A DNA stretch of 64,000 nucleotides from Synechococcus sp. KORDI-49 (lineage in GTDB: Bacteria > Cyanobacteriota > Cyanobacteriia > PCC-6307 > Cyanobiaceae). The translations under genes were made by a program, and so were the position numbers. Below the pieces are notes generated by a model that saw only the letters and a list, made by a program, of their open reading frames with translations, did not search any database and was not told the origin of the DNA. Below, one piece after another: positions 1-64,000 of the stretch. The stretch is taken from contig NZ_CP006270.1 in assembly GCF_000737575.1 (NCBI RefSeq), positions 1,181,163-1,245,162 on the forward strand, given 5' to 3'. Numbering within the stretch: the first letter of the stretch is position 1; the number at the start of each line of letters is the position of its first letter.

Positions 1-2241
1 TTCATATTCAGGATATTTCATAACCTGAACCGCTCCGGCAGCGTTAGGGATAAGAACCTCTTTCTTACCCATATCATAGATTTCCTTTACTCTATCCTGG
101 AACCAACCAATAACACTATCAACAGACATAGATGATTGAGTTGTTTGTTCCCAGAGTTTCCAGAGTGATTTGATTTCATCCCGATTCATTTGAAGTGATT
201 CATCTATCTCATCGTGGATTTTGTAGAACTCACTCATTTGTTTTCGAAGTCCTGCCGAGTATTGAAAAACCATAATCATCTTCTTCGCGACATTCCGTCC
301 ATAACCAAGTGTCGTCCATTCGTCCAACAGGGTGGTTCTAATCGGTGGAACAGGGTAAGACCTATTCACCTCTAACAATCGGTTCCAGACGCGAAGGTAG
401 AGGTCTTGTGGCGTGTTTGACGGAGTGATATTCACCGCCTCTGCGTCAGCGGCGTCTAACTTCCAACCAGCGTGAATACCGGCAGCGGAACAGGACATAT
501 CGACACCACATCGAATGGTGGTAGTGGTTCGTTCTCTCGTGATAAAGATTCGATAGAACTCTTCGCAGGCGGCAGCGAACTGGAAAGGTTTATCAATACC
601 TTCCAAATAGGACAGCGCCTGTTGTTCATTATCTTTCTCAAACATAGTCGCAATCATTTTGATGTCTTCTATGTTCTGAATAACCCACTCAACTCTCTCA
701 CCAAACGAAACCTTATCCTTACCGGCATTATTCGCAATCTCTACACATAACCAGAACTTTGTATGTTCATCTATTGGTTGTGGTTCAGCGAACATAATCG
801 CCGCCTTTTGATAATCGGTTCCCTGTGGTTCTGGTGATGTTTTACAAAGACAATACGCTCTGCCTCTGAAATCCCACATATGAGGATAGTAAAACCTATC
901 AAGTTTTTGTAAGTCGTTGAGAATGTTATAAACCTGACGAGACCTCCTTCCTTTCTCAACCTTCATCAGTTGTCGAGCGTGTTCATTAGACCAGTTCTTT
1001 TTCGCTTGTCTAAACTCCTCTTCTTTCGCTCGCAGTTCCTTTCCTTCCTGTTCGTAATCACCTCTTCTAACCACACCTATCGCTTGCGCTAAATCGATTG
1101 GTTTCTGATAGATGTGAGGAACGAACTTACCTAACTTGAGGTTGCGGTTGTAAAGGTAAGAAAGGAGTTGAGTAATAAAGGGATTGACTTTGTAAGGAAC
1201 ACTCTGTAATCGGTTGATGTATTCCAGATACAAGGGACTTGTTCTCAACTCACCTTTATGTTCCTGTGGTTTAAGAAGGTCTGCGGAAAGTATCCAACTA
1301 CCAAAGTGTTCGTTTGTTGCCTCAACCGGAACACACAACATAGGTAAATCATCGAAACACCATTTCTTTTGTTGTGCGATGTAATGGTCTTTCCATCTCT
1401 CTGCGGCGTCTGTAAGAACTACATAAACCGCTTTTTGATTACCTTCGATTTGTTTCGTATGTTCCTCAAACAAATCACTTCCATACTTTAGACAACCAGA
1501 CAACAACCACGAACCTATGTGTTTTCTATCAGCGCCAAATGGTTTCCATTCCATCGCTTCCGCTTCTGTAATCCTTCCTTCTTTCCGTAGTTCTTCTCCC
1601 TTCCTTTTCAACGCTCTCATCATATTGTATCGCCAATAGAAAGAAGAACTGCGAGGTCTATCATCACCACCAGAACAGAACTTATCGATGTCTGCGAAGT
1701 ATTCAGGAAAACACTTTTCTACATACTTGAAATAGATTTGTTGTTCTACTCTCTTCGCAATCTTATCTATAAGGTTTGACCTATCCACCGCAGGATAGAC
1801 AACCTTCTCTTGTCCTGTTTTCTTATCCACCATCTTTTCTTTCATAGGTGGAGACATAGCGTTATCCAAAATGATTTGAAGTGCGACGAAGACAGCGAGG
1901 TCTAAATCAAAATAGTTTGACCTCTCATCACTTGGTTGGATTTCCTTTTCGCCTGTGTATTTATTTTTCTTGTAGGTTAGGTTTAGTCCTAAACATCTTT
2001 TGATTACTGCGGTTGCGTGAGAAGACCTAATACGAGTAGGTTCATCTATCTCACTCTGTAATCCTTTTACAATCTCGTCAAAATACATATGTTTGAACTT
2101 GCGAGCGTAGGGAGTATTAGAACCATCACTTTTCTTTTCTTGTTCCTCAAGTTCTCTCTTCCACTTTTTATACGCTCTGTCGTTTAGTTCTTGTTCTCTT
2201 TGTATTTGTTTAGCGGCGAGTTCAGTTTCTCTATCATTCAT
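1..2241 (-). CDS. Single-subunit phage/mitochondrial-type RNA polymerase (3' end off window)
   Basis: This reads open for 747 codons from ATG 2241 to the left edge, with no stop, so the C-terminus is missing. It is a DNA-dependent RNA polymerase of the T7/mitochondrial family. Residues 451-463 give YYPHMWDFRGRAY, the family's DxRGR motif (T7 DWRGRVY). The stretch GKDKVSFGERVEWVIQN at 507-523 matches T7 GVDKVPFPERIKFIEEN. Motif A is VDMSCSAAGIH with catalytic Asp581. AVNITPSNTPQDLY follows, like T7 AVNLLPSETVQDIY. Motif B has R649, K653, M657 and Y661 at the same 4-residue spacing as T7 R627, K631, M635 and Y639. The second catalytic Asp (T7 D812, IHDSFG) would be encoded further left. There is no obvious Shine-Dalgarno before the ATG. 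No such enzyme is expected among normal cyanobacterial housekeeping genes, so it most likely transcribes the element itself. Confidence 0.95.
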   Translation of the reverse strand, partial: MNDRETELAAKQIQREQELNDRAYKKWKRELEEQEKKSDGSNTPYARKFKHMYFDEIVKGLQSEIDEPTRIRSSHATAVIKRCLGLNLTYKKNKYTGEKEIQPSDERSNYFDLDLAVFVALQIILDNAMSPPMKEKMVDKKTGQEKVVYPAVDRSNLIDKIAKRVEQQIYFKYVEKCFPEYFADIDKFCSGGDDRPRSSSFYWRYNMMRALKRKGEELRKEGRITEAEAMEWKPFGADRKHIGSWLLSGCLKYGSDLFEEHTKQIEGNQKAVYVVLTDAAERWKDHYIAQQKKWCFDDLPMLCVPVEATNEHFGSWILSADLLKPQEHKGELRTSPLYLEYINRLQSVPYKVNPFITQLLSYLYNRNLKLGKFVPHIYQKPIDLAQAIGVVRRGDYEQEGKELRAKEEEFRQAKKNWSNEHARQLMKVEKGRRSRQVYNILNDLQKLDRFYYPHMWDFRGRAYCLCKTSPEPQGTDYQKAAIMFAEPQPIDEHTKFWLCVEIANNAGKDKVSFGERVEWVIQNIEDIKMIATMFEKDNEQQALSYLEGIDKPFQFAAACEEFYRIFITRERTTTTIRCGVDMSCSAAGIHAGWKLDAADAEAVNITPSNTPQDLYLRVWNRLLEVNRSYPVPPIRTTLLDEWTTLGYGRNVAKKMIMVFQYSAGLRKQMSEFYKIHDEIDESLQMNRDEIKSLWKLWEQTTQSSMSVDSVIGWFQDRVKEIYDMGKKEVLIPNAAGAVQVMKYPEYE

Positions 2242-2349
2242 TTTATTTATAAGGGTAAGGGTAATCCCAGAAGACAACGCAACTGGGAAAGACAGACGCG
2301 AGACATTCGATGTCTCACCATCACGGCATAGCGCCTGTGTTTTATTTAG
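2242..2349 (-). promoter_or_regulatory. RNA polymerase gene leader with two hairpins
   Basis: Between the stop of the upstream gene and the polymerase ATG lie two inverted repeats. One is GAGACAT/ATGTCTC at 2300-2316 with a 3-base loop. The other is TCCCAG/CTGGGA at 2265-2288 with a 12-base loop. Neither is followed by a clear T-run in the minus direction, so they look more like leader structures or RNA-processing sites than classical terminators. Their position suggests control of polymerase expression; this is inference. Confidence 0.4.
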
Positions 2350-2502
2350 TTATAGTTTGGAAAAAGATTTGAGTTCCCGTTCAATCGCAATCCTTATGGA
2401 ATACGGGACTTTACAACCTGACTTATATTCACCATAGAACATTCGCCAGTTTCTATTTGGAAACTTGTCTTCCATCCATTCAATAAATCTATCTTCGTTC
2501 AT
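2350..2502 (-). CDS. Hypothetical 50-residue element protein
   Basis: ATG 2502 opens a 50-residue frame starting MNEDRFIEWMEDKFPNRNW and ending in a basic helix (SIRIAIERELKSFSKL). I recognise no family. The frame extends upstream to an in-frame ATG at 2565, but that part overlaps the small membrane protein gene 2520-2666 in another frame, so the shorter start is preferred. It is the gene immediately upstream of the RNA polymerase in the same direction, about 110 bases away. Confidence 0.55.
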   Translation of the reverse strand: MNEDRFIEWMEDKFPNRNWRMFYGEYKSGCKVPYSIRIAIERELKSFSKL

Positions 2503-2519
2503 AAGACAAACCATTACAA

Positions 2520-2666
2520 CTAAACCATAACAAAGATATATCCAACAAAGAGACAAAGTAGGCAAATCAAAACCTTCATCTGTTCGTTGTTTTCATCAAT
2601 AAGTTGTTGTTGTTTTTGATAGGCGAGATAGATTTCCTCTTTCCTGTTTTTCATAGTGAGTTTCAT
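2520..2666 (-). CDS. Small C-terminal-anchor membrane protein (48 aa)
   Basis: ATG 2666 to TAG gives 48 residues. About 30 hydrophilic, Gln/Glu/Lys-rich residues (MKLTMKNRKEEIYLAYQKQQ and onward) are followed by one hydrophobic segment, VLICLLCLFVGYIFVMV, at the extreme C-terminus. That layout fits a tail-anchored inner membrane protein with its helical part in the cytoplasm. An internal Met at residue 5 is an alternative start. No family was recognised. It overlaps the possible 5' extension of the next gene downstream. Confidence 0.5.
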   Translation of the reverse strand: MKLTMKNRKEEIYLAYQKQQQLIDENNEQMKVLICLLCLFVGYIFVMV

Positions 2667-2686
2667 AATCAATCAATAAGTAAGAT

Positions 2687-2881
2687 TCAAATAAGTTGTT
2701 CGTCTTTGTTCTCCCAAGTTGTCGGTAGGATTCGTTGGCGAATAAGGATGTCCCTAATAAAACCAGAGACACTCATACCCTTTTCCATCGCCATCATTTT
2801 TAGTTGGACTTTATCCTGTTGAGAACAACGAAACATAAAATACTCTTCCATCTTCGTTCCTCTTTGCGCTTTGTTCGCCAT
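2687..2881 (-). CDS. Ribbon-helix-helix DNA-binding protein
   Basis: From ATG 2881 the protein is 64 residues: a basic N-terminus, a beta-strand-like YFMFRCSQQD, then two helices (KVQLKMMAMEKG and VSGFIRDILIRQ) separated by a short turn. This is the Arc/CopG-type ribbon-helix-helix layout, normally a dimeric repressor. An alternative ATG at 2851 has a much better ribosome-binding site (AGAGGA six bases upstream) and would keep the whole RHH core (54 aa). Its target is unknown. Its place between the repeat region and the polymerase gene makes an autoregulator or copy-control repressor plausible. Confidence 0.7.
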   Translation of the reverse strand: MANKAQRGTKMEEYFMFRCSQQDKVQLKMMAMEKGMSVSGFIRDILIRQRILPTTWENKDEQLI

Positions 2882-3030
2882 AACGTCTTGATAAAATAAA
2901 TAAAAAATGTAGGACTTACACCGACACAATCTCTTTGCGTCTGTTGCCTGTTCCTGTTCAAGGAAGTGGTTAGATTATCTCCTCTAAACAGGGTGGTTAG
3001 ATTTATTCCTGTGTAGTGTCCCTTTGCCTC

Positions 3031-3115
3031 TTCTCTCTATTACATAACGCATTTGATTAGAGACACCTAGAAGACGCTGTATTGAATGAAAGGGTTTGCG
3101 TGGTAGTTTCTACCT
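3031..3115 (+). repeat. Dispersed repeat B, copy 1
   Basis: It starts with the box TTCTCTCTATTACATAACGC, then CTAGAAGACGCTGT, then a hairpin GGTAG-TTT-CTACC at 3102-3114. Copy 2 has the same order at an offset of 660-661 bases with a different but still paired stem (TGATA/TATCA), so the stem covaries. Strand is assigned by the direction of the box and is not certain. Just downstream ACCCT/AGGGT and TTCACC/GGTGAA pairs (3114-3164) could extend the structure. Confidence 0.6.
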
Positions 3116-3217
3116 TCACCCTATGTTCCATTCGACACAGGGTCATACAGAAGGGTCTGGTGAAGTATTAGATAGTTTCGACATATTCAATAGGGATTCA
3201 TTTCGTCCTAATGATGA

Positions 3218-3632
3218 CTGGTTTCCTTCCTCTACATGTCGGTTCACGAAACCCATTCCAGCGCAGTTGATTTCAAGGAAGACAGAAACATAAACCATCC
3301 TCTCTTTCCTTCCTCTACTAGTCGGACCGTGAGAGTCGTTCCAGCGCAGTCGATTTGAAGGAAGAAAGAATCAAACGACAACCTACCTATTTGTCTTATA
3401 CATAACTGGTTTGGAAATCCATTCCAGCGCAAGGGATTTCAAGGACGATAAAAGCAATCAACAACAGACCTATTTGTCTTATACATAACTTACCGTGAAA
3501 CTCCTTCCGGCGCAGTCGGTTTCAGGGAAGGAAATAACAGAAGACACTTCATCTATTTCTCTTATAGATAACACACCGCGAAACTCCTTCCAACACAAAG
3601 GATTACAGAGACACTAACAACAAATACCTCTA
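3218..3632 (+). repeat. Tandem array of five 83-bp units (repeat A)
   Basis: The anchor GAAAC/TCC-TTCC begins at 3248, 3331, 3414, 3497 and 3580, exactly 83 bases apart each time although the sequences have diverged. Each unit has a pyrimidine-rich box (CTCTACATGTCGG in unit 1, CTTATACATAACT in units 3 and 4), then GAAAYYC-xTTCC-agcgca-GATTTC-aaGGAA. GAAATCC can pair with GGATTTC, and TTCC with GGAA. The two pairings are interleaved, which would make a pseudoknot-like fold in RNA. Unit 5 is the most degenerate. Conserved length despite divergence implies selection on spacing. Confidence 0.8.
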
Positions 3633-3690
3633 ATCAATAACAGAAACTTATGAATAAGGGTAGTTGCGAGAAAGTTTGATTCTGGCGTTC

Positions 3691-3822
3691 TTCTCTCCCT
3701 AATAGTCGCACATCTCACCAGAGGCGTCTAGAAGGCGCTGTATCGAAAAGTTATAGGTTGCGTGATAGATTTATCATACGATGAGTTTTAGACACCTTAC
3801 AGACCATCCTCGAAGGACTGAA
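3691..3822 (+). repeat. Dispersed repeat B, copy 2
   Basis: The copy holds the box TTCTCTCCCTAATAGTCGCA, then TCTAGAAGGCGCTGTA, the hairpin TGATA-GATT-TATCA (3763-3776), then GACACCTTACAGAC (3791-3804) and TCCT-CGA-AGGA. The last three elements recur in copy 3 at a constant 649-base offset without indels. It begins about 60 bases after the tandem array. Confidence 0.65.
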
Positions 3823-4156
3823 TGTTTTGTGTATCAACGAAGTTAGTAATGATTTGAGGTCTGACTACATAAGTTTATATTATTATTCAACAACATTACC
3901 TATTTAGATTGACTCTTCTAGTTATTGAGAACTAATCATCACCATATTTAGTGTCTGTTGAGAATAGATTTTATCATTACATTTCACAGACGCAACTAAC
4001 TTTTGATTTTGTTATTCATCCTATTCAGGTGACTGACCTCTAAACCTATTACTACCACTTACTTTATCTTGTTTTATCTGTCTAACCTACCTTTGCGTCT
4101 GTTAGAAAAGATAAAGAGACAGGATAAAGTCAGTTATAGACAGGTTAGTGAAGATA

Positions 4157-4194
4157 GAAACCATCTCCTCCGCTTCGCTCCGGAGATGTGTTTC
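4157..4194. other. Strong isolated hairpin
   Basis: GAAAC-CATCTCC at the left pairs with GGAGATG-T-GTTTC at the right (12 base pairs with one bulged T) around a 13-base loop. There is no adjacent T-run, so it is not a typical intrinsic terminator. It sits between repeat B copies 2 and 3 and could be an RNA processing or regulatory element. Confidence 0.55.
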
Positions 4195-4339
4195 CGACAA
4201 GTTAGAGAAGTTAGTAATGGTTTGTCTTTTGGGTTTATCCCTACCCACCTCCTTTAGATGGTTCCTCCCTTCCCAGTCCTTATTATATGTGTCTGTAAGA
4301 GATTTGAATCCTCATCATTCGTCAGTTTGTGAAATCTGT

Positions 4340-4471
4340 AGGTGAATCATCGAACCATAAACGCTCTCTAACGCCTCTAAAAGACGCCACAACGAATGGA
4401 AAGGTGTTCTGTGATAGATAGTTCATCCACGCTATTTCAGACACCTTACAGACGATTCTCGAAGGAGTGAG
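4340..4471 (+). repeat. Dispersed repeat B, copy 3
   Basis: It shares with copy 2 CTCTAAAAGACGCC (copy 2 CTAGAAGGCGCTG), the GTGATAGAT hairpin region, GACACCTTACAGAC (4440-4453) and CTCGAAGGA. The offset is 649 bases throughout. The hairpin here is imperfect (GTGAT with ATCCAC). The upstream box is weaker than in copies 1 and 2. Confidence 0.6.
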
Positions 4472-4555
4472 GAATCGATTTCATTACGACATTCTTTGAG
4501 GTGGATAATATAATAGATATAGTGTGATGTTTAGTTAGACACCAGATGTAGTGTT

Positions 4556-4587
4556 ATTGAGAATAAATCAACCAACTCATTCTCAAT
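4556..4587 (-). terminator. Stem-loop after the lipoprotein gene
   Basis: A perfect 9-base inverted repeat ATTGAGAAT/ATTCTCAAT with a 14-base loop lies 7 bases beyond the stop of the minus-strand lipoprotein gene. It lacks a T-run, so it could be a terminator of a non-classical kind or a 3'-end stabiliser. Confidence 0.45.
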
Positions 4588-4594
4588 AAGACAA

Positions 4595-4939
4595 TCAGTA
4601 TTTGAAGTAGGTGTAATCAAAACCATCCTCCTTCATCTCCATACATACATACTGGTTCGTCTCCTTTTCGTTGATACATTTCCTATTTATCTTTGTTGTG
4701 TATTCAATAGAACAATCAACCATCCCACTTACAATCATAGATTTCGCTATATCATCTTTGTAATCGCATACCGGACTAACTGGTTTTTTTACTTTTGTAG
4801 AACCACCTTCCTCTATCCATTTATCTTTCGCAACCTCTGCCTCATACTTTGAACCATATTTACTGGAACAAGAAACAAGTAATAGCGAAAGAACTACAAA
4901 GGATAAACTCTTTACCATCGTTCCATAAGTAGAAGTCAT
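4595..4939 (-). CDS. Small predicted lipoprotein
   Basis: The signal sequence MVKSLSFVVLSLLLVSCSSK ends in a lipobox (LVSC), so the mature protein should be lipid-anchored. The following KYEAEVAKDKW helix and a Cys-containing C-terminal half (about 90 residues) match no family I can name. ATG 4939 overlaps the TGA of the ssDNA-binding protein gene by four bases, suggesting translational coupling. The in-frame ATG 4918 directly before the signal peptide is an equally good start. A membrane-surface role in the host cell is likely; nothing more specific is supported. Confidence 0.65.
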   Translation of the reverse strand: MTSTYGTMVKSLSFVVLSLLLVSCSSKYGSKYEAEVAKDKWIEEGGSTKVKKPVSPVCDYKDDIAKSMIVSGMVDCSIEYTTKINRKCINEKETNQYVCMEMKEDGFDYTYFKY

Positions 4940-5418
4940 CCTATCTTATACCCATCAATCTTACCGAACAACTCCAACATAGAAGGTTCAGATAAGGATA
5001 CAACCTGAACACCAATCGACTTGAATGAAGTTCCATAAGTTATTCCATCTTTGAGAATGTAAGGTTTCTGATAAAACGCAACTCTTACCCTACAACCTGG
5101 AACAAGTGGAAGTGAAGTATCTTTTATCTCAACACAATCTGTATCCACTACTTTTGGTTTGACTTCTTCATTCCAGGAGAACTTTATTTTATATTTGTTC
5201 TCACTAACCTTTTCCCAAGGTTCAGGATTTAGTGAAGAACGCTTCGGATTTTTCAGTTTAGATTTACACCATTCCAACGACTCTCTTCTATCCTCTTTGA
5301 GTTGTGGAATCAAATCCTCATCCATCGTTCCCGCCAAAGAATAACCAAACTTGGATGGTATGAGTATCGCTTGATAACCTTCTAATACAACAGACGCAAT
5401 AAAAGTTTTACGAGTCAT
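4936..5418 (-). CDS. Probable gp2.5-like ssDNA-binding protein
   Basis: The 160-residue protein has an N-terminal strand (TRKTFIASVVLEGYQAILIP) and KFGYSLAGTMDED. Its C-terminal block KPKVVDTDCVEIKD-PLVPGCRVRVAFYQKPYI-YGTSFKSIGVQVVSL has the order seen in T7 gp2.5 and related phage OB-fold ssDNA-binding proteins: a target-residue stretch, a G-(C/S)-x-VRV strand, a PY turn, then G-x-S-x-x-x-x-x-VQVV. The acidic C-terminal tail of T7 gp2.5 is not seen. The match is by pattern, not by alignment, so the call is probable. ATG 5418 is preferred over TTG 5424. With the RNA polymerase it makes a second T7-like function in the element. Confidence 0.6.
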   Translation of the reverse strand: MTRKTFIASVVLEGYQAILIPSKFGYSLAGTMDEDLIPQLKEDRRESLEWCKSKLKNPKRSSLNPEPWEKVSENKYKIKFSWNEEVKPKVVDTDCVEIKDTSLPLVPGCRVRVAFYQKPYILKDGITYGTSFKSIGVQVVSLSEPSMLELFGKIDGYKIG

Positions 5419-5448
5419 AATCAATCAAATCATTTACAAGTAGACAAT

Positions 5449-5472
5449 AAAAAAGGTAGTCATTCAACTACC
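5449..5472 (-). terminator. Intrinsic terminator after the coiled-coil gene
   Basis: On the minus strand GGTAGT-TGAATG-ACTACC is followed by six T residues. It lies 29 bases after the stop of the 5501-6157 gene and before the ssDNA-binding protein gene, so it should separate the two transcripts. A shorter T-run on the other side could make it work for plus-strand transcripts as well. Confidence 0.75.
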
Positions 5473-5500
5473 CTTTTATGTTTAGTTTTGATTGATTGGA

Positions 5501-6157
5501 TTAGACGGCAACCATCTTTTCCAACTCGGCAATCTTCTTTTTCAACTCCTCATTCTCTTTCGTGAGTGTTGAAATCTTTTCGAGAAGTGATTTGTTCTCA
5601 CTCCTGAATCCAGAGTTAGAAGCGATGAGTTCCTTATTCACTCCTCCTAAATCTTTGGTGACGCTCTCCCAGTTGTCCTTATCTACTCCATTCAAAAGAG
5701 TATAAGTTTTCTCTTTGAGAGTATCGACATACTTTTCCGTCACCTTCTCTCCTGCCTTCAACTTCTTTACTACCTTCTTCTTGTCTTCTGGTTCCAGTTG
5801 TTTCATCTTCGCCATCGCTCTGGTTCCGATGAACACCAAATCACCATCCGTCACATCAGCGTCCTTCAACCATCCTTCCCACGCCGCACAAAGGTCTCGC
5901 GCCTGTTTCTCGGGAATAGGAAGAGCGCCTGATTTTAGAAACGCCATCCACTCTTTATTCACAAGATTCTGTTTCAACTCATAAAGAGAGGCAGCGGTTG
6001 AACGAAGGAGTTCTCCGGCAATCTTCGCATTATTACGAACCTGATACACACAATCCTTCATCATCGAAACCTGAAATGGTTTCAATCCTTCAATCGCTGA
6101 ACTTGGAAGGATGATGTTGTCCGAAGAGATTCCGAGTTCCTGCGTGGATAAAGTCAT
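5501..6157 (-). CDS. Element protein with DUF3102-like region and C-terminal coiled coil
   Basis: The protein is 218 residues. Residues 40-95 (AKIAGELLRSTAASLYELKQ, then W-x-x-FL and EKQARDLCAAWEGWL) resemble the helical DUF3102/plasmid-partition-associated type of DNA-binding region. A Lys-rich middle follows. The last 40 residues (ENKSLLEKISTLTKENEELK and on) are a clear coiled coil with heptad leucines. AAGGA lies eight bases before ATG 6157. A role as a dimeric regulator or partition-like factor is inference. An intrinsic terminator follows. Confidence 0.55.
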   Translation of the reverse strand: MTLSTQELGISSDNIILPSSAIEGLKPFQVSMMKDCVYQVRNNAKIAGELLRSTAASLYELKQNLVNKEWMAFLKSGALPIPEKQARDLCAAWEGWLKDADVTDGDLVFIGTRAMAKMKQLEPEDKKKVVKKLKAGEKVTEKYVDTLKEKTYTLLNGVDKDNWESVTKDLGGVNKELIASNSGFRSENKSLLEKISTLTKENEELKKKIAELEKMVAV

Positions 6158-6234
6158 TAGGAGGTTCCTTGTCTCTGTAGTGTTTATACCAAATGTTGGA
6201 CGAGTCGTCCAATACTAATACATTTGTATTACTA

Positions 6235-6396
6235 CTAGCGCAACCCTGTGTAATCATCCATTTCAGAACGAACAGGTAAATCCATCATCTCCCTTATCTT
6301 CGTTGCCTGATTGATTATCTTCTTCGCTTCCTTCCGACTTTGCGCCTGTTCCGCTCTGTCCATCAACAGGACATATTCATTCGTTAGTGTTCTCAT
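6235..6396 (-). CDS. Hypothetical 53-residue helical protein
   Basis: ATG 6396 gives MRTLTNEYVLLMDRAEQAQS and onward, a Lys/Glu/Gln-rich, mostly helical small protein ending DDYTGLR. The frame continues upstream to ATG 6477 (80 aa), but that part lies over the HTH gene 6377-6529, whose frame looks more protein-like. I therefore take the shorter start, which overlaps the HTH gene by 20 bases. No family was recognised. Confidence 0.5.
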   Translation of the reverse strand: MRTLTNEYVLLMDRAEQAQSRKEAKKIINQATKIREMMDLPVRSEMDDYTGLR

Positions 6397-6529
6397 AGTG
6401 TTTGATTTGTTCTCGTAATCGTGTTGTTGTTGTCTTATAAAACGCCGCAACAATAGACCAAGTAATACCCTGTTCATTCATTTGTTTCGCCGTTTCAAGT
6501 TCTACATGTGATAGTTGTTTGGTTTTCAT
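6377..6529 (-). CDS. Small helix-turn-helix protein (50 aa)
   Basis: ATG 6529 gives 50 residues. LETAKQMNEQGITWSIVAAF-YKTTTTRLREQIKHYE has the spacing of a resolvase/Hin-type helix-turn-helix: helix, QG-x-(T/S)-W turn, recognition helix, then a terminal helix. It is the right size for a stand-alone DNA-binding regulator. It is divergent from the small plus-strand frame at 6633, with about 100 bases between, the arrangement of a regulatory switch. No clear ribosome-binding site is visible. DNA binding is inferred from the pattern only. Confidence 0.55.
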   Translation of the reverse strand: MKTKQLSHVELETAKQMNEQGITWSIVAAFYKTTTTRLREQIKHYENTNE

Positions 6530-6632
6530 AGGTGTCGGTTGATACTGGTTTCTTTTTTCTTATGATTAAACTATCGACAAAGTTATTCACCTACTTACAC
6601 TTCGCTCGCCTGTTCTTTCCTGATGTTCCACT

Positions 6633-6806
6633 ATGGAATGGAAGAAATACCAACCTATGTTGGAACAAACAATCCCTATCGAAACTTGGGATTGGTGGAA
6701 AGAAAGAGTATTTAAGTTGAGAAAGTTACATATGAATCCAGACGCCAACTCTCTCTACTGCGAGTTTCACATACTCGCAAAAGGATACAGCGAACCAACT
6801 TGGTAA
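6633..6806 (+). CDS. Hypothetical 57-residue plus-strand element protein
   Basis: ATG 6633 to TAA encodes 57 residues rich in Trp and charged residues (MEWKKYQPMLEQTIPIETWD, then WWKERVFKLRKLHMNPDANS). This is more protein-like than the overlapping frame from 6561. No ribosome-binding site is obvious and I recognise no family. It is the only likely plus-strand gene of the visible element. It runs towards the 3' end of the integrase gene and away from the HTH gene, so a small control protein (for example of excision) is possible but unproven. Confidence 0.4.
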   Translation: MEWKKYQPMLEQTIPIETWDWWKERVFKLRKLHMNPDANSLYCEFHILAKGYSEPTW

Positions 6807-6833
6807 AGGTTTAGTTGCGCCTGTTATAAATAA

Positions 6834-8249
6834 TCATTCGTCCGTATCATCCTCAAATAAATCAACCTTACTTCTCTCAATCCTTTTCTTACCAAGTTCC
6901 GGCATAGTTAGTTCTCTTCCCTTCCTTCGTAGGTTCAACCTCGCATAGGTTCTTTGTGTCTCTCTGATGTCGTGTCCCGCCATCTCTGCGACTTCCATCA
7001 CAGGAGTTCCTTTCATCAACTGGTCTTCAATAAAAGTAGAACGAAGAGAGTAAAGGGTATAAGGATGAGGACTAAACCTATGTCCAGTTAGTTTGTCCTT
7101 CAACTCCTCTCTTATGTCTCTCCATACTTCTCCATAGTGCTTATGTGAGAAACCTGTCCAGTTCCTTCTCACATCACCATAGACAAGAGTGTTCTTATTG
7201 ATTTCCACATTCTTCATATTATTTGATTCGATATATTCCTCTAACCATTCCTTCCATCTCCTCAACTCTCTCGCCTGATTCGCGGGAACTTCTCTCGCCT
7301 GTTGTGTCTTCGCTCTGATGGTGTTGATGTAAGCGACTTCCCACGACACTCTCTTACCTTCACTATTGATTCTCCCTTCATCAATAATCTCAATCTGTCT
7401 CCACCTCAACTTATGTATTTCTTCAGGAGACATTCCCGTGTTCTTACTAAATAGTAAGTAGTGCCAGAATAGATTACGGAAATACCATCCACTTTGATTC
7501 TCTTGGTAAAGAGGTCTATGTCTCCACTCATCCCTAACGAAGTCAATAATAATCTTCCAATCCTCTGGTGTTATCGCAGGGTTTCTCAATAAGTCAGTTT
7601 GTTTGACGATTGTCTTCGGCAAGAAACTCTTATCCATTACCAACTCACTATCCATCAACCTATTCTTTACCAAGTAGTTACGACACCATTCCCTAAACTT
7701 ACCTATCTCTTGTTTCCTACAAATAGTTGTGGTTTCACTTCGATAGATAGGGTAATCATCAAAGGTGGTGATGTTGATATCAGAAGTTAGTGTGATTCCT
7801 TTTCCCAGTAGGAATGGGATGATGTGAAGACGGAAGATACTCTCCTTCCTATCCTTCGATGCCTGTTTCATTAGTCCGGCATCAACCTTCTCTTGTTCCG
7901 CCTCTAACCATCTATTTACCGCAATCTCAATAGGTTGCGCTCTCCTTCTTCTATTGGTTATTAGTCCTGTTTTATAGTTCCTCTCCTTTGGTTGCGCCTG
8001 TTTTTCATTACGACTTCCTTCTATCACTACTGAAACATCAGGTTCCTTGTTCAACTCAAAGGCAATATCTACACACGCCGTCTCTGCCTCATCCATATTG
8101 GAAACACCATCAATCCTCTTCGTCTTATAGGTTTTAGTTCCCTTGATAAGTTCTCGATAAAAGTAATGTCCCGCAGAAGTTCCACTTCCATACAGAACGA
8201 CAGAACCTCTACCTCCTAAAACCTTGCGTTTGTCGATTACCTTCGGCAT
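6834..8249 (-). CDS. int: Tyrosine recombinase / integrase
   Basis: The protein is 471 residues, long for a phage-type integrase, with a large N-terminal DNA-binding part. The C-terminal catalytic domain shows the beta-hairpin Lys (RAKTQQAREVP), a box II YSLRST with Arg and a Tyr in place of the usual first His, then AGHD and the nucleophile context RTYARL. The box I position, normally TG-x-R, reads NTGMSPEEIHKLRW, with Ser in place of the Arg. That substitution is unusual and may mean a divergent active site. The start follows a strong GGGAGGA site. The ATG directly abuts the stop of the GNAT gene, so the two are probably co-translated. It should catalyse integration at the comM site. Confidence 0.9.
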   Translation of the reverse strand: MPKVIDKRKVLGGRGSVVLYGSGTSAGHYFYRELIKGTKTYKTKRIDGVSNMDEAETACVDIAFELNKEPDVSVVIEGSRNEKQAQPKERNYKTGLITNRRRRAQPIEIAVNRWLEAEQEKVDAGLMKQASKDRKESIFRLHIIPFLLGKGITLTSDINITTFDDYPIYRSETTTICRKQEIGKFREWCRNYLVKNRLMDSELVMDKSFLPKTIVKQTDLLRNPAITPEDWKIIIDFVRDEWRHRPLYQENQSGWYFRNLFWHYLLFSKNTGMSPEEIHKLRWRQIEIIDEGRINSEGKRVSWEVAYINTIRAKTQQAREVPANQARELRRWKEWLEEYIESNNMKNVEINKNTLVYGDVRRNWTGFSHKHYGEVWRDIREELKDKLTGHRFSPHPYTLYSLRSTFIEDQLMKGTPVMEVAEMAGHDIRETQRTYARLNLRRKGRELTMPELGKKRIERSKVDLFEDDTDE

Positions 8250-8954
8250 CTATCTTTCCTCCCTATACCTACTAACACTATTCATAGAGTTATAAACAGA
8301 CGCATAGATAGTGTTGTATTCCTCTATTAGTTTCATTCCCTTATCCATAGAGAGATAAAAACTTTTCAGGAACTCCCAATCAGAATGTTCCCTTGTCTCC
8401 CTTTTGAACTCATCAAAGTGTTCCGACTCTTTAGATGGATAGATAAATAAAGAGTTTCCTTCTACTCCTGCCGCCTGTAATCCCAGATGAAGACAGAGAT
8501 GTCCTAATCCCTTACCTCTGAACTCTTTCTCAACACGGAAATCATCCAATACAAATGGATGTCCTCCGCTAATCATACAATCATCATCAAATAACTCATC
8601 ATTTGTCTGTTCTTCACCATCTCCCATAACTCTTGTTATCGCTCCTCCAATCTCCGCAAGAGTTGTAGATACGGCATCAAGTGATTTGAAGAAATCAAAA
8701 TCTCTATTCACCCTATATAACTTATGTTTCGCCACTAACACACCACTATCTTGGTCTTCGCCTATATCACCTTGAAAGAAGACACCACAATGATATTCAA
8801 TCAAACTCGCCGTAGTCCAATCACATCCTTCGTGAGATTCAGAACAACAGAAAGACCTGAATCGATAAGATGGTATGTCCTCCTTTTTATCGAGCAAAGA
8901 TAATAACTCACTCTTTACTTCATCAGAATGTTTTAGAAAGATAGATACATCCAT
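8250..8954 (-). CDS. GNAT-like acetyltransferase, element-encoded
   Basis: The protein is 234 residues from ATG 8954. Residues around 140-170 contain LDDFRVEKEFRGKGLGHLCL, the acetyl-CoA-binding motif A (R-G-x-G-x-G/L) of GNAT enzymes, then a helix and SLFIYPSKES. The N-terminal 130 residues are not recognised and contain several Cys and His. The ATG overlaps the TGA of the upstream gene (TGATG) behind AGGAGGAGG. Substrate unknown. It could modify a host or element protein, or be an antirestriction or toxin-like factor. Confidence 0.6.
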   Translation of the reverse strand: MDVSIFLKHSDEVKSELLSLLDKKEDIPSYRFRSFCCSESHEGCDWTTASLIEYHCGVFFQGDIGEDQDSGVLVAKHKLYRVNRDFDFFKSLDAVSTTLAEIGGAITRVMGDGEEQTNDELFDDDCMISGGHPFVLDDFRVEKEFRGKGLGHLCLHLGLQAAGVEGNSLFIYPSKESEHFDEFKRETREHSDWEFLKSFYLSMDKGMKLIEEYNTIYASVYNSMNSVSRYREER

Positions 8955-9160
8955 CACTCTTCCTCCTCCTTATCAAAGGGAGAGATGATGTCTATCCATT
9001 CACCATCTTCATCCACTACCGCAACATCAAAAGTGTATTGAGGATATTCCGCGACACATTCAAACCAACATTTGATTGCGTCTGTTTTGTTTGAGAAACT
9101 ATCTATGGGTGTTCCTCCATCACTATCGTCAATACAAGAGACGAGATAGGTGTAAGTCAT
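8954..9160 (-). CDS. Hypothetical acidic 68-residue protein
   Basis: ATG 9160 (or GTG 9163) follows a GGGAGGAAGAG site. The protein is acidic (TYTYLVSCIDDSDGGTPIDS to a poly-Glu end) with several aromatic residues. Its size and charge resemble phage-encoded DNA-mimic or inhibitor proteins, but no family was recognised. It is the first gene of the minus-strand cluster with the GNAT gene and integrase. The same ribosome-site-to-start pattern (GGAGGAAGAGTGATG) recurs at the next gene. Confidence 0.6.
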   Translation of the reverse strand: MTYTYLVSCIDDSDGGTPIDSFSNKTDAIKCWFECVAEYPQYTFDVAVVDEDGEWIDIISPFDKEEEE

Positions 9161-9324
9161 CACTCTTCCTCCCTATCGCAGGCAAGTTCCACGCCATAGA
9201 GGTGGTTAGACGGGAGTTGCGGTGAAGAGAGATGGAAGTCGGGTAGTGCGCCTGTTCTACTCAAAAGTTGGAATGTGGTTGGTATGACGACACTATAACC
9301 CGTCAAACCCGTTGCGACAACTAG

Positions 9325-9975
9325 AGAGTATTAGTTCTCGACGAGCTGGCGGAATTTTCCCGGGCCGTGCTCGACCAACTGCGGCAACCCCTGGAGGAGG
9401 GCGTGCTGCGGCTCAGCCGCAGCCGCCTGAAAACCACCTTCCCGGCTGCGATCACTCTGGTGGCAGCCACGAACCCCTGTCCCTGCGGCTGGCATGGCGA
9501 CCGTGAGCACGGCTGCCGCTGCAGCCTCAGTCAGCGTCAGCGTTACTGGCAACGCTTGTCAGGCCCCCTGCTGGATCGGCTCGATCTGCAGCTCCGCCTG
9601 GAACGTCCAGCGGCCAGCCGTGTGCGCCGCTGCCTTGAGCCGACGCCGTCAGCCGGCATCGAGCCCTGGCTGCAAGCAAGCTGCATCAACAGCGCCCGCC
9701 AGAGAATGCAGGAGCGCAATCCCGGTGGTGGCTGCAACCGGGATCTCAGTGCCGAGGAGTTCGGCCGGGTCGGGCGGTTGGAACGCGATGGACTGCAGCT
9801 CTGGGAACACCTGATCGCCAGCCGCCGGCTCACCACCCGCAGCGCCCTGAGACTGCTGCAGGTGGCTCGCACGATCGCCGACCTCAACGGCAGGGAGACG
9901 GTGTGCGCCAACGCCGTGGCCGAGGCGAGCTGCTATCGCTGCACCGATCCACTGGTCGTGGACACGGCAGCCTGA
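9325..9975 (+). pseudogene. comM: comM/yifB-type Mg-chelatase-like ATPase, 3' fragment
   Basis: The open frame begins inside the Walker B codons (LDELAEFSRAVLDQLRQPLE) and runs to a normal stop. It contains ATNPCPCGWHGD, the Cys-rich CRCS-Q-RYW-R-SGPLLDRLDL block and the C-terminal helical part ending in a Cys-containing tail. These are typical of the ComM/YifB family (Mg_chelatase, about 500 residues). The N-terminal half with the Lon-like domain and Walker A is absent, so this copy cannot make a full ATPase. In other bacteria ComM is a helicase that helps branch migration during natural transformation. Its loss would be expected to lower transformation efficiency; the 5' half probably lies beyond the element's left end. 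Confidence 0.9.
9328..9345. other. Element-chromosome junction (attachment site region)
   Basis: To the left, an in-frame TAG (9322-9324) and AT-rich DNA. To the right, CTCGACGAGCTG, coding for the LDEL of a comM-type Walker B motif. The native gene would read something like VLFLDEL; here the frame reads VLVLDEL before running into the stop. The crossover must therefore lie at or just before about 9337. The exact core needs the other element end, which is off the left edge. Confidence 0.75.
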
Positions 9976-9978
9976 GTG

Positions 9979-10125
9979 TCAGTCGCGCACCCTGCGGACC
10001 GGGACGTCGCTGTACGGCTGCGGACCGATCGGCGGCGGAGCGAGATGACGGTCCGTGAGGGAACCGAGGGCATGGGTCATGGCCTCACCCAACCAGTGGA
10101 ACCAGTGGAGAACCTTGGCTTGCAT
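9979..10125 (-). CDS. Small conserved-type protein (48 aa)
   Basis: ATG 10125 to TGA gives 48 residues: an amphipathic N-terminal helix with Trp and His (QAKVLHWFHWLGEAMTHALG), then a Pro-rich tail LAPPPIGPQPYSDVPVRRVRD. The pattern PP-x-IG-x-QPY-x-D looks like a recurring small picocyanobacterial protein, from memory rather than a search. It is convergent with the comM remnant, with three bases between stops. Function unknown. Confidence 0.5.
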   Translation of the reverse strand: MQAKVLHWFHWLGEAMTHALGSLTDRHLAPPPIGPQPYSDVPVRRVRD

Positions 10126-10196
10126 GAGCACCTGCTGCGACTGCCTTCAGTGTGGGAACACTGACAAAGGCCGGCAACAGGTGTTTCCACTCCTTT

Positions 10197-10754
10197 TCAG
10201 CTCTGCGGGGCCGTGTCGCGATAGATGTACAGGTGGCCAAGCCCCTTCTTGCCATAGGCGCGGCGCCGCAGCGACCACCCGGGCTCGAAGCTGAGCTTCA
10301 GGAATCCAGAGGCCACTCCGCCTGAGCGAGCCACGAGCATGGTGGGCTGGGAGCGATCGCGGGTGGGGGCCGCCAGCAGTTCCATGTCGCTGCCGGTGTT
10401 CACCACCGTGAGCCGGTAGCGGGTGCCCAGGTCATCTCCGCCGATGCGCAGGGAATAGCCGTTGCCGTCGATGTAGCGGCTGCAGATGCCGGTGAAGTCG
10501 AAAGTGGAGAGCAGCGGGTCCACCATGGCGGGAGCACCGCCGCTGACCGAGAAGCAGGGGCGCTTGCTGGTGCGCTGCTCGTAGATGTTGAGCTGGGAGC
10601 GTTCACCCTGGCCGATGGGTGCCGACACCAGGATGAAATTGGCCTCGTCCACCGGCACGGCCTGAAACACGGACCCTTGAGCGAGGGCGACGGGAGCGGC
10701 CAGAACCCCGCAGACAGTCAGTCCTGCGGCGATGGACAGAGAACGGGGGATCAC
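10197..10754 (-). CDS. Secreted DUF3747 family protein
   Basis: The protein is 185 residues with a signal peptide (MIPRSLSIAAGLTVCGVLAA to VALAQG). The mature part shows the DUF3747 pattern: Gln-Gly-x-x-Phe near the start, FILVSAPIG, PCFSVSG, STFDFTGICSRYIDGNGYSL and the C-terminal GWSLRRRAYGKKGLGHLYIY. The family is cyanobacterial, exported and of unknown role. The start codon is GTG. It may share a transcript with the deformylase and the small membrane protein gene upstream, 58 bases away. Confidence 0.85.
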   Translation of the reverse strand: MIPRSLSIAAGLTVCGVLAAPVALAQGSVFQAVPVDEANFILVSAPIGQGERSQLNIYEQRTSKRPCFSVSGGAPAMVDPLLSTFDFTGICSRYIDGNGYSLRIGGDDLGTRYRLTVVNTGSDMELLAAPTRDRSQPTMLVARSGGVASGFLKLSFEPGWSLRRRAYGKKGLGHLYIYRDTAPQS

Positions 10755-10812
10755 AGCCGAATGACGGAAGTCCCCGGATCGTAAAAGTCCCGGGCCGGGT
10801 CGATCCAGCGGT

Positions 10813-11010
10813 TCAGGCCGGTTTGTTCAGGCGAATGGCGACAAGAAGTGTCCCGACCGTGCCTGGGGCTGCAAGAGCCAGGATCCAACCGGTGGTGCTC
10901 ACACCGAGATCGGGATCTCCGTAAGCGAGCTCAAAGACACATCCGGTGGAAGCAATACCCAGGATGCAGGCCAGGGCGAGGAACACGCCCGCCAGAGGTT
11001 TCATCGGCAT
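10813..11010 (-). CDS. Small two-helix membrane protein
   Basis: The protein is 65 residues with two hydrophobic segments (LAGVFLALACILGIASTGCV and GWILALAAPGTVGTLLVAI) joined by a short polar loop. No family was recognised. ATG lies three bases after the stop of the deformylase gene, so the two are very probably co-transcribed. An in-frame second Met at residue 3 is an alternative start. Confidence 0.65.
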   Translation of the reverse strand: MPMKPLAGVFLALACILGIASTGCVFELAYGDPDLGVSTTGWILALAAPGTVGTLLVAIRLNKPA

Positions 11011-11013
11011 GGA

Positions 11014-11619
11014 TCAGGAGACGCTCCGCACGTGCTGGCTCTGAAAGCCATTCTCCTTGAGTTCCTTCTCCAGACCTGAGGCATCGGTCACCCGATCGAC
11101 GAACAGCACGCCGTTCAGATGATCCATCTCGTGCTGGATGCAGCGCGCCATCAGACCATCCGCCTTCATCTTGCGGGGACGCCCCATCTCGTCGCGGTAA
11201 CTGAGCTCGATCGACGTCGGCCGGACCACATCCAGGTAGACGCCCGGGATGCTGAGGCAGCCTTCCTCGTAGGTGTCGATCGAGGCACTGGAGGCCGAGA
11301 TCTCCGGGTTGATCAGCACCAGCGGCGGGGTGGCGGCGTTCTCCAGATCCAGATCGATCACCAGCAGCTGCTGGTGAACGCCGACCTGGGGAGCAGCCAG
11401 GCCGATGCCCTTGGCGGTGTACATGCTGCGCAGCATGTCGCGGGCCAGCTCCCGCACCTGCTCATCCACCTTGCCGATGCGACGGGCGGGCTGTCGCAGC
11501 ACCTCATCGCCGAGGGTGTGAATCTCCAGCGGTGGCGTTTCCAGCGCCTGCTTGGGAACCAGCATGGTGTCCCGAGCCTTGTCGGCATTCCGGGCCAACT
11601 GGGCAAAGCTTCCCGCCAA
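11014..11619 (-). CDS. def: Peptide deformylase
   Basis: The enzyme removes the N-formyl group from nascent proteins in the cytoplasm. All three motifs are present: GIGLAAPQVG (I), EEGCLSIPG (II, metal-ligand Cys) and QHEMDHLNG (III, HExxH). The length of 201 residues is normal for the cyanobacterial enzyme with its N-terminal extension (about 30 residues before LEIHTLGDEVL). It is divergent from the S9 peptidase gene, with the two starts about 50 bases apart. Confidence 0.97.
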   Translation of the reverse strand: MAGSFAQLARNADKARDTMLVPKQALETPPLEIHTLGDEVLRQPARRIGKVDEQVRELARDMLRSMYTAKGIGLAAPQVGVHQQLLVIDLDLENAATPPLVLINPEISASSASIDTYEEGCLSIPGVYLDVVRPTSIELSYRDEMGRPRKMKADGLMARCIQHEMDHLNGVLFVDRVTDASGLEKELKENGFQSQHVRSVS

Positions 11620-11668
11620 GGACTCCAGAGCGTTGATTCAACATGTTAAGCGGCCCGAACCAGGCGAT

Positions 11669-13579
11669 ATGGAACCTGCTGCACACCGGCAACCACTCGC
11701 CAGTGATCACGCCGTCGGCAGGCTGCCCGGGCTGAAGGAACCCCGCCTGCTGAAAGGGTCGGATCAACGTCTCTGGCTGCTCTGGCTGGAACAGCGTCCC
11801 CAGGAACGCGGCCGCACCACAGCACTGATCCGCCCGTTCGCGGACTCCGCCGCCAAGCCGGTGGAGCTGACTCCCGCTCCGATCAACCTGCGCAGCCGCG
11901 TGCACGACTACGGCGGCGGGGTGCTGACAGCCGCGATCGAGAACGGTCAGCTGCTGCTGGTCTGGATCGCGGCGGGCTGCCTCTGGCAGCAGCACTGGCA
12001 CCTGCCCGACAGCTCCGGGGCTGCTGCCGCCGTGATGGAGCCCCTGCGGCTGACGCTGCCTGGGGAGTGGGATCTGGCCGACGGATTGCTGGATCTTCGC
12101 CGCCGTCGCTGGCTCGGGATCAGGGAGATGGCAGGACGTGACCAGCTGGTGCAGGTCTCGCTCGACAGCAGCGATCAGGAGCCGCAGCTGCTGCACCAGC
12201 CGGCGGACTTCGCCGGCTATGCCGTCCTCAGCGCCGATGGCGGACAGCTGGCCTGGGTGGAATGGCAGCAACCGGCTATGCCCTGGGACAGCAGCCGGGT
12301 GTGGTGGTCGCCTCTCAGCGAAACAGGTGAGCTGGCCGCTCCCTGCAGCCTGGCCGGCGGAGACGCCACCGCCGTGTTCCAGCCCCAGTGGCTGCCGGAC
12401 GGGCGGCTGCTGGTGGCGGAGGACAGCAGTGGCTGGTGGAACCTGATGCTGCAGCAACCGGGGGCAACGACCTGGGAGCGCCCCTGGCCGATGGCGGCGG
12501 AGACCGCGATGCCGCAGTGGATCTATGGCATGAGCACCACCGCCTGGGATGGGGAGCACCTGCTGGCAGCGGTCTGCAGCGAGGGCCGCTGGCAGCTGAA
12601 GCGCCTGCGACTGGATGGACGAATCGAAGCTGTGAACCAGCCCTTCGATGACCTGGCCGGACTCGCCGCCCTCGAGGGCCGGGCCGTGGCGGTGGCCAGC
12701 AACAGCCGCACAGGGGCCGGCCTGCTGGAGCTGGATCTGCGCCAGCAGGCCGCGGAGCCCTGGATCCATACCTCCGCCGTGCCGACCGTGCTGGCACCCG
12801 CGGCGATCAGCGTGGCGGAGCCGATCTGGTTCGCCGGCCACAACGGTCAGCGCACCCATGCCTGGTACTACCCGCCGAGTGACGGCAGCAGCGGCGCAGC
12901 CCCGCTGCTGGTCAAGAGCCACAGCGGTCCGACGGCCATGGCCCGCCGCGGCCTCAGCCTGGCCATCCAGTACTGGACCAGTCGCGGCTGGGGCGTGGTG
13001 GATGTGAACTACGGCGGCTCCACGGGATTCGGGCGGGCCTATCGCGAGCGGCTCAACGGGGGTTGGGGCGTGGTGGATGTGAGCGACTGCGCGGCCGCAG
13101 CCCAGGCCTTGATCACGGCCGGACGGGCCCATCCGGAACGCATCGCCATCGAAGGGGGCAGCGCCGGAGGCTTCACCACACTGGCGGCCCTCTGCTTCAC
13201 CGATGTGTTCCGCGCCGGAGCCTGTCGTTATGCGGTTTGTGATCTCACCGCCATGGCTGTGGACACCCACCGCTTCGAAGCCCGCTATCTCGACACCCTG
13301 GTGGGGGCCTGGCCTGAGGATCGGGCCCGCTACGACGAACGCTCACCGCTGCAGCACGCCGATCGGATCCGCTGCCCGGTGCTGTTCTTTCAGGGGCTGC
13401 AGGACAAGGTGGTGCCCCCGGAGCAGACCGAACGCATGGCGGCGGCACTGAGAGCCAACGGCGTGCCGGTGGAGGTGCGGCTGTTCGAGCAGGAAGGCCA
13501 TGGCTTCCGTGACAGCGCAGTGCAGATCCAGGTGCTGGAGGAGACGGAAGCCTTCTTCCGGGAGCGGCTGGGGATCTGA
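11669..13579 (+). CDS. S9 family (prolyl oligopeptidase-like) peptidase
   Basis: The protein is 636 residues from ATG 11669. The frame extends upstream over the def promoter, so that longer start is not preferred. An N-terminal beta-propeller-like part of about 380 residues with repeated W and DG motifs precedes an alpha/beta-hydrolase domain. The nucleophile Ser is in EGGSAGGFT, the Asp in QGLQDKVVPPEQ and the His in EQEGHGFR. These are the dipeptidyl aminopeptidase/acylaminoacyl-peptidase type. It lacks a signal peptide and is probably cytoplasmic. Confidence 0.9.
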   Translation: MEPAAHRQPLASDHAVGRLPGLKEPRLLKGSDQRLWLLWLEQRPQERGRTTALIRPFADSAAKPVELTPAPINLRSRVHDYGGGVLTAAIENGQLLLVWIAAGCLWQQHWHLPDSSGAAAAVMEPLRLTLPGEWDLADGLLDLRRRRWLGIREMAGRDQLVQVSLDSSDQEPQLLHQPADFAGYAVLSADGGQLAWVEWQQPAMPWDSSRVWWSPLSETGELAAPCSLAGGDATAVFQPQWLPDGRLLVAEDSSGWWNLMLQQPGATTWERPWPMAAETAMPQWIYGMSTTAWDGEHLLAAVCSEGRWQLKRLRLDGRIEAVNQPFDDLAGLAALEGRAVAVASNSRTGAGLLELDLRQQAAEPWIHTSAVPTVLAPAAISVAEPIWFAGHNGQRTHAWYYPPSDGSSGAAPLLVKSHSGPTAMARRGLSLAIQYWTSRGWGVVDVNYGGSTGFGRAYRERLNGGWGVVDVSDCAAAAQALITAGRAHPERIAIEGGSAGGFTTLAALCFTDVFRAGACRYAVCDLTAMAVDTHRFEARYLDTLVGAWPEDRARYDERSPLQHADRIRCPVLFFQGLQDKVVPPEQTERMAAALRANGVPVEVRLFEQEGHGFRDSAVQIQVLEETEAFFRERLGI

Positions 13580-13755
13580 AGCGGCGGGGGCACCCTATCC
13601 ACGCTGAAAACGCAACCCACTTCAGACCATGTGATGGTTCCGACAGTGGAAAACAGCAGCCATCACCACGTGCCGGGCTGAACGTCGATCAGCCCGAAAC
13701 CCTGGACTCCGGGGTGGTGGCGACTGGGCGTAGCGAACTGGCGGCCTGATCAGGC

Positions 13756-15042
13756 TCAGCTGTGCTCCCGCAGGAAGGAGACCGTGGAGGCGAGCTCTTC
13801 ACCGAAACGGTCGATCTCCTCGAAGGTGCTGATGAAACTGAGGCTGGCCCTGGCGGATGCCGTGACGCCGTAGTGGCGATGCAACGGCTGACAGCAGTGA
13901 TGGCCGCTCCGGATGCAGACACCGGAGGCATCCATGAGCGCAGCGATGTCGTTGGCGTGCACGCCCTCGACCAGGAAGGTGGCCAGGGCACCACGCTCGG
14001 GCTGCTGCTCGGGGGTGGGGCCCAGAACGCGCACTCCGTCGATGGCCTGCAGCCGCTCGAACAGATGGCGGGTGAGCTGCGCTTCCCAGGCCTGAATCGC
14101 CTCGAGGCCGACGGCCTGCAGATAGCGGATCGCCGCACCCATGCCGACCGCTTCACCGATGGCGGGGGTGCCGGCCTCGAACTTGTGAGGGAGATCCGCC
14201 CAGGTGCTGTGATCGAGGAAGACGTCCTGAATCATTTCGCCGCCCCCGAGGAAGGGAGGCATCGCCTCCAGCAGCGCCTCGCGCGCCCAGAGGAACCCCA
14301 TCCCGGTGGGACCACACAACTTGTGGGAGGACGCCACCAGGAAATCGGCACCCAGCGCGGCGACGTCGGTGGGCTTGTGGGCCAGGCTCTGACAGGCATC
14401 CACCAGCACCAGGGCACCGGCGGCATGGGCGGCGGGGATCACCTGATCGAGGGGGTTGCAGCAGCCGAGACTGTTGCTGACATGCACCAGGCTCACCAGA
14501 CGAGTGCGGTCGCTGAGCTTGGCGCGGAAGTCGTCGAGATCCAGTGCACCGGTTTCCGTGATGCCGACGTGGCGCAGCACACAACCGGTGCGCTGGGCCA
14601 GCAGCTGCCAGGGCACCAGGTTGCTGTGGTGCTCCATGAGGGTGAGCAACACCTCATCCCCCGCGCGCAGGTTGGCGTCACCCCAGCTGCGGGCCACCAG
14701 GTTGATCGCCTCGCTGGCATTGCGGGTGAACACGATCTCCCGCGCACTGGCTGCACCGACGAACTCCGCAGCCGCGGACCTGGCGGCCTCGAAGGATTCG
14801 GTGGCGCGGACGCTGAGCTGGTGGGCACCGCGATGCACATTGGCGTTGTCGCAGGCGTAGTAGTGCTGCAAGGCCTCGAGCACAGGGAGCGGCTTCTGGC
14901 TGGTGGCAGCGTGATCCAGGTAGATCAGCGGGCGACCGTCAGCGGCGCGCTGCTCCAGAACCGGGAAGTCGGCACGATATCGTGACGCCAACGTATCGAT
15001 ATTGACACGATTTTGTGCCAGCCTGAGATCAGTGCTGGTCAT
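13756..15042 (-). CDS. sufS: Cysteine desulfurase SufS
   Basis: Group II cysteine desulfurase, 428 residues. It takes sulfur from cysteine through a persulfide and passes it to the SufBCD scaffold for Fe-S cluster assembly. The PLP lysine is in ASSHKLCGPTGMGFLW and the persulfide Cys in RSGHHCCQPLH. The N-terminus LIYLDHAATSQKP is typical. It is the last gene of the suf operon; its ATG overlaps the sufD stop by four bases. No SufE is encoded next to it. Confidence 0.96.
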   Translation of the reverse strand: MTSTDLRLAQNRVNIDTLASRYRADFPVLEQRAADGRPLIYLDHAATSQKPLPVLEALQHYYACDNANVHRGAHQLSVRATESFEAARSAAAEFVGAASAREIVFTRNASEAINLVARSWGDANLRAGDEVLLTLMEHHSNLVPWQLLAQRTGCVLRHVGITETGALDLDDFRAKLSDRTRLVSLVHVSNSLGCCNPLDQVIPAAHAAGALVLVDACQSLAHKPTDVAALGADFLVASSHKLCGPTGMGFLWAREALLEAMPPFLGGGEMIQDVFLDHSTWADLPHKFEAGTPAIGEAVGMGAAIRYLQAVGLEAIQAWEAQLTRHLFERLQAIDGVRVLGPTPEQQPERGALATFLVEGVHANDIAALMDASGVCIRSGHHCCQPLHRHYGVTASARASLSFISTFEEIDRFGEELASTVSFLREHS

Positions 15043-16217
15043 GCGGCCAGCCCCTCCAGCACCCGCTCGAGGGGAGACCAGATCCCGGCCTGATCCGGCA
15101 GCTGGCGAATCACCTCCAGACAGGCGCCGCGCAGCAGCAGGGCCGTGGCTTCTCCAGCAGCGATCCCACGGCTGCGCAGGTAGAAGAGTTCGTCCTCCTG
15201 CAACTGGCTGACGGTGGCTCCGTGGGCGCAGCGCACATCGTCAGCGACGATCTCAAGCTCAGGCTTGGTGTCGACACGGGCCCGATCCGACAGCAGCAGG
15301 TTGCGGCTCAGCTGAGCTGCATTGGTGCGTTGCGCCGCCCTGGGCACGCTGATGCCCCCGTTGAAGATGGAGTGGGAGCGACCGGCCGCCAGGCATTTCT
15401 GCAGTTGGTCGAGCTCCCCCTCCGGTCCGTCGAAACGGACAGAAGAGTGGGTGGCGAGCTGCTGATCCGCATCGCTCACCGCCAGACCCTGCAGGGTGGT
15501 GGTGGCCTGACCATCCACCTGCACGACCCGGGGCTCGAGACGTCCAAGGGACCAGCCCCGCATCACAGAGGTGAGGGCGTAGCGGCTGCGGGGCTCCTGT
15601 TCCACCGCCAGGTGGGCCAGCAGCGAGGCGCTGCCGTCTCCAAGAGCCAGCAGACCGTGGTTCAGGCAAGCCTCTTGACCCAGATGAACCTCCAGCACGT
15701 GGCTGTGGGCAGCGTCAGCCTGAGCCGTCACCACCTGCAGCAGATCCAGCTGCGCCTTTTCTTCCATCAGCAACAGCACCCGTGTCGCCGTCAGCCCCGC
15801 AGCACCTGTCTGCAGAAGCTCCAGAGGCGGCACTGAACCGCGCACCCGCAACGCCAGCACCCGCCGGCTGCAGGCATGGTTCAACTCCACCGGCCACACG
15901 TCGGCGCACCCGCAGCGATCGAGGGTGTGGCCGAGGGCCTGCCTGAGTTCGCTTTCAGTGAGAGCACTGATTCCCTCCGGAAGGGTCACACCCTCGAGGG
16001 GATCGCCGAGACCATCCAGCCGCAGGCGCAGCACTCCCGTGGCCACAGCCGGTTGCTCCGCCTTGGCCGGCGAGGCGCTGAGAGGCAGATCAGCCAGCGC
16101 TGCCAGACGTTTCAGATCCGTGAGCCGCCAGGCCTCCTGACGGCGGGTGGGCAGGCCGAGCCGCTGCAGGGCTTCCCGCCCCCGCTGCTGCACCGGCTCC
16201 AGCACGCTGCTTGCCAT
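15039..16217 (-). CDS. sufD: Fe-S cluster assembly protein SufD
   Basis: The protein is 392 residues, beta-helical, a partner of SufB and SufC in the SufBC2D scaffold. The C-terminal part has the family signature: RTNAAQLSRNLLLSDRARVD, KPELEIVADDVRCAHGATVS and EDELFYLRSRGI. The start is two bases after the sufC stop and the end overlaps sufS by four bases. The order B-C-D-S is the usual cyanobacterial one. Confidence 0.95.
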   Translation of the reverse strand: MASSVLEPVQQRGREALQRLGLPTRRQEAWRLTDLKRLAALADLPLSASPAKAEQPAVATGVLRLRLDGLGDPLEGVTLPEGISALTESELRQALGHTLDRCGCADVWPVELNHACSRRVLALRVRGSVPPLELLQTGAAGLTATRVLLLMEEKAQLDLLQVVTAQADAAHSHVLEVHLGQEACLNHGLLALGDGSASLLAHLAVEQEPRSRYALTSVMRGWSLGRLEPRVVQVDGQATTTLQGLAVSDADQQLATHSSVRFDGPEGELDQLQKCLAAGRSHSIFNGGISVPRAAQRTNAAQLSRNLLLSDRARVDTKPELEIVADDVRCAHGATVSQLQEDELFYLRSRGIAAGEATALLLRGACLEVIRQLPDQAGIWSPLERVLEGLAA

Positions 16218-16219
16218 GG

Positions 16220-17008
<789 letters not shown>

Positions 17009-17048
17009 GTGGATAAGAAGAACGGTTGGAACGGAGTGGTCAGGGGGA

Positions 17049-18488
17049 TCAACCCACGGATCCCTCGAGCTTGAGGGCCAGCAGCTTGTCAGCTTCAGCG
17101 GCGAATTCCATCGGCAGCTGGTTGAACACATCACGGCAGAAGCCGCTCACCATCATCGACACCGCCTCTTCGAAACCGATGCCGCGGCTCTGCAGATAGA
17201 ACAGCTGGTCTTCGGAGATGCGACAGGTGCTGGCCTCGTGCTCGATCGCCGCCTGGGGCTGCTGGGAGCGGATGTAGGGGTAGGTGTTCGCCGCCGCCTG
17301 ATCACCGATCAGCATCGAATCGCACTGGCTGTAGTTGCGGGCCCCTTTCGCCGCGGGGCCGATCTGCACCAGGCCGCGATAGCTGTTGCTGGAATGGCCG
17401 GCGCTGATCCCCTTGCTCACGATCGTGGAGCGGGTGCGCGGACCGACGTGAACCATCTTCGTGCCGGTGTCGGCCTGCTGGCGGTTGTTCGTGAGGGCCA
17501 CGGAATAGAACTCACCCACCGAATCCGCGCCCTGCAGCACGCAGCTGGGGTATTTCCAGGTGATCGCCGAGCCGGTTTCGACCTGGGTCCAGCTGATGCG
17601 GCTGCGATCACCGCGGCACTGACCACGCTTGGTGACGAAGTTGTAGATGCCGCCGACGCCGTTCTCATCGCCGGCATACCAGTTCTGCACGGTTGAGTAC
17701 TTGATCGAGGCATCGTCCAGTGCCACCAGTTCCACCACCGCTGCATGCAGCTGATTGGTGTCGAACATCGGCGCCGTGCAACCCTCGAGATAGCTCACGG
17801 AAGCGCCTTCCTCGGCCACGATCAGCGTGCGCTCGAACTGACCGGTGTCGCCGGAATTGATGCGGAAATAGGTGGACAGCTCCATCGGGCACTCGACGCC
17901 CCTGGGGATGAAGACGAAGGAACCGTCGCTGAACACCGCTGAATTCAGAGCGGCGAAATAGTTGTCGTTGCTGGCCACCACCGTGCCCAGATAACGCTCG
18001 ATCAGCTCAGGGTGCTCTTTGACCGCCTCACTGAAGGAGCAGAACACCACACCGTGCTCCGCCAGCTTTTCCTTGTAGGTGGTGGCGATCGAAACACTGT
18101 CGAACACCGCATCCACCGCCACATTGCTGAGCCGCTTCTGCTCGCTGAGAGGAATGCCGAGTTTGTCGAAGGTTTCCAGAAGCTTGGGATCCACCTCCTC
18201 CAGGCTCGATTTCTTCTCCTGCTGCTTCGGCGCCGCGTAATAAATGATGTTCTGGTAATCGATCGCCGGATAGCCCAGAGCAGCCCAGTCGGGCTCCTCA
18301 AGGGTGAGCCAGTGCCGGAAAGCCTTGAGCCGGAAATCCAGCAGAAAGGCTGGTTCATCCTTTTTGGAGGAGATCAGCCGAACAACGTCCTCGCTGAGAC
18401 CCTTGGCGATCTTGTCGGTCTCGATCTCGGTGACGAAGCCGTACTTGTACGGCTGGCTGACGAGATCTCGCGTGGAGGTGCTGGTCAT
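17049..18488 (-). CDS. sufB: Fe-S cluster assembly protein SufB
   Basis: The protein is 479 residues from ATG 18488, the main scaffold subunit. Recognisable blocks are [20 protein letters not shown] at the N-terminus, [40 protein letters not shown] and the C-terminal [17 protein letters not shown]. It starts five bases after the ftrC stop and is followed by sufC after 40 bases. It is the most highly conserved gene of the cluster. Confidence 0.97.
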
Positions 18489-18493
18489 GCAGG

Positions 18494-18850
18494 TCAGCCG
18501 GCGGTGGCGTGAATCGTCTCGGTGCTGATCGTCTGAACCTTCTCCTGGGAAGCGAATGGATTGTCTTCCGTGAGAAACAGCATGCAGTGGCATTCCTTAC
18601 GCTCCCGCATGGGCACGCAGGGGCAGTTCCAGAAGGCCTGGGACACTTCCGCTTCCTTGTCTTCGTAGTGGCGGCAAGGGCAGAGAGCGCCGCCCAATTC
18701 ATCCTTGTGACGCGCCAGACCCTTCAGAACCACCGCGGTCACGCTGGGTTCCGTACAGAAGTAGGTACCGGTGCGCTGGGCGTAGGTCTCAGCGAACTTG
18801 CGGATCACCTCCAGACTTTCAGCTGTCGGCTCAGGAGCGGCGTCGGACAT
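18494..18850 (-). CDS. ftrC: Ferredoxin-thioredoxin reductase, catalytic chain
   Basis: The protein is 118 residues and carries the [4Fe-4S] cluster and redox-active disulfide that pass electrons from ferredoxin to thioredoxin in the light. The Cys motifs are present in order: [34 protein letters not shown]. It is the first gene of the suf transcription unit here, directly before sufB, which links an Fe-S enzyme to its assembly machinery. The variable chain is not in the window. Confidence 0.96.
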
Positions 18851-18987
18851 GGAGGCGAAGACGGATTACGAAACACCGTGGTTTCCTTATCGGAAGCCTA
18901 AGGCAGCCGATCGCCCCACGGCGGCCCACCATTGTGAACTCCAGCACTCCCCTTCCAGTGGCATCGTGTGATGAGGTTCCCTCTTCC

Positions 18988-19629
18988 ATGACCGCCCCGG
19001 CTCAGGCCAGCACCCGCGATGCCCTGCTGTCCCTGCTTCTGGAGCGCGGGGATGCGGAGGCAGCTGACCTGGCGGGCGCCCTGGATCTCTCCGTTCAGGT
19101 GATCCGGCGTCATCTGCGCAGCCTCGCGGACGAGGGTCTTGCTGAATCCAGCACCGCAGCCAGCGGGCCTGGGCGCCCCAGCAATCGCTGGAGCCTCACC
19201 GAACGCGGGCGTGAACGGTTCCCCGATGGGAGTCGCCGCTTCGCGCTCGGCCTGCTGGACTCGATGCGCGCCAGCCTGCCCGAGGAGACGCTGAAGCAGC
19301 TGCTCAACCAGCAGGCTGAGGAGAAGGCGGAACAGTACCGACAGCAGCTGGGGGATGGCAGCCTGCAGCAGCGCCTGGAACAGCTGACGCGCCTGCGGCG
19401 CGACGAGGGCTACATCACCAGCTGCAGCCCAGAGGACGACGGCCTCAGCTGGCGCCTGCAGGAAGTGCACTGCTCGGTGCAACGCATCGCCGAGGAATTC
19501 CCCGCCGTGTGCGACCAGGAGCTGCTGTTGATCCGCCGCACCGTTCCGGACTGCCGGGTCGAACGGGTGCACTGGCGCCTGGAGGGGGGGCATGCCTGCG
19601 GTTTCCGGATCACACCGATCGAAAGCTGA
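18988..19629 (+). CDS. sufR: SufR-type transcriptional repressor
   Basis: From ATG 18988 the protein is 213 residues. It has a DeoR/ArsR-like winged helix (DLAGALDLSVQVIRRHLRSL and GRPSNRWSLT). The C-terminal Cys positions HCSVQ, AVCDQ, PDCRVERVHW and HACGF match the cluster-binding cysteines of SufR. SufR carries a [4Fe-4S] cluster and represses the divergent suf operon when clusters are sufficient. The gene faces the suf operon across a short divergent region. An earlier ATG at 18934 would add 18 residues. Confidence 0.92.
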   Translation: MTAPAQASTRDALLSLLLERGDAEAADLAGALDLSVQVIRRHLRSLADEGLAESSTAASGPGRPSNRWSLTERGRERFPDGSRRFALGLLDSMRASLPEETLKQLLNQQAEEKAEQYRQQLGDGSLQQRLEQLTRLRRDEGYITSCSPEDDGLSWRLQEVHCSVQRIAEEFPAVCDQELLLIRRTVPDCRVERVHWRLEGGHACGFRITPIES

Positions 19630-19994
19630 TGGCCATCGACGCGACGGTGATCGCGCGCATCGACGCGACGCTTCTGCCCCAGATGGACCGGCATCACCTG
19701 CGGTTGCTGGCCCATTGCCTCGAGAGCTTCCGGGCTATGGACAACGCTGCAGGCGATGCGCTGCCTGATGCCGCCAGCAGACGGCGCTGGTGTGAACAGC
19801 AACCGGTGGTCGCGGAGGAGCCGGGCTTCCTGCGCTCTCTGCTGCATCAGCTCGAGGGAGCCGCCGAGCAACTGCAGACCCTGGCCGACAGCCTGAACAA
19901 GCCCCCGCTGCAGCTGTCTCTGGAGGACCTGATCAGCGCCGCCGAGGCGCGCTGCCATCATCAGATTCAGCCGGGACGCGCCGATGAGCCTTGA
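19629..19994 (+). CDS. Hypothetical cyanobacterial protein
   Basis: The protein is 121 residues, all-helical by sequence, with a conserved-looking LPQMDRHHLRLLAHCLESFR segment. The start codon overlaps the sufR stop (TGATG) and the 3' end overlaps the next gene by 11 bases, so it is translated from the same transcript as sufR and the lyase-like gene. No domain was recognised. No signal peptide or membrane segment. Confidence 0.7.
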   Translation: MAIDATVIARIDATLLPQMDRHHLRLLAHCLESFRAMDNAAGDALPDAASRRRWCEQQPVVAEEPGFLRSLLHQLEGAAEQLQTLADSLNKPPLQLSLEDLISAAEARCHHQIQPGRADEP

Positions 19995-20583
19995 GATTCC
20001 TGATGCCCTCAGCTTCTTCCGGCTGAGCTGCGGCCGCTGGCGCTCCCAGCGCAGCCAGCATCATCTGCTGCATCGGCGGGCCGAGGCAGGAGCCTCCTTC
20101 ATCGTGGTGGAGGAACTGCCGAAAGGAGACCCGCGGCTGGCGGAGATCGCCGCCTGCAACGGGGAGAGCGCCGAACGGATCGTGGGCGGCTGCTGGGTCC
20201 GCTGGAGCGGATCGATGGCCTGGGACAGAGCCGGCGAATCCCACGAAGACCAGACCATGTTCGGGCTGATCCCCACCGACGACAGCGGGCGCAACGGCCT
20301 GCTGCTGAGGGATCGCGGCTATGCGGAGAAGGCACCGGTGGCCGGGCAGTTCCGCATGGATGAGGAGAACGGCCTGATCCTCACCACCGACTACGAAATG
20401 ATGAGCTCGCTGGAGCGCTTCTGGTTCGCAGGGCCGAATCTGCGGCTGCGCACCAGCACCGTGCAGGGCCTCTCCAACAATGCCTCCTTCTGCATGGAAA
20501 CCCGCCAGCTGGATGACCCAGCAGCGGCGACGGCGGCCGCCAGTGCCGGCATGCCCGGGGCCTTGGCCCCCTTCGGCTGGTAA
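19984..20583 (+). CDS. CpeS/CpcS-family phycobiliprotein bilin lyase
   Basis: The protein is 199 residues, a lipocalin-fold chromophore lyase of the DUF1001 (CpcS/CpeS) type that attaches phycobilins to conserved Cys of phycobiliprotein subunits. Family features are DALSFFRLSCGRWRSQRSQH at the start, FIVVEELPKGD, VRWSGSMAWD, GQFRMDEENGLILTTDYEMM and ERFWFAGPNLRLRTST. I cannot tell from sequence alone which subunit it serves. The next gene is cpcG, consistent with a phycobilisome role. Confidence 0.88.
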   Translation: MSLEIPDALSFFRLSCGRWRSQRSQHHLLHRRAEAGASFIVVEELPKGDPRLAEIAACNGESAERIVGGCWVRWSGSMAWDRAGESHEDQTMFGLIPTDDSGRNGLLLRDRGYAEKAPVAGQFRMDEENGLILTTDYEMMSSLERFWFAGPNLRLRTSTVQGLSNNASFCMETRQLDDPAAATAAASAGMPGALAPFGW

Positions 20584-20690
20584 GCAGAAGTACTCAACTC
20601 TCTATTACGGGATGTAATCGGTGCCCCTGCGGCAGGAAGGGGGACAGGTCGGCACTTCTACGATCTGCGGCAGTGGATGCTGAAGCTCGC

Positions 20691-21449
20691 GTGGCCATTC
20701 CCCTTCTGGAGTACGCACCGATCACCCAGAACTCACGGGTCGCCGCCCTGCGCGTGAACTCGGATGAGACGGCACGGGCCTACTCCATGGAAATCGCCAT
20801 GGACCGGGACAACCTCGTCACGGTGATCGAGAGCGCCTATCGGCAGATCTTCTTCCACGCCTTCGAATCCGACCGCGACGTCAACCTGGAATCCCAGCTG
20901 AAGGACGGGCAGATCACGGTCCGGGACTTCATCCGTGGACTGGTGCTCTCCGACACCTTCAAGCGCAGCTTCTACGGGATGAACAGCAACTACAAGGTGG
21001 TTCGCCACCTTGTGGAGAAGCTGCTGGGCCGCAAGAGCAACAAGTCCGAGGAGATCGCCTGGTCAATCGTGATCGGCACCAAAGGGGTCGAGGGCCTCGT
21101 TGATGTGCTGCTCGACAGCCAGGAATACCTCGATGCCTTCGGCTACGACACCGTGCCCTCCCAGCGCAACCGGGTGCTCCCCGGACGCGACCTGGGTGAC
21201 ACCCCCTTCAACATCACCAGCCCCCGCTACGACGAGTACTACCGGGGGATCCTCGGCTTCCCTCAGATCGTGTTCATGGGAGGCCCCGGCAAGGCCTTGC
21301 CAGCACGCGCCAAGATCAAGCGGGGTGGCGCTCCCGCCGACTACCTCGAATGGCTCAAGGATCTGCCGATGCCCAACCCGCGCGGGAACGCCACCACCAC
21401 GGACATCGACTACATGTCACGGGTTCCCTTCCGCAGCATCGGCCGCTGA
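20691..21449 (+). CDS. cpcG: Phycobilisome rod-core linker CpcG
   Basis: GTG 20691 starts VAIPLLEYAPITQNSRVAAL, the normal CpcG N-terminus; 252 residues. The PBS linker domain follows (VIESAYRQIFFHAF, VRDFIRGLVLSDTFKRSFYG, LDSQEYLDAFGYDTVPSQRN). The protein attaches phycocyanin rods to the allophycocyanin core of the thylakoid-bound phycobilisome. It is followed by a strong terminator. Upstream, an ATTAC/GTAAT inverted repeat (20604-20618) lies in the probable promoter region. Confidence 0.95.
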   Translation: MAIPLLEYAPITQNSRVAALRVNSDETARAYSMEIAMDRDNLVTVIESAYRQIFFHAFESDRDVNLESQLKDGQITVRDFIRGLVLSDTFKRSFYGMNSNYKVVRHLVEKLLGRKSNKSEEIAWSIVIGTKGVEGLVDVLLDSQEYLDAFGYDTVPSQRNRVLPGRDLGDTPFNITSPRYDEYYRGILGFPQIVFMGGPGKALPARAKIKRGGAPADYLEWLKDLPMPNPRGNATTTDIDYMSRVPFRSIGR

Positions 21450-21472
21450 ACGTCGGCCCGGTCACTCACAAA

Positions 21473-21498
21473 AGCGGGGCCTCTGCCCCGCTTTTTTT
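21473..21498 (+). terminator. Intrinsic terminator after cpcG
   Basis: The stem AGCGGGGC/GCCCCGCT with a CTCT loop is followed by a run of T, 23 bases after the cpcG stop. Confidence 0.9.
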
Positions 21499-21632
21499 GT
21501 GTGCTGAACAGTGATCCCCGCCAATCCTCCAACGGCTTGCCGTCAGTGGATGCTGACTCCGACTCCAGGCAAGGTCTGAATCGAGGTGTTTGGCCGCACA
21601 ATGATCCCGAATGAAAACTGGAGTTTTTGGAC

Positions 21633-22715
21633 GTGTCCCAAACCCTCACCTCTCTGGCACGTCTGACACTGCGCCAACTTCGGCAGATCGCAAGCGACCT
21701 GGGCGTTCCTCTTTACAGCCGTAAGAGCAAGGAAGCCCTCGTCGGCGAGGTGGCGCAGCGTCAGGAACAGCGCGGTGGTGATCTCAAGGCGATCGAGGCT
21801 GAGCTGAGTGCTCCCGCGATTTCCACCAGCGAGACCCGCGTGGTCTTCCTGCCTCGCGATCCCCAGTGGGCCTACGTGTTCTGGGAGATCTCCGACGATG
21901 ACCGCCAGCGGGCTCAGAAGGAAGGCGCCAGCCGCCTCTGCCTGCGCCTTGCCGATGTGACCGGCATGCAGGACGGCAGCGCTCACCCTCACACCCTTCA
22001 GGAAGTCCCCGTCGACAGCCACAGCACCGAGTGGTATCTGCCGGTTCCCCTCTGCGATCGCGACTACCGCGTCGAGCTCGGCTACCGGATCGGCACCACC
22101 TGGATGTCCCTGGCCTTCTCCTCCGTGGCCCGCGTCCCGGCTCTGCACCCCAGCGAGCAGATCCTGGATCAGTTCGTCCCCTTCAGCCTCGACACCACTT
22201 CGGTTCCGGAAGCTCCTGCTGCTCCCGTCACACCCGCTGAGCCCAGCGACAGTGGCCTGCACGAGCGTCTGTATCAGAGCGCAACGGTGCACTTCCGCCG
22301 TCGCCGCGTTGGTTCCGAGGAGTTCCAGGAGGGTGTCGACTCCTCCGGCGATTCCGACAGCTTCGGACTGAGCGATTCCGGCATCGGCCTCTGGGCCAGC
22401 GGCCGCAATGAGTCCGGCCTCGGTGGTGTGGCTCCCCGCCAACGCTCCTTCTGGCTGGTGGCTGACGCCGAGCTGATCGTCTACGGCGCCACGGATCCTT
22501 CCGCCCGTCTCACCATCGGCGGCGAGGACGTGCCCCTCTCCACCGACGGCACCTTCCGCATCCAGGTGCCCTTCCGCGACGGTGAGCAGATGTACCCCAT
22601 CGAAGCCACAGCCGCAGACGGCGAGCAGAAGCGCAACATCACCCTGAACTTCGCTCGTCAGACCCCCGAGGACAACAGCAACCCCGCCAGCGAAGCCCGC
22701 GCCGAGTGGTTCTGA
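21633..22715 (+). CDS. DUF4912 domain protein
   Basis: About 360 residues. The N-terminal 40 residues (LTSLARLTLRQLRQIASDLG, YSRKSKEALVGEV) are a Rho-N/SAP-like helical domain that can bind nucleic acid. The DUF4912 region follows (RVVFLPRDPQWAYVFWEISD, STEWYLPVPLCDRDYRVELG). A low-complexity middle and a C-terminal beta domain (FWLVADAELIVYGATDPSAR) complete it. GTG 21633 is used; TTG 21627 is possible. Function unknown; the family is widespread in cyanobacteria. Confidence 0.85.
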   Translation: MSQTLTSLARLTLRQLRQIASDLGVPLYSRKSKEALVGEVAQRQEQRGGDLKAIEAELSAPAISTSETRVVFLPRDPQWAYVFWEISDDDRQRAQKEGASRLCLRLADVTGMQDGSAHPHTLQEVPVDSHSTEWYLPVPLCDRDYRVELGYRIGTTWMSLAFSSVARVPALHPSEQILDQFVPFSLDTTSVPEAPAAPVTPAEPSDSGLHERLYQSATVHFRRRRVGSEEFQEGVDSSGDSDSFGLSDSGIGLWASGRNESGLGGVAPRQRSFWLVADAELIVYGATDPSARLTIGGEDVPLSTDGTFRIQVPFRDGEQMYPIEATAADGEQKRNITLNFARQTPEDNSNPASEARAEWF

Positions 22716-22912
22716 ACTCCCACGACAACGAAGCACCGGCCTCCCTGCGCTGGTTCGTCGCCATCACCCCCCTCGCGGGGGCGATGGCGTTTCCTTTGAT
22801 CGTTCCGCTGGTGATGGCCCGGGTCGGGATCGCTGCCGGCGTCGCCGTTGCCCTGGTGCTGAGCAGTTTCTGGTTCATCGCCATGCTCAAGACCTCGGAG
22901 ATGCCCCACTGA
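22706..22912 (+). CDS. Small two-helix membrane protein
   Basis: The protein is 68 residues with a short polar start, then WFVAITPLAGAMAFPLIVPL and a second hydrophobic stretch IAAGVAVALVLSSFWFIAML. GTG start overlapping the end of the DUF4912 gene by 10 bases. No family was recognised; probably an integral membrane protein translated from the same message. Confidence 0.65.
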   Translation: MVLNSHDNEAPASLRWFVAITPLAGAMAFPLIVPLVMARVGIAAGVAVALVLSSFWFIAMLKTSEMPH

Positions 22913-22954
22913 TCTCGCCGGGGAATGCTTGAAGCGTGATCCCCATACGGCATC

Positions 22955-24397
22955 GTGCTCCGATCCCTCTCTCTGATCACTGCGCTGTTGGTCAGCAGCG
23001 GCTGCAGTCAGCAGGGTCGCGTGATCGGCAGTACGGCAACCGAACTGCCGCAGCCACCTCAGATCGAGGTGCTGTTCAATCACCGTGACAACAGCAGCTA
23101 CCGCTCACCGCTGACGGGACGCTGGCGGAATGGCGATGATCTCGAGCGATCCCTGATCGCGGCCATCGAGGGCGCTCAGCAGGAGGTGCTGGTGGCCGTG
23201 CAGGAACTGACGCTGCCCGGGATCGCCAAAGCCTTGATCGCTGCCCGGGATCGCGGACTCACGGTGCAGGTGGTTCTGGAGAACACCTACAGCAGCCCCT
23301 GGAGTGAGCAGCAGCCCACCCACCTGGCGAAGCATCAACGTCAGCGCTGGCAACGCCTGCAGCAACTGGCGGATCTTGATGGCGACGGCGTCACCAGCGA
23401 TGAGGAGGCTGCCGCCGGAGACGCGGTCGGCCTGCTGCAGGAGGCAGGCATCCCGATGGTGGACGACCGAGAGGACGGCAGCAGCGGCAGCGGCCTGATG
23501 CACCACAAATTCCTGGTGATCGACGGCAGCAGCGTGCTCACCGGCTCAGCCAATCTGACCAGTTCCGGCATCCATGGCGATGCCGGCCGCCACAGCACCC
23601 GCGGCAACGTCAATCACATGCTGCATCTGAGAAGTGAGGACCTGGCGGAGCTGTTCCGGGCTGAATTCCAGCGCATGTGGGGGGACGGACCCGGCGGCCG
23701 CAACGACAGTCGCTTCGGGTTGGCGAAACGATCCGCCGGCCCGCAGACGGTGATGGTGGGCGATGCCCGGGTGGAAGTGCTCTTCGCACCTCACCCGAAA
23801 CGCAACCCGGAACATGGGTTGAACTGGCTGGCCCAGCAGTTGCGTGCAGCACGCCGCTCGATCGATATGGCGTTGTTCGTGTTCTCGGCCCAGCAGCTGG
23901 CCGATGTGCTGCAGGAGCGGGTGAAGGCCGGCGTGAAGATTCGGCTGGTGGCTGATCCCGGCTTTGCCAGCCGTTCCTTCTCGGAAGTGCTGGATCTGCT
24001 GGGGGTGGCCCTGCCGGATCACAACTGCAAGCTGGAGCGGAACAACCAGCCCTATGAGGCTCCCTTGCGCGGCGTCGGCACGCCACGGCTCGCCCGCGGC
24101 GACAAGCTGCATCACAAGTTCGCCGTGATCGACAACCGCACCGTGATCACCGGATCCTTCAACTGGTCGCCATCGGCTGCCCACACCAACGATGAAACCC
24201 TGCTCGCCATTCACTCTCCCCAACTCGCCAAACATTTCACCCGGGAGATGGATCGGCTCTGGGACACCGCCGAACTGGGGATCACACCGCACCTGCGCCG
24301 CAAACTGGAACGCCAGAAGATCCGCTGCGGGGATGGGGTTCCTGATGACCCAGGGAAGCCTTCCAATACTTCATCTTCAAGAGAGCAAAAAACTTAA
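22955..24397 (+). CDS. Phospholipase D-like lipoprotein with two HKD motifs
   Basis: The protein is 480 residues. The signal sequence VLRSLSLITALLVSSGCSQQ has a lipobox, so it is probably anchored outside the cytoplasm. Two HKD motifs are present: HHKFLVIDGSSVLTGSANLT and HHKFAVIDNRTVITGSFNWS. Both are needed for the PLD active site. Between them and the N-terminus lies an EF-hand-like DLDGDGVTSDEE, suggesting calcium binding. Substrate unknown (phospholipid or nucleic acid); PLD-type nucleases have the same motifs. GTG start. Confidence 0.88.
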   Translation: MLRSLSLITALLVSSGCSQQGRVIGSTATELPQPPQIEVLFNHRDNSSYRSPLTGRWRNGDDLERSLIAAIEGAQQEVLVAVQELTLPGIAKALIAARDRGLTVQVVLENTYSSPWSEQQPTHLAKHQRQRWQRLQQLADLDGDGVTSDEEAAAGDAVGLLQEAGIPMVDDREDGSSGSGLMHHKFLVIDGSSVLTGSANLTSSGIHGDAGRHSTRGNVNHMLHLRSEDLAELFRAEFQRMWGDGPGGRNDSRFGLAKRSAGPQTVMVGDARVEVLFAPHPKRNPEHGLNWLAQQLRAARRSIDMALFVFSAQQLADVLQERVKAGVKIRLVADPGFASRSFSEVLDLLGVALPDHNCKLERNNQPYEAPLRGVGTPRLARGDKLHHKFAVIDNRTVITGSFNWSPSAAHTNDETLLAIHSPQLAKHFTREMDRLWDTAELGITPHLRRKLERQKIRCGDGVPDDPGKPSNTSSSREQKT

Positions 24398-24496
24398 TTA
24401 AGCATAAAAAATCTTTTTAGCGGTTAACTTAATCAAAGCATAAAGACGGACGGCGATGATAGAATTAACTTCGACGAGTTGACGTAAGAAGTAACC

Positions 24497-27400
24497 GTGT
24501 CCGCCAATCCCATCACGGATCCCAATGACTACAGATCCGGCAATGAGTGGACTGGCACCAATCAGGATGATCTCCTCCTCTGGGTCAACGGATCCGATCA
24601 GATTGATGGCATGGCAGGAGATGACATCCTCCAGATCCCTCTCAACTTTGCTGATGTCGACATTCATACCTCCTCAACAGGCATCACCAAACTTGATTAC
24701 AAGGAAAACTCCTACACCACACAGAACATCACGGTCTACAACGTCGAGACCATTGCCTTCCTTGATCAGGACCTCGACCTCAGTTCCGCAGACCAGGGCT
24801 TAGCTCCCATCACGGATCCCAATGACTACAGATCCGGTAATGAGTGGACTGGCACCAATCAGGATGATCTCCTCCTCTGGGTCAACGGATCCGATCAGAT
24901 CGATGGCATGGCAGGAGATGACATCCTCCAGATCCCTCTCAACTTTGCTGATGTCGACATTCATACCTCCTCAACAGGCATCACCAAACTTGATTACAAG
25001 GAAAACTCCTACACCACACAGAACATCACGGTCTACAACGTCGAGACCATTGCCTTCCTTGATCAGGACCTCGACCTCAGTTCCGCAGACCAGGGCTTAG
25101 CTCCCATCACGGATCCCAATGACTACAGATCCGGCAATGCGTGGACTGGCACCAATCAGGATGATCTCCTCCTCTGGGTCAATGGATCCGATCAGATCGA
25201 TGGCATGGCAGGAGATGACATCCTCCAGATCCCTCTCAACTTTGCTGATGTCGACATTCATACCTCCTCAACAGGCATCACCAAACTTGATTACAAGGAA
25301 AACTCCTACACCACACAGAACATCACGGTCTACAACGTCGAGACCATTGCCTTCCTTGATCAGGACCTCGACCTCAGTTCCGCAGACCAGGGCTTAGCTC
25401 CCATCACGGATCCGAGTAAATCAGAAATTAATCGAACCCAATGGAACGGAACAACAGAAGATGATGTTTTGATCTGGCTTGGTGGTGATGACATCATTGA
25501 TGGCAAGGGCGGCAATGACACACTCCAAGTTGCACTCAAAAGAAGTAACGTAGTCATTCACACAGACTTTGCGAGGATCAGCAGAATTGAATACGATCAG
25601 AATTCAGCCTTTGGCTCTAAATGGATCACTCTATACAACATTGAAAACATTGCATTCCTCGACAAGACTGAAGCCTTAGAAACAACTTATGACCTGTTGG
25701 AGTTTGACCTAGAACCCATCCTTGACCCCGACGATTCAGAATATATCTCAACCACATGGGAGAACAGCACCAGCAACAATGATTTCCTTATCTGGCTGGG
25801 AGGGGAAGATATTATTGATGGAGGCGACGGAGTTGACAGCCTGAGCCTTAACCTTAAAGACAGTGAGGTTGTTGTCTCCAACAAAACTGCCGGTCACGCA
25901 ACCATAGAGTTCAACAAGGATTCTATATTTGGAGCAAAAAGTATCAAGACCAGGAATGTTGAATACATCGACTTACTGGATAAATCCTATGAGATCATTC
26001 AACCAGAAGTCGCCATCAACACAATTGACGACCCAGGCAATTCAGACTATCTACGATCACAGTGGGCAGGTACAGAAGATGATGATGTCTTGGTCTGGCT
26101 TGGTGGCGACGACATCATTGATGGCAAAGGCGGCAATGACACAATCCAAGTTGCACTCAAAAGCAGCGAAGCATTAATTCATACAGATTTTTATGGAATC
26201 AGCCGAATTGAATACGATCAGGATTCGGTCTTTGGCTCCAAATGGATTACTATTTACAATGTTGAAAATATTGCGTTCCTCGACACAGTTAACGCCTTAG
26301 AAACCACTTATGACAAACTTGGGTTTGACCTTGTCCCTACCCTTGATCCCGATGATTCAGAATACATTTCAACGACATGGGAGAACAGCACCGATAAACA
26401 CGATATCCTTATATGGCTGGGCGGGGAAGATATTATCGATGGTGGCGATGGAGTCGATACTCTTAGCCTCAACCTCAAAGATAGTGAAGTCCTCCTCTCC
26501 AACACAACTCCAGGTCACGCAACCATAGAGTTTGACAGAGATTCAGTACTTGGTCCAAAAAATATTCAGACCAGAAATATTGAGTTTATCGATTTACTAG
26601 ATCAAACATATGAGATCGTTCAGCCTGAGGCCAATACCAACACAATTGATGATCCTAGCAATTCAGACTATCTACGATCACAGTGGGCAGGTACACAAGA
26701 TGACGATGTCTTGGTTTGGCTAGGTGGCGATGACATCATTGATGGCAAGGGCGGCAATGACACTCTCCAGGTTTCTATTCAGAGTAACGAGGCAACTGTT
26801 CATACGGATGTTCTTGGAATCAGCAGAATTGAATACGACAAGAATTCAGTACTAGGCTCTAAATGGATCACCTTCTTTAACATAGAGAATATTGCTTTCT
26901 TGGACAAGATCCACAAGCTCGAAGCCATAGATGAAAAGGACGAATTCAAGCTCTCTCCAACGATTGACCCAGGAGATTCCATGTATTCCATGGATATCTG
27001 GGACAATGGAACAGAACATGATGATCACTTTCTTTGGCTCGCAGGGGCAGACATTATTGACGGAAGTGCAGGCAATGATACTGTTTCCATCAATCTAAAT
27101 GTTGATGACGTTGAAGTGTTCTCCAGCCAAGCAAATGAAACAATCTTAAGATTCCAAAACACAACACATTACACGTCAAATCATCTTTACCTTCAAAACA
27201 TTGAGGCAGTAGCACTCCTTGACGGTAGCATTAATCTAAATGAATCAGAAAGGATTGCCAAGAACCTTGGATCAATTGCCATCGAGATAGAAGGATTCAA
27301 GGGTATTGATTCAATTCTTACAGTTAAGGTTGTCGCTCCTGATCCCAATGGCTATCAAGAGTACAATGTTAATTGGCACAAGTCAGACGATGGCCTTAAT

Positions 27401-30400
27401 TGGACATCAGTCAGCAATAACTATAGCTATGCTTTAACTTCTCGCGATGCCGGAAGCCATATCAGGGCTGAGGCTATTTACGTCGACAACGATGGCTTCG
27501 CAGAAAAAGTCACTGCGGAAGATTTATTCATCCCATCCAATCTCAAGGAAAAGGAATACTGGAAAGCTCAAGGGAAATACCACTACACAGGAGATGAAGA
27601 TAGTGATTATTTCACCTTCAGTGGCTTCATTCAAGGAAATACTGCGAATCACGAGGCTGGATCAGATATTTATCATTACACCTCTGAACTGGATTTATTT
27701 GACTCTCTAGATGGGTCCGGCTTTTACATCTATGATACTCTAGAGAAAGTGGGGGAAGAACAAAAAGAATACGCGAAAGAGAATGCTGGATTGATTGTGA
27801 ATCAATATTATGACTCATATTCCAAGAAGTTGTATTTAACAAGAAGCCCAGAGATCTATCAATATCATGCAAATGACATATCGGACTATGTTGAAAATCT
27901 TGCCTTCATTCATAACGGAGTCACCTATCAATTCAGTGAGTCTTCGCCCCTCGATATCAGTCCTGACGATACATACTCCTATGAAGATCTGGGTATGCTC
28001 TCATCGAATCACGATTCCGAGCATCATGGGGCCGTCAAGAGCCAATCGTATGCTGATTGGTGGTTCTCCGTTGATGATCCATTAAGGGCTGAGATACAAC
28101 TCACTGATTTTCAAGATGATCTTGATATTTATCTGTACAAACTGAAGGATGAGAAACTCGACTTAATTGGGCAATCAGAAGCAGCTGCCTCGAGCCCTGA
28201 GCTTTTAGAAAAGGCTTTAGAAGCCGGAGACTACATTCTTGAGGTCAGCTTCTATGAGGATTTAGACGACTCCTCTGAGCCTAGCCAATATTCCTTGACC
28301 TTTACAACGGAGAGTTTATTAGCAGAAGGAAGCCTCCTGCCAAATGATCCGCGATTCGATGATCAATGGTATCTGCTAAATACTGGTCAAGCTGATGGTA
28401 TTGCACATTACGACGTGTCGGCAGCACAAGCCTGGAAGTCCATTCAAGATGCCAGTGAAATCGTCGTCGCTGTTGTAGATACTGGTGTAAATATTAATCA
28501 CGAAGATCTCGTCTCAAATATCTGGGTCAATGCAGGTGAAATACCAGGGAACGGCCTTGACGATGATCAAAATGGCTACATCGACGATATTCACGGCTGG
28601 CATTTTGATGTTACCTATGCATCAAATCATGTCATGGATTATCGCGGGCATGGCACACATGTCGCGGGAACGATTGGCGCTGAAGGCAACAACAGTATTG
28701 GCGTAACCGGAGTTGCATGGGATGTGCAGCTGATGCCTGTCAAAGTATTTCCTGATATGGATGGTGCTAAATCTGCAAATCAAGATGTATTGGATGGGAT
28801 CAAATATGCAGTCGATAACGGTGCTGACGTTATCAATCTGTCATTAGGGGCCTACCATCTTTATTCGTCACTTGAAGAACTGAAGAAAGATAATCCGCAT
28901 TATTATAATCTTTGGTTGAATGCACTCACTTATGCGAGCGATAACGACGTTGTAGTGATCGCAGCAGCCGGCAACGAAGAATATGATTTAGACACTACTC
29001 ATATCTCAGTTCCCGCATCATTCAGCTCAATCATTCCCGGAATGATTTCTGTTGCGGCAATTGCCAACAATGGAGATCTTGCCTACTACAGCAACTACGG
29101 AGAGACGGTCACCATTGGTGCACCTGGTGGTGACATGAAGACCAACAACAATATCCAAGGGGGCATCTTAAACACTTACAAAAACGGCTATTATTATTTG
29201 CAAGGAACTTCAATGGCTGCACCTGTGGTTGCTGGTGCAGCAGCCCTCATACGTGCTCAATACCCAGAACTTACGGCAGCAGAAGTTAAGCAGGCCATCG
29301 TTGATGGAGCCCAACAATTCAAGCAACTTCAATCAGTCGTGGATGCTGGCAGCTATCTTGACATCCCTGGAGCATTAACGGAAGCTGCATTACTACAGGA
29401 CAACAGCTCAAGGGCTAGACATAAACCAACGCTTCCTGGATTTCTTTCCACTGGGCAAACAATCAAATCAATCAGCCAAGACCCAGGAGAAGCCAGCAGC
29501 GACTCAAATGCTACACAAGCAGTTGAATACCTGTGGGAAATATCATATGACGGCGTTGAGTGGGCGACAGTATCACAGTCTGCGGAATTTGAAATTGAGG
29601 ATGCCCACGAAGGTGCCTTGCTTAAACTCACGGAGGGCTATACCGACGAAAGCAACTCCGTCTACTTCCTGGAGTCTGATCCGAGTCAAATCGAGTATTC
29701 AAATGATGGGGCAGCTGAGTTTCAGATCCAAGGCAACTCACTCGTTGGTAGTGAACTGCTGATTGAGAAAATAAAAGCTGACCCCGATGGTGATGGCTCT
29801 TTTACATATCAATGGCAACTTTCATCTGATGGAAGCAACTGGTCATCCATTGGTTCCTCTCAAAGCCTGCGCTTGGATGAAGCATATGCTGATGCTAACA
29901 TCAAAGTAATTGTAAGTTATACAGACCAGCAGGGATTCAATGAATCGATCGAAACAACTTCTCTGACTATTCAAATTCCTGAGGTCAAGCCACCAGCCGA
30001 AAACAAAACCGATACTTCACCACCAACACTCCAATCTCTCCAGCTCTCATCTGACAACCTTGATCTCTCTCTCGAGACGTCCCTACAAGCTTCCATCCAA
30101 CTCTCGGATGACATCAGCGGCTTTGCAGATGATTCCGCACTTCATGCTGAAATCCGTTGGTTGAGTCCCTCTGGCAATCAATTCGTTGATGCTTCTTTCT
30201 ATGCATCCTCTTCTGGTAATGATCTAGACGCCACATTCACAGATACCGTCTCCTTCCTACCAAGCAGCGAAACAGGAACCTGGTCTGTCGATTACCTCCG
30301 CATCATTGATGATGCTGGCAACAGCACGCAATTCAACAATTCTGAACTCCTTTCTCTCAGCATTGACCCCTCCTTTTCACTTTCAGCTGGTACCGACGGT

Positions 30401-31636
30401 AACAACAACAATACTGATACCGCTCCTCCAACACTCCAATCTCTCCAGCTCTCATCTGACAACCTTGATCTCTCTCTCGAGACGTCCCTACAAGCTTCCA
30501 TCCAACTCTCGGATGACATCAGCGGCTTTGCAGATGATTCCGCACTTCATGCTGAAATCCGTTGGTTGAGTCCCTCTGGCAATCAATTCGTTGATGCTTC
30601 TTTCTATGCATCCTCTTCTGGTAATGATCTAGATGCCACATTTACAGATACCGTCTCCTTCCTACCAAGCAGCGAAACAGGAACCTGGTCTGTCGATTAC
30701 CTCCGCATCATTGATGATGCTGGCAACCGTACTCAATTCAACAGTTCTGAACTCCTTTCTCTCAGCATTGATCCCACCTTTTCACTTTCAGCTGGCACCG
30801 ACGGTAACAACAACAATACTGATACCGCTCCTCCAACACTCCAATCTCTCCAGCTCTCATCTGACAACCTTGATCTCTCTCTCGAGACGTCCCTACAAGC
30901 TTCCATCCAACTCTCGGATGACATCAGCGGCTTTGCAGATGATTCCGCACTTCATGCTGAAATCCGTTGGTTGAGTCCCTCTGGCAATCAATTCGTTGAT
31001 GCTTCTTTCTATGCATCCTCTTCTGGTAATGATCTAGACGCCACATTCACAGATACCGTCTCCTTCCTACCAAGCAGCGAAACAGGAACTTGGTCTGTCG
31101 ATTACCTCCGCATCATTGATGATGCTGGCAACCGCACTCAATTCAACAGTTCTGAACTCCTTTCTCTCAGCATTGATCCCACCTTTGATCTATTCAGAAA
31201 CAGAAACGAGAATTCAATCAGCTCAGACCCTACAGATATAGATGGAGACAATCTGATTCAGCCCCTCACCGATGGACTGATCCTCACCACCGCTGCTTAC
31301 GCCATCGAAGTTGCCAGTGGAGCACTGACGGCACCGGCTTCCTTCAACGGCTCACTGCTTGACGCTGTCATCCATCCGGCTTCCAACCGCTCCACATCAG
31401 CCGCGATCAAGGCACACCTCACCTCCGCCATCAGCAGCTCATCCCTGGAGAGCAACAACAACGGCATCGTTGATCTCCAGGATGCTGAATCCATGCTCCG
31501 CTCTGCCATGGGCACCTTCCCCGGCAATGCTCTTTCGTCTGATCTGGCGGAATCTGCCCTCACTCTTGGCACGGCATCACCTCTCACCCTCGAGCAGCAG
31601 CTCCATGCCATTGAGCAGACCGCATGGCTGGGTTGA
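24497..31636 (+). CDS. Giant subtilisin-like exoprotein with repeat domains (2379 aa)
   Basis: GTG 24497. Residues 5-301 are three almost identical 99-residue repeats with RTX-like DDLLLW-DQIDGMAGDDILQI. Five to six diverged copies follow (IWLGGDDIIDGKGGNDTLQV). Next come an Ig-like module (around 930-1010) and a PPC-like domain. The S8 protease domain has Asp in VVAVVDTGVN, His in RGHGTHVAGTIG and Ser in GTSMAAPVVAGAAAL. Two Ig-like modules, three nearly identical 135-residue repeats (APPTLQSLQLSSDNLDLSLE) and a C-terminal dockerin-like/secretion-type domain (DIDGDNLIQPLTDGLILTTA) complete it. There is no signal peptide, which fits type I secretion with Ca2+-dependent folding. The gene is visibly richer in AT than its neighbours except near its 3' end, suggesting acquisition. 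Confidence 0.93.
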   Translation: MSANPITDPNDYRSGNEWTGTNQDDLLLWVNGSDQIDGMAGDDILQIPLNFADVDIHTSSTGITKLDYKENSYTTQNITVYNVETIAFLDQDLDLSSADQGLAPITDPNDYRSGNEWTGTNQDDLLLWVNGSDQIDGMAGDDILQIPLNFADVDIHTSSTGITKLDYKENSYTTQNITVYNVETIAFLDQDLDLSSADQGLAPITDPNDYRSGNAWTGTNQDDLLLWVNGSDQIDGMAGDDILQIPLNFADVDIHTSSTGITKLDYKENSYTTQNITVYNVETIAFLDQDLDLSSADQGLAPITDPSKSEINRTQWNGTTEDDVLIWLGGDDIIDGKGGNDTLQVALKRSNVVIHTDFARISRIEYDQNSAFGSKWITLYNIENIAFLDKTEALETTYDLLEFDLEPILDPDDSEYISTTWENSTSNNDFLIWLGGEDIIDGGDGVDSLSLNLKDSEVVVSNKTAGHATIEFNKDSIFGAKSIKTRNVEYIDLLDKSYEIIQPEVAINTIDDPGNSDYLRSQWAGTEDDDVLVWLGGDDIIDGKGGNDTIQVALKSSEALIHTDFYGISRIEYDQDSVFGSKWITIYNVENIAFLDTVNALETTYDKLGFDLVPTLDPDDSEYISTTWENSTDKHDILIWLGGEDIIDGGDGVDTLSLNLKDSEVLLSNTTPGHATIEFDRDSVLGPKNIQTRNIEFIDLLDQTYEIVQPEANTNTIDDPSNSDYLRSQWAGTQDDDVLVWLGGDDIIDGKGGNDTLQVSIQSNEATVHTDVLGISRIEYDKNSVLGSKWITFFNIENIAFLDKIHKLEAIDEKDEFKLSPTIDPGDSMYSMDIWDNGTEHDDHFLWLAGADIIDGSAGNDTVSINLNVDDVEVFSSQANETILRFQNTTHYTSNHLYLQNIEAVALLDGSINLNESERIAKNLGSIAIEIEGFKGIDSILTVKVVAPDPNGYQEYNVNWHKSDDGLNWTSVSNNYSYALTSRDAGSHIRAEAIYVDNDGFAEKVTAEDLFIPSNLKEKEYWKAQGKYHYTGDEDSDYFTFSGFIQGNTANHEAGSDIYHYTSELDLFDSLDGSGFYIYDTLEKVGEEQKEYAKENAGLIVNQYYDSYSKKLYLTRSPEIYQYHANDISDYVENLAFIHNGVTYQFSESSPLDISPDDTYSYEDLGMLSSNHDSEHHGAVKSQSYADWWFSVDDPLRAEIQLTDFQDDLDIYLYKLKDEKLDLIGQSEAAASSPELLEKALEAGDYILEVSFYEDLDDSSEPSQYSLTFTTESLLAEGSLLPNDPRFDDQWYLLNTGQADGIAHYDVSAAQAWKSIQDASEIVVAVVDTGVNINHEDLVSNIWVNAGEIPGNGLDDDQNGYIDDIHGWHFDVTYASNHVMDYRGHGTHVAGTIGAEGNNSIGVTGVAWDVQLMPVKVFPDMDGAKSANQDVLDGIKYAVDNGADVINLSLGAYHLYSSLEELKKDNPHYYNLWLNALTYASDNDVVVIAAAGNEEYDLDTTHISVPASFSSIIPGMISVAAIANNGDLAYYSNYGETVTIGAPGGDMKTNNNIQGGILNTYKNGYYYLQGTSMAAPVVAGAAALIRAQYPELTAAEVKQAIVDGAQQFKQLQSVVDAGSYLDIPGALTEAALLQDNSSRARHKPTLPGFLSTGQTIKSISQDPGEASSDSNATQAVEYLWEISYDGVEWATVSQSAEFEIEDAHEGALLKLTEGYTDESNSVYFLESDPSQIEYSNDGAAEFQIQGNSLVGSELLIEKIKADPDGDGSFTYQWQLSSDGSNWSSIGSSQSLRLDEAYADANIKVIVSYTDQQGFNESIETTSLTIQIPEVKPPAENKTDTSPPTLQSLQLSSDNLDLSLETSLQASIQLSDDISGFADDSALHAEIRWLSPSGNQFVDASFYASSSGNDLDATFTDTVSFLPSSETGTWSVDYLRIIDDAGNSTQFNNSELLSLSIDPSFSLSAGTDGNNNNTDTAPPTLQSLQLSSDNLDLSLETSLQASIQLSDDISGFADDSALHAEIRWLSPSGNQFVDASFYASSSGNDLDATFTDTVSFLPSSETGTWSVDYLRIIDDAGNRTQFNSSELLSLSIDPTFSLSAGTDGNNNNTDTAPPTLQSLQLSSDNLDLSLETSLQASIQLSDDISGFADDSALHAEIRWLSPSGNQFVDASFYASSSGNDLDATFTDTVSFLPSSETGTWSVDYLRIIDDAGNRTQFNSSELLSLSIDPTFDLFRNRNENSISSDPTDIDGDNLIQPLTDGLILTTAAYAIEVASGALTAPASFNGSLLDAVIHPASNRSTSAAIKAHLTSAISSSSLESNNNGIVDLQDAESMLRSAMGTFPGNALSSDLAESALTLGTASPLTLEQQLHAIEQTAWLG
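24512..25402 (+). repeat. Three tandem 297-bp repeats in the protease gene
   Basis: Units start at 24512, 24809 and 25106 with ATCACGGATCCCAATGAC. They differ at only a handful of bases, so they arose recently or are kept alike by recombination. Diverged copies continue downstream to about 27.2 kb at protein level. Each encodes 99 residues with an RTX-like Asp/Gly motif. Confidence 0.95.
30023..31190 (+). repeat. Three tandem 405-bp repeats in the protease gene
   Basis: Units begin with CCAACACTCCAATCTCTCC at 30023, 30428 and 30833. They are nearly identical in DNA and encode 135 residues each (the last unit is shortened at its end, where the C-terminal domain starts). They lie downstream of the protease domain. 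Confidence 0.95.
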
Positions 31637-31664
31637 CGAACACTTGCCCCTCACGCCTTAAGCC

Positions 31665-32261
31665 ATGCTCCCGCTCATCGCCATGCTGATTTGCCCTGGG
31701 CAGACAACCCTGGAAGCTCAGGCCTGTGCCACACGAAATGTCGAACAATCCGACGCCAAGCTGAATGCAATCCTGGGCGACAGAACGTTCTCAGCGTGGA
31801 ACAAGCATCGTGACCGCTTCTGCTCCCTGGCCAAAGAGTCGCTGAAGGACGGATCCATTCACGGCCAAGTTCTGCTGGGTTGCTTTCAGCAGTTCAATCA
31901 ACTGCTGCTGAATGAATTTCACAGCCTGGCTGATCCGCCTCTCAAGCAGAACAGAGCAGAAGGTGAATGGGTTCACTGCATCGTCAAGCGTGAGTCCGGG
32001 CACCAGTTCGATGGCGGATGCATGGTCCAACCGTTCGCTGGCGATGGGAGCTTTCACCTGCGCAATGCCTTCCACGATGTTGATCTGATCCCCGGGATCA
32101 ATCGCCTCACCATCCGTGTCACGGAACCCAGCAAAGCTTGGTTGACCGTCCAAGGCTTGAACCTTGATCAGTCACCTAGCCAGACCCAATCACCCGCTGA
32201 GCGCCGTGACGATGACAAGACCTGCTGGATCACCAGAGGGTTATCGGTCTGCATCAACTGA
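31665..32261 (+). CDS. LprI-like (DUF1311) secreted protein
   Basis: The protein is 198 residues. After a short hydrophobic N-terminus (MLPLIAMLICPG) comes a Cys-containing helical domain, ACATRNVEQSDAKLNAILGD through FCSLAKESLKDGSIHGQVLLGC, that resembles the DUF1311/LprI N-terminal domain (lysozyme-inhibitor-like). The second half is a beta-rich segment with two more Cys pairs and no recognised family. It starts 28 bases after the giant protease gene in the same direction. Confidence 0.6.
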   Translation: MLPLIAMLICPGQTTLEAQACATRNVEQSDAKLNAILGDRTFSAWNKHRDRFCSLAKESLKDGSIHGQVLLGCFQQFNQLLLNEFHSLADPPLKQNRAEGEWVHCIVKRESGHQFDGGCMVQPFAGDGSFHLRNAFHDVDLIPGINRLTIRVTEPSKAWLTVQGLNLDQSPSQTQSPAERRDDDKTCWITRGLSVCIN

Positions 32262-32286
32262 ACAGCGATCAGGTCAGAATGCGCCC

Positions 32287-32706
32287 ATGACTCCGTTCCA
32301 CTCCACCGCAGCTCTGCTGCTGCTGGCTCTCGCCCTGCCGGTGCAGGCGGCAGAGCCGTATGTGCCCTGGCCGAGCAAGGAGAAGCTGCGCGAGATTCAG
32401 CTCGCCGCCTACAGCTGTTCCAGGGAGAACGACGCGGCTGACTGCAGCCGAGCCCGCAGCCTGGCTGATCCGCTGATGGACCATCCCCGCCTGCCCGTGG
32501 TCTGCAAGGACGTGCTCTGGGCCGTGATCGAACGATCCACCACCGCAGGCAGCAACGATTACAAACGCCGCGACAGCATCGACAGCGAGGCCCGGCGCAT
32601 CACGATCAGCTGCGCGGAGCCAGTGAAGAAAACGCCGAAGAACCAGCCTCAGGGTGGACCGAATCCCGGCGGTGGTGGCAGCGGCTTCGGGTTCGGGGCC
32701 TCCTGA
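32287..32706 (+). CDS. Small secreted protein with Gly-rich tail
   Basis: The protein is 139 residues. The signal peptide MTPFHSTAALLLLALALPVQ ends at AA-EP. The mature part has five Cys (YSCSREN, DCSRAR, VCKDV, SCAEP) and a Pro/Gly-rich C-terminus. No family was recognised; the type is common in marine Synechococcus by my recollection. It is convergent with the next gene, six bases between ends. Confidence 0.6.
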   Translation: MTPFHSTAALLLLALALPVQAAEPYVPWPSKEKLREIQLAAYSCSRENDAADCSRARSLADPLMDHPRLPVVCKDVLWAVIERSTTAGSNDYKRRDSIDSEARRITISCAEPVKKTPKNQPQGGPNPGGGGSGFGFGAS

Positions 32707-32712
32707 TCACGC

Positions 32713-34830
<2,118 letters not shown>

Positions 34831-34853
34831 ACCGTGATCACCTGATCGTCGGC

Positions 34854-35150
34854 TCAGCGGCGGCCCCGATGGGGGTTGTAGTGGCGGTAAGCCTCATCGG
34901 TGGCCTCCTGCTGAAGCTGACGCATCACCTCAATCGCGAAGCTGCTCAGGGCTCCAGCCAGGATCACCATCAGAAAGAACAACCGGACGCTGCGCTGCGG
35001 GATCTCAGCAGGGGAGTGTTCGATCAGTTCCTGGATGAAGAAACTCACAGCGGCGCCGGTGGCCGCTCCCACCACAGCAGCCATCAACACCCTCCAGCCG
35101 CTGAAGGAACGGCTCGGATCCAGTTCCGGTCGCTGATCCATCGGGGTCAT
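34854..35150 (-). CDS. Small two-helix membrane protein after the RND pump
   Basis: The protein is 98 residues with two membrane segments (VLMAAVVGAATGAAVSFFIQ and LFFLMVILAGALSSFAIEVM) and a charged C-terminus. The start overlaps the stop of the RND gene by four bases, so it is the last gene of that operon. No family was recognised. Confidence 0.65.
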   Translation of the reverse strand: MTPMDQRPELDPSRSFSGWRVLMAAVVGAATGAAVSFFIQELIEHSPAEIPQRSVRLFFLMVILAGALSSFAIEVMRQLQQEATDEAYRHYNPHRGRR

Positions 35151-38100
35151 GACGTCGGCGTCTGCTCAGTTGTGACGTCCCGTCCCTCCGCCTCGCCCAG
35201 CAGAGATTTCATCACCACGTAAAACACAGGCACCACGAGGGTGGAGAGGAAGGTGGCCACCAGCAGACCGCCGAACACCACAAGCCCGAGGGAGGACTGA
35301 CTCTGGGCGCCGGCACCGGTGGCCAGCATCAACGGCAGGAAGCCGGTGAGTGAGGAGATCGCCGTCATCAGGATCGGCCGCAGACGCGACTGAGCCGCGA
35401 AACGGGCGGCCTCGAGGGCGGAATCCCCCTCGCCCATCCGCTGATTGGCAAGGTCCACGATCAGGATCGCGTTCCCTCCCGCCAGACCGATCAGCATCAC
35501 CAGACCCACCTGGGCATAGATGTTCAGCACCTGGCCCGCACCGGCAAGAAACACCAGGGCGCCCAGCAGAGCGGTGGGAACCGTCAGCAGGATGATGATC
35601 GGATCGGTGTAGCTCTCGTACTGGGCGGAGAGCACCAGGAACACCGCCAGGATGCCGAGGGCGAAGATCACGATCGCCAGGGATCCCGCCTTCACTTCCT
35701 CCCGGGAGATGCCGGTCCAGTCGTAATCAAGACCCCGGAAGCTGCCCTGTTCAAACGTCTGGCGCATCGCCGAGATCGCCTGACCGGAACTGTTGCCCGC
35801 AGCCGGCGTGCCCTCCACCTTGATCGAGCGGTAGAGATTGAAATGGGGGATGACGCTCGGCCCCGTGGATGGAGTCACCGTGAAGAACTCGGACAGTGGG
35901 ATCTGGCGGCCCTCGGCATTGCTCACGTAGACGGAGGCCAGCTGCTCCGGTGTTGCACGGTTGTCCGCATCCGCCTGCACATAGACACGGCGCACCTTGC
36001 CTTCCTGGAAGGTGTCGTTGACATAGGCACCTCCGAAATTGACGCTGAAGGTGGACATGGCGCTGCCGTAATCCACCCCGAGGGAAGCCATCTGCTCCCG
36101 GTCCACCTTGATCTCGATCTGGGGCGATTGCGGCGTGAACAGGGTGTACACCCGGTTCAGGATCGAATTGGTGTTGGCAGCCTGGATGATTCGGCCTGAG
36201 GCCGCGAAGAAATCATCCAGGGAGTAAGCGCCGCTGCTCTGATCCAGCAGCTGGAATTCGAAGCCGCCTCCGGTGCCGTAGCCGGGAATGGCGGGAGGTT
36301 CGACGACGATCACCCGGGCGCCCTGGATCTGCTCGTAGAACTTCTGATTGAGGCGCTTCACCACCGCGCCGACGGTGTGATCCTCCCCGGGACGCTCATC
36401 CCAGTGCTTGAACCCGGCGAAGAACAGACCCTTGTTGGGAGCATTGCCATCCAGGCTGGCTCCGCTGAACAGTGCCGCGGCCCTCACGTCCTCTTCGGTG
36501 CTCATCACCTCCGCGATCTGACGGTTGATGGCGAGAGTCTTCTGGCTCGACTGGCCGTCGGGAGCCTGCACCACCCCGATCGCATACCCCTGATCCTCGA
36601 TCGGCACGAATCCTCCCGGTACGCGGGTGAACGCCAGACCCGTGAGCAGAATCCCGATCGCCAGCACGCCCATCACCACCGGACGTGCCTTGAGCACCAT
36701 GTCGAGCACGCTGGCGTAGCGCTTCTCGAAGCCGCTGTAGAAGCGGTTGAAGTTGGTGAAGATCGACGGGATGAACCAGCCCACCAGCAGACCGATCCCG
36801 GTGAACAACAACACGGGGGGGAGCTTGCTGATGCCGGCGATGATCACGCCGACCACGGCGCCTCCGGCCGCGAAGGGCAAGCGCAGCGGCAGCCCCGTCA
36901 GCAGCGACGCGATGTAGCCGATCACCGCCCCCACCGCCATCGGCACCGCCGCCAGCACAGCACCGTCACCGGCGCTGAGCAGGCCGTAGATGAAACCGAG
37001 CACCACCCCAGCCGTGGCGTACTGATGGCGGCTGAGCTCCTTGGTTTCACGCGCCAGCAGCAGCGCGGAGAGCATCGGAGAGAACGTGAGGGCGTTGAAC
37101 GTGGAGATCCCGATGGAGAACAGGATCGTTGCGGCGAACTGCTTGTAGATCGTTCCCGTCGCACCGGGGAAGAACAGCACCGGCAGGAACACCGCCATCT
37201 TCACCAGGGAGGTGGCGATGACGGCACTGAACAGCTCATCCATCGTCTCCATCGCCGCCTGCACGGCGGTGCGACCCTCCGCCTTCTTCGCGGAGGTGTC
37301 CTCCACCACCGTGATCGCGTCGTCCACCACCAGTCCCGTAGCCAGCACCAGCCCGAACAGGGTGAGCTGATTCAGCGAGAACCCGAAGGCGAGCACCAGT
37401 GCAAAGGTGCCGATCAACGCCACGGGAATGGCGATGGCCGGCACCAGGGTGGCCTTCCAGTTCTGCAGAAACAGGAACAGGATCAGCACCACCAGGATCA
37501 CCGCATCGCGCAGCGAATTGGTGACCCCCTTGATCGACTGGCTGATGAAATCGGTGGTGTCGTAGATCTTCTCCACCTCGAGGCCCACAGGCAGGGTCTG
37601 CTCGAAGGTCTCCAGCACGTCCTTGACGCCGTTGGACACCTCGATGGCATTGCTGCCGGAGAGCTGATAGATCGCCACGCCCACCGAGGGAGATCCACGC
37701 AGGTCGATGGCGTCGACGCCGTAGACCTCACCGCCGAGGGAGACACGGCCCACATCCTTGAGTTTCACCAGGCCGCCATTGGCATTCCTGGCGAGCACGA
37801 TGTTCTCGAACTCGCTCTCCGTGGTCAGTCGTCCCTGCAGTTGCACCGTGAAGGTGAATTCCTGACCCTCCGGCGCCGGATCGCCACCCACCTTCCCGGC
37901 TGGAACCAGGCGGTTCTGGCTCTGCAGCTGTTGGACCACATCAGAGGCGGACAGCCCGCTGGCGGTGAGCTTCTGAGGATCCAGCCAGAGACGGAAGGCG
38001 ATCTTGCGGTTTCCGAAGTACGTGACATCGCCGACGCCTTTCACCCGCTTGATGTTGTCCGTCAGGTTCTTGTCGAGATATCCACTGATCGTTTCAACGC

Positions 38101-38563
38101 TGTAGTCGGTCTCGGAATCGGGTGCATTGACGAAGTTGTAAACCAGCAGGATCGAATTCGAGGCCTTGTTCACCGTCACGCCCGATTTGCGCACCTCCTC
38201 AGGAAGCTGCGGCTCCGCCAGGGAGACGCGGTTCTGAACGTTCACCTGGTTGATGTTGCCGTCGGTGCCGCTGTTGAAGGAGACCGCAATCGAACTGACA
38301 CCATCCGATGAGCTGTTGGAGGTGATGAAGTCCATGTCCTCCACACCGTTGATCTGCTGCTCCAGCACCGAGGTGACGCCTTGTTCAACGGAGACGGCAT
38401 CAGCTCCCACATAGGTGGCACGCACCTTCACCGTCGGGGGAGCGATGTCCGGAAGGTTCTCGATCGGCAGGATCGGAATGGCGATCAGCCCGACGATCAC
38501 GATCAGCAGGCTGCAGACCGTGCTGAGGACCGGGCGGGTGATGAAGGTATTGGAGGCGGACAT
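35147..38563 (-). CDS. RND (AcrB/HAE1-type) efflux transporter
   Basis: The protein is 1138 residues. Both halves have the RND layout: a membrane helix, a large periplasmic porter domain, then a helix bundle. The proton-relay aspartates are in LATGLVVDDAITVVED. The N-terminus FITRPVLSTVCSLLIVIVG is typical. Between helices 6 and 7 there is an insertion of roughly 75-90 residues with three or four additional hydrophobic segments (about residues 511-600), absent from AcrB. The adaptor gene lies directly upstream; no outer-membrane channel is nearby. Substrates unknown. Confidence 0.94.
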   Translation of the reverse strand: MSASNTFITRPVLSTVCSLLIVIVGLIAIPILPIENLPDIAPPTVKVRATYVGADAVSVEQGVTSVLEQQINGVEDMDFITSNSSSDGVSSIAVSFNSGTDGNINQVNVQNRVSLAEPQLPEEVRKSGVTVNKASNSILLVYNFVNAPDSETDYSVETISGYLDKNLTDNIKRVKGVGDVTYFGNRKIAFRLWLDPQKLTASGLSASDVVQQLQSQNRLVPAGKVGGDPAPEGQEFTFTVQLQGRLTTESEFENIVLARNANGGLVKLKDVGRVSLGGEVYGVDAIDLRGSPSVGVAIYQLSGSNAIEVSNGVKDVLETFEQTLPVGLEVEKIYDTTDFISQSIKGVTNSLRDAVILVVLILFLFLQNWKATLVPAIAIPVALIGTFALVLAFGFSLNQLTLFGLVLATGLVVDDAITVVEDTSAKKAEGRTAVQAAMETMDELFSAVIATSLVKMAVFLPVLFFPGATGTIYKQFAATILFSIGISTFNALTFSPMLSALLLARETKELSRHQYATAGVVLGFIYGLLSAGDGAVLAAVPMAVGAVIGYIASLLTGLPLRLPFAAGGAVVGVIIAGISKLPPVLLFTGIGLLVGWFIPSIFTNFNRFYSGFEKRYASVLDMVLKARPVVMGVLAIGILLTGLAFTRVPGGFVPIEDQGYAIGVVQAPDGQSSQKTLAINRQIAEVMSTEEDVRAAALFSGASLDGNAPNKGLFFAGFKHWDERPGEDHTVGAVVKRLNQKFYEQIQGARVIVVEPPAIPGYGTGGGFEFQLLDQSSGAYSLDDFFAASGRIIQAANTNSILNRVYTLFTPQSPQIEIKVDREQMASLGVDYGSAMSTFSVNFGGAYVNDTFQEGKVRRVYVQADADNRATPEQLASVYVSNAEGRQIPLSEFFTVTPSTGPSVIPHFNLYRSIKVEGTPAAGNSSGQAISAMRQTFEQGSFRGLDYDWTGISREEVKAGSLAIVIFALGILAVFLVLSAQYESYTDPIIILLTVPTALLGALVFLAGAGQVLNIYAQVGLVMLIGLAGGNAILIVDLANQRMGEGDSALEAARFAAQSRLRPILMTAISSLTGFLPLMLATGAGAQSQSSLGLVVFGGLLVATFLSTLVVPVFYVVMKSLLGEAEGRDVTTEQTPTS

Positions 38564-38572
38564 CGTTCAGCT

Positions 38573-39736
38573 TCAGTTCGGTGTCGCACCCGTCTGAACC
38601 TGAACAGGCATGCCGTGCTTCAGGTTCAGCAGATTGGTGGTGATCACGGTTGCGTTCGACGACAGCCCCTTGCTGACCGGGTAGAGGTTGTTCTCCAGTT
38701 CCCCGACCATGACCGGTGTCTGAAGAGCGAAGCGAGCATTCGCGGGCAGCTTGCCGACTTCGATCGCCTTGCTGAGCTTGGCCAGATCGGCCTTGCCGGG
38801 ATTCGCCTTCAGCTCCGCCAGGGTTCCGAGACGGAACACGAAGCTCTGACCGGAGGTCTGGGTGACAGCGGCGAAGGGCACCGACAGCTGCTCGGTCTCG
38901 TCGAGCAGCACCCGGGTGCGCAGGCGCTGACCGCTGCGCAGCTGGCCGGTCGGATTCTTGAAGACGGCCTTCACCAGCAGACCCTGGGTGGTCGCATCCA
39001 CCTGCGGATCGATCGAATCAATGGCACCGGTGCTGATCACCTTGTCGCTGCCAGGTGCGCTAAGCAGCACCGGCAGACCGAGCTTCACCCGCTCGGAGAA
39101 GACGGCAGGAATCTCGACCCTGGCCTCCAGCTCGGCGTTCTGAACCAGGGTTGTGAACACCTGACCCTGCTGAATCACATCGCCGACCTGCACATGAACA
39201 TCCGCCACGGTGCCGCCGGCCGGTGAGCGCAGGTTGCTGTAACTGAGATTGGCTTCCGTCGCCCTGACCCTCTCTCGGGCGGTATTGACCTGTTCAACGG
39301 ACGTGAGGTACTGGGTGCGGTACTGATCCAGCTGCTTCTGGGACGAGGCGCCTTGAGCGGCCAGATATTCGTAGCGCTCCCAGTTGGTCTTGGCCGTTTC
39401 CGAGCGGGTCTCCTCCTCCATCAGCTGCGCTTTGTCGGACGCCAGCTGCGCCTGCTGCTGCGCCTGGTCGAGCACCACGAGGAGATCACCGGGATTCACC
39501 TGATCCCCCTGATCGATCCCCAGCTGCAGGATCCGTCCGGATGCCTGGGCCGCCAGTTCCACCTTGCTGAGGGAATCCAGGGTGCTGACCGTGTCCACCC
39601 CATCGGTGAAGACCGCCAGCTCCGCAGGAGCCACCTGAACCTTGGGCGGTGGCGGTTGCTTCGGGGGCTCGCCCTTGCAGGCACTGACGACGGCAAGGGC
39701 CATCAGTGGCAGAACCAATCGCTGCGGAGCGCGCAC
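38573..39736 (-). CDS. RND efflux periplasmic adaptor (MFP)
   Basis: The protein is 387 residues. Lipoprotein signal MRAPQRLVLPLMALAVVSAC. It has barrel-sandwich halves (VELAAQASGRILQLGIDQGD and NLRSPAGGTVADVHVQVGDV) on either side of a long coiled-coil hairpin rich in Gln/Glu. A beta-barrel and membrane-proximal domain follow. It joins the RND pump to an outer-membrane channel. First gene of the operon, with nine bases before the transporter gene. Confidence 0.94.
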   Translation of the reverse strand: MRAPQRLVLPLMALAVVSACKGEPPKQPPPPKVQVAPAELAVFTDGVDTVSTLDSLSKVELAAQASGRILQLGIDQGDQVNPGDLLVVLDQAQQQAQLASDKAQLMEEETRSETAKTNWERYEYLAAQGASSQKQLDQYRTQYLTSVEQVNTARERVRATEANLSYSNLRSPAGGTVADVHVQVGDVIQQGQVFTTLVQNAELEARVEIPAVFSERVKLGLPVLLSAPGSDKVISTGAIDSIDPQVDATTQGLLVKAVFKNPTGQLRSGQRLRTRVLLDETEQLSVPFAAVTQTSGQSFVFRLGTLAELKANPGKADLAKLSKAIEVGKLPANARFALQTPVMVGELENNLYPVSKGLSSNATVITTNLLNLKHGMPVQVQTGATPN

Positions 39737-39831
39737 TGAGAATCCTTGTCTGGTCGAATTATCCGGAAGATTCCAACAACGGCCCGATTCTTCGGGATAG
39801 CGGCAAGATTGTCACCAGATGTCCGCGCCCA

Positions 39832-42012
39832 TTGAGCCAGGACCTCTTCGCCTTTCACGGTGATCAGCAACGTCGGAGGCTGGCGCCCCTGGCCGATCGG
39901 ATGCGACCGCGCACCCTTGAGGAATTCGAGGGGCAGAGCGGCATCCTGGCGGACGGTCGACTGCTGCGCCGGGCCATCGCCGCCGATCGCGTCGGCAATC
40001 TGATCCTGCACGGGCCACCCGGAGTCGGCAAGACGACCCTGGCGCGCATCGTGGCTAATCACACACGAGCCCACTTCAGCAGCCTCAATGCCGTGCTGGC
40101 AGGGGTGAAGGATCTGCGAGAGGAGGTGGAGGCGGCACGCACCCGGCTGGAGCGCCATGGTCTGCGCACGATCCTGTTCATCGACGAGGTTCACCGCTTC
40201 AACAGCGCTCAGCAGGATGCCCTGCTGCCCTGGGTGGAGAACGGCACCGTCACCCTGATCGGAGCCACCACCGAGAACCCCTACTTCGAAGTGAACAAGG
40301 CGCTGGTGAGCCGCTCGCGGCTGTTCCGGCTGCTGCCTCTCGAACCGCAGGATCTGCAGCGGCTGCTGGTCCGGGCGCTGGACGACGACGAACGGGGCTT
40401 CGGCGAGCGCAGGGTGGAGATCACAGCGGAGGCCGCTGCGCATCTGGTGGATGTCGCCAATGGCGATGCCCGCAGCCTGCTCAATGCCCTGGAGCTGGCG
40501 GTGGAGAGCTCCGAACCGGACGCCGGCGGTGTGATCCGGATCGATCTGACCATCGCCGAGGAGTCGATCCAGGAGCGGGCGGTGCTCTACGACAAGCACG
40601 GCGATGCCCACTTCGACACCATCAGCGCCTTCATCAAGTCGCTGCGGGGGTCCGATGCCGATGCCGCCCTCTTCTGGCTCGCCCGCATGGTGGAAGCAGG
40701 CGAAAACCCCCGCTTCATCTTCCGGCGCATGCTGATCGCCGCTGGGGAGGACATCGGTCTGGCGGATCCCCAGGCGATCGTGGTGGTGGAGGCATGCGCC
40801 GCGGCCTTCGAGCGGGTCGGCCTGCCCGAGGGGCTCTATCCGCTGGCGCAGGCCGCTCTGTATTTGGCTGGTGCCGAGAAAAGCAACAGCGTGATGGGGT
40901 TCTTCGATGCCCTCAAGACCGTTCGCTCGGCCAGCCGACAGGACGTGCCCAGCCACCTGCGGGACGGCAACCGGGACGGCGCAGCCTTCGGTGATGGCGT
41001 CGGCTACCGCTACCCCCACGCCTACGTGGAGCACTGGGTGGACCAGCAGTACCTGCCGACCGCTCTCCAGGGGGAGGTGTTCTGGCAACCCGGCAGCCAG
41101 GGCTGGGAAGGGCAGCGCCGCCAGCGCATGGCAGAGCGCCGCGCGGCCCAGCTCGCTGCGGCCGCTGAGCTGGCGGCGGAACAGCCGCTGCTGCTGAGCA
41201 GTGGGCCCGACAGCCCGGCCCTGGATCGCTGGATCCAGCGGCAGTTGGGCCAGGAGGGAGACCGGCTGCATCGCCTGCGGGATCAGCTCTGGCGTTCGGT
41301 GCCATGGAAGCGAAACGACCGGGTGCTGCTGGTGGGGATGCGCTCCCTGCTCTGGGCCCTGGATCCGCTGCGGGCCGTCCCGGAGGGCGGCGTCACCGTG
41401 CTGAGTCCCACCGAGGGGGACCACAGACGGATCAGCGCCCAACTCGAACTACTGGACGCGTCCCTGCAACCGCAGCTGCTCTGCGGCGATCCAGGAGTGC
41501 TCTGCCAGCTTCCGGACGGTCAACGCTTCGAATGGATCGGGGGCCGCCTCGGTGCCGCTGACCTGGAACCGGAGCGCTGGCAGATGCTCTGGGAGATCCT
41601 GATGCAGCGCTGCAAGGCGGGGAGCGGCCTGCGCCTGTTGATCAGCACAGCGGCAGCGGGACCGGCGACCGCTCTGATGCAGGCAACCGATGCAGCCATC
41701 GGGGATGGTCTCGAAGCGCTGCTGCAACGCGAACAGCAGTGGCTGGCTGGCACCGAGGTGTGCACCGACGTGATGCGGAACTGCGGCTGGGAGCTGGAGG
41801 AGCGCAGCTGGGGTGAGACCCTGTCACTCAGCGGCGGTGCCGATCTGGAGGAACGCTGGCTGGCCGAGGGGTCCAGCTACCGACGCATGATCTCGGACGT
41901 GGGGAACGACGTGATCGAGCAGCTGCGCCGCGAGCTGCGCCGGGTCGGACGCGATGGCTTTGCGTTGCCGATGCGGCACCTCCTGCTGCAGGGACGTTTT
42001 GTCAAACCATGA
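39832..42012 (+). CDS. rarA: RarA/MgsA-type AAA ATPase fused to a methyltransferase-like domain
   Basis: TTG 39832 gives 726 residues and the family N-terminus (SQDLFAFH, LADRMRPRTLEEFEGQSGIL). The frame is open upstream but would overlap the adaptor gene. Walker A is HGPPGVGKTT, Walker B LFIDEVHRFN, sensor GATTENPYFEV; the RarA C-terminal oligomerisation part ends near residue 430. The remaining 300 residues (NDRVLLVGMRSLLWALDPLR, GGVTVLSPTEGDHRRISAQL) look like a SAM-methyltransferase fold without clear catalytic motifs. This fusion is known in cyanobacteria. RarA acts at stalled replication forks. Confidence 0.93.
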   Translation: MSQDLFAFHGDQQRRRLAPLADRMRPRTLEEFEGQSGILADGRLLRRAIAADRVGNLILHGPPGVGKTTLARIVANHTRAHFSSLNAVLAGVKDLREEVEAARTRLERHGLRTILFIDEVHRFNSAQQDALLPWVENGTVTLIGATTENPYFEVNKALVSRSRLFRLLPLEPQDLQRLLVRALDDDERGFGERRVEITAEAAAHLVDVANGDARSLLNALELAVESSEPDAGGVIRIDLTIAEESIQERAVLYDKHGDAHFDTISAFIKSLRGSDADAALFWLARMVEAGENPRFIFRRMLIAAGEDIGLADPQAIVVVEACAAAFERVGLPEGLYPLAQAALYLAGAEKSNSVMGFFDALKTVRSASRQDVPSHLRDGNRDGAAFGDGVGYRYPHAYVEHWVDQQYLPTALQGEVFWQPGSQGWEGQRRQRMAERRAAQLAAAAELAAEQPLLLSSGPDSPALDRWIQRQLGQEGDRLHRLRDQLWRSVPWKRNDRVLLVGMRSLLWALDPLRAVPEGGVTVLSPTEGDHRRISAQLELLDASLQPQLLCGDPGVLCQLPDGQRFEWIGGRLGAADLEPERWQMLWEILMQRCKAGSGLRLLISTAAAGPATALMQATDAAIGDGLEALLQREQQWLAGTEVCTDVMRNCGWELEERSWGETLSLSGGADLEERWLAEGSSYRRMISDVGNDVIEQLRRELRRVGRDGFALPMRHLLLQGRFVKP

Positions 42013-42038
42013 AAAAGCCCCGGCCGAGGCCGGGGCTT
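42012..42038 (-). terminator. Intrinsic terminator (minus strand)
   Basis: AAGCCCCGGC/GCCGGGGCTT stem with a four-base loop, followed on the minus strand by a T-run. It terminates the 42066-42713 gene and directly abuts the stop of rarA, for which it lacks a T-run. Confidence 0.9.
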
Positions 42039-42065
42039 GATGAACGAAATCGGCTCAGGGCCTGA

Positions 42066-42713
42066 TCACCACAGGGGACGAGCAGGAGCGGGAGCGGGAG
42101 CAGCTGCGCGGGGAGCGGGCTCAGGCAGTGCGGAGTTGGCCTGGACGCAAGCGGGCAGGAAGACGTACCAGGACAGCAGGGAGGTGCACTGGGCGTCGCC
42201 TTCGCACTTGTCGGGAGCACAGACGTTCTGAGCACCGGTGTAGGTGCCGCAGGTGTCGGCCAGACGGAAGTCGACAGGCAGGTTCTTCATGATGCCTGCG
42301 GAGGACAGCTTGCCCTTCACGGAAGCAGCGATGATGGCGGAACGCAGAGCGGGAACTGCGGTCTTCTTCATCTTCCAGTAAGGGAAGTAGGAAGCGGTCT
42401 GATCCTTGAGGAACTTGACGCCGTCCTTGGAGTAGAGGAAGCGAGCAACACCGACCACATCGACCGAGTAGGTCTTGGTCATGCCTTCCTGGATCTCTTC
42501 GGCAGTCCAGCCGGAGTTGTTGATACCAGCTTCAAGAGCACGGTCGGTGATTTCACCGGTCTTGAAGAACGTTTTGAAAGCTTTGGAGGAGGTGGTCCAC
42601 ACAGCACCACCGGTGTTCCAGCGAACAGGACGCTTGGTACCGGCTTCTGCGGGAGCAGCCAGAGTGGCGAGGGAAGCACCAGCCAAAAGGCCGGCGGCGA
42701 GACGAGTAAACAC
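42066..42713 (-). CDS. Secreted DUF1400-like protein
   Basis: The protein is 215 residues. GTG start, signal peptide FTRLAAGLLAGASLATLAAP. The mature part resembles the DUF1400 domain often found before cyanobacterial alpha/beta hydrolases (EAGINNSGWTAEEIQEGMTK, VARFLYSKDGVKFL, PALRSAIIAASVKGKLS, MKNLPVDFRLADTCG), but no hydrolase follows. The C-terminus has four Cys in CGTYTGAQNVCAPDKCEGDAQC and a Pro/Ala tail. It has its own terminator. Confidence 0.7.
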   Translation of the reverse strand: MFTRLAAGLLAGASLATLAAPAEAGTKRPVRWNTGGAVWTTSSKAFKTFFKTGEITDRALEAGINNSGWTAEEIQEGMTKTYSVDVVGVARFLYSKDGVKFLKDQTASYFPYWKMKKTAVPALRSAIIAASVKGKLSSAGIMKNLPVDFRLADTCGTYTGAQNVCAPDKCEGDAQCTSLLSWYVFLPACVQANSALPEPAPRAAAPAPAPARPLW

Positions 42714-42809
42714 GGACGACAGAGAGGGACGTCACCAAAAAAATAGCTGTAGGTAGAAAAATCGCCAACACAAACGCGCAGATCTGGTTCGATCAGGACC
42801 AACTCGAGC

Positions 42810-43442
42810 TCAAATCCGGCAGATCGGGGGAGGCTGTCCCGGGCCGAAATCAGCTCCGACCACGGCCAGACGCCAGTCCCCAAGACTGACGTGGTGCACC
42901 TGCAACCGCAGGCCCAGGCTGCGGTGAACCGCCATGCCGATCGTCTCGCTCAACGACCATTGGTCCAGATCGGTTGCCAGTCCTCCCCGTTGCCATTTGA
43001 TCGCCGCTTCCTTGGCAATCCAGTGCTGCAACACCGCCGGGCGCCTTTCCGCGGCCGCAAGGCTGAGCAGAGCGTCCCGGTCATCGGGGCAGAAGAAGCG
43101 CCGGCAGAGAGCCTCCGCCGCAAAGCTTCGGTCATGGCGTTCGAGATCGACCCCGATGCGTTGGCTGGACCAGCCCAGCAGCAGGGCATCACGGCTGTGG
43201 CTGATGCTGATCCAGCCCCATCCAGCAGCGAGGGTCGGCGGATGCCCCGGGGGCGCATCCAGGGGGATGCGATCCGGACACAGTCGGAAGCGATCCGCAA
43301 GACAGCTGCGCAGCCAGCGACGGGAATGGGCGAACTGCTCCGCGCGCTGCGATCCGAGAGCGTCCGCCCAGGAGCGTTCCCGTTCCGTCAGCCTCACCTG
43401 GGCATCGGGAACCTCCCGCCTCGGGATCAGCCAAAGGGCCAT
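42810..43442 (-). CDS. 4'-phosphopantetheinyl transferase (Sfp type)
   Basis: The protein is 210 residues from ATG 43442. The Mg-binding GVDLERHDRSF and the WIAKEAAIKWQRGG motifs define the family. ISISHSRDALLLGW is the upstream motif. It transfers phosphopantetheine from CoA to acyl or peptidyl carrier proteins. The start is divergent from the peroxiredoxin gene by about 30 bases. Confidence 0.93.
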   Translation of the reverse strand: MALWLIPRREVPDAQVRLTERERSWADALGSQRAEQFAHSRRWLRSCLADRFRLCPDRIPLDAPPGHPPTLAAGWGWISISHSRDALLLGWSSQRIGVDLERHDRSFAAEALCRRFFCPDDRDALLSLAAAERRPAVLQHWIAKEAAIKWQRGGLATDLDQWSLSETIGMAVHRSLGLRLQVHHVSLGDWRLAVVGADFGPGQPPPICRI

Positions 43443-43474
43443 TACGCTGCCGCCAGTTGCTTCCGACTGCGCCT

Positions 43475-43942
43475 GTGGCTCTCCAGATCGGCGATCCGGC
43501 ACCTGATTTCACACTCCCCAATCAGGACGGTGAACCCGTGAAGCTGTCCTCATTTCTGGGACAACGGGTCGTTCTGTACTTCTACCCCAAGGACGACACG
43601 CCGGGTTGCACCAAGGAGGCCTGCAACTTCCGCGACCGCTGGGAGCGCTTCGCTGAACACGGCATCCAGGTGCTCGGCATCAGCAAGGACAACGCTGCCT
43701 CCCACACCAAGTTCATCAGCAAGCACGAACTGCCCTTCACCCTGCTGACGGATGAGGAGCCCTGTGCCGTGGCGACCAGCTACGAGAGTTACGGCCTGAA
43801 GAAATTCATGGGCCGCGAATACATGGGCATGATGCGCCACACCTTCGTGGTGGATGCCGAAGGCAAACTCGAACGCATCTATACAAAGGTGAAATCCGCC
43901 TCGATGGCGGATGACCTGCTCAGTGATCTGGATCTGGGCTGA
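43475..43942 (+). CDS. Peroxiredoxin (BCP/PrxQ type)
   Basis: The protein is 155 residues from GTG 43475 (VALQIGDPAPDFTLPNQDGE), the normal family length. Peroxidatic Cys in DDTPGCTKEACNFRD, with a resolving Cys five residues later as in PrxQ. It reduces hydroperoxides using thioredoxin. The 3' end overlaps the convergent coaX gene by 23 bases. Confidence 0.95.
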   Translation: MALQIGDPAPDFTLPNQDGEPVKLSSFLGQRVVLYFYPKDDTPGCTKEACNFRDRWERFAEHGIQVLGISKDNAASHTKFISKHELPFTLLTDEEPCAVATSYESYGLKKFMGREYMGMMRHTFVVDAEGKLERIYTKVKSASMADDLLSDLDLG

Positions 43943-44633
43943 TCATCGGCATCAGATCCACCAGCCCCTTCATCACCAGATCGGGATCACAGCGGACGTG
44001 GAGCCCCGCCCGGATCAGTTCAGGTTCCAGCCGGGCCGCGTCTCCTCCGCAGAGCCAGATGAGAGCCCCGCACTGCCGCTGTGCTTCCCCCAGAGCTCCC
44101 ACCAGAGCCTGCAGGGCGCCACGCCACATCGCTGCATCGGTTTCCCGGGGGAACAGGCTTGGGGATTCGACATCCAGAGCCGGCAGATCAAGGGCGGATG
44201 CACCCGCGGCCATGGCCTGCAGCTGCATCCGCAGGCCCGGAATCAGCTGACCACCCCGGAAACCACCGGCGGAGTCCAGAAGCGTGAGGCTGAGCACCGT
44301 GCCGGCATCCGCCAGCAGCACACCGGCCTGACGATCCAGTTGCTGTTCGATGCAGCGGTTCCAGGCACTGAAGGCCCCCAGTGCCCGGTCAACCCCGAGC
44401 CAGGGAGGACAGCCCTCCACGGGGACGTCTGCCAGGGTGAGGCGTCGCACCTTGTTCAGGAATGGCGTCTCCGGCACCGGGCCGACAGCCGCCCAGACAG
44501 GCGGCGTAATCTCGAGCCGGCTGAGGTCGGGGAGGCTGTGGTCGAAATGCCAGCGATCGGCCTGGAACTCAGCCCAGTGCCAGCGACTGTTTCCGATCAG
44601 CAGGCCGGTGCTGCAGACCGCCGGATCGACCAC
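43920..44633 (-). CDS. coaX: Type III pantothenate kinase
   Basis: The protein is 237 residues. It phosphorylates pantothenate in CoA synthesis. Features: the N-terminal phosphate loop GNSRWHWAEF, GVDRALGAFSAWNRC, the acidic GVLLADAGTVLSLTLLD and FRGGQLIPGLRMQLQAM. GTG start two bases after the cysH stop, so it is downstream of cysH in one operon. Confidence 0.92.
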   Translation of the reverse strand: MVDPAVCSTGLLIGNSRWHWAEFQADRWHFDHSLPDLSRLEITPPVWAAVGPVPETPFLNKVRRLTLADVPVEGCPPWLGVDRALGAFSAWNRCIEQQLDRQAGVLLADAGTVLSLTLLDSAGGFRGGQLIPGLRMQLQAMAAGASALDLPALDVESPSLFPRETDAAMWRGALQALVGALGEAQRQCGALIWLCGGDAARLEPELIRAGLHVRCDPDLVMKGLVDLMPMISPDPDH

Positions 44634-44635
44634 GA

Positions 44636-45415
44636 TCAGATGCCGTCCCCGAGCATTCCCTCAGCAGCGTTCTGCGGCAGGTGAATGCCGCACTCCTGCT
44701 TCAGGCCGCCGAAACGGGTGCCGCGGCCGCTGTGGTCTCCGCTGTCCGGACCGCTGGAATGCCAGTCCCCGACTGTCGAGTAGCCCTGATCAAACAGCGG
44801 GTGCTGAGGCAGATCATGCTCCTGCATGTAATAGAAGACATCCCTGGGGGTCCAGTCGAGCACCGGCCGCAGGGACAGTCGGGTGCGGATCGGATCCAGC
44901 CAGGTCATCGAACGGCGGTGGTCCGTCTGCCCGCTGCGCACTCCGCTGGCCCAGCAGCGGACATCAAGGGATGCGAACGCCTCTTCAAGCGGTTCCACCT
45001 TGCGGATCCGGTGGTAGGTCTCCAGGTCACTGACCTGCCCTGTCTCCCAGAGCCGACCATGCAGGGCCTCCATGCGGGCGGGAGACATCGGACTCTGCGC
45101 CACCACCAGACGGGTGCCCAGTTGTTCCGTCAGCTGCTGGGCGTAGTAGTAGGTCTCCGGTGGCAGGTAGCCGGTGTCCACCCAGATCACGGGGATGGAC
45201 TCACCGCCCTCCAGCTGACTGACCATGTGCAGCAGCACTGCCGACTGGATTCCGAAACTGGTGGTGAGGGCGAAAGCTCCTGGGAAACGATGCTGCGCCC
45301 AGGCCAGTCGCTCCGCAGGGGCGAGCGGTTCCAGCTCGTGACGCGCCGCCTCGAGATCCATTGCTGCAAGCGGATCCAGGGAGGACATCTCCAGGGGGAC
45401 CGCAGTGCGAGTCAT
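44636..45415 (-). CDS. cysH: Phosphoadenylyl-sulfate (PAPS) reductase
   Basis: The protein is 259 residues from ATG 45415 (an earlier ATG at 45436 is possible). It reduces PAPS to sulfite in assimilatory sulfate reduction. P-loop-like TTSFGIQSAVLLHM, WVDTGYLPPETYYYA, SGVRSGQTDHRRSM and the catalytic Cys in KQECGIHLPQ. The paired Cys that bind a [4Fe-4S] cluster in APS reductases are absent (RCWASG instead of a CC pair), supporting PAPS as substrate. Divergent from the NADH dehydrogenase gene. Confidence 0.95.
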   Translation of the reverse strand: MTRTAVPLEMSSLDPLAAMDLEAARHELEPLAPAERLAWAQHRFPGAFALTTSFGIQSAVLLHMVSQLEGGESIPVIWVDTGYLPPETYYYAQQLTEQLGTRLVVAQSPMSPARMEALHGRLWETGQVSDLETYHRIRKVEPLEEAFASLDVRCWASGVRSGQTDHRRSMTWLDPIRTRLSLRPVLDWTPRDVFYYMQEHDLPQHPLFDQGYSTVGDWHSSGPDSGDHSGRGTRFGGLKQECGIHLPQNAAEGMLGDGI

Positions 45416-45503
45416 GGCGTCCGAGCCGTCGGTCATAGCGCCATCTTCACCCGTCGCCGTTCCGTCGACGCTGCCTATGGTTTTAGGAACACTCACACCG
45501 CCC

Positions 45504-46648
45504 ATGACCGGACCTTCGTCACCATGCGATGCCGTGGTGATCGTGGGCGGTGGATTCGGCGGATTGACGGCGGCCCTGAGCCTTCGCAGCCGGGATCCCT
45601 CCCTCCCCATCGTGCTGGTGGAGCCGCGGGAGCGCTTCCTGTTCCAGCCGATGCTCTATGAGCTGCTCAGTGATGAGCTGCAGCTGTGGGAAGTGGCGCC
45701 TCCCTACCGGGATCTGCTCAGCGGCCGGGGCATCAGCTGGCTGCAGGACACGGTGCAGTCGATCGACGGCGACGGCAGGACCCTGATCACCGCGGGCGGT
45801 CAGACCTTGCGCTGGTGCCAGCTGCTGATCGCCACCGGAGCAGAGTCCGCTGATTTCGGGATCCCTGGTGTGCGGAGGCATGCCATCGGCTTCCGCGATC
45901 TCGCCGACGTGGCAACCCTGCGCCGCTGGATCAGGGATCTGCGCCACCAGCGCCAGGACGATGCCGCCCTCGTCATCGCCGGGGCCGGCCCCACCGGCGT
46001 TGAGCTGGCCTGCAAGATGGCCGATCTGCTCGAGGGCTCAGCGCGCCTTCACCTGATCGAACTCAGCGACTCGATCCTGCCCGGAAACGCGGCCTTCAAC
46101 CGAGAGCGTGCCGCAGCGGCTCTGGAACGGCGTGACGTGACCCTGCATCTCAACACGGCCGTGACCGAGGTCCATGCCGACCGGGTGGACCTGAACAACG
46201 GCACATCCCTGAGCCATGCCGGACTGATCTGGACCGCCGGCAGTCGGCCGAGCTGGCCACCTCTGAATCCCTCCCCCGCACTGGAGGCCGGACGCCTGAA
46301 GATCCAGCCGGATCTGAGCGTGAAGGGATCGAGAAGCATCTTCGCCATCGGCGATGCCACCCGCAACGCTGACGAGCCCTGGCCAAGCACCGCCCAGGTG
46401 GCGATGCAGCAGGGAGCCGCCGTGGCCGAAGCCATCCTTGCCGTGCGCCACCAGTCCACAGCCGCACCGTTCCGTTTCGAAGACCGCGGGGAGATGCTCA
46501 GCCTGGGCATCGGCGACGCCACCCTCACCGGAATGGGCATCACCCTGGCCGGGCCGCTGGCCTTTCAGATTCGCCGTGCTGCCTATCTCACGCGGTTCCC
46601 GGGCCTTGCTCTAGGCCTGAGATCGGCCGGCGCCTGGCTGCTCGGCCG

Positions 46649-46652
<4 letters not shown>
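45504..46652 (+). CDS. ndb: Type II NADH dehydrogenase (FAD)
   Basis: The protein is 382 residues from ATG 45504. FAD-binding VVIVGGGFGGLTAALSL, NAD-binding ALVIAGAGPTGVELACKM and C-terminal SIFAIGDATR with a quinone-facing helix region at the end. It oxidises NAD(P)H without proton pumping, probably at the membrane surface. Upstream in-frame starts exist but lie over the cysH promoter. hflX follows with a three-base overlap. Confidence 0.92.
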
Positions 46653-48324
<1,672 letters not shown>

Positions 48325-48337
<13 letters not shown>

Positions 48338-50139
48338 CCAGCGCGATCCAGGACCCGCATGCCCTGATCACCCTGGCCGTGCTGATCCTGGCTGTGGTGC
48401 TGTTCATCTCCGGTGCTCTGGCACCGGAACTCACCGGGCTGCTCAGCGTCGGGCTGCTGATGGCCTCAGGCGTTCTGAACCCTCAGGAGGCCCTGGCGGG
48501 ATTCGGGAGCCCTGCTCTGATCACCCTGCTGGGCCTGTTCCCCGTCTCCGCTGCTCTGTTCAAAAGCGGGGCCCTCGATCGTCTGAGGGCTCTGATCGCC
48601 TCCGAGCGGATCCGGACCCCACGGCGTCTGATCGCCCTGATGGCCTTCGTGATCGCGCCGGTGTCCGGCATCGTGCCCAACACCCCCGTGGTGGCTTCGC
48701 TGCTGCCGGTGGTGGAGAACTGGTGCCACCGCCGGGGGCTCTCGCCCTCGAGGGTGCTGCTGCCGCTGTCCTTCTCCACCGTGCTGGGGGGCACCCTGAC
48801 CCTGCTGGGCAGTTCCGTGAACCTGCTGGTGAGCGACATCAGCGAGCAGCTCGGCTACGGATCCCTGGAACTGTTCAGCTTCACGCTGATCAGCATCCCG
48901 ATCTGGCTGGCCGGCGCTCTCTATCTCGTGCTCGCCCCGCGGGTGCTGCTGCCGGATCGGGGCAGCAACGGCGACGAGCTCACCATCAATCCCCAGACCA
49001 GTTCCTACTGCACGGAAGTGACGATTCCCGGGGATTCGGAACTGGTCGGTCGGTCGCTGCACAACAGCCGTCTGCAACGGCGCTTCGACGTGGACGTGCT
49101 GGAACTTCAGCGTGGCGGAGAACGCCTGCTTCCCCCCCTGGCGGATCGACGGCTGCAGGCTGGCGATCACCTGCTGCTGCGGGTCACCCGCCAGGACCTG
49201 CTGCGCCTGCAGCAGGACCACACCATCCAGCTCACCACCCAGGGGCAGAACGCCGGCGTCAACCTCGACAGCAGCGCCGGCGGCCAGAAAACGGTGGAGG
49301 TGCTGCTGCCAGCCGGCTCCACCCTGGCCGGCGCCAGCCTGCGGGAACTGCGTTTCCGTCAGCGGCACAACGCCACGGTGCTGGCGCTGCGACGCGGCCA
49401 GGAAACAGTTCAGGAGCGGCTTGGCCAGGTGGTGTTGCGGGAGGGAGACGTGCTGCTGCTTCAGGCACCGCTCGATTCGATCCGCGGGCTGCAGGCCAGC
49501 AACGACCTTCTGGTGCTCGACCGGCTGGAGGAGGATCTGCCGACGGTGCGCCGCAAGCCGCTGGCGGTGTCGATCGCCGTCGGCATGCTGCTGCTGCCGA
49601 CCCTGACGCCGGTTCCGCTGGTGGCATCGGTGCTGCTCGCCACCGTGGCGGTGGTGGCGAGCGGCTGCCTGCGACCGGGTGAGCTGCAGCGGGCGATCCG
49701 CCTGGATGTGATTCTGCTGCTGGGATCGCTCACCAGCTTCAGCGTCGCCCTGAAGACCACGGGTCTGGCTGATGGGCTGGCGGCCGGGCTGTCGCAGGGC
49801 CTCGATGGCTGGCCGACCTATGGGGCGCTGATGGTGATCTTCATCGGCACCACGCTGGTAACGCAGGTGATGAGCAACGCTGCCTCGGTGGCCCTGCTGG
49901 CGCCGGTGGCGGTGCAGCTGGCACCGGGGCTGGATCTGCCGGCCACCGCCTTGCTGATCACCGTGCTGTTCGGGGCCAGCCAGTCGTTCCTCACCCCGGT
50001 GGGGTATCAGACGAATCTGATGGTGTTCGGCCCAGGACGCTATCGGTTCCTGGACGTCACCCGATACGGAAGCGGTCTGACGCTGATCATGACCGTGCTG
50101 GTGCCGGCCCTGATCCTGTGGCGCTACGGCCCAACCTGA
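48325..50139 (+). CDS. SLC13-family permease with two RCK-C domains
   Basis: The protein is 604 residues from ATG 48325, overlapping hflX by 13 bases. Two membrane halves (residues 10-210 and 410-600) are separated by two TrkA-C-type domains (TEVTIPGDSELVGRSLHNSR and VEVLLPAGSTLAGASLRELR). Membrane motifs IVPNTPVVASLLP and TQVMSNAASVALLAP are the paired SLC13/DASS signatures. Such proteins carry sulfate or other anions with Na+. The ligand is not determinable here. The next genes are ktrB and ktrA. Confidence 0.88.
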
Positions 50140-50171
50140 TCAACACTGGTCGAATCCTCCAGCCGCACCGC

Positions 50172-51581
50172 GTGCCCCTCCGCCAGGCCCTCGAACGCAG
50201 CCAGGGCTGGCATCGCCGGCTCACCGTTCCGCAGTTCACGGTGGTGACAGGCCTGCTGGTGATCCTGCTCGGGACCCTGGTGCTGAGCACACCGCTCTGT
50301 TCCAACGAACGTGTCGGCCTCTGGGAAGCGCTGTTCACGGCCACCTCCGCCATCACCGTCACGGGGCTGTCGATCATCGACATCGGCACGGACCTGACCG
50401 GTTTCGGGCAGCTGGTGCTGGCCGGGATGATCCTGGCTGGCGGTCTCGGACTGATGGCGATCACCACGTTCCTGCAGGGGTTCGTGGTGAAGGGAACCGC
50501 TCTGCGCCGCCGGCTTGACCGGGGGCGGACCCTCGATGAATTCGGCGTCGGCGGAGTGGGCGCCACCTTCCGTGCCATCGCCCTGACCGCAGCCGCGGTG
50601 ATCCTGATCGGCGCGATGGTGCTCTACGGCTTCGGCTTCAGCGATATCCCGGATCGGGGGGAGCGGATCTGGGCGTCGCTGTTCCACAGCATCTCGGCTT
50701 ACAACAACGCCGGCTTCGGTCTCTGGTCCGACAGCCTCGAGCGCTATCACGCGAACCCGGTCGTCAACGCGGTGGTGATGCTGCTGATCGTGATGGGCGG
50801 ACTGGGCTGGCGGGTCACCAGTGACCTGGTCGGGCTCGGGTTCCGTCGGGGACGTCGGCGTCCAAGCCTCCACACCCGGCTGGTGCTGCGGACCACCTTG
50901 CTGCTGATCGCCTTCGGCACCCTGGGGCTGGCGGTGACCGAATGGCTCAACCGGGGGGAGGTGTTCATCGAGATGGCGTGGCCCGAACGCTGGATGACCG
51001 CCCTGTTCGAATCGGTCACCGCCCGCACTGCCGGCTTCACCACCGTTCCGTTCTCCCTGGAGAACATCACCGACTCGGGGACGCTGCTGCTGATGGCGCT
51101 GATGTTCATCGGTGCCAGTCCCGGCGGGACCGGCGGCGGGATCAAGACCACAACCGTCGCGGCGCTGATGGCGGCGACCCGTTCGACGCTGCGGGGCCGC
51201 GATTCCGTGGTGATCCGCAACAGGGAGATCTCCGACAAGGTGGTGCTGCGAGCCGTGGGCATCACCGTCGCCTCGCTGCTGTTCGTTCTGGGAATGGCCC
51301 TGCTGCTCAGCCTGGGGAGCAACCTCAACGGCGAGGACCCGTTCACCTTCCTGGAGATGCTGTTCACCTGCATCTCGGCGTTCTGCACGGTTGGCCTGGA
51401 TCTCGGGGTGACCGAGGAACTGGGTCGTTTCGGTCAGCTGGTGCTGCTGATCGGGATGTTCGTGGGTCGTCTGGGGGTGTTTCTGCTGCTCAGCGCCATC
51501 TGGGAGGCGGTCAGCCGAGAGGGCCATCACCTGCACCGTCAGAATCGGATCGGATACCCCCGGGAGGATCTGTATGTCTGA
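50172..51581 (+). CDS. ktrB: KtrB/TrkH-type potassium channel subunit
   Basis: The protein is 469 residues from GTG 50172 (an earlier GTG at 50118 overlaps the permease gene). Four selectivity-filter repeats are visible: SAITVTGLS, AYNNAGFGLW, ARTAGFTTVPF and AFCTVGLDLG. GASPGGTGGGIKTTTV marks the intramembrane loop of the third repeat. It forms the Na+-dependent K+ uptake channel, gated by the KtrA ring encoded next. Confidence 0.94.
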   Translation: MPLRQALERSQGWHRRLTVPQFTVVTGLLVILLGTLVLSTPLCSNERVGLWEALFTATSAITVTGLSIIDIGTDLTGFGQLVLAGMILAGGLGLMAITTFLQGFVVKGTALRRRLDRGRTLDEFGVGGVGATFRAIALTAAAVILIGAMVLYGFGFSDIPDRGERIWASLFHSISAYNNAGFGLWSDSLERYHANPVVNAVVMLLIVMGGLGWRVTSDLVGLGFRRGRRRPSLHTRLVLRTTLLLIAFGTLGLAVTEWLNRGEVFIEMAWPERWMTALFESVTARTAGFTTVPFSLENITDSGTLLLMALMFIGASPGGTGGGIKTTTVAALMAATRSTLRGRDSVVIRNREISDKVVLRAVGITVASLLFVLGMALLLSLGSNLNGEDPFTFLEMLFTCISAFCTVGLDLGVTEELGRFGQLVLLIGMFVGRLGVFLLLSAIWEAVSREGHHLHRQNRIGYPREDLYV

Positions 51582-51605
51582 GCGTGATCCCCGGGCCCTT
51601 CAGCC

Positions 51606-52310
51606 ATGAAGGAATGGTGGCAGTGGAGCCCGCTCCAGGGGAGTGAGCGGCTCGGCTTCGCGGTGATCGGCGTCGGGCGCTTCGGGATCGCCGTCTGCCG
51701 CGAACTGCTGCAGAACGGGGCCGAGGTGCTTGCCGTGGACCGCTCGGAACGCGCCATCGCGGAACTGCAGCAGCTGGAGCCCACCGTGGAGGCCAGGGTC
51801 GTCGACTGCACCGACGAGGAGTCGCTGCGCGAAGCCGGCGTGCTCGACATGGGCACGGTGGTGGTGGCGATGAGTGAACCGATCGAGGCCAGCATCACCG
51901 CCACCCTGATCGCCAAGGACAGCGAGGGAACGCGGGTGAAGCAGGTGATTGCGCGCGCCACCAGCGATCTGCACGAAAAGATGCTGAAGCGGGTCGGAGC
52001 CGACCGCGTGATCTTCCCCTCCCGGATGCAGGGGGAACGCCTCGGGCTTGAACTGGTGCGTCCGAATCTGATGGAGCGTCTGGCCCTGGATGAGAAGCAC
52101 TGCATCGAGGAGATCAAGGTGCCGGAACCGTTCATGGGTCGATCCCTGCGGGACCTCAACCTGCGCAAGAATTTCCGCGTGAATGTGCTGGCCGCGGGCC
52201 CCCAGAGCAGCCTCACGGTGAACCCTCCGGCCTCCCACGTGCTGGAGGAAGGGCATCTGTTGGTGGTGATGGGTCTGGTGGACGACCTGCAGCGACTGCC
52301 CAAGACCTGA
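51606..52310 (+). CDS. ktrA: KtrA, RCK regulatory subunit
   Basis: The protein is 234 residues. N-terminal Rossmann RCK-N domain (FAVIGVGRFGIAVCRELLQN, LAVDRSERAI, VDCTDEESL) and C-terminal RCK-C (IEEIKVPEPFMGRSLRDLNL). It binds nucleotides and gates KtrB at the cytoplasmic face. It starts 24 bases after ktrB. Confidence 0.95.
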   Translation: MKEWWQWSPLQGSERLGFAVIGVGRFGIAVCRELLQNGAEVLAVDRSERAIAELQQLEPTVEARVVDCTDEESLREAGVLDMGTVVVAMSEPIEASITATLIAKDSEGTRVKQVIARATSDLHEKMLKRVGADRVIFPSRMQGERLGLELVRPNLMERLALDEKHCIEEIKVPEPFMGRSLRDLNLRKNFRVNVLAAGPQSSLTVNPPASHVLEEGHLLVVMGLVDDLQRLPKT

Positions 52311-52320
52311 TCGCCCGCCC

Positions 52321-53460
52321 ATGCTCTGCCTCGGTCTGATGAGCGGCACCAGCGCTGATGGGGTCGATGCCGTTCTGGCCGACTTCCGGGGCAGGGCCGA
52401 ACGTCCCCGCTGGCGGCTGATCCGGCATCAGCACTGCCCGTATCCGGAGGATCTGCAGCATCAGCTGGTGACCGCCGGACAGGGCACTCCGCTGACAGCC
52501 GGAGCCTGGCTGGAGCTGGCGGAAGCGGTCACCGAAGCCCAGGCGGCTGCCGCCTGGGCCTGCGATCCGGACAGCAGAGCCGAACTGGTGGGGTGTCATG
52601 GCCAGACCCTGTGGCATCGCCCGCCGGCAAACGGACGCCGGGGGGCCAGCTGGCAGGTGCTGCAGGGGCCTCTGCTGGCCCGACTGCTGGAGCGAGCGGT
52701 GGTGCACGACTTCCGGGCAGCGGATCTGGCCCTGGGAGGCCAGGGTGCACCGCTGGTGCCCAGGGCCGATGCGGCGCTGCTAGGGGGCATCGACGGCTGG
52801 CGGGCCCTGCTCAATCTCGGGGGCATCGCCAACCTGACGCTGATCCCGCCGCGATGCGGTCCGGATCGCAACGCCGCGGTGCGGGGCTGGGACTGCGGAC
52901 CCGCCAACACCCTGATTGATCTGGCGATGCAGCGATTCAGCGAAGGCCGGATCCGTTTCGACCGGGACGGCACGACGGCTGCAGCCGGTGAGTGCCGGGA
53001 TGACTGGATCCGCCGCTGGCTGACGGAGCCCTACTTCCAGGAGGATCCGCCGAAATCCACCGGGCGAGAACGCTTCGGAGCCGAAGATCTGCAGCGGCGA
53101 CTGGGTGACCTCTCCGGGATGCGACCGGAGGATGCGATCGCCACCCTCACCGGCTTCAGTGCAGCCGTGGTGGGGCAGGATCTCGACCGCCTGCAGAAGC
53201 GGGAGGGGATCCGGCCTCTCGAGCTGGTGGTGGCCGGCGGCGGACGACGCAATCCCAGCCTGATGTCGGCCCTGCGCCGGCGATGCCATGGCCTGCAGCT
53301 GCGCAGCTCCGACAGCCTGGGGCTGGCGGCGGAGGCCCGGGAAGCCCTCGTGTTCGCCCTGCTGGCCTGGTGGCACCACAAAGGCCACCCGGCCAACGCG
53401 CCGGCGATCACCGGCGCAGCACGGGAGACGCTGCTGGGGGTGAGGGTGGAACCGGCCTGA
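52321..53460 (+). CDS. anmK: Anhydro-N-acetylmuramic acid kinase
   Basis: The protein is 379 residues. The N-terminus LCLGLMSGTSADGVDAVLAD is diagnostic. LVGCHGQTLWHRP, HDFRAADLALGGQGAPLVPR and LNLGGIANLTL follow, then ELVVAGGGRRNPSLMSAL. It phosphorylates and opens 1,6-anhydroMurNAc in cell-wall recycling. Ten bases after ktrA. Confidence 0.96.
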   Translation: MLCLGLMSGTSADGVDAVLADFRGRAERPRWRLIRHQHCPYPEDLQHQLVTAGQGTPLTAGAWLELAEAVTEAQAAAAWACDPDSRAELVGCHGQTLWHRPPANGRRGASWQVLQGPLLARLLERAVVHDFRAADLALGGQGAPLVPRADAALLGGIDGWRALLNLGGIANLTLIPPRCGPDRNAAVRGWDCGPANTLIDLAMQRFSEGRIRFDRDGTTAAAGECRDDWIRRWLTEPYFQEDPPKSTGRERFGAEDLQRRLGDLSGMRPEDAIATLTGFSAAVVGQDLDRLQKREGIRPLELVVAGGGRRNPSLMSALRRRCHGLQLRSSDSLGLAAEAREALVFALLAWWHHKGHPANAPAITGAARETLLGVRVEPA

Positions 53461-53467
53461 GGCTGCC

Positions 53468-53782
53468 TCAGCCGGGCCGATGCAGCCTCAGGCGACGCGG
53501 CGCTCCGCGCAGACGCCTGGGCTGCTGAGCCTCGAGGCTGTTGCGGAGCCTGTCTTCCGGCCGCATGGCTGCCGGCGAAGACTCCTTGGCAGCTGATTGC
53601 CCCGCATCGCCCTGCTCATGGCGCTGCACCCCCTGCTGGATCAGCACACGCGCCATGTTGCTGACGGTGCGGGATTCCTGCTCCGCCAAGGCCGTCAGCC
53701 GGGCACAGAGATCCTCGGGCAGGACCACCTGAATCCGCGGGGACTTGGGCTTCCCGCTGGTCGAGGTCTGACGGGTGGGCAC
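53468..53782 (-). CDS. CopG-like ribbon-helix-helix protein
   Basis: GTG 53782 gives 104 residues; TTG 53836 would add 18. The core PRIQVVLPEDLCARLTALAE, then SRTVSNMARVLIQQGVQRHE, is a ribbon-helix-helix. The C-terminal 50 residues are Arg-rich and disordered-looking. Probably a DNA-binding regulator; target unknown. Convergent with anmK. Confidence 0.7.
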   Translation of the reverse strand: MPTRQTSTSGKPKSPRIQVVLPEDLCARLTALAEQESRTVSNMARVLIQQGVQRHEQGDAGQSAAKESSPAAMRPEDRLRNSLEAQQPRRLRGAPRRLRLHRPG

Positions 53783-53887
53783 GACCGGATCTCCAGATGG
53801 AGTCTCAGCTACCCGAAAGTGTACAGAGGTGGGCAAGGGTAGTATCCACGACTATGGTGAGGGCACTGGTCCTCCTCGGAGTACCCC

Positions 53888-54196
53888 ATGACGCAATCCG
53901 CCTCGAAAGCGACCACCAAGGCTCAATCCCAGCCGAGTCGCCGTCCCCGACGCCGCCCGAACCGGCGCGGCCCGGACAACAGCGACGTGCTGGTGTCCGC
54001 CGTGATCAGCACCTACCTGCTGACCCATCTGCACCACGTGCTGCAGCGGGCGGAATACGGAGCGAGCCAGGAGGGCCGCAGCTCCCAGGCCGCCAATTAC
54101 GCCCAGCTCCGCAAGGTGCTCTGCATGGATGCCCGCAGCATGGAGGACGCCTCCGCCCTCGGTCAGCGGGAGGAAGGGATCGACAGGGCCGCCTGA
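53888..54196 (+). CDS. Conserved-type hypothetical protein
   Basis: The protein is 102 residues. A basic, Arg/Pro-rich N-terminus (SRRPRRRPNRRG) is followed by a helical segment (VLVSAVISTYLLTHLHHVLQ, RAEYGASQEGRSSQAANYAQ). The basic start could bind nucleic acid. No family was recognised. It is divergent from the ribbon-helix-helix gene, with about 105 bases between starts. Confidence 0.6.
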   Translation: MTQSASKATTKAQSQPSRRPRRRPNRRGPDNSDVLVSAVISTYLLTHLHHVLQRAEYGASQEGRSSQAANYAQLRKVLCMDARSMEDASALGQREEGIDRAA

Positions 54197-54252
54197 GGCC
54201 TGCGGTCAGATTCCACGGCTCTGAATAGCGTTGCGTCAGACGCGTGAGGCCG

Positions 54253-54483
54253 ATGACCGCCAATGCCGCTGCGCTCTATGAGCGGATCCGCAGCAATCCC
54301 GATCAGACCCAGGCACTGTTCCGTCAGGCCCTGCAGGATCCCACCGGAGCGATGGACTGCATCTGCCGGCTGGGAGACGACCTTGGTCTGCCGGTGACTC
54401 CGGACGAGGTGAAGGCACACCTGGCCAGCCTCGACGACGCCGACACGAGCCGCTGGTTGATCAAGGCCCGCGGCGGTCTGTGA
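54253..54483 (+). CDS. Nif11-leader-like small protein without a core peptide
   Basis: The protein is 76 residues. ALYERIRSNPDQTQALFRQA, then DPTGAMDCICRLGDDLGLPV and TPDEVKAHLAS, has the pattern of the Nif11 leader domain of prochlorosin-type precursors. It ends in ARGGL, a double-glycine-like sequence, with no core peptide after it. It could be a stand-alone regulator, a leader remnant, or unrelated. Its 3' end overlaps the convergent 54461-54616 gene by 23 bases. Confidence 0.55.
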   Translation: MTANAAALYERIRSNPDQTQALFRQALQDPTGAMDCICRLGDDLGLPVTPDEVKAHLASLDDADTSRWLIKARGGL

Positions 54484-54616
54484 GGGCAGCCTGATCCCGG
54501 GAGGGAGCACGACGCTCGTAACCGCCGCCACCAGCCCAGCTGAAGAACAGCCAGTAACTGACCAGGGCGAGGCCCGCCGCCACCACCAGCGCTGCCAGCT
54601 GCTCCAGTTTCGGCAT
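54461..54616 (-). CDS. Small single-span membrane protein (51 aa)
   Basis: ATG 54616. A short polar start (MPKLEQL), one transmembrane helix (AALVVAAGLALVSYWLFFSW), a GGGGYERR linker and a charged tail. No family was recognised. Divergent from the ABC-F gene, with about 45 bases between starts. Confidence 0.5.
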   Translation of the reverse strand: MPKLEQLAALVVAAGLALVSYWLFFSWAGGGGYERRAPSRDQAALTDRRGP

Positions 54617-54662
54617 CGAGCGGTGAGCCAGAGACTGTTCAGTCTGCCGGCAGGGATGATGG

Positions 54663-56408
54663 GTGCTCAACGCCCCTTGGCCGGTGCTGCGACTCGAGCA
54701 CGTCAGCAAGATCTATCCCACCGGGGAGGTGCTGCGGAATGTCACCTGGGAGGTGAAACCCGGAGACCGCATCGGCCTGGTGGGGGTGAACGGTGCCGGC
54801 AAGTCCACACAGATGCGCCTGATCGCAGGCGAGGAAGAGCCCAGCAGTGGCCAGGTGGTGCGCCAGGGTGAACCCCGCATCGCTTACCTGCAGCAGGAGT
54901 TCGATGTGGATCCCGACCGCTCGGTCCGGCAGGAGCTGTTTCAGGCCTTCGGAGAGGCGGCCACGGTGCTCAACCGTCAGCGGCAGGTGGAGGATGAGAT
55001 GGGCTCCGAGAAGGCAGCGGAGGATCCCGCCCATCTCGACCAGCTGATCCACGAGCTCGGCCGGCTCCAGAGCCGGTTCGAAGCTCTCCACGGTTACGAG
55101 CTCGACGCGCGCATCGACAAGCTTCTGCCCACCATCGGGTTCACGCCTGAGGGCGCTGAACAGCTGGTGCGGGATTACTCCGGCGGCTGGCAGATGCGCA
55201 TCGCCCTCGGCAAGATCCTTCTCCAGGAACCAGACCTGCTGCTGCTGGACGAGCCCACCAACCACCTGGACGTCGAGACGATCCAGTGGCTGGAGGGTTA
55301 CCTGCTGGAGCAGACCGCAGCGCTGGTGGTGATCAGCCACGACCGCACCTTTCTGGACCGGGTGTGCAATCAGATCGTTTCCACGGAACGGGGCATTTCC
55401 CGCAGCTACCTCGGCAACTACACCGCCCATCTGGAGCAGAAACAGCTGGAACAGGAGGCGACCCAGGCGGCGTTTGATCGCCAGCAGAAGGAGATCGCCA
55501 CCCAGCAGGCCTACATCGACCGCTTCCGCGCCAGCGCCACCCGCAGCACCCAGGCCAAGAGCCGCGAGAAACTGCTCGAGAAGGTCGAGATGGTCGATGC
55601 ACCGATCGAGACGGTGGCTGGCCCGAGCTTCCGCTTTCCCGATGCCCCACGTTCCGGTGCCCAGGTGGCGGTGATCGAGAACCTCACCCACAGCTACGGC
55701 GAGAAGATCCTGTTCCTCGGTGCCGACCTCGAGGTGGAACGGGGGGATCGCATCGCCTTCGTGGGACCGAACGGCGCAGGCAAATCCACCCTGCTGAGGC
55801 TGGTGATGGGCCTGGAGACCCCCGACGACGGATCGGCCCGCCTGGGTGAGCACAACGTGGTGGGGCGCTATTTCGAACAGAACCAGGCTGAAGCGCTGGA
55901 TCTGGAGAAGACCGTGATCGACACCATGTTCGAGGCGGTGCCCGACTGGACCCAGACTCAGGTGCGCTCATTGCTTGGCAGCTTCTGCTTCAGCAACGAC
56001 ACCGTGTTCAAGGAGGTGGGCAAGTTGAGCGGTGGCGAGAAAGCTCGCCTGGCCCTGGCCCTGATGCTGCTCAGCCCCTGCAATCTGCTGGTGCTGGATG
56101 AGCCCACCAACCACCTGGACATCCCGGCGAAGCAGATGCTCGAGGAGGCACTCCAGCACTTCGAGGGGGCCGTGCTGGTGGTGTCCCACGACCGCTATTT
56201 CATCTCCAAGGTCGCCAATCGCATCGTGGAGCTGCGCGATGGCGACCTGATCCTGTACCGGGGCGATTACGCCTATTACCTCGAAAAGAAGGCGGAGGAA
56301 AGGGCTGCAGCGGAACAGCAGCGGCTCGCAGCGGATCAGGAAGAGAAACGGAAGGCGAATCGCCAGAAGCAGAAGGACCGGCAGGCCCGCCGCAAGAAGA
56401 CGGCCTGA
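54663..56408 (+). CDS. ABC-F family ATPase
   Basis: The protein is 581 residues with two ABC domains and no membrane part. Walker A motifs LVGVNGAGKSTQM and FVGPNGAGKSTLL, signatures YSGGWQMRIAL and LSGGEKARLAL, Walker B LLLLDEPTNHLD and LLVLDEPTNHLD. A linker of about 80 residues lies between them and the C-terminus is a Lys/Arg/Gln-rich coiled coil. ABC-F proteins act on the ribosome (EttA/Uup-like group). GTG start; an alternative GTG lies seven codons later. Confidence 0.94.
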   Translation: MLNAPWPVLRLEHVSKIYPTGEVLRNVTWEVKPGDRIGLVGVNGAGKSTQMRLIAGEEEPSSGQVVRQGEPRIAYLQQEFDVDPDRSVRQELFQAFGEAATVLNRQRQVEDEMGSEKAAEDPAHLDQLIHELGRLQSRFEALHGYELDARIDKLLPTIGFTPEGAEQLVRDYSGGWQMRIALGKILLQEPDLLLLDEPTNHLDVETIQWLEGYLLEQTAALVVISHDRTFLDRVCNQIVSTERGISRSYLGNYTAHLEQKQLEQEATQAAFDRQQKEIATQQAYIDRFRASATRSTQAKSREKLLEKVEMVDAPIETVAGPSFRFPDAPRSGAQVAVIENLTHSYGEKILFLGADLEVERGDRIAFVGPNGAGKSTLLRLVMGLETPDDGSARLGEHNVVGRYFEQNQAEALDLEKTVIDTMFEAVPDWTQTQVRSLLGSFCFSNDTVFKEVGKLSGGEKARLALALMLLSPCNLLVLDEPTNHLDIPAKQMLEEALQHFEGAVLVVSHDRYFISKVANRIVELRDGDLILYRGDYAYYLEKKAEERAAAEQQRLAADQEEKRKANRQKQKDRQARRKKTA

Positions 56409-56535
56409 ACAGCGATCTCAACCGAAGAGCCTCACTGCCTTAAGCAGACTTCACACAGACTTAGGCAGGACCACTCATTCTCCTTTACCTGTTCATCACG
56501 TGTGCATAGGCTGACAAAACCCGCTCCCAGCCGTG

Positions 56536-56709
56536 ATGACGAAGGCCTCCCGTCCAGGTTTCGCTGCCTCGTCCAGCGGTCCGTCCGGACAGAACGAGCA
56601 GACCTGGGATGCCGTGGAGACCTACTTCGAATGCATCACGACCTGCTCGCTGGATGACGGCGACTGCATCACCCGCTGCGTGGAACAGTTGCGGGATTCC
56701 GAGAGCTAG
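56536..56709 (+). CDS. Small twin-CX3C protein (57 aa)
   Basis: ATG 56536 to TAG gives 57 residues. A disordered Ser/Gly start precedes TWDAVETYFECITTCSLDDG-DCITRCVEQLRDSES. The four Cys form two CxxxC pairs six residues apart, on what would be two helices, as in helix-hairpin-helix disulfide or metal-binding peptides. No family can be named. It ends five bases before the stop of the convergent HtrA gene. No obvious ribosome-binding site. Confidence 0.6.
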   Translation: MTKASRPGFAASSSGPSGQNEQTWDAVETYFECITTCSLDDGDCITRCVEQLRDSES

Positions 56710-56714
56710 CCCTC

Positions 56715-57869
56715 TCAGGCCGGCTGAAGTGTGGAGAGGTCGACCGGTGTGACCTCGAGCGTCACCTCGTCCTCTCCGCGTCGCACCGTGATGCGCAGCC
56801 GCTCCCCGACTCCACGGCTTTCGATGGCGCTGACCACGGCAGCCGGGCCCTTCATGGTGCGGCCATCGATGGAGATGATCACGTCGTCCACCTTCAGGCC
56901 GGCCTTGTCTGCCGGACCTCCGGGTTGCACCGAACGGATCACAGCCCCGGGAGGCACGGCAGCGCCAGGATTGGGGGACGGGACCGGCGAGAGACCGATA
57001 CCCACCATCGGATGCTGGACCCGACCGGACTTCACCAGCTCACGGGCGATCGCCTGAGCCCGGTTGATCGGGATCGCGAATCCGAGACCGGCTCCGGGGC
57101 CGGAGCGCACCAAGGTGTTGATCCCGACGACCTCCCCATCGGCATTGAGAAGGGGGCCGCCGGAATTTCCGGGGTTGATGGCAGCATCGGTCTGGATCAG
57201 ATCCAGCCGCTTGCCTGAGATCCCCAGCTGGGAGACGTTGCGGTTCAGATTGCTGATGATGCCGAGGGTGACGGTGTTCTCAAGACCGAAGGGGTTGCCC
57301 ACCGCGATGGCCCAGTCGCCGACATTGAGCTGATCGGAATTCCCCAGCGTCGCGGTGGGCCAGGGCCCCTTGCCTTCAAGACGCACGACCGCCAGGTCGG
57401 TGAGCGTGTCCTTGCCGACCACCCGGCCGGACACCCGGCGGCCGTCGGAGAGCCCCACGCTGAGGGTGTCGGCACCCTCCACCACATGGGCGTTGGTGAG
57501 CAGCAATCCCTCCGCATCGAAGATCACCCCGCTGCCCTGGCCGCGCTGCACGCGTGAACGGGGCGTCGCCGTACCGGGTATTCCGAAGAAATGACGGAAC
57601 ATGGGATCCGCCATCAGTCCGCGAGGCAGGCCGGACACCCCCGGACTGCGCACGGTGCGGGCGGTCTCCAGGGTCACCACGGCCGCTCCACTGCGCTTCA
57701 CGGCCGCCGCCACGAAGGATTCCCGTGAAAGCGCCGCCGAGGCCGGTGCGGCCTGAGCCATCTGCTGAGCCGTGACGAACTGCTGGGCGGCAGCACCGCC
57801 GATCAACAGGCCACCAGCGACGACAGGAACAAGGAGGGCGCGGGGCGGGGTCCAGTTCGACAGATTCAC
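56715..57869 (-). CDS. HtrA/Deg-type serine protease
   Basis: The protein is 384 residues from GTG 57869. An N-terminal hydrophobic anchor/signal (ALLVPVVAGGLLIGGAAAQQ) precedes a trypsin-like domain with His in LLTNAHVVEGAD, Asp in TLTDLAVVRLEG and Ser in NPGNSGGPLLN. One PDZ domain (PPGAVIRSVQPGGPADKAGL) ends the protein. It belongs to the cyanobacterial HtrA/HhoA/HhoB group; which one cannot be told from sequence alone. Periplasmic protein quality control. Confidence 0.95.
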   Translation of the reverse strand: MNLSNWTPPRALLVPVVAGGLLIGGAAAQQFVTAQQMAQAAPASAALSRESFVAAAVKRSGAAVVTLETARTVRSPGVSGLPRGLMADPMFRHFFGIPGTATPRSRVQRGQGSGVIFDAEGLLLTNAHVVEGADTLSVGLSDGRRVSGRVVGKDTLTDLAVVRLEGKGPWPTATLGNSDQLNVGDWAIAVGNPFGLENTVTLGIISNLNRNVSQLGISGKRLDLIQTDAAINPGNSGGPLLNADGEVVGINTLVRSGPGAGLGFAIPINRAQAIARELVKSGRVQHPMVGIGLSPVPSPNPGAAVPPGAVIRSVQPGGPADKAGLKVDDVIISIDGRTMKGPAAVVSAIESRGVGERLRITVRRGEDEVTLEVTPVDLSTLQPA

Positions 57870-58010
57870 CAGCAGGATTAACGAAGAGATGTTCAAACCG
57901 TAAGGAGATGGTCTGGCGCAATCCAGACGGCGGCCGGTCAGACCTGTGACCGAGTGCGTCCAGTCCCTGCTGACAGCCATGATGGTGCTGTTGGAACGCT
58001 TGGCCCAACG

Positions 58011-58268
58011 ATGCTGTCGTCCCTGTTCCCCGTTCTCTACGGCGTCGTGTTCGTGGCGTTGCTGTGGCAGGCGTTCCGCGTGATGAGCCGCGGATTCAGA
58101 GCGGCAAGCGGTCCGATTGATGAGCCCGCTGACCGTACAGGCCGTGTCACCGTGCACCCGGAATTGCTCGACAACGACGGGCGGATCACCGAGGAGGATC
58201 TGCTGACGGTACGTTTCGGCGGCGACGAGGAGGCCGGCTCAGATACCTCAGGGACCACTGCTGAATAA
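58011..58268 (+). CDS. DUF2973 family small membrane protein
   Basis: The protein is 85 residues. One N-terminal membrane helix (LFPVLYGVVFVALLWQAFRV) and a soluble acidic tail containing RVTVHPELLDNDGRITEEDL. This matches the cyanobacterial DUF2973 pattern. Divergent from the htrA gene, with about 140 bases between starts. Confidence 0.75.
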   Translation: MLSSLFPVLYGVVFVALLWQAFRVMSRGFRAASGPIDEPADRTGRVTVHPELLDNDGRITEEDLLTVRFGGDEEAGSDTSGTTAE

Positions 58269-58327
58269 GTTAGGGATCGGTTGTCGTCAGACGGCACCGT
58301 TCTGGAATCGATGAGAGGGTCGAACGA

Positions 58328-58711
58328 GTGGATCAGAGAACACGGATCGTTGCTGCAGTCATCAAGGGCGTGAAACTTCCGCCCCGCTTCCGTCTGAGGA
58401 TGCTGAAGGAAGATCCTGTGCGACTCGAGCTCAGCCTCACGCCTGCCTACGGCAAACAACCGGTGATCGTGGGTCTGGTGGAATCCCTTGACCTGGTGGC
58501 CCGTCGCGACCGCGAAGGCCGGATTCCCCGGGATCTGCAGGGGACCTGGGACTGGACGGTGCGCCACGGCCAGGTGAGCACCGGTGGATGGAATCCCTAT
58601 CTCAAGGAAGCGCTTCAGACCATGTTCGAAACCGGGCTGCCGGCGATCGTGTTCGAGGAGCTCACGGGAGAGGAGTACCACCCGGTGGATGGCACCCGCC
58701 ATGTGCGCTGA
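58328..58711 (+). CDS. Conserved-type hypothetical protein
   Basis: The protein is 127 residues; GTG start. Short beta-rich sequence with RIVAAVIKGVKLPPRFRLRM, RLELSLTPAYGKQPVIVGLV and GTWDWTVRHGQVSTGGWNPY. No recognised domain, signal or membrane helix. It stands alone between DUF2973 and a small peptide gene. Confidence 0.6.
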   Translation: MDQRTRIVAAVIKGVKLPPRFRLRMLKEDPVRLELSLTPAYGKQPVIVGLVESLDLVARRDREGRIPRDLQGTWDWTVRHGQVSTGGWNPYLKEALQTMFETGLPAIVFEELTGEEYHPVDGTRHVR

Positions 58712-58803
58712 ATCCAACGCTCTGTAAAAACGTGCGAACAGCGACCACAAGCGGCGGCGACCGGAGCTAGACCGGAATTATTCCGGCCTTTAAGGAAGTC
58801 TTT

Positions 58804-58908
58804 ATGGCCAACCTCACCGCCTCCCTTGGGCCGCTGGTGAAGCTGCTCGCCGCCTTCGGTGCCGTCAGCAGCCTGCTGTTGCTCGGGGTGCTGAACCTCG
58901 TTCACTGA
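58804..58908 (+). CDS. 34-residue single-span membrane peptide
   Basis: ATG 58804 follows a strong AAGGAAG ribosome site at normal spacing. The peptide MANLTASLGPLVKLLAAFGA-VSSLLLLGVLNLVH is a short membrane helix with a polar start, the size class of small photosystem, cytochrome b6f or NDH-1 subunits. It matches none of those I know by sequence. The stop lies eight bases before the HrpB start codon, so the two may be co-transcribed. Confidence 0.6.
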   Translation: MANLTASLGPLVKLLAAFGAVSSLLLLGVLNLVH

Positions 58909-58916
58909 GTCCCGGC

Positions 58917-61427
58917 TTGACGGCCTACCCGATCGATCCGCTGTTGCCGCGGCTCTGCGAAGCGCTGCAACCGGGATCCACAGTGCTGCTCCAGGCTCCT
59001 CCAGGAGCTGGCAAGACGACCCGCGTGCCTCTGGCTCTGCTGGGCGCCCTGGGCCCGATGGGCGACAACCGCATCCGGGAGGGGCGGATCTGGATGATCG
59101 AACCCCGACGCCTGGCTGCCAGAGCCGCTGCTTCCCGCCTGGCGGAGACCCTTGGGGAAAGCGTCGGTGAGCGGGTCGGCTTCTCGGTCCGCGGCGAGCA
59201 GCAACGCTCGGCACAGACGCAGGTGGAGGTGATCACCGATGGCCTGTTTCTGCGACGGCTGCAGGCCGACCCGGCTCTCAATGGTGTGGCCGTGGTGCTG
59301 TTCGACGAATTCCACGAACGTCGTCGGGACGCCGATCTTGCCTTCGCACTGCTGCAGGAAGCCCGTCCGCTGCTGCAACCGGAGCTGGCGGTGATGCTGA
59401 TGTCAGCCACGCTCGATCTCTCCGACCTGCGGAACCGTCTGCCGGAGGCCGCCGTGCTGGAAAGCGAGGGGCGGGCTCACCCTGTGGAGACCGTTCACCA
59501 GCTCCCCCGGCGCGATGAGGCCCTGCCTCGTCAGGTCCTCAGGGCGATCGAAACCCACGCCATCGAGCTGCCCGCACGCAGCGGTGTGCTGGTGTTCCTG
59601 CCGGGCCTGGCGGAGATCATCCGGTGCAAGGAACTGCTGGAGACAGCTGGATACCTGCGGCGCTGGCGGATCCTGCCGCTGCATGGCCAGCTGCCCCTGG
59701 AGGAGCAGAACCGTGCCCTGCAGCGCTGCAGCGCTGACCATGACGGAACGGTGATCCTCGCCAGCGCCATCGCGGAAAGCTCGGTGACCATCGACGGCGT
59801 GCGCCTGGTGATCGACAGCGGACTCAGCCGGCAGCTGCGCTACGACCCCGGGCAGGGCATGGAAGGCCTGGAGACAGTCCCCTCCAGCCTGGCCAGCGCC
59901 GATCAACGCCGCGGACGGGCAGGACGCCAGGGACCGGGCTGCTGCGTGCGGCTCTGGTCTCCAGCGGAACAGCAGCGGCGGCCGGCCTTCAGCACGCCGG
60001 AACTGCAGCTGGCGGATCCGCAGCCCGTGGTGCTGGAACTGGCAGCCTGGGGCGCAGGCCTCGGGGAGGAGCTTCCCTGGCTCGAGCCACCGCCTGCGGC
60101 ATCGCTGCTGGAGGGCCAGCAACAGCTGATCGCCCTTGGGGTCCTGACCACCGACGGGAGGCTGAGCCCCTCCGGCAGGCTGCTGGGCCAGCTGGGCACG
60201 CATCCGCGCCTGGGGGTGCTGATGCTGGAGGCACACCGACGGGGCTGTCCCGAACTCGGATGTGATCTGGCGGCTCTGCTGAGCGAACGGGACCCGCTGC
60301 GTCTACGCGACAGCGGTTGCGACCTGCACGCCCGGCTCGAGGCTCTCAAACGGGAGAGACGGCTGGCCCCGCTGCGACAGCTCAGCCGTCAGCTGCGCCG
60401 CCAGCTGGAGGCGCTGAAGCTCGATCCTCCCCATGACCAACCGGAGCAGGACGCTTCCCGGCTGATCCTGGCGGCGTTTCCAGGCTGGCTGGCACTGCAG
60501 CGTCCCGGCCAGCCGGGCCGCTACCGGTTGCGTCAGGGACGCGGAGCCGATCTGGTGCCGCATGACCCACTGACAGGGGCCGAGGCGCTGGCGGTGGCAC
60601 GGGTGGACCTCGGCAGTCGCGAGACCCGCATTCAGCTCGCCGTGGCGATCAGCGACGCCACGCTGCAGAGCCTGGCCGCGCAGGAGGGGCAGTGGCAGGA
60701 CAGCGCGCACTGGGATGCCGCCGCAGCACGGATCCGGGCAAGGCGAAGGCTGATGCTGGGGCATCTCACGATCCGAGAGGACGCTCTGCCGACCCCGGAC
60801 GGACTCCAGTGCCGCGATCTGCTGCTGGGTCTGCTGGCGGAGTCGCGCCGCCTCGACTGGCTGCCCTGGACCGATGCCCTGCAACAGCTCTGTCGGCGCC
60901 AGGATCTGGCCCATCGCCATCTGGGAGCTCCCTGGCCGCAGAGAACGCCTGAGGCATTGCTCGCCACGGCGGAGCACTGGCTCGGCCCGGTCCTGATCGG
61001 CTGCCTCCGCTGGCAGGACCTGGATCCCACCACCCTGGAGAACGCTCTTTGGACAGACCTGGAGTGGGGGCATCGACAGCAACTGGAGACACTGCTGCCC
61101 CGCCAGGTTCCGATCCCGTCCGGACGGTGCGCCGCTTTGCGCTACGAAGAGGATGAAGTGGTCCTTGCCGTGAAGCTGCAGGAGATGTTCGGCTGCGCTG
61201 ACAGCCCTCAACTGCTCGATGGACGATTGCCGGTGACGCTCGAACTGCTCTCCCCGGCCGGGCGGCCTTTGCAGCGGACCTGCGACCTGGCTGGCTTCTG
61301 GAGCGGAAGTTACGCCGACGTCCGACGCGACATGCGCGGGCGCTATCCGAAGCACCCCTGGCCGGAGGATCCACGCCAGGCGATCCCCACCGCCCGAACA
61401 AAACGACGGCCATCGCGTCCGAACTGA
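58917..61427 (+). CDS. hrpB: ATP-dependent helicase HrpB
   Basis: The protein is 836 residues; TTG start. DEAH-type RNA helicase: Walker A APPGAGKTTRVPLALL, MIEPRRLAARAAASRLAE (Ia), DEFHERR (II), MSATLD (III), ILASAIAESSVTIDGVRLVI (V) and ADQRRGRAGRQGPG (VI). The HrpB C-terminal domain ends with WPEDPRQA. Role in RNA metabolism is not well defined in bacteria. Confidence 0.95.
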   Translation: MTAYPIDPLLPRLCEALQPGSTVLLQAPPGAGKTTRVPLALLGALGPMGDNRIREGRIWMIEPRRLAARAAASRLAETLGESVGERVGFSVRGEQQRSAQTQVEVITDGLFLRRLQADPALNGVAVVLFDEFHERRRDADLAFALLQEARPLLQPELAVMLMSATLDLSDLRNRLPEAAVLESEGRAHPVETVHQLPRRDEALPRQVLRAIETHAIELPARSGVLVFLPGLAEIIRCKELLETAGYLRRWRILPLHGQLPLEEQNRALQRCSADHDGTVILASAIAESSVTIDGVRLVIDSGLSRQLRYDPGQGMEGLETVPSSLASADQRRGRAGRQGPGCCVRLWSPAEQQRRPAFSTPELQLADPQPVVLELAAWGAGLGEELPWLEPPPAASLLEGQQQLIALGVLTTDGRLSPSGRLLGQLGTHPRLGVLMLEAHRRGCPELGCDLAALLSERDPLRLRDSGCDLHARLEALKRERRLAPLRQLSRQLRRQLEALKLDPPHDQPEQDASRLILAAFPGWLALQRPGQPGRYRLRQGRGADLVPHDPLTGAEALAVARVDLGSRETRIQLAVAISDATLQSLAAQEGQWQDSAHWDAAAARIRARRRLMLGHLTIREDALPTPDGLQCRDLLLGLLAESRRLDWLPWTDALQQLCRRQDLAHRHLGAPWPQRTPEALLATAEHWLGPVLIGCLRWQDLDPTTLENALWTDLEWGHRQQLETLLPRQVPIPSGRCAALRYEEDEVVLAVKLQEMFGCADSPQLLDGRLPVTLELLSPAGRPLQRTCDLAGFWSGSYADVRRDMRGRYPKHPWPEDPRQAIPTARTKRRPSRPN

Positions 61428-61520
61428 AAGGCCGGCGCATCACTCAGCGGTGTCACCGAAAGCACAAGCAACAAATCTCCATCCTTTGTTACATTGCTTC
61501 CAACCAATCGGTTCTTCCTC

Positions 61521-61667
61521 ATGTCCGACTCCACCCAATCCCGTTTCGGTTTCGTCAACTTCGCTGAGACCTGGAACGGCCGCCTGGCCATGCTCGGCTT
61601 CGTCATCGGCCTCGGCACCGAGCTGCTGACCGGCCAGGGCATCCTGTCCCAGATCGGCCTCGGCTGA
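61521..61667 (+). CDS. hli: High-light-inducible protein (Hli)
   Basis: The protein is 48 residues. The single chlorophyll-binding helix carries the motif ETWNGRLAMLGFVIGLGTEL (ExxNGRxAM), then LTGQGILSQIGL. Hli proteins protect photosystems under light stress in the thylakoid. The gene stands alone with its own terminator; the sequence just upstream (TTTGTTACATTGCTTCC) could hold the promoter. Confidence 0.95.
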   Translation: MSDSTQSRFGFVNFAETWNGRLAMLGFVIGLGTELLTGQGILSQIGLG

Positions 61668-61687
61668 TCCCTTCAGGGCTTCACAAA

Positions 61688-61715
61688 ACCCCGCCGATCG
61701 TCGGTGGGGTTTTTT
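61688..61715 (+). terminator. Intrinsic terminator after hli
   Basis: ACCCCGCCGA/TCGGTGGGGT stem (one G-T pair) with a three-base loop and a run of T, starting 21 bases after the stop. Confidence 0.9.
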
Positions 61716-61776
61716 GTTGTCTTCGCCTGGATGTCCACACCATGGTTCACAGTGGACCGAATCTCAACGGCTGACA

Positions 61777-61953
61777 TTGGCACCGCTCTACGTTCAGAAC
61801 CGCCGCGATGGATCGAGGCTCCTGAGCAGTGCCCTTGTGATCTTCTCCATCTCCTTGACCCAGCTGCATCAACCATGGGGTGCATTCGTGGCCATGGTGA
61901 GTGGATTGGTCTGTCTCTACTGGGGTCTCGCCTACCGCCGCCTTGAGCGCTGA
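61777..61953 (+). CDS. Small two-helix membrane protein
   Basis: TTG 61777 gives 58 residues: a polar start (APLYVQNRRDGSRLL), then SSALVIFSISLTQLH and WGAFVAMVSGLVCLYWGLAY. The frame is open to 61714 but that part crosses the hli terminator. The 3' end overlaps the xseA start by 11 bases. No family was recognised. Confidence 0.6.
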   Translation: MAPLYVQNRRDGSRLLSSALVIFSISLTQLHQPWGAFVAMVSGLVCLYWGLAYRRLER

Positions 61954-63106
61954 TCGGATTCCGACCTATTCGGTCGGTGAACTGAATGCCGCCGTCGGCA
62001 GCCTGCTGGAACGCGGATTCGCCCCCCGCTTCCTGGTCGAGGCAAGCGTCTCGAGACCGCAGCTGAAAAAGGGGCATCTGTGGCTCACCCTGACTGACGG
62101 TGACGCGAGCATCACCGGTGTGGTCTGGGCCTCCCGCCTCAAGCAGCTGAGCCATCATCCGCAGGACGGTGACGGCGTCACCGTGGTGGGCAAGCTCAAT
62201 TTCTGGATCGCCCGCGCCAGCCTGTCGGTGCAGGTGCTGGACATCAGGCCCAGCCTCACCACCGTGCTGCGTCAGTTCGAGCAGGTGCGAGACCGGCTGC
62301 TCGAGGAAGGGGTGATCGATCCTGCCCGTCGACGCCCCTTGCCGCTGCGACCTGCCGTGGTGGTCATCCTCACCAGCGTGCCCAGTTCCGCGCTGGCGGA
62401 CATGCTGCGAACGGCTCGGGAACGCTGGCCGATGACCCGGCTGCTGCTGGTGCCGATTCCCGTTCAGGGAGCGGTGGCTGAACGCATTCGTGGCGTGCTC
62501 TCCGCACTCGCGATGCGTCACGAACATCTGCAACTGGAAGCTCTTGTGCTCGCCAGGGGCGGAGGCAGTCGCGAGGATCTGGCGGTCTTCGACGACGAAG
62601 GGCTCTGCAGGGATCTGGCGGTCTTTCCCGTGCCGGTGATCACCGGCCTCGGCCACGAGGATGACCTCACGGTGGCCGATCTGGTCGCCGATCACCGCGC
62701 CGCCACCCCCACCGCCGCCATCGTGGCGCTGCTGCCGGATCGCCAGACGGTGGAACGGGACCTGCAGCGGAGACGAGAGCGGCTGCGTGATCTGCCGAGC
62801 TGGCGGCTGGCCCGTGAGCGTCAGCGGCTGCTGGATCGGCGGCGGCGGCTGGAGCAACAGGCACCGACAGCCCGCCTGCCACGCCTGCGCCAGGAGCTAC
62901 AGCAGAAACGGCTTCTGCTGCAGGCGCTTTCGCCTGAACGATGGCTGCAGCGTGGACTGGCCCTGGTGAACGACGCCAGCGGAGCCGCGGTCACCGGCAT
63001 CAGCGATGTGCAACCCGGTGACAGGCTGACTGTGCAGCTCCGTGATGGTCTGCTCGACACCAGGGTGGATGCCATCCGCCCCGCTTCCGACGCATCGACT
63101 CCATGA
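61943..63106 (+). CDS. xseA: Exodeoxyribonuclease VII large subunit
   Basis: The protein is 387 residues from TTG 61943 (SADRIPTYSVGELNAAVGSL). N-terminal OB fold (FLVEASVSRPQLKKGHLWLT), then the catalytic part (VVVILTSVPSSALADMLRTA, LARGGGSREDLAVFDDE, PVITGLGHEDDLTVADLVAD) and a coiled-coil C-terminus. With XseB it degrades single-stranded DNA. Shorter than the 450-residue E. coli protein. Confidence 0.94.
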   Translation: MSADRIPTYSVGELNAAVGSLLERGFAPRFLVEASVSRPQLKKGHLWLTLTDGDASITGVVWASRLKQLSHHPQDGDGVTVVGKLNFWIARASLSVQVLDIRPSLTTVLRQFEQVRDRLLEEGVIDPARRRPLPLRPAVVVILTSVPSSALADMLRTARERWPMTRLLLVPIPVQGAVAERIRGVLSALAMRHEHLQLEALVLARGGGSREDLAVFDDEGLCRDLAVFPVPVITGLGHEDDLTVADLVADHRAATPTAAIVALLPDRQTVERDLQRRRERLRDLPSWRLARERQRLLDRRRRLEQQAPTARLPRLRQELQQKRLLLQALSPERWLQRGLALVNDASGAAVTGISDVQPGDRLTVQLRDGLLDTRVDAIRPASDASTP

Positions 63107-63363
63107 ACGACAGCGAGTCCCTTCAGGACCGGATCAAGGACTGGCGAAAGGACGCCTCCGGACTCAGCTACGAGGAAGCACTGCAGGCCTTGGATCTGAT
63201 CCTGGCCGAGCTGCAGGATGACGCCGTTCCGATGGCGGAGCTGCAACGGCATGTGCTGCATGGACAGGTCTATCTCGACCATTGCGAGAGCCTGTTGAAG
63301 ACAATGGAAGAAGCGGTGGTTCAGCTCGACCCCGACACCCTGGAGCCCTCAGACGATGCGTAA
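63103..63363 (+). CDS. xseB: Exodeoxyribonuclease VII small subunit
   Basis: The protein is 86 residues, LSYEEALQALDLILAELQDD then VPMAELQRHVLHGQVYLDHC, the helical XseB fold. The ATG overlaps the xseA stop by four bases. The Lys/Arg-poor C-terminus is slightly longer than usual. Confidence 0.92.
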   Translation: MNDSESLQDRIKDWRKDASGLSYEEALQALDLILAELQDDAVPMAELQRHVLHGQVYLDHCESLLKTMEEAVVQLDPDTLEPSDDA

Positions 63364-63709
63364 GGTTCTGCCCTGGATCTATCTGGCCCTGGCCTTGCTC
63401 GGAGCTGTGCTCCCCTGGCGCGCCAATCTGGAGTTCATCGCGGAAAGCGGGGGTCAGGCCTTTGATCTGCCGCGTTTCATCGCCGACGCCTCCAGCACAG
63501 CCGCCGCCCGCTCACTGAGCTCAGACCTGCTGATCGGCGCTTCGGCCGTGAGCCTCTGGATCTGCACCGAAGGCCCACGGCTGAAGATCCGCGCCTGGTG
63601 GGTGGCGATCCTGGTGAGCTTCAGCGTGTCATTCGCCTGTGGGGCCCCCCTGTTTCTGTTTCTGCGGGAGCGCCACCTGCTGGCTCAGGAGTCGGAACCG
63701 GCATCCTGA
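63356..63709 (+). CDS. DUF2834 family membrane protein
   Basis: The protein is 117 residues with three membrane segments (VLPWIYLALALLGAVLPWRA, LSSDLLIGASAVSLWICTEG, WWVAILVSFSVSFACGAPLF). Overlaps xseB by eight bases. The family is of unknown function. Confidence 0.8.
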   Translation: MRKVLPWIYLALALLGAVLPWRANLEFIAESGGQAFDLPRFIADASSTAAARSLSSDLLIGASAVSLWICTEGPRLKIRAWWVAILVSFSVSFACGAPLFLFLRERHLLAQESEPAS

Positions 63710-64000
63710 GCCGTTACATCGATGGTCACCTCACTGGCTGGGACCGATGGATCAGGCCCTGACATCCCATCAAGCGCGGTTCCGCAGACGCTGCAGACGC
63801 TGGATCCCCCGAAGTTCACCGCGCCACAGGCCGAACAGGTCACCATGCGCGACTGAAGAATCTTCCAGCCGATCCAGCCCAGCCCCGTCAGCAGGAACGG
63901 CAGAACCAACAGGATGAGCAGCAATCCGCCAGCCAGATCCAGCAGCAGGCGCCCTGCGGCCGTTGGCAGAAGCAGCAACAGCACGATGGCCAGCCAGACC
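63685..64000 (-). CDS. Membrane protein with zinc ribbon (5' end off window)
   Basis: The frame is open to the right edge, so the start may lie outside. A hydrophobic region (LLLDLAGGLLLILLVLPFLL) is followed by a zinc ribbon CSACGAVNFGGSSVCSVCG (two CxxC pairs) and an acidic tail. The ribbon is typical of small cyanobacterial membrane proteins with metal-binding heads. Its 3' end overlaps the DUF2834 gene by 25 bases. Confidence 0.7.
   Translation of the reverse strand, partial: VWLAIVLLLLLPTAAGRLLLDLAGGLLLILLVLPFLLTGLGWIGWKILQSRMVTCSACGAVNFGGSSVCSVCGTALDGMSGPDPSVPASEVTIDVTAQDAGSDS

Follow-up and report, generated by a model that had tools for sequence, protein, structure and literature searches.

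A five-unit, 83-bp array in a polymerase-bearing integrative element of Synechococcus combines a palindrome found near phage primases with promoter-like sites

The window, a stretch of 64,000 nucleotides, covers positions 1181163 to 1245162 of the 2.59-Mb genome of Synechococcus sp. KORDI-49. A mobile element that begins to the left of the window extends into it as far as about position 9345; its GC content is about 40%, against about 66% in the surrounding host DNA. The element interrupts a gene that we take, from its protein, to be comM-like, and the flanking halves are the two parts of this gene. An 11-bp direct repeat, TTCTCGACGAG, lies on the plus strand at window 9335–9345 and has its left copy at L002:8509-8519, so the element is about 16.8 kb long.

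The element encodes a tyrosine integrase, recognised by database homology (6834–8249, minus strand), and a gp2.5-like single-stranded DNA-binding protein (4936–5424, minus strand; phrog_112, E 3.4e-16; 54% to the podovirus-like locus L051). A T7/N4-like single-subunit RNA polymerase is present on the minus strand, with its N-terminal part at window 1–2277 and the full 885 amino acids at L002:15620-18277. The polymerase matches PF00940 (E 8e-24) and phrog_414 (E 2e-109), and alignment to the T7 enzyme (1aro) shows that it carries motifs A (D), B (R...K.......Y) and C (HD) of T7-like polymerases; these motifs and the homology of the catalytic domain place it among the T7-like single-subunit enzymes. 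A NikA-like protein (2687–2881, minus strand; Pfam PF21983, E 4.6e-07), presumably a ribbon-helix-helix protein, has a homologue at 1209-1388 of locus L049. Among those ORFs of the element that were searched, none was recognised as a primase, helicase or DNA polymerase, and queries with podovirus helicase and polymerase and with two primases had no match in the element at E 1e-4.

The phage relatives first listed for the polymerase are those of cyanopodoviruses, at about 25% identity, in keeping with a picocyanobacterial host. L049, from another genome, shares the downstream cassette and a NikA-like gene with the element, and its polymerase is 30% identical. The closest polymerase relative (L026:9658-12316, 43–46% identical) is broken into two open pieces with one stop inside the first, on a contig that holds two integrase genes, of which one is fragmented. 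In a tblastn comparison, loci that have an integrase resembling that of the element and a polymerase, without a podovirus helicase or polymerase, include L026, L027, L035, L037, L040, L043 and L052; L041 has such an integrase, and its polymerase falls below the cut-off of that comparison. Searches of genome_contigs and viral_contigs with the element protein, the L050 polymerase and a 125-aa cassette protein gave no confirmed relative, and the plasmids searched gave three weak matches. Small genes of unknown family form a cassette (L002:11411-15191) that is conserved in several elements (L049, L050, L033, L063 and L064). In genome G205 (L063 and L064) parts of this cassette adjoin repeated small ORFs resembling peptide precursors, which we liken to precursors of the prochlorosin type.

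Tycheposons are elements of marine picocyanobacteria known for tRNA-associated integration and family marker genes. The present element is like them in carrying an integrase and in the kind of host, but it sits in a comM-like gene rather than a tRNA gene and carries an RNA polymerase.

An array of five 83-bp units, starting at 3218, 3301, 3384, 3467 and 3550, occupies positions 3218–3632 in noncoding DNA of the element, and the NikA-like gene is the first gene of a known family downstream of it. The first-pass annotation had described an exact 83-bp period in five diverged units, and this is confirmed with zero indels. Across the region 2900–4600 the best lag is 83, with 69% identity over 250 bp against a maximum of 42% in 500 Markov resamples, and TRF calls period 83 at 3326–3592. 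Pairwise identity among the units is 49–72%, and the 83-mers on either side of the array are unrelated to them (13–31%). Neighbouring units differ at 23, 33, 28 and 27 positions, 111 in total. Among the 20 polymerase loci scanned no 83-bp array is present; the best lag of L026 is also 83, at a chance-level identity of 42%. The noncoding region matches these 20 loci with a best E of 0.06, and blastn of the whole region against phages gave three matches at chance level.

Conservation is concentrated in two blocks in each unit, both read on the minus strand: block 1, GAAAYCSNYTGCGCYGGAANGGRTTTC, and block 2, GTTATSTATAAGA. Minus-strand pairwise identity is 74% in the core columns of block 1 (27–53), 57% in columns 1–26 and 35% in columns 54–59. 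In the promoter-like columns of block 2 (60–80) it is 65% overall, 90% within units 3–5 and 86% between units 1 and 2, which makes block 2 the best-kept part within each of these two groups.

Block 1 contains the GAAAYYC...GATTTC pair that had been noticed earlier as an anchor at 3248, 3331, 3414, 3497 and 3580; each anchor starts a 27-bp near-palindrome, termed here the core. The pair had been described as kept in every unit and is clean in units 1 and 3 and imperfect in the other three. The interleaved TTCC...GGAA pair is clean in units 1 and 2, reads GGAC in unit 3, is shifted by one in unit 4 and is absent from unit 5. Measured against the viral core pattern (AAYCNNYTGCGCYGGAANGGNTT), the minus-strand cores have no mismatches in unit 1 (3248–3274, GAAATCAACTGCGCTGGAATGGGTTTC), two in unit 2 (3331–3357), none in unit 3 (3414–3440, GAAATCCCTTGCGCTGGAATGGATTTC), one in unit 4 (3497–3523) and three in unit 5 (3580–3606), the most decayed. 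The core of unit 3 is identical at 24 of 24 bases to viral contig L071. A shuffled element gives 0.13 core matches at up to four mismatches (30 shuffles).

The core is also found in viral contigs, where it occurs singly; no tandem array of cores was found in any other locus examined. A scan of viral_contigs gave 17 loci and a looser pattern 26, one of them already counted, making 42 distinct loci. Fourteen of the 42, representing about ten distinct sequences, are inside a primase-like gene or no more than 1,023 bp from one, and for eight of these the primase queries include the locus's own protein. At the other 28 the flanks examined contain no primase-like gene within 5 kb of the core; 13 of them share closely similar flanks and probably represent one gene. 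Two of the 28, L088 and L100, have instead a T7-like polymerase, 6.1 and 5.6 kb from the core. All eight core neighbours tested by Pfam, at loci picked from the 42 because repeats had been seen by eye around the core, are primase-helicases, of the VapE, DUF3987, PriCT_2/Prim-Pol with AAA_25, and zinc-ribbon kinds.

The association was also approached from the primase side. Two primase queries fetched 160 viral loci, and the 450 bp 3' of each gene were scanned at up to three mismatches. After exclusion of loci with less than 200 bp downstream (4 of 80 and 2 of 80), the zinc-ribbon group has the core 3' of the primase gene at 35 of 76 loci, with none in the inside-gene control and none after shuffling, and the VapE group has it at 7 of 78, with one in the inside-gene control and none after shuffling; many loci are near-duplicates, so these counts are not independent. 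The two seed primases had themselves been found through the core, and dropping L112, L113, L192 and L211, the four contigs in the sample that the pattern scan had already yielded, leaves 33 of 74 and 5 of 76. The form of the core near these primases is closer to a perfect palindrome (TTGCGCYGCAA).

Repeats flank some of the viral cores. Eight copies of AACTGTTA in L075, six of GCCCTACC in L071 and seven of CGTCCCAA in L106 exceed all 200 resamples, and among 24 viral loci tested these are the only three that do so with a non-simple word. The repeats in L090, L093, L094 and L108 fall within the resamples, L068 is tied with them, and the repeated word in L101 is a CA run. The flanks of two viral cores gave no clear homologue among phage and plasmid records. 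Viral cores often sit after genes and some end in four or five T, as transcription terminators might; the terminator reading is given less weight because in L090 and L093/L099 the primase gene itself contains the core.

A relaxed core pattern occurs at 24 places in 22 of 400 genomes of the host family, and a reversed control pattern has none among the matches listed for the same genomes. Two of the 24 places are in this array, one is in a related element in G398 and 21 are outside such elements. Eleven of the 21 are in ORFs of at least 100 aa and about 13 share one repeated context; no primase-like gene was present in the flanks examined. Likewise, none of five core matches in genome_contigs is near a primase query.

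The 3' sides of polymerase genes were also scanned, with stop positions computed by script from reading frames of which some are short or broken; a core at up to four mismatches lies within 400 bp 3' of the polymerase in only 4 of 25 loci. One of these is the related element L050, whose core has one mismatch and is located 34 bp downstream of the polymerase stop codon; after it comes TTAATAGGATAAG, which looks promoter-like and has a T7-like core score of 11, equal to background. Weaker palindromes with four mismatches are present in L052 and L027, and the L028 match is inside an ORF. The other 21 loci have no core at this threshold, and they include the 3' side of the polymerase of the present element.

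Block 2 starts seven bases after the core on the minus strand, with GTTATSTATAAGASAAATAG in units 3–5 and GACWWGTAGAGGAAGGAAA in units 1 and 2. The promoter-like sites are at 3553–3572 in unit 5 (GTTATCTATAAGAGAAATAG), which gives the best cross-element match to the L049 array, at 3469–3489 in unit 4 (GTTATGTATAAGACAAATAGG) and at 3386–3406 in unit 3 (also GTTATGTATAAGACAAATAGG). Sites of a second subfamily are at 3304–3323 in unit 2 (GACTAGTAGAGGAAGGAAAG) and 3221–3240 in unit 1 (GACATGTAGAGGAAGGAAAC). All five are on the minus strand and point toward the NikA-like gene and the polymerase operon, which are on the same strand. With a matrix trained on them the array sites score 23.5–33.6, and the next place in the element scores 10.7.

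Seven similar sites, spaced 22–30 bp apart, are found in L049 in noncoding DNA ahead of the corresponding genes and on their strand. The L049 array has no core at up to four mismatches, and the gene order, from array to NikA-like gene to polymerase, is common to the two elements. A matrix built from L049 only has unit 5 as its top match in the 17-kb element (25.3, against 19.6 for the highest of 300 resamples). The reverse matrix, built from the present array only, has its top three matches in the L049 array (25.3, 11.5 and 8.5), of which only the first stands out since the highest of 300 resamples is 20.4. The best scores at the other, unrelated loci scanned are 16.8 (L037) and 19.0 (L055). 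Since both elements had been used to choose the sites by eye at the outset, this comparison is support and not a blind test. By blastn the block 2 region matches L049 over 36 bases (83% identity, E 9e-5). The promoter-block pattern has no match in viral_contigs.

The T7-like promoter core is CACTATAGGGAGA. Judged by eye the array sites are weak against the T7 consensus. Six of 25 loci have this core at a score of at least 15 of 19 immediately 3' of the polymerase; the corresponding rates are 2.0% for shuffles and 1.4% for random segments. The six include the present element (TCTAAAGGGAGAAGG), L049 and the podovirus-like L028, in which the 22 bases of AGTGCCACACTATAGGAGAAAG are present twice within 20 kb. 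The flank of these sites 3' of the polymerase differs from that of the array sites.

We propose that the array acts in cis as a DNA control region for an integrative element driven by its polymerase, and that it is made of cassettes that each join a putative origin core to a promoter; we give this reading an even chance. Each 83-bp unit would be one cassette, in which the 27-bp palindromic core, taken to be an origin core of the kind beside phage primase-helicase genes, precedes the promoter-like sequence by seven bases on the minus strand. The cassettes would control transcription of the element and probably its replication too. The element's T7-like polymerase would start at up to five sites in the array, toward the NikA-like gene and its own gene, and the transcripts would raise polymerase expression. 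They may also prime replication at or near the cores, which would help in opening or priming, and the 83-bp spacing, about eight helical turns, may align the sites along the same face of the helix. In this mechanism, the likeliest of those considered and drawn from sequence evidence, the transcription half is based on conservation and orientation and the replication half on the neighbours of the core elsewhere. The earlier suggestion of evenly spaced binding sites fits, as the palindromic core formed by the anchor pair is present near phage primases too and the second block appears promoter-like.

The proposed control region resembles known systems in part. In T7 the primary origin consists of tandem promoters that prime replication, and the present sites are similar in their TATA-purine core, purine-rich start, tandem arrangement and location on the strand of a polymerase gene with motifs A, B and C. 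However, the array sites diverge from the consensus, the polymerase is about 25% identical to cyanopodovirus enzymes, and no phage DNA polymerase or helicase was found by homology in the element. Other origins adjoin or lie inside the gene of their initiator and have iterons, as in lambda, where ori is within O, and in SaPIs, where it is beside rep. Their short conserved core near replication genes is matched by the viral-contig core 3' of or inside primase-helicase genes, and the viral cores of L071, L075 and L106 lie between repeats beyond chance. Unlike these origins, the present array has five tandem cores at exactly 83 bp and not one, it lies in an element without a recognised primase and adjoins no recognised primase-helicase gene, and a promoter-like block takes the place of iterons.

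A more general proposal is that RAAYCCNTTGCGCYGSAANGGRTTT is an origin core common to temperate phages with unrelated primase-helicases (VapE, DUF3987, PrimPol/AAA and zinc-ribbon). In this family of integrase elements a T7-like polymerase would have replaced the primase, and the array would therefore be a transcription-primed origin of five core-plus-promoter cassettes. We put this forward tentatively, as one possibility. If true, these proposals would join integrative elements that bear a polymerase and have no recognised primase with a palindrome common to the neighbourhoods of unrelated phage primases. They would give precise sites for how such elements begin transcription and replication, and a handle for locating origins in uncultured temperate phages. 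In the part of the literature that could be searched no such link was found, nor any paper joining "single-subunit RNA polymerase" with "phage satellite". The same searches found no paper joining TGCGCTGGAA with "origin of replication" and none for CTTGCGCCGCAAG or CTTGCGCTGCAAG; sequences printed in figures would escape them.

The cores might instead be operators for a DNA-binding protein of the element, such as the NikA-like protein, and the array a tandem regulated promoter that tunes expression of the polymerase operon through the promoter-like sites and has no role in replication. This is rather unlikely, even though the NikA-like gene and the polymerase follow the array directly and share its strand, and with both this order and the promoter-like block conserved in L049; a private operator would not explain why the core recurs beside primase genes in viral contigs.

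Somewhat more doubtful is an origin array served in trans, at which the primase-helicase of a helper phage or a resident element would replicate the element and the promoter-like block would replace iterons. The presence of cores and a gp2.5-like protein in an element whose searched ORFs include no recognised primase is consistent with this, as is the occurrence of viral cores beside primases of several families, but none of the 21 other cores in the family genomes has a primase-like gene in the flanks examined.

Tandem duplications drifting without function are very unlikely. The decay of unit 5 and the absence of an 83-bp array from all 20 polymerase loci scanned would fit drift, yet the 111 differences have accumulated without an indel, and conservation is concentrated in two blocks that each recur in other elements.

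The first-pass annotation had also suggested small RNAs in tandem, each about 80 nt long and with a pseudoknot-like arrangement, kept by selection on length and pairing. The exact period suits this, as do the fold z-score of −3.15 for unit 5 on the plus strand and a weak outer inverted repeat (plus-strand columns 9–14 with 59–64) in which three pairs have changed on both sides. However, minus-strand z-scores run from −1.2 to 0.8 and plus-strand ones from 0.1 to −3.2, and nine of the ten unit folds (five units, two strands) lie between −1.5 and +0.9. RNAalifold consensus folds reach −2.5 and −1.7 kcal/mol, and an Rfam scan of the window at gathering thresholds gave no match. Over ten pseudoknot pairs, 84.0% of cells are paired against 83.3% in shuffles, of which 318 of 500 are as high; the pairing thus goes no further than conservation of sequence. 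The covariation score of the outer inverted repeat is reached by 43 of 500 shuffles, and paired DNA half-sites could explain it equally well. Folding or covariation beyond chance, by which tandem structured small RNAs would be recognised, was not found. The annotation had held that other periods in related elements would count against its reading, and L049 provides this in part, with a period of about 25 bp; the whole-locus TRF listing is noisy and incomplete. A row of small RNAs is the least probable of these explanations, and the array is more likely to be a DNA control region.

Other repeats are present in and around the element. In the noncoding region the array is flanked by three related segments, each about 110 bp long and containing long inverted repeats (3050–3163, 3711–3820 and 4365–4470); they share a 37-nt match at 76%, and L026 12670-12780 is similar by eye. 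A dyad like ACACTARATNTRGTGT adjoining TTCTCAATAA was seen by eye at 3921–3938, at 4553–4570, at the left end of the element and at about 215-275 of L049. The commonest 9-mer of the element is ACAGACGCA, which occurs 16 times from L002:8561 to window 9250. Over 16,690 bp of the element the motif CAGRCGC has 35 copies, both strands counted, in genic and intergenic DNA and in some cases as inverted pairs around short loops; there are 14 copies in 9.5 kb of L050 and 0–3 in L026, L049, L051 and L052. It is possibly a genome-wide tag, for example a priming or packaging site. Outside the element, tandem repeats are found at 24508–25413 (297 bp, 3.1 copies, 99% matches) and at 30002–31186 (405 bp, 2.9 copies, 97%).
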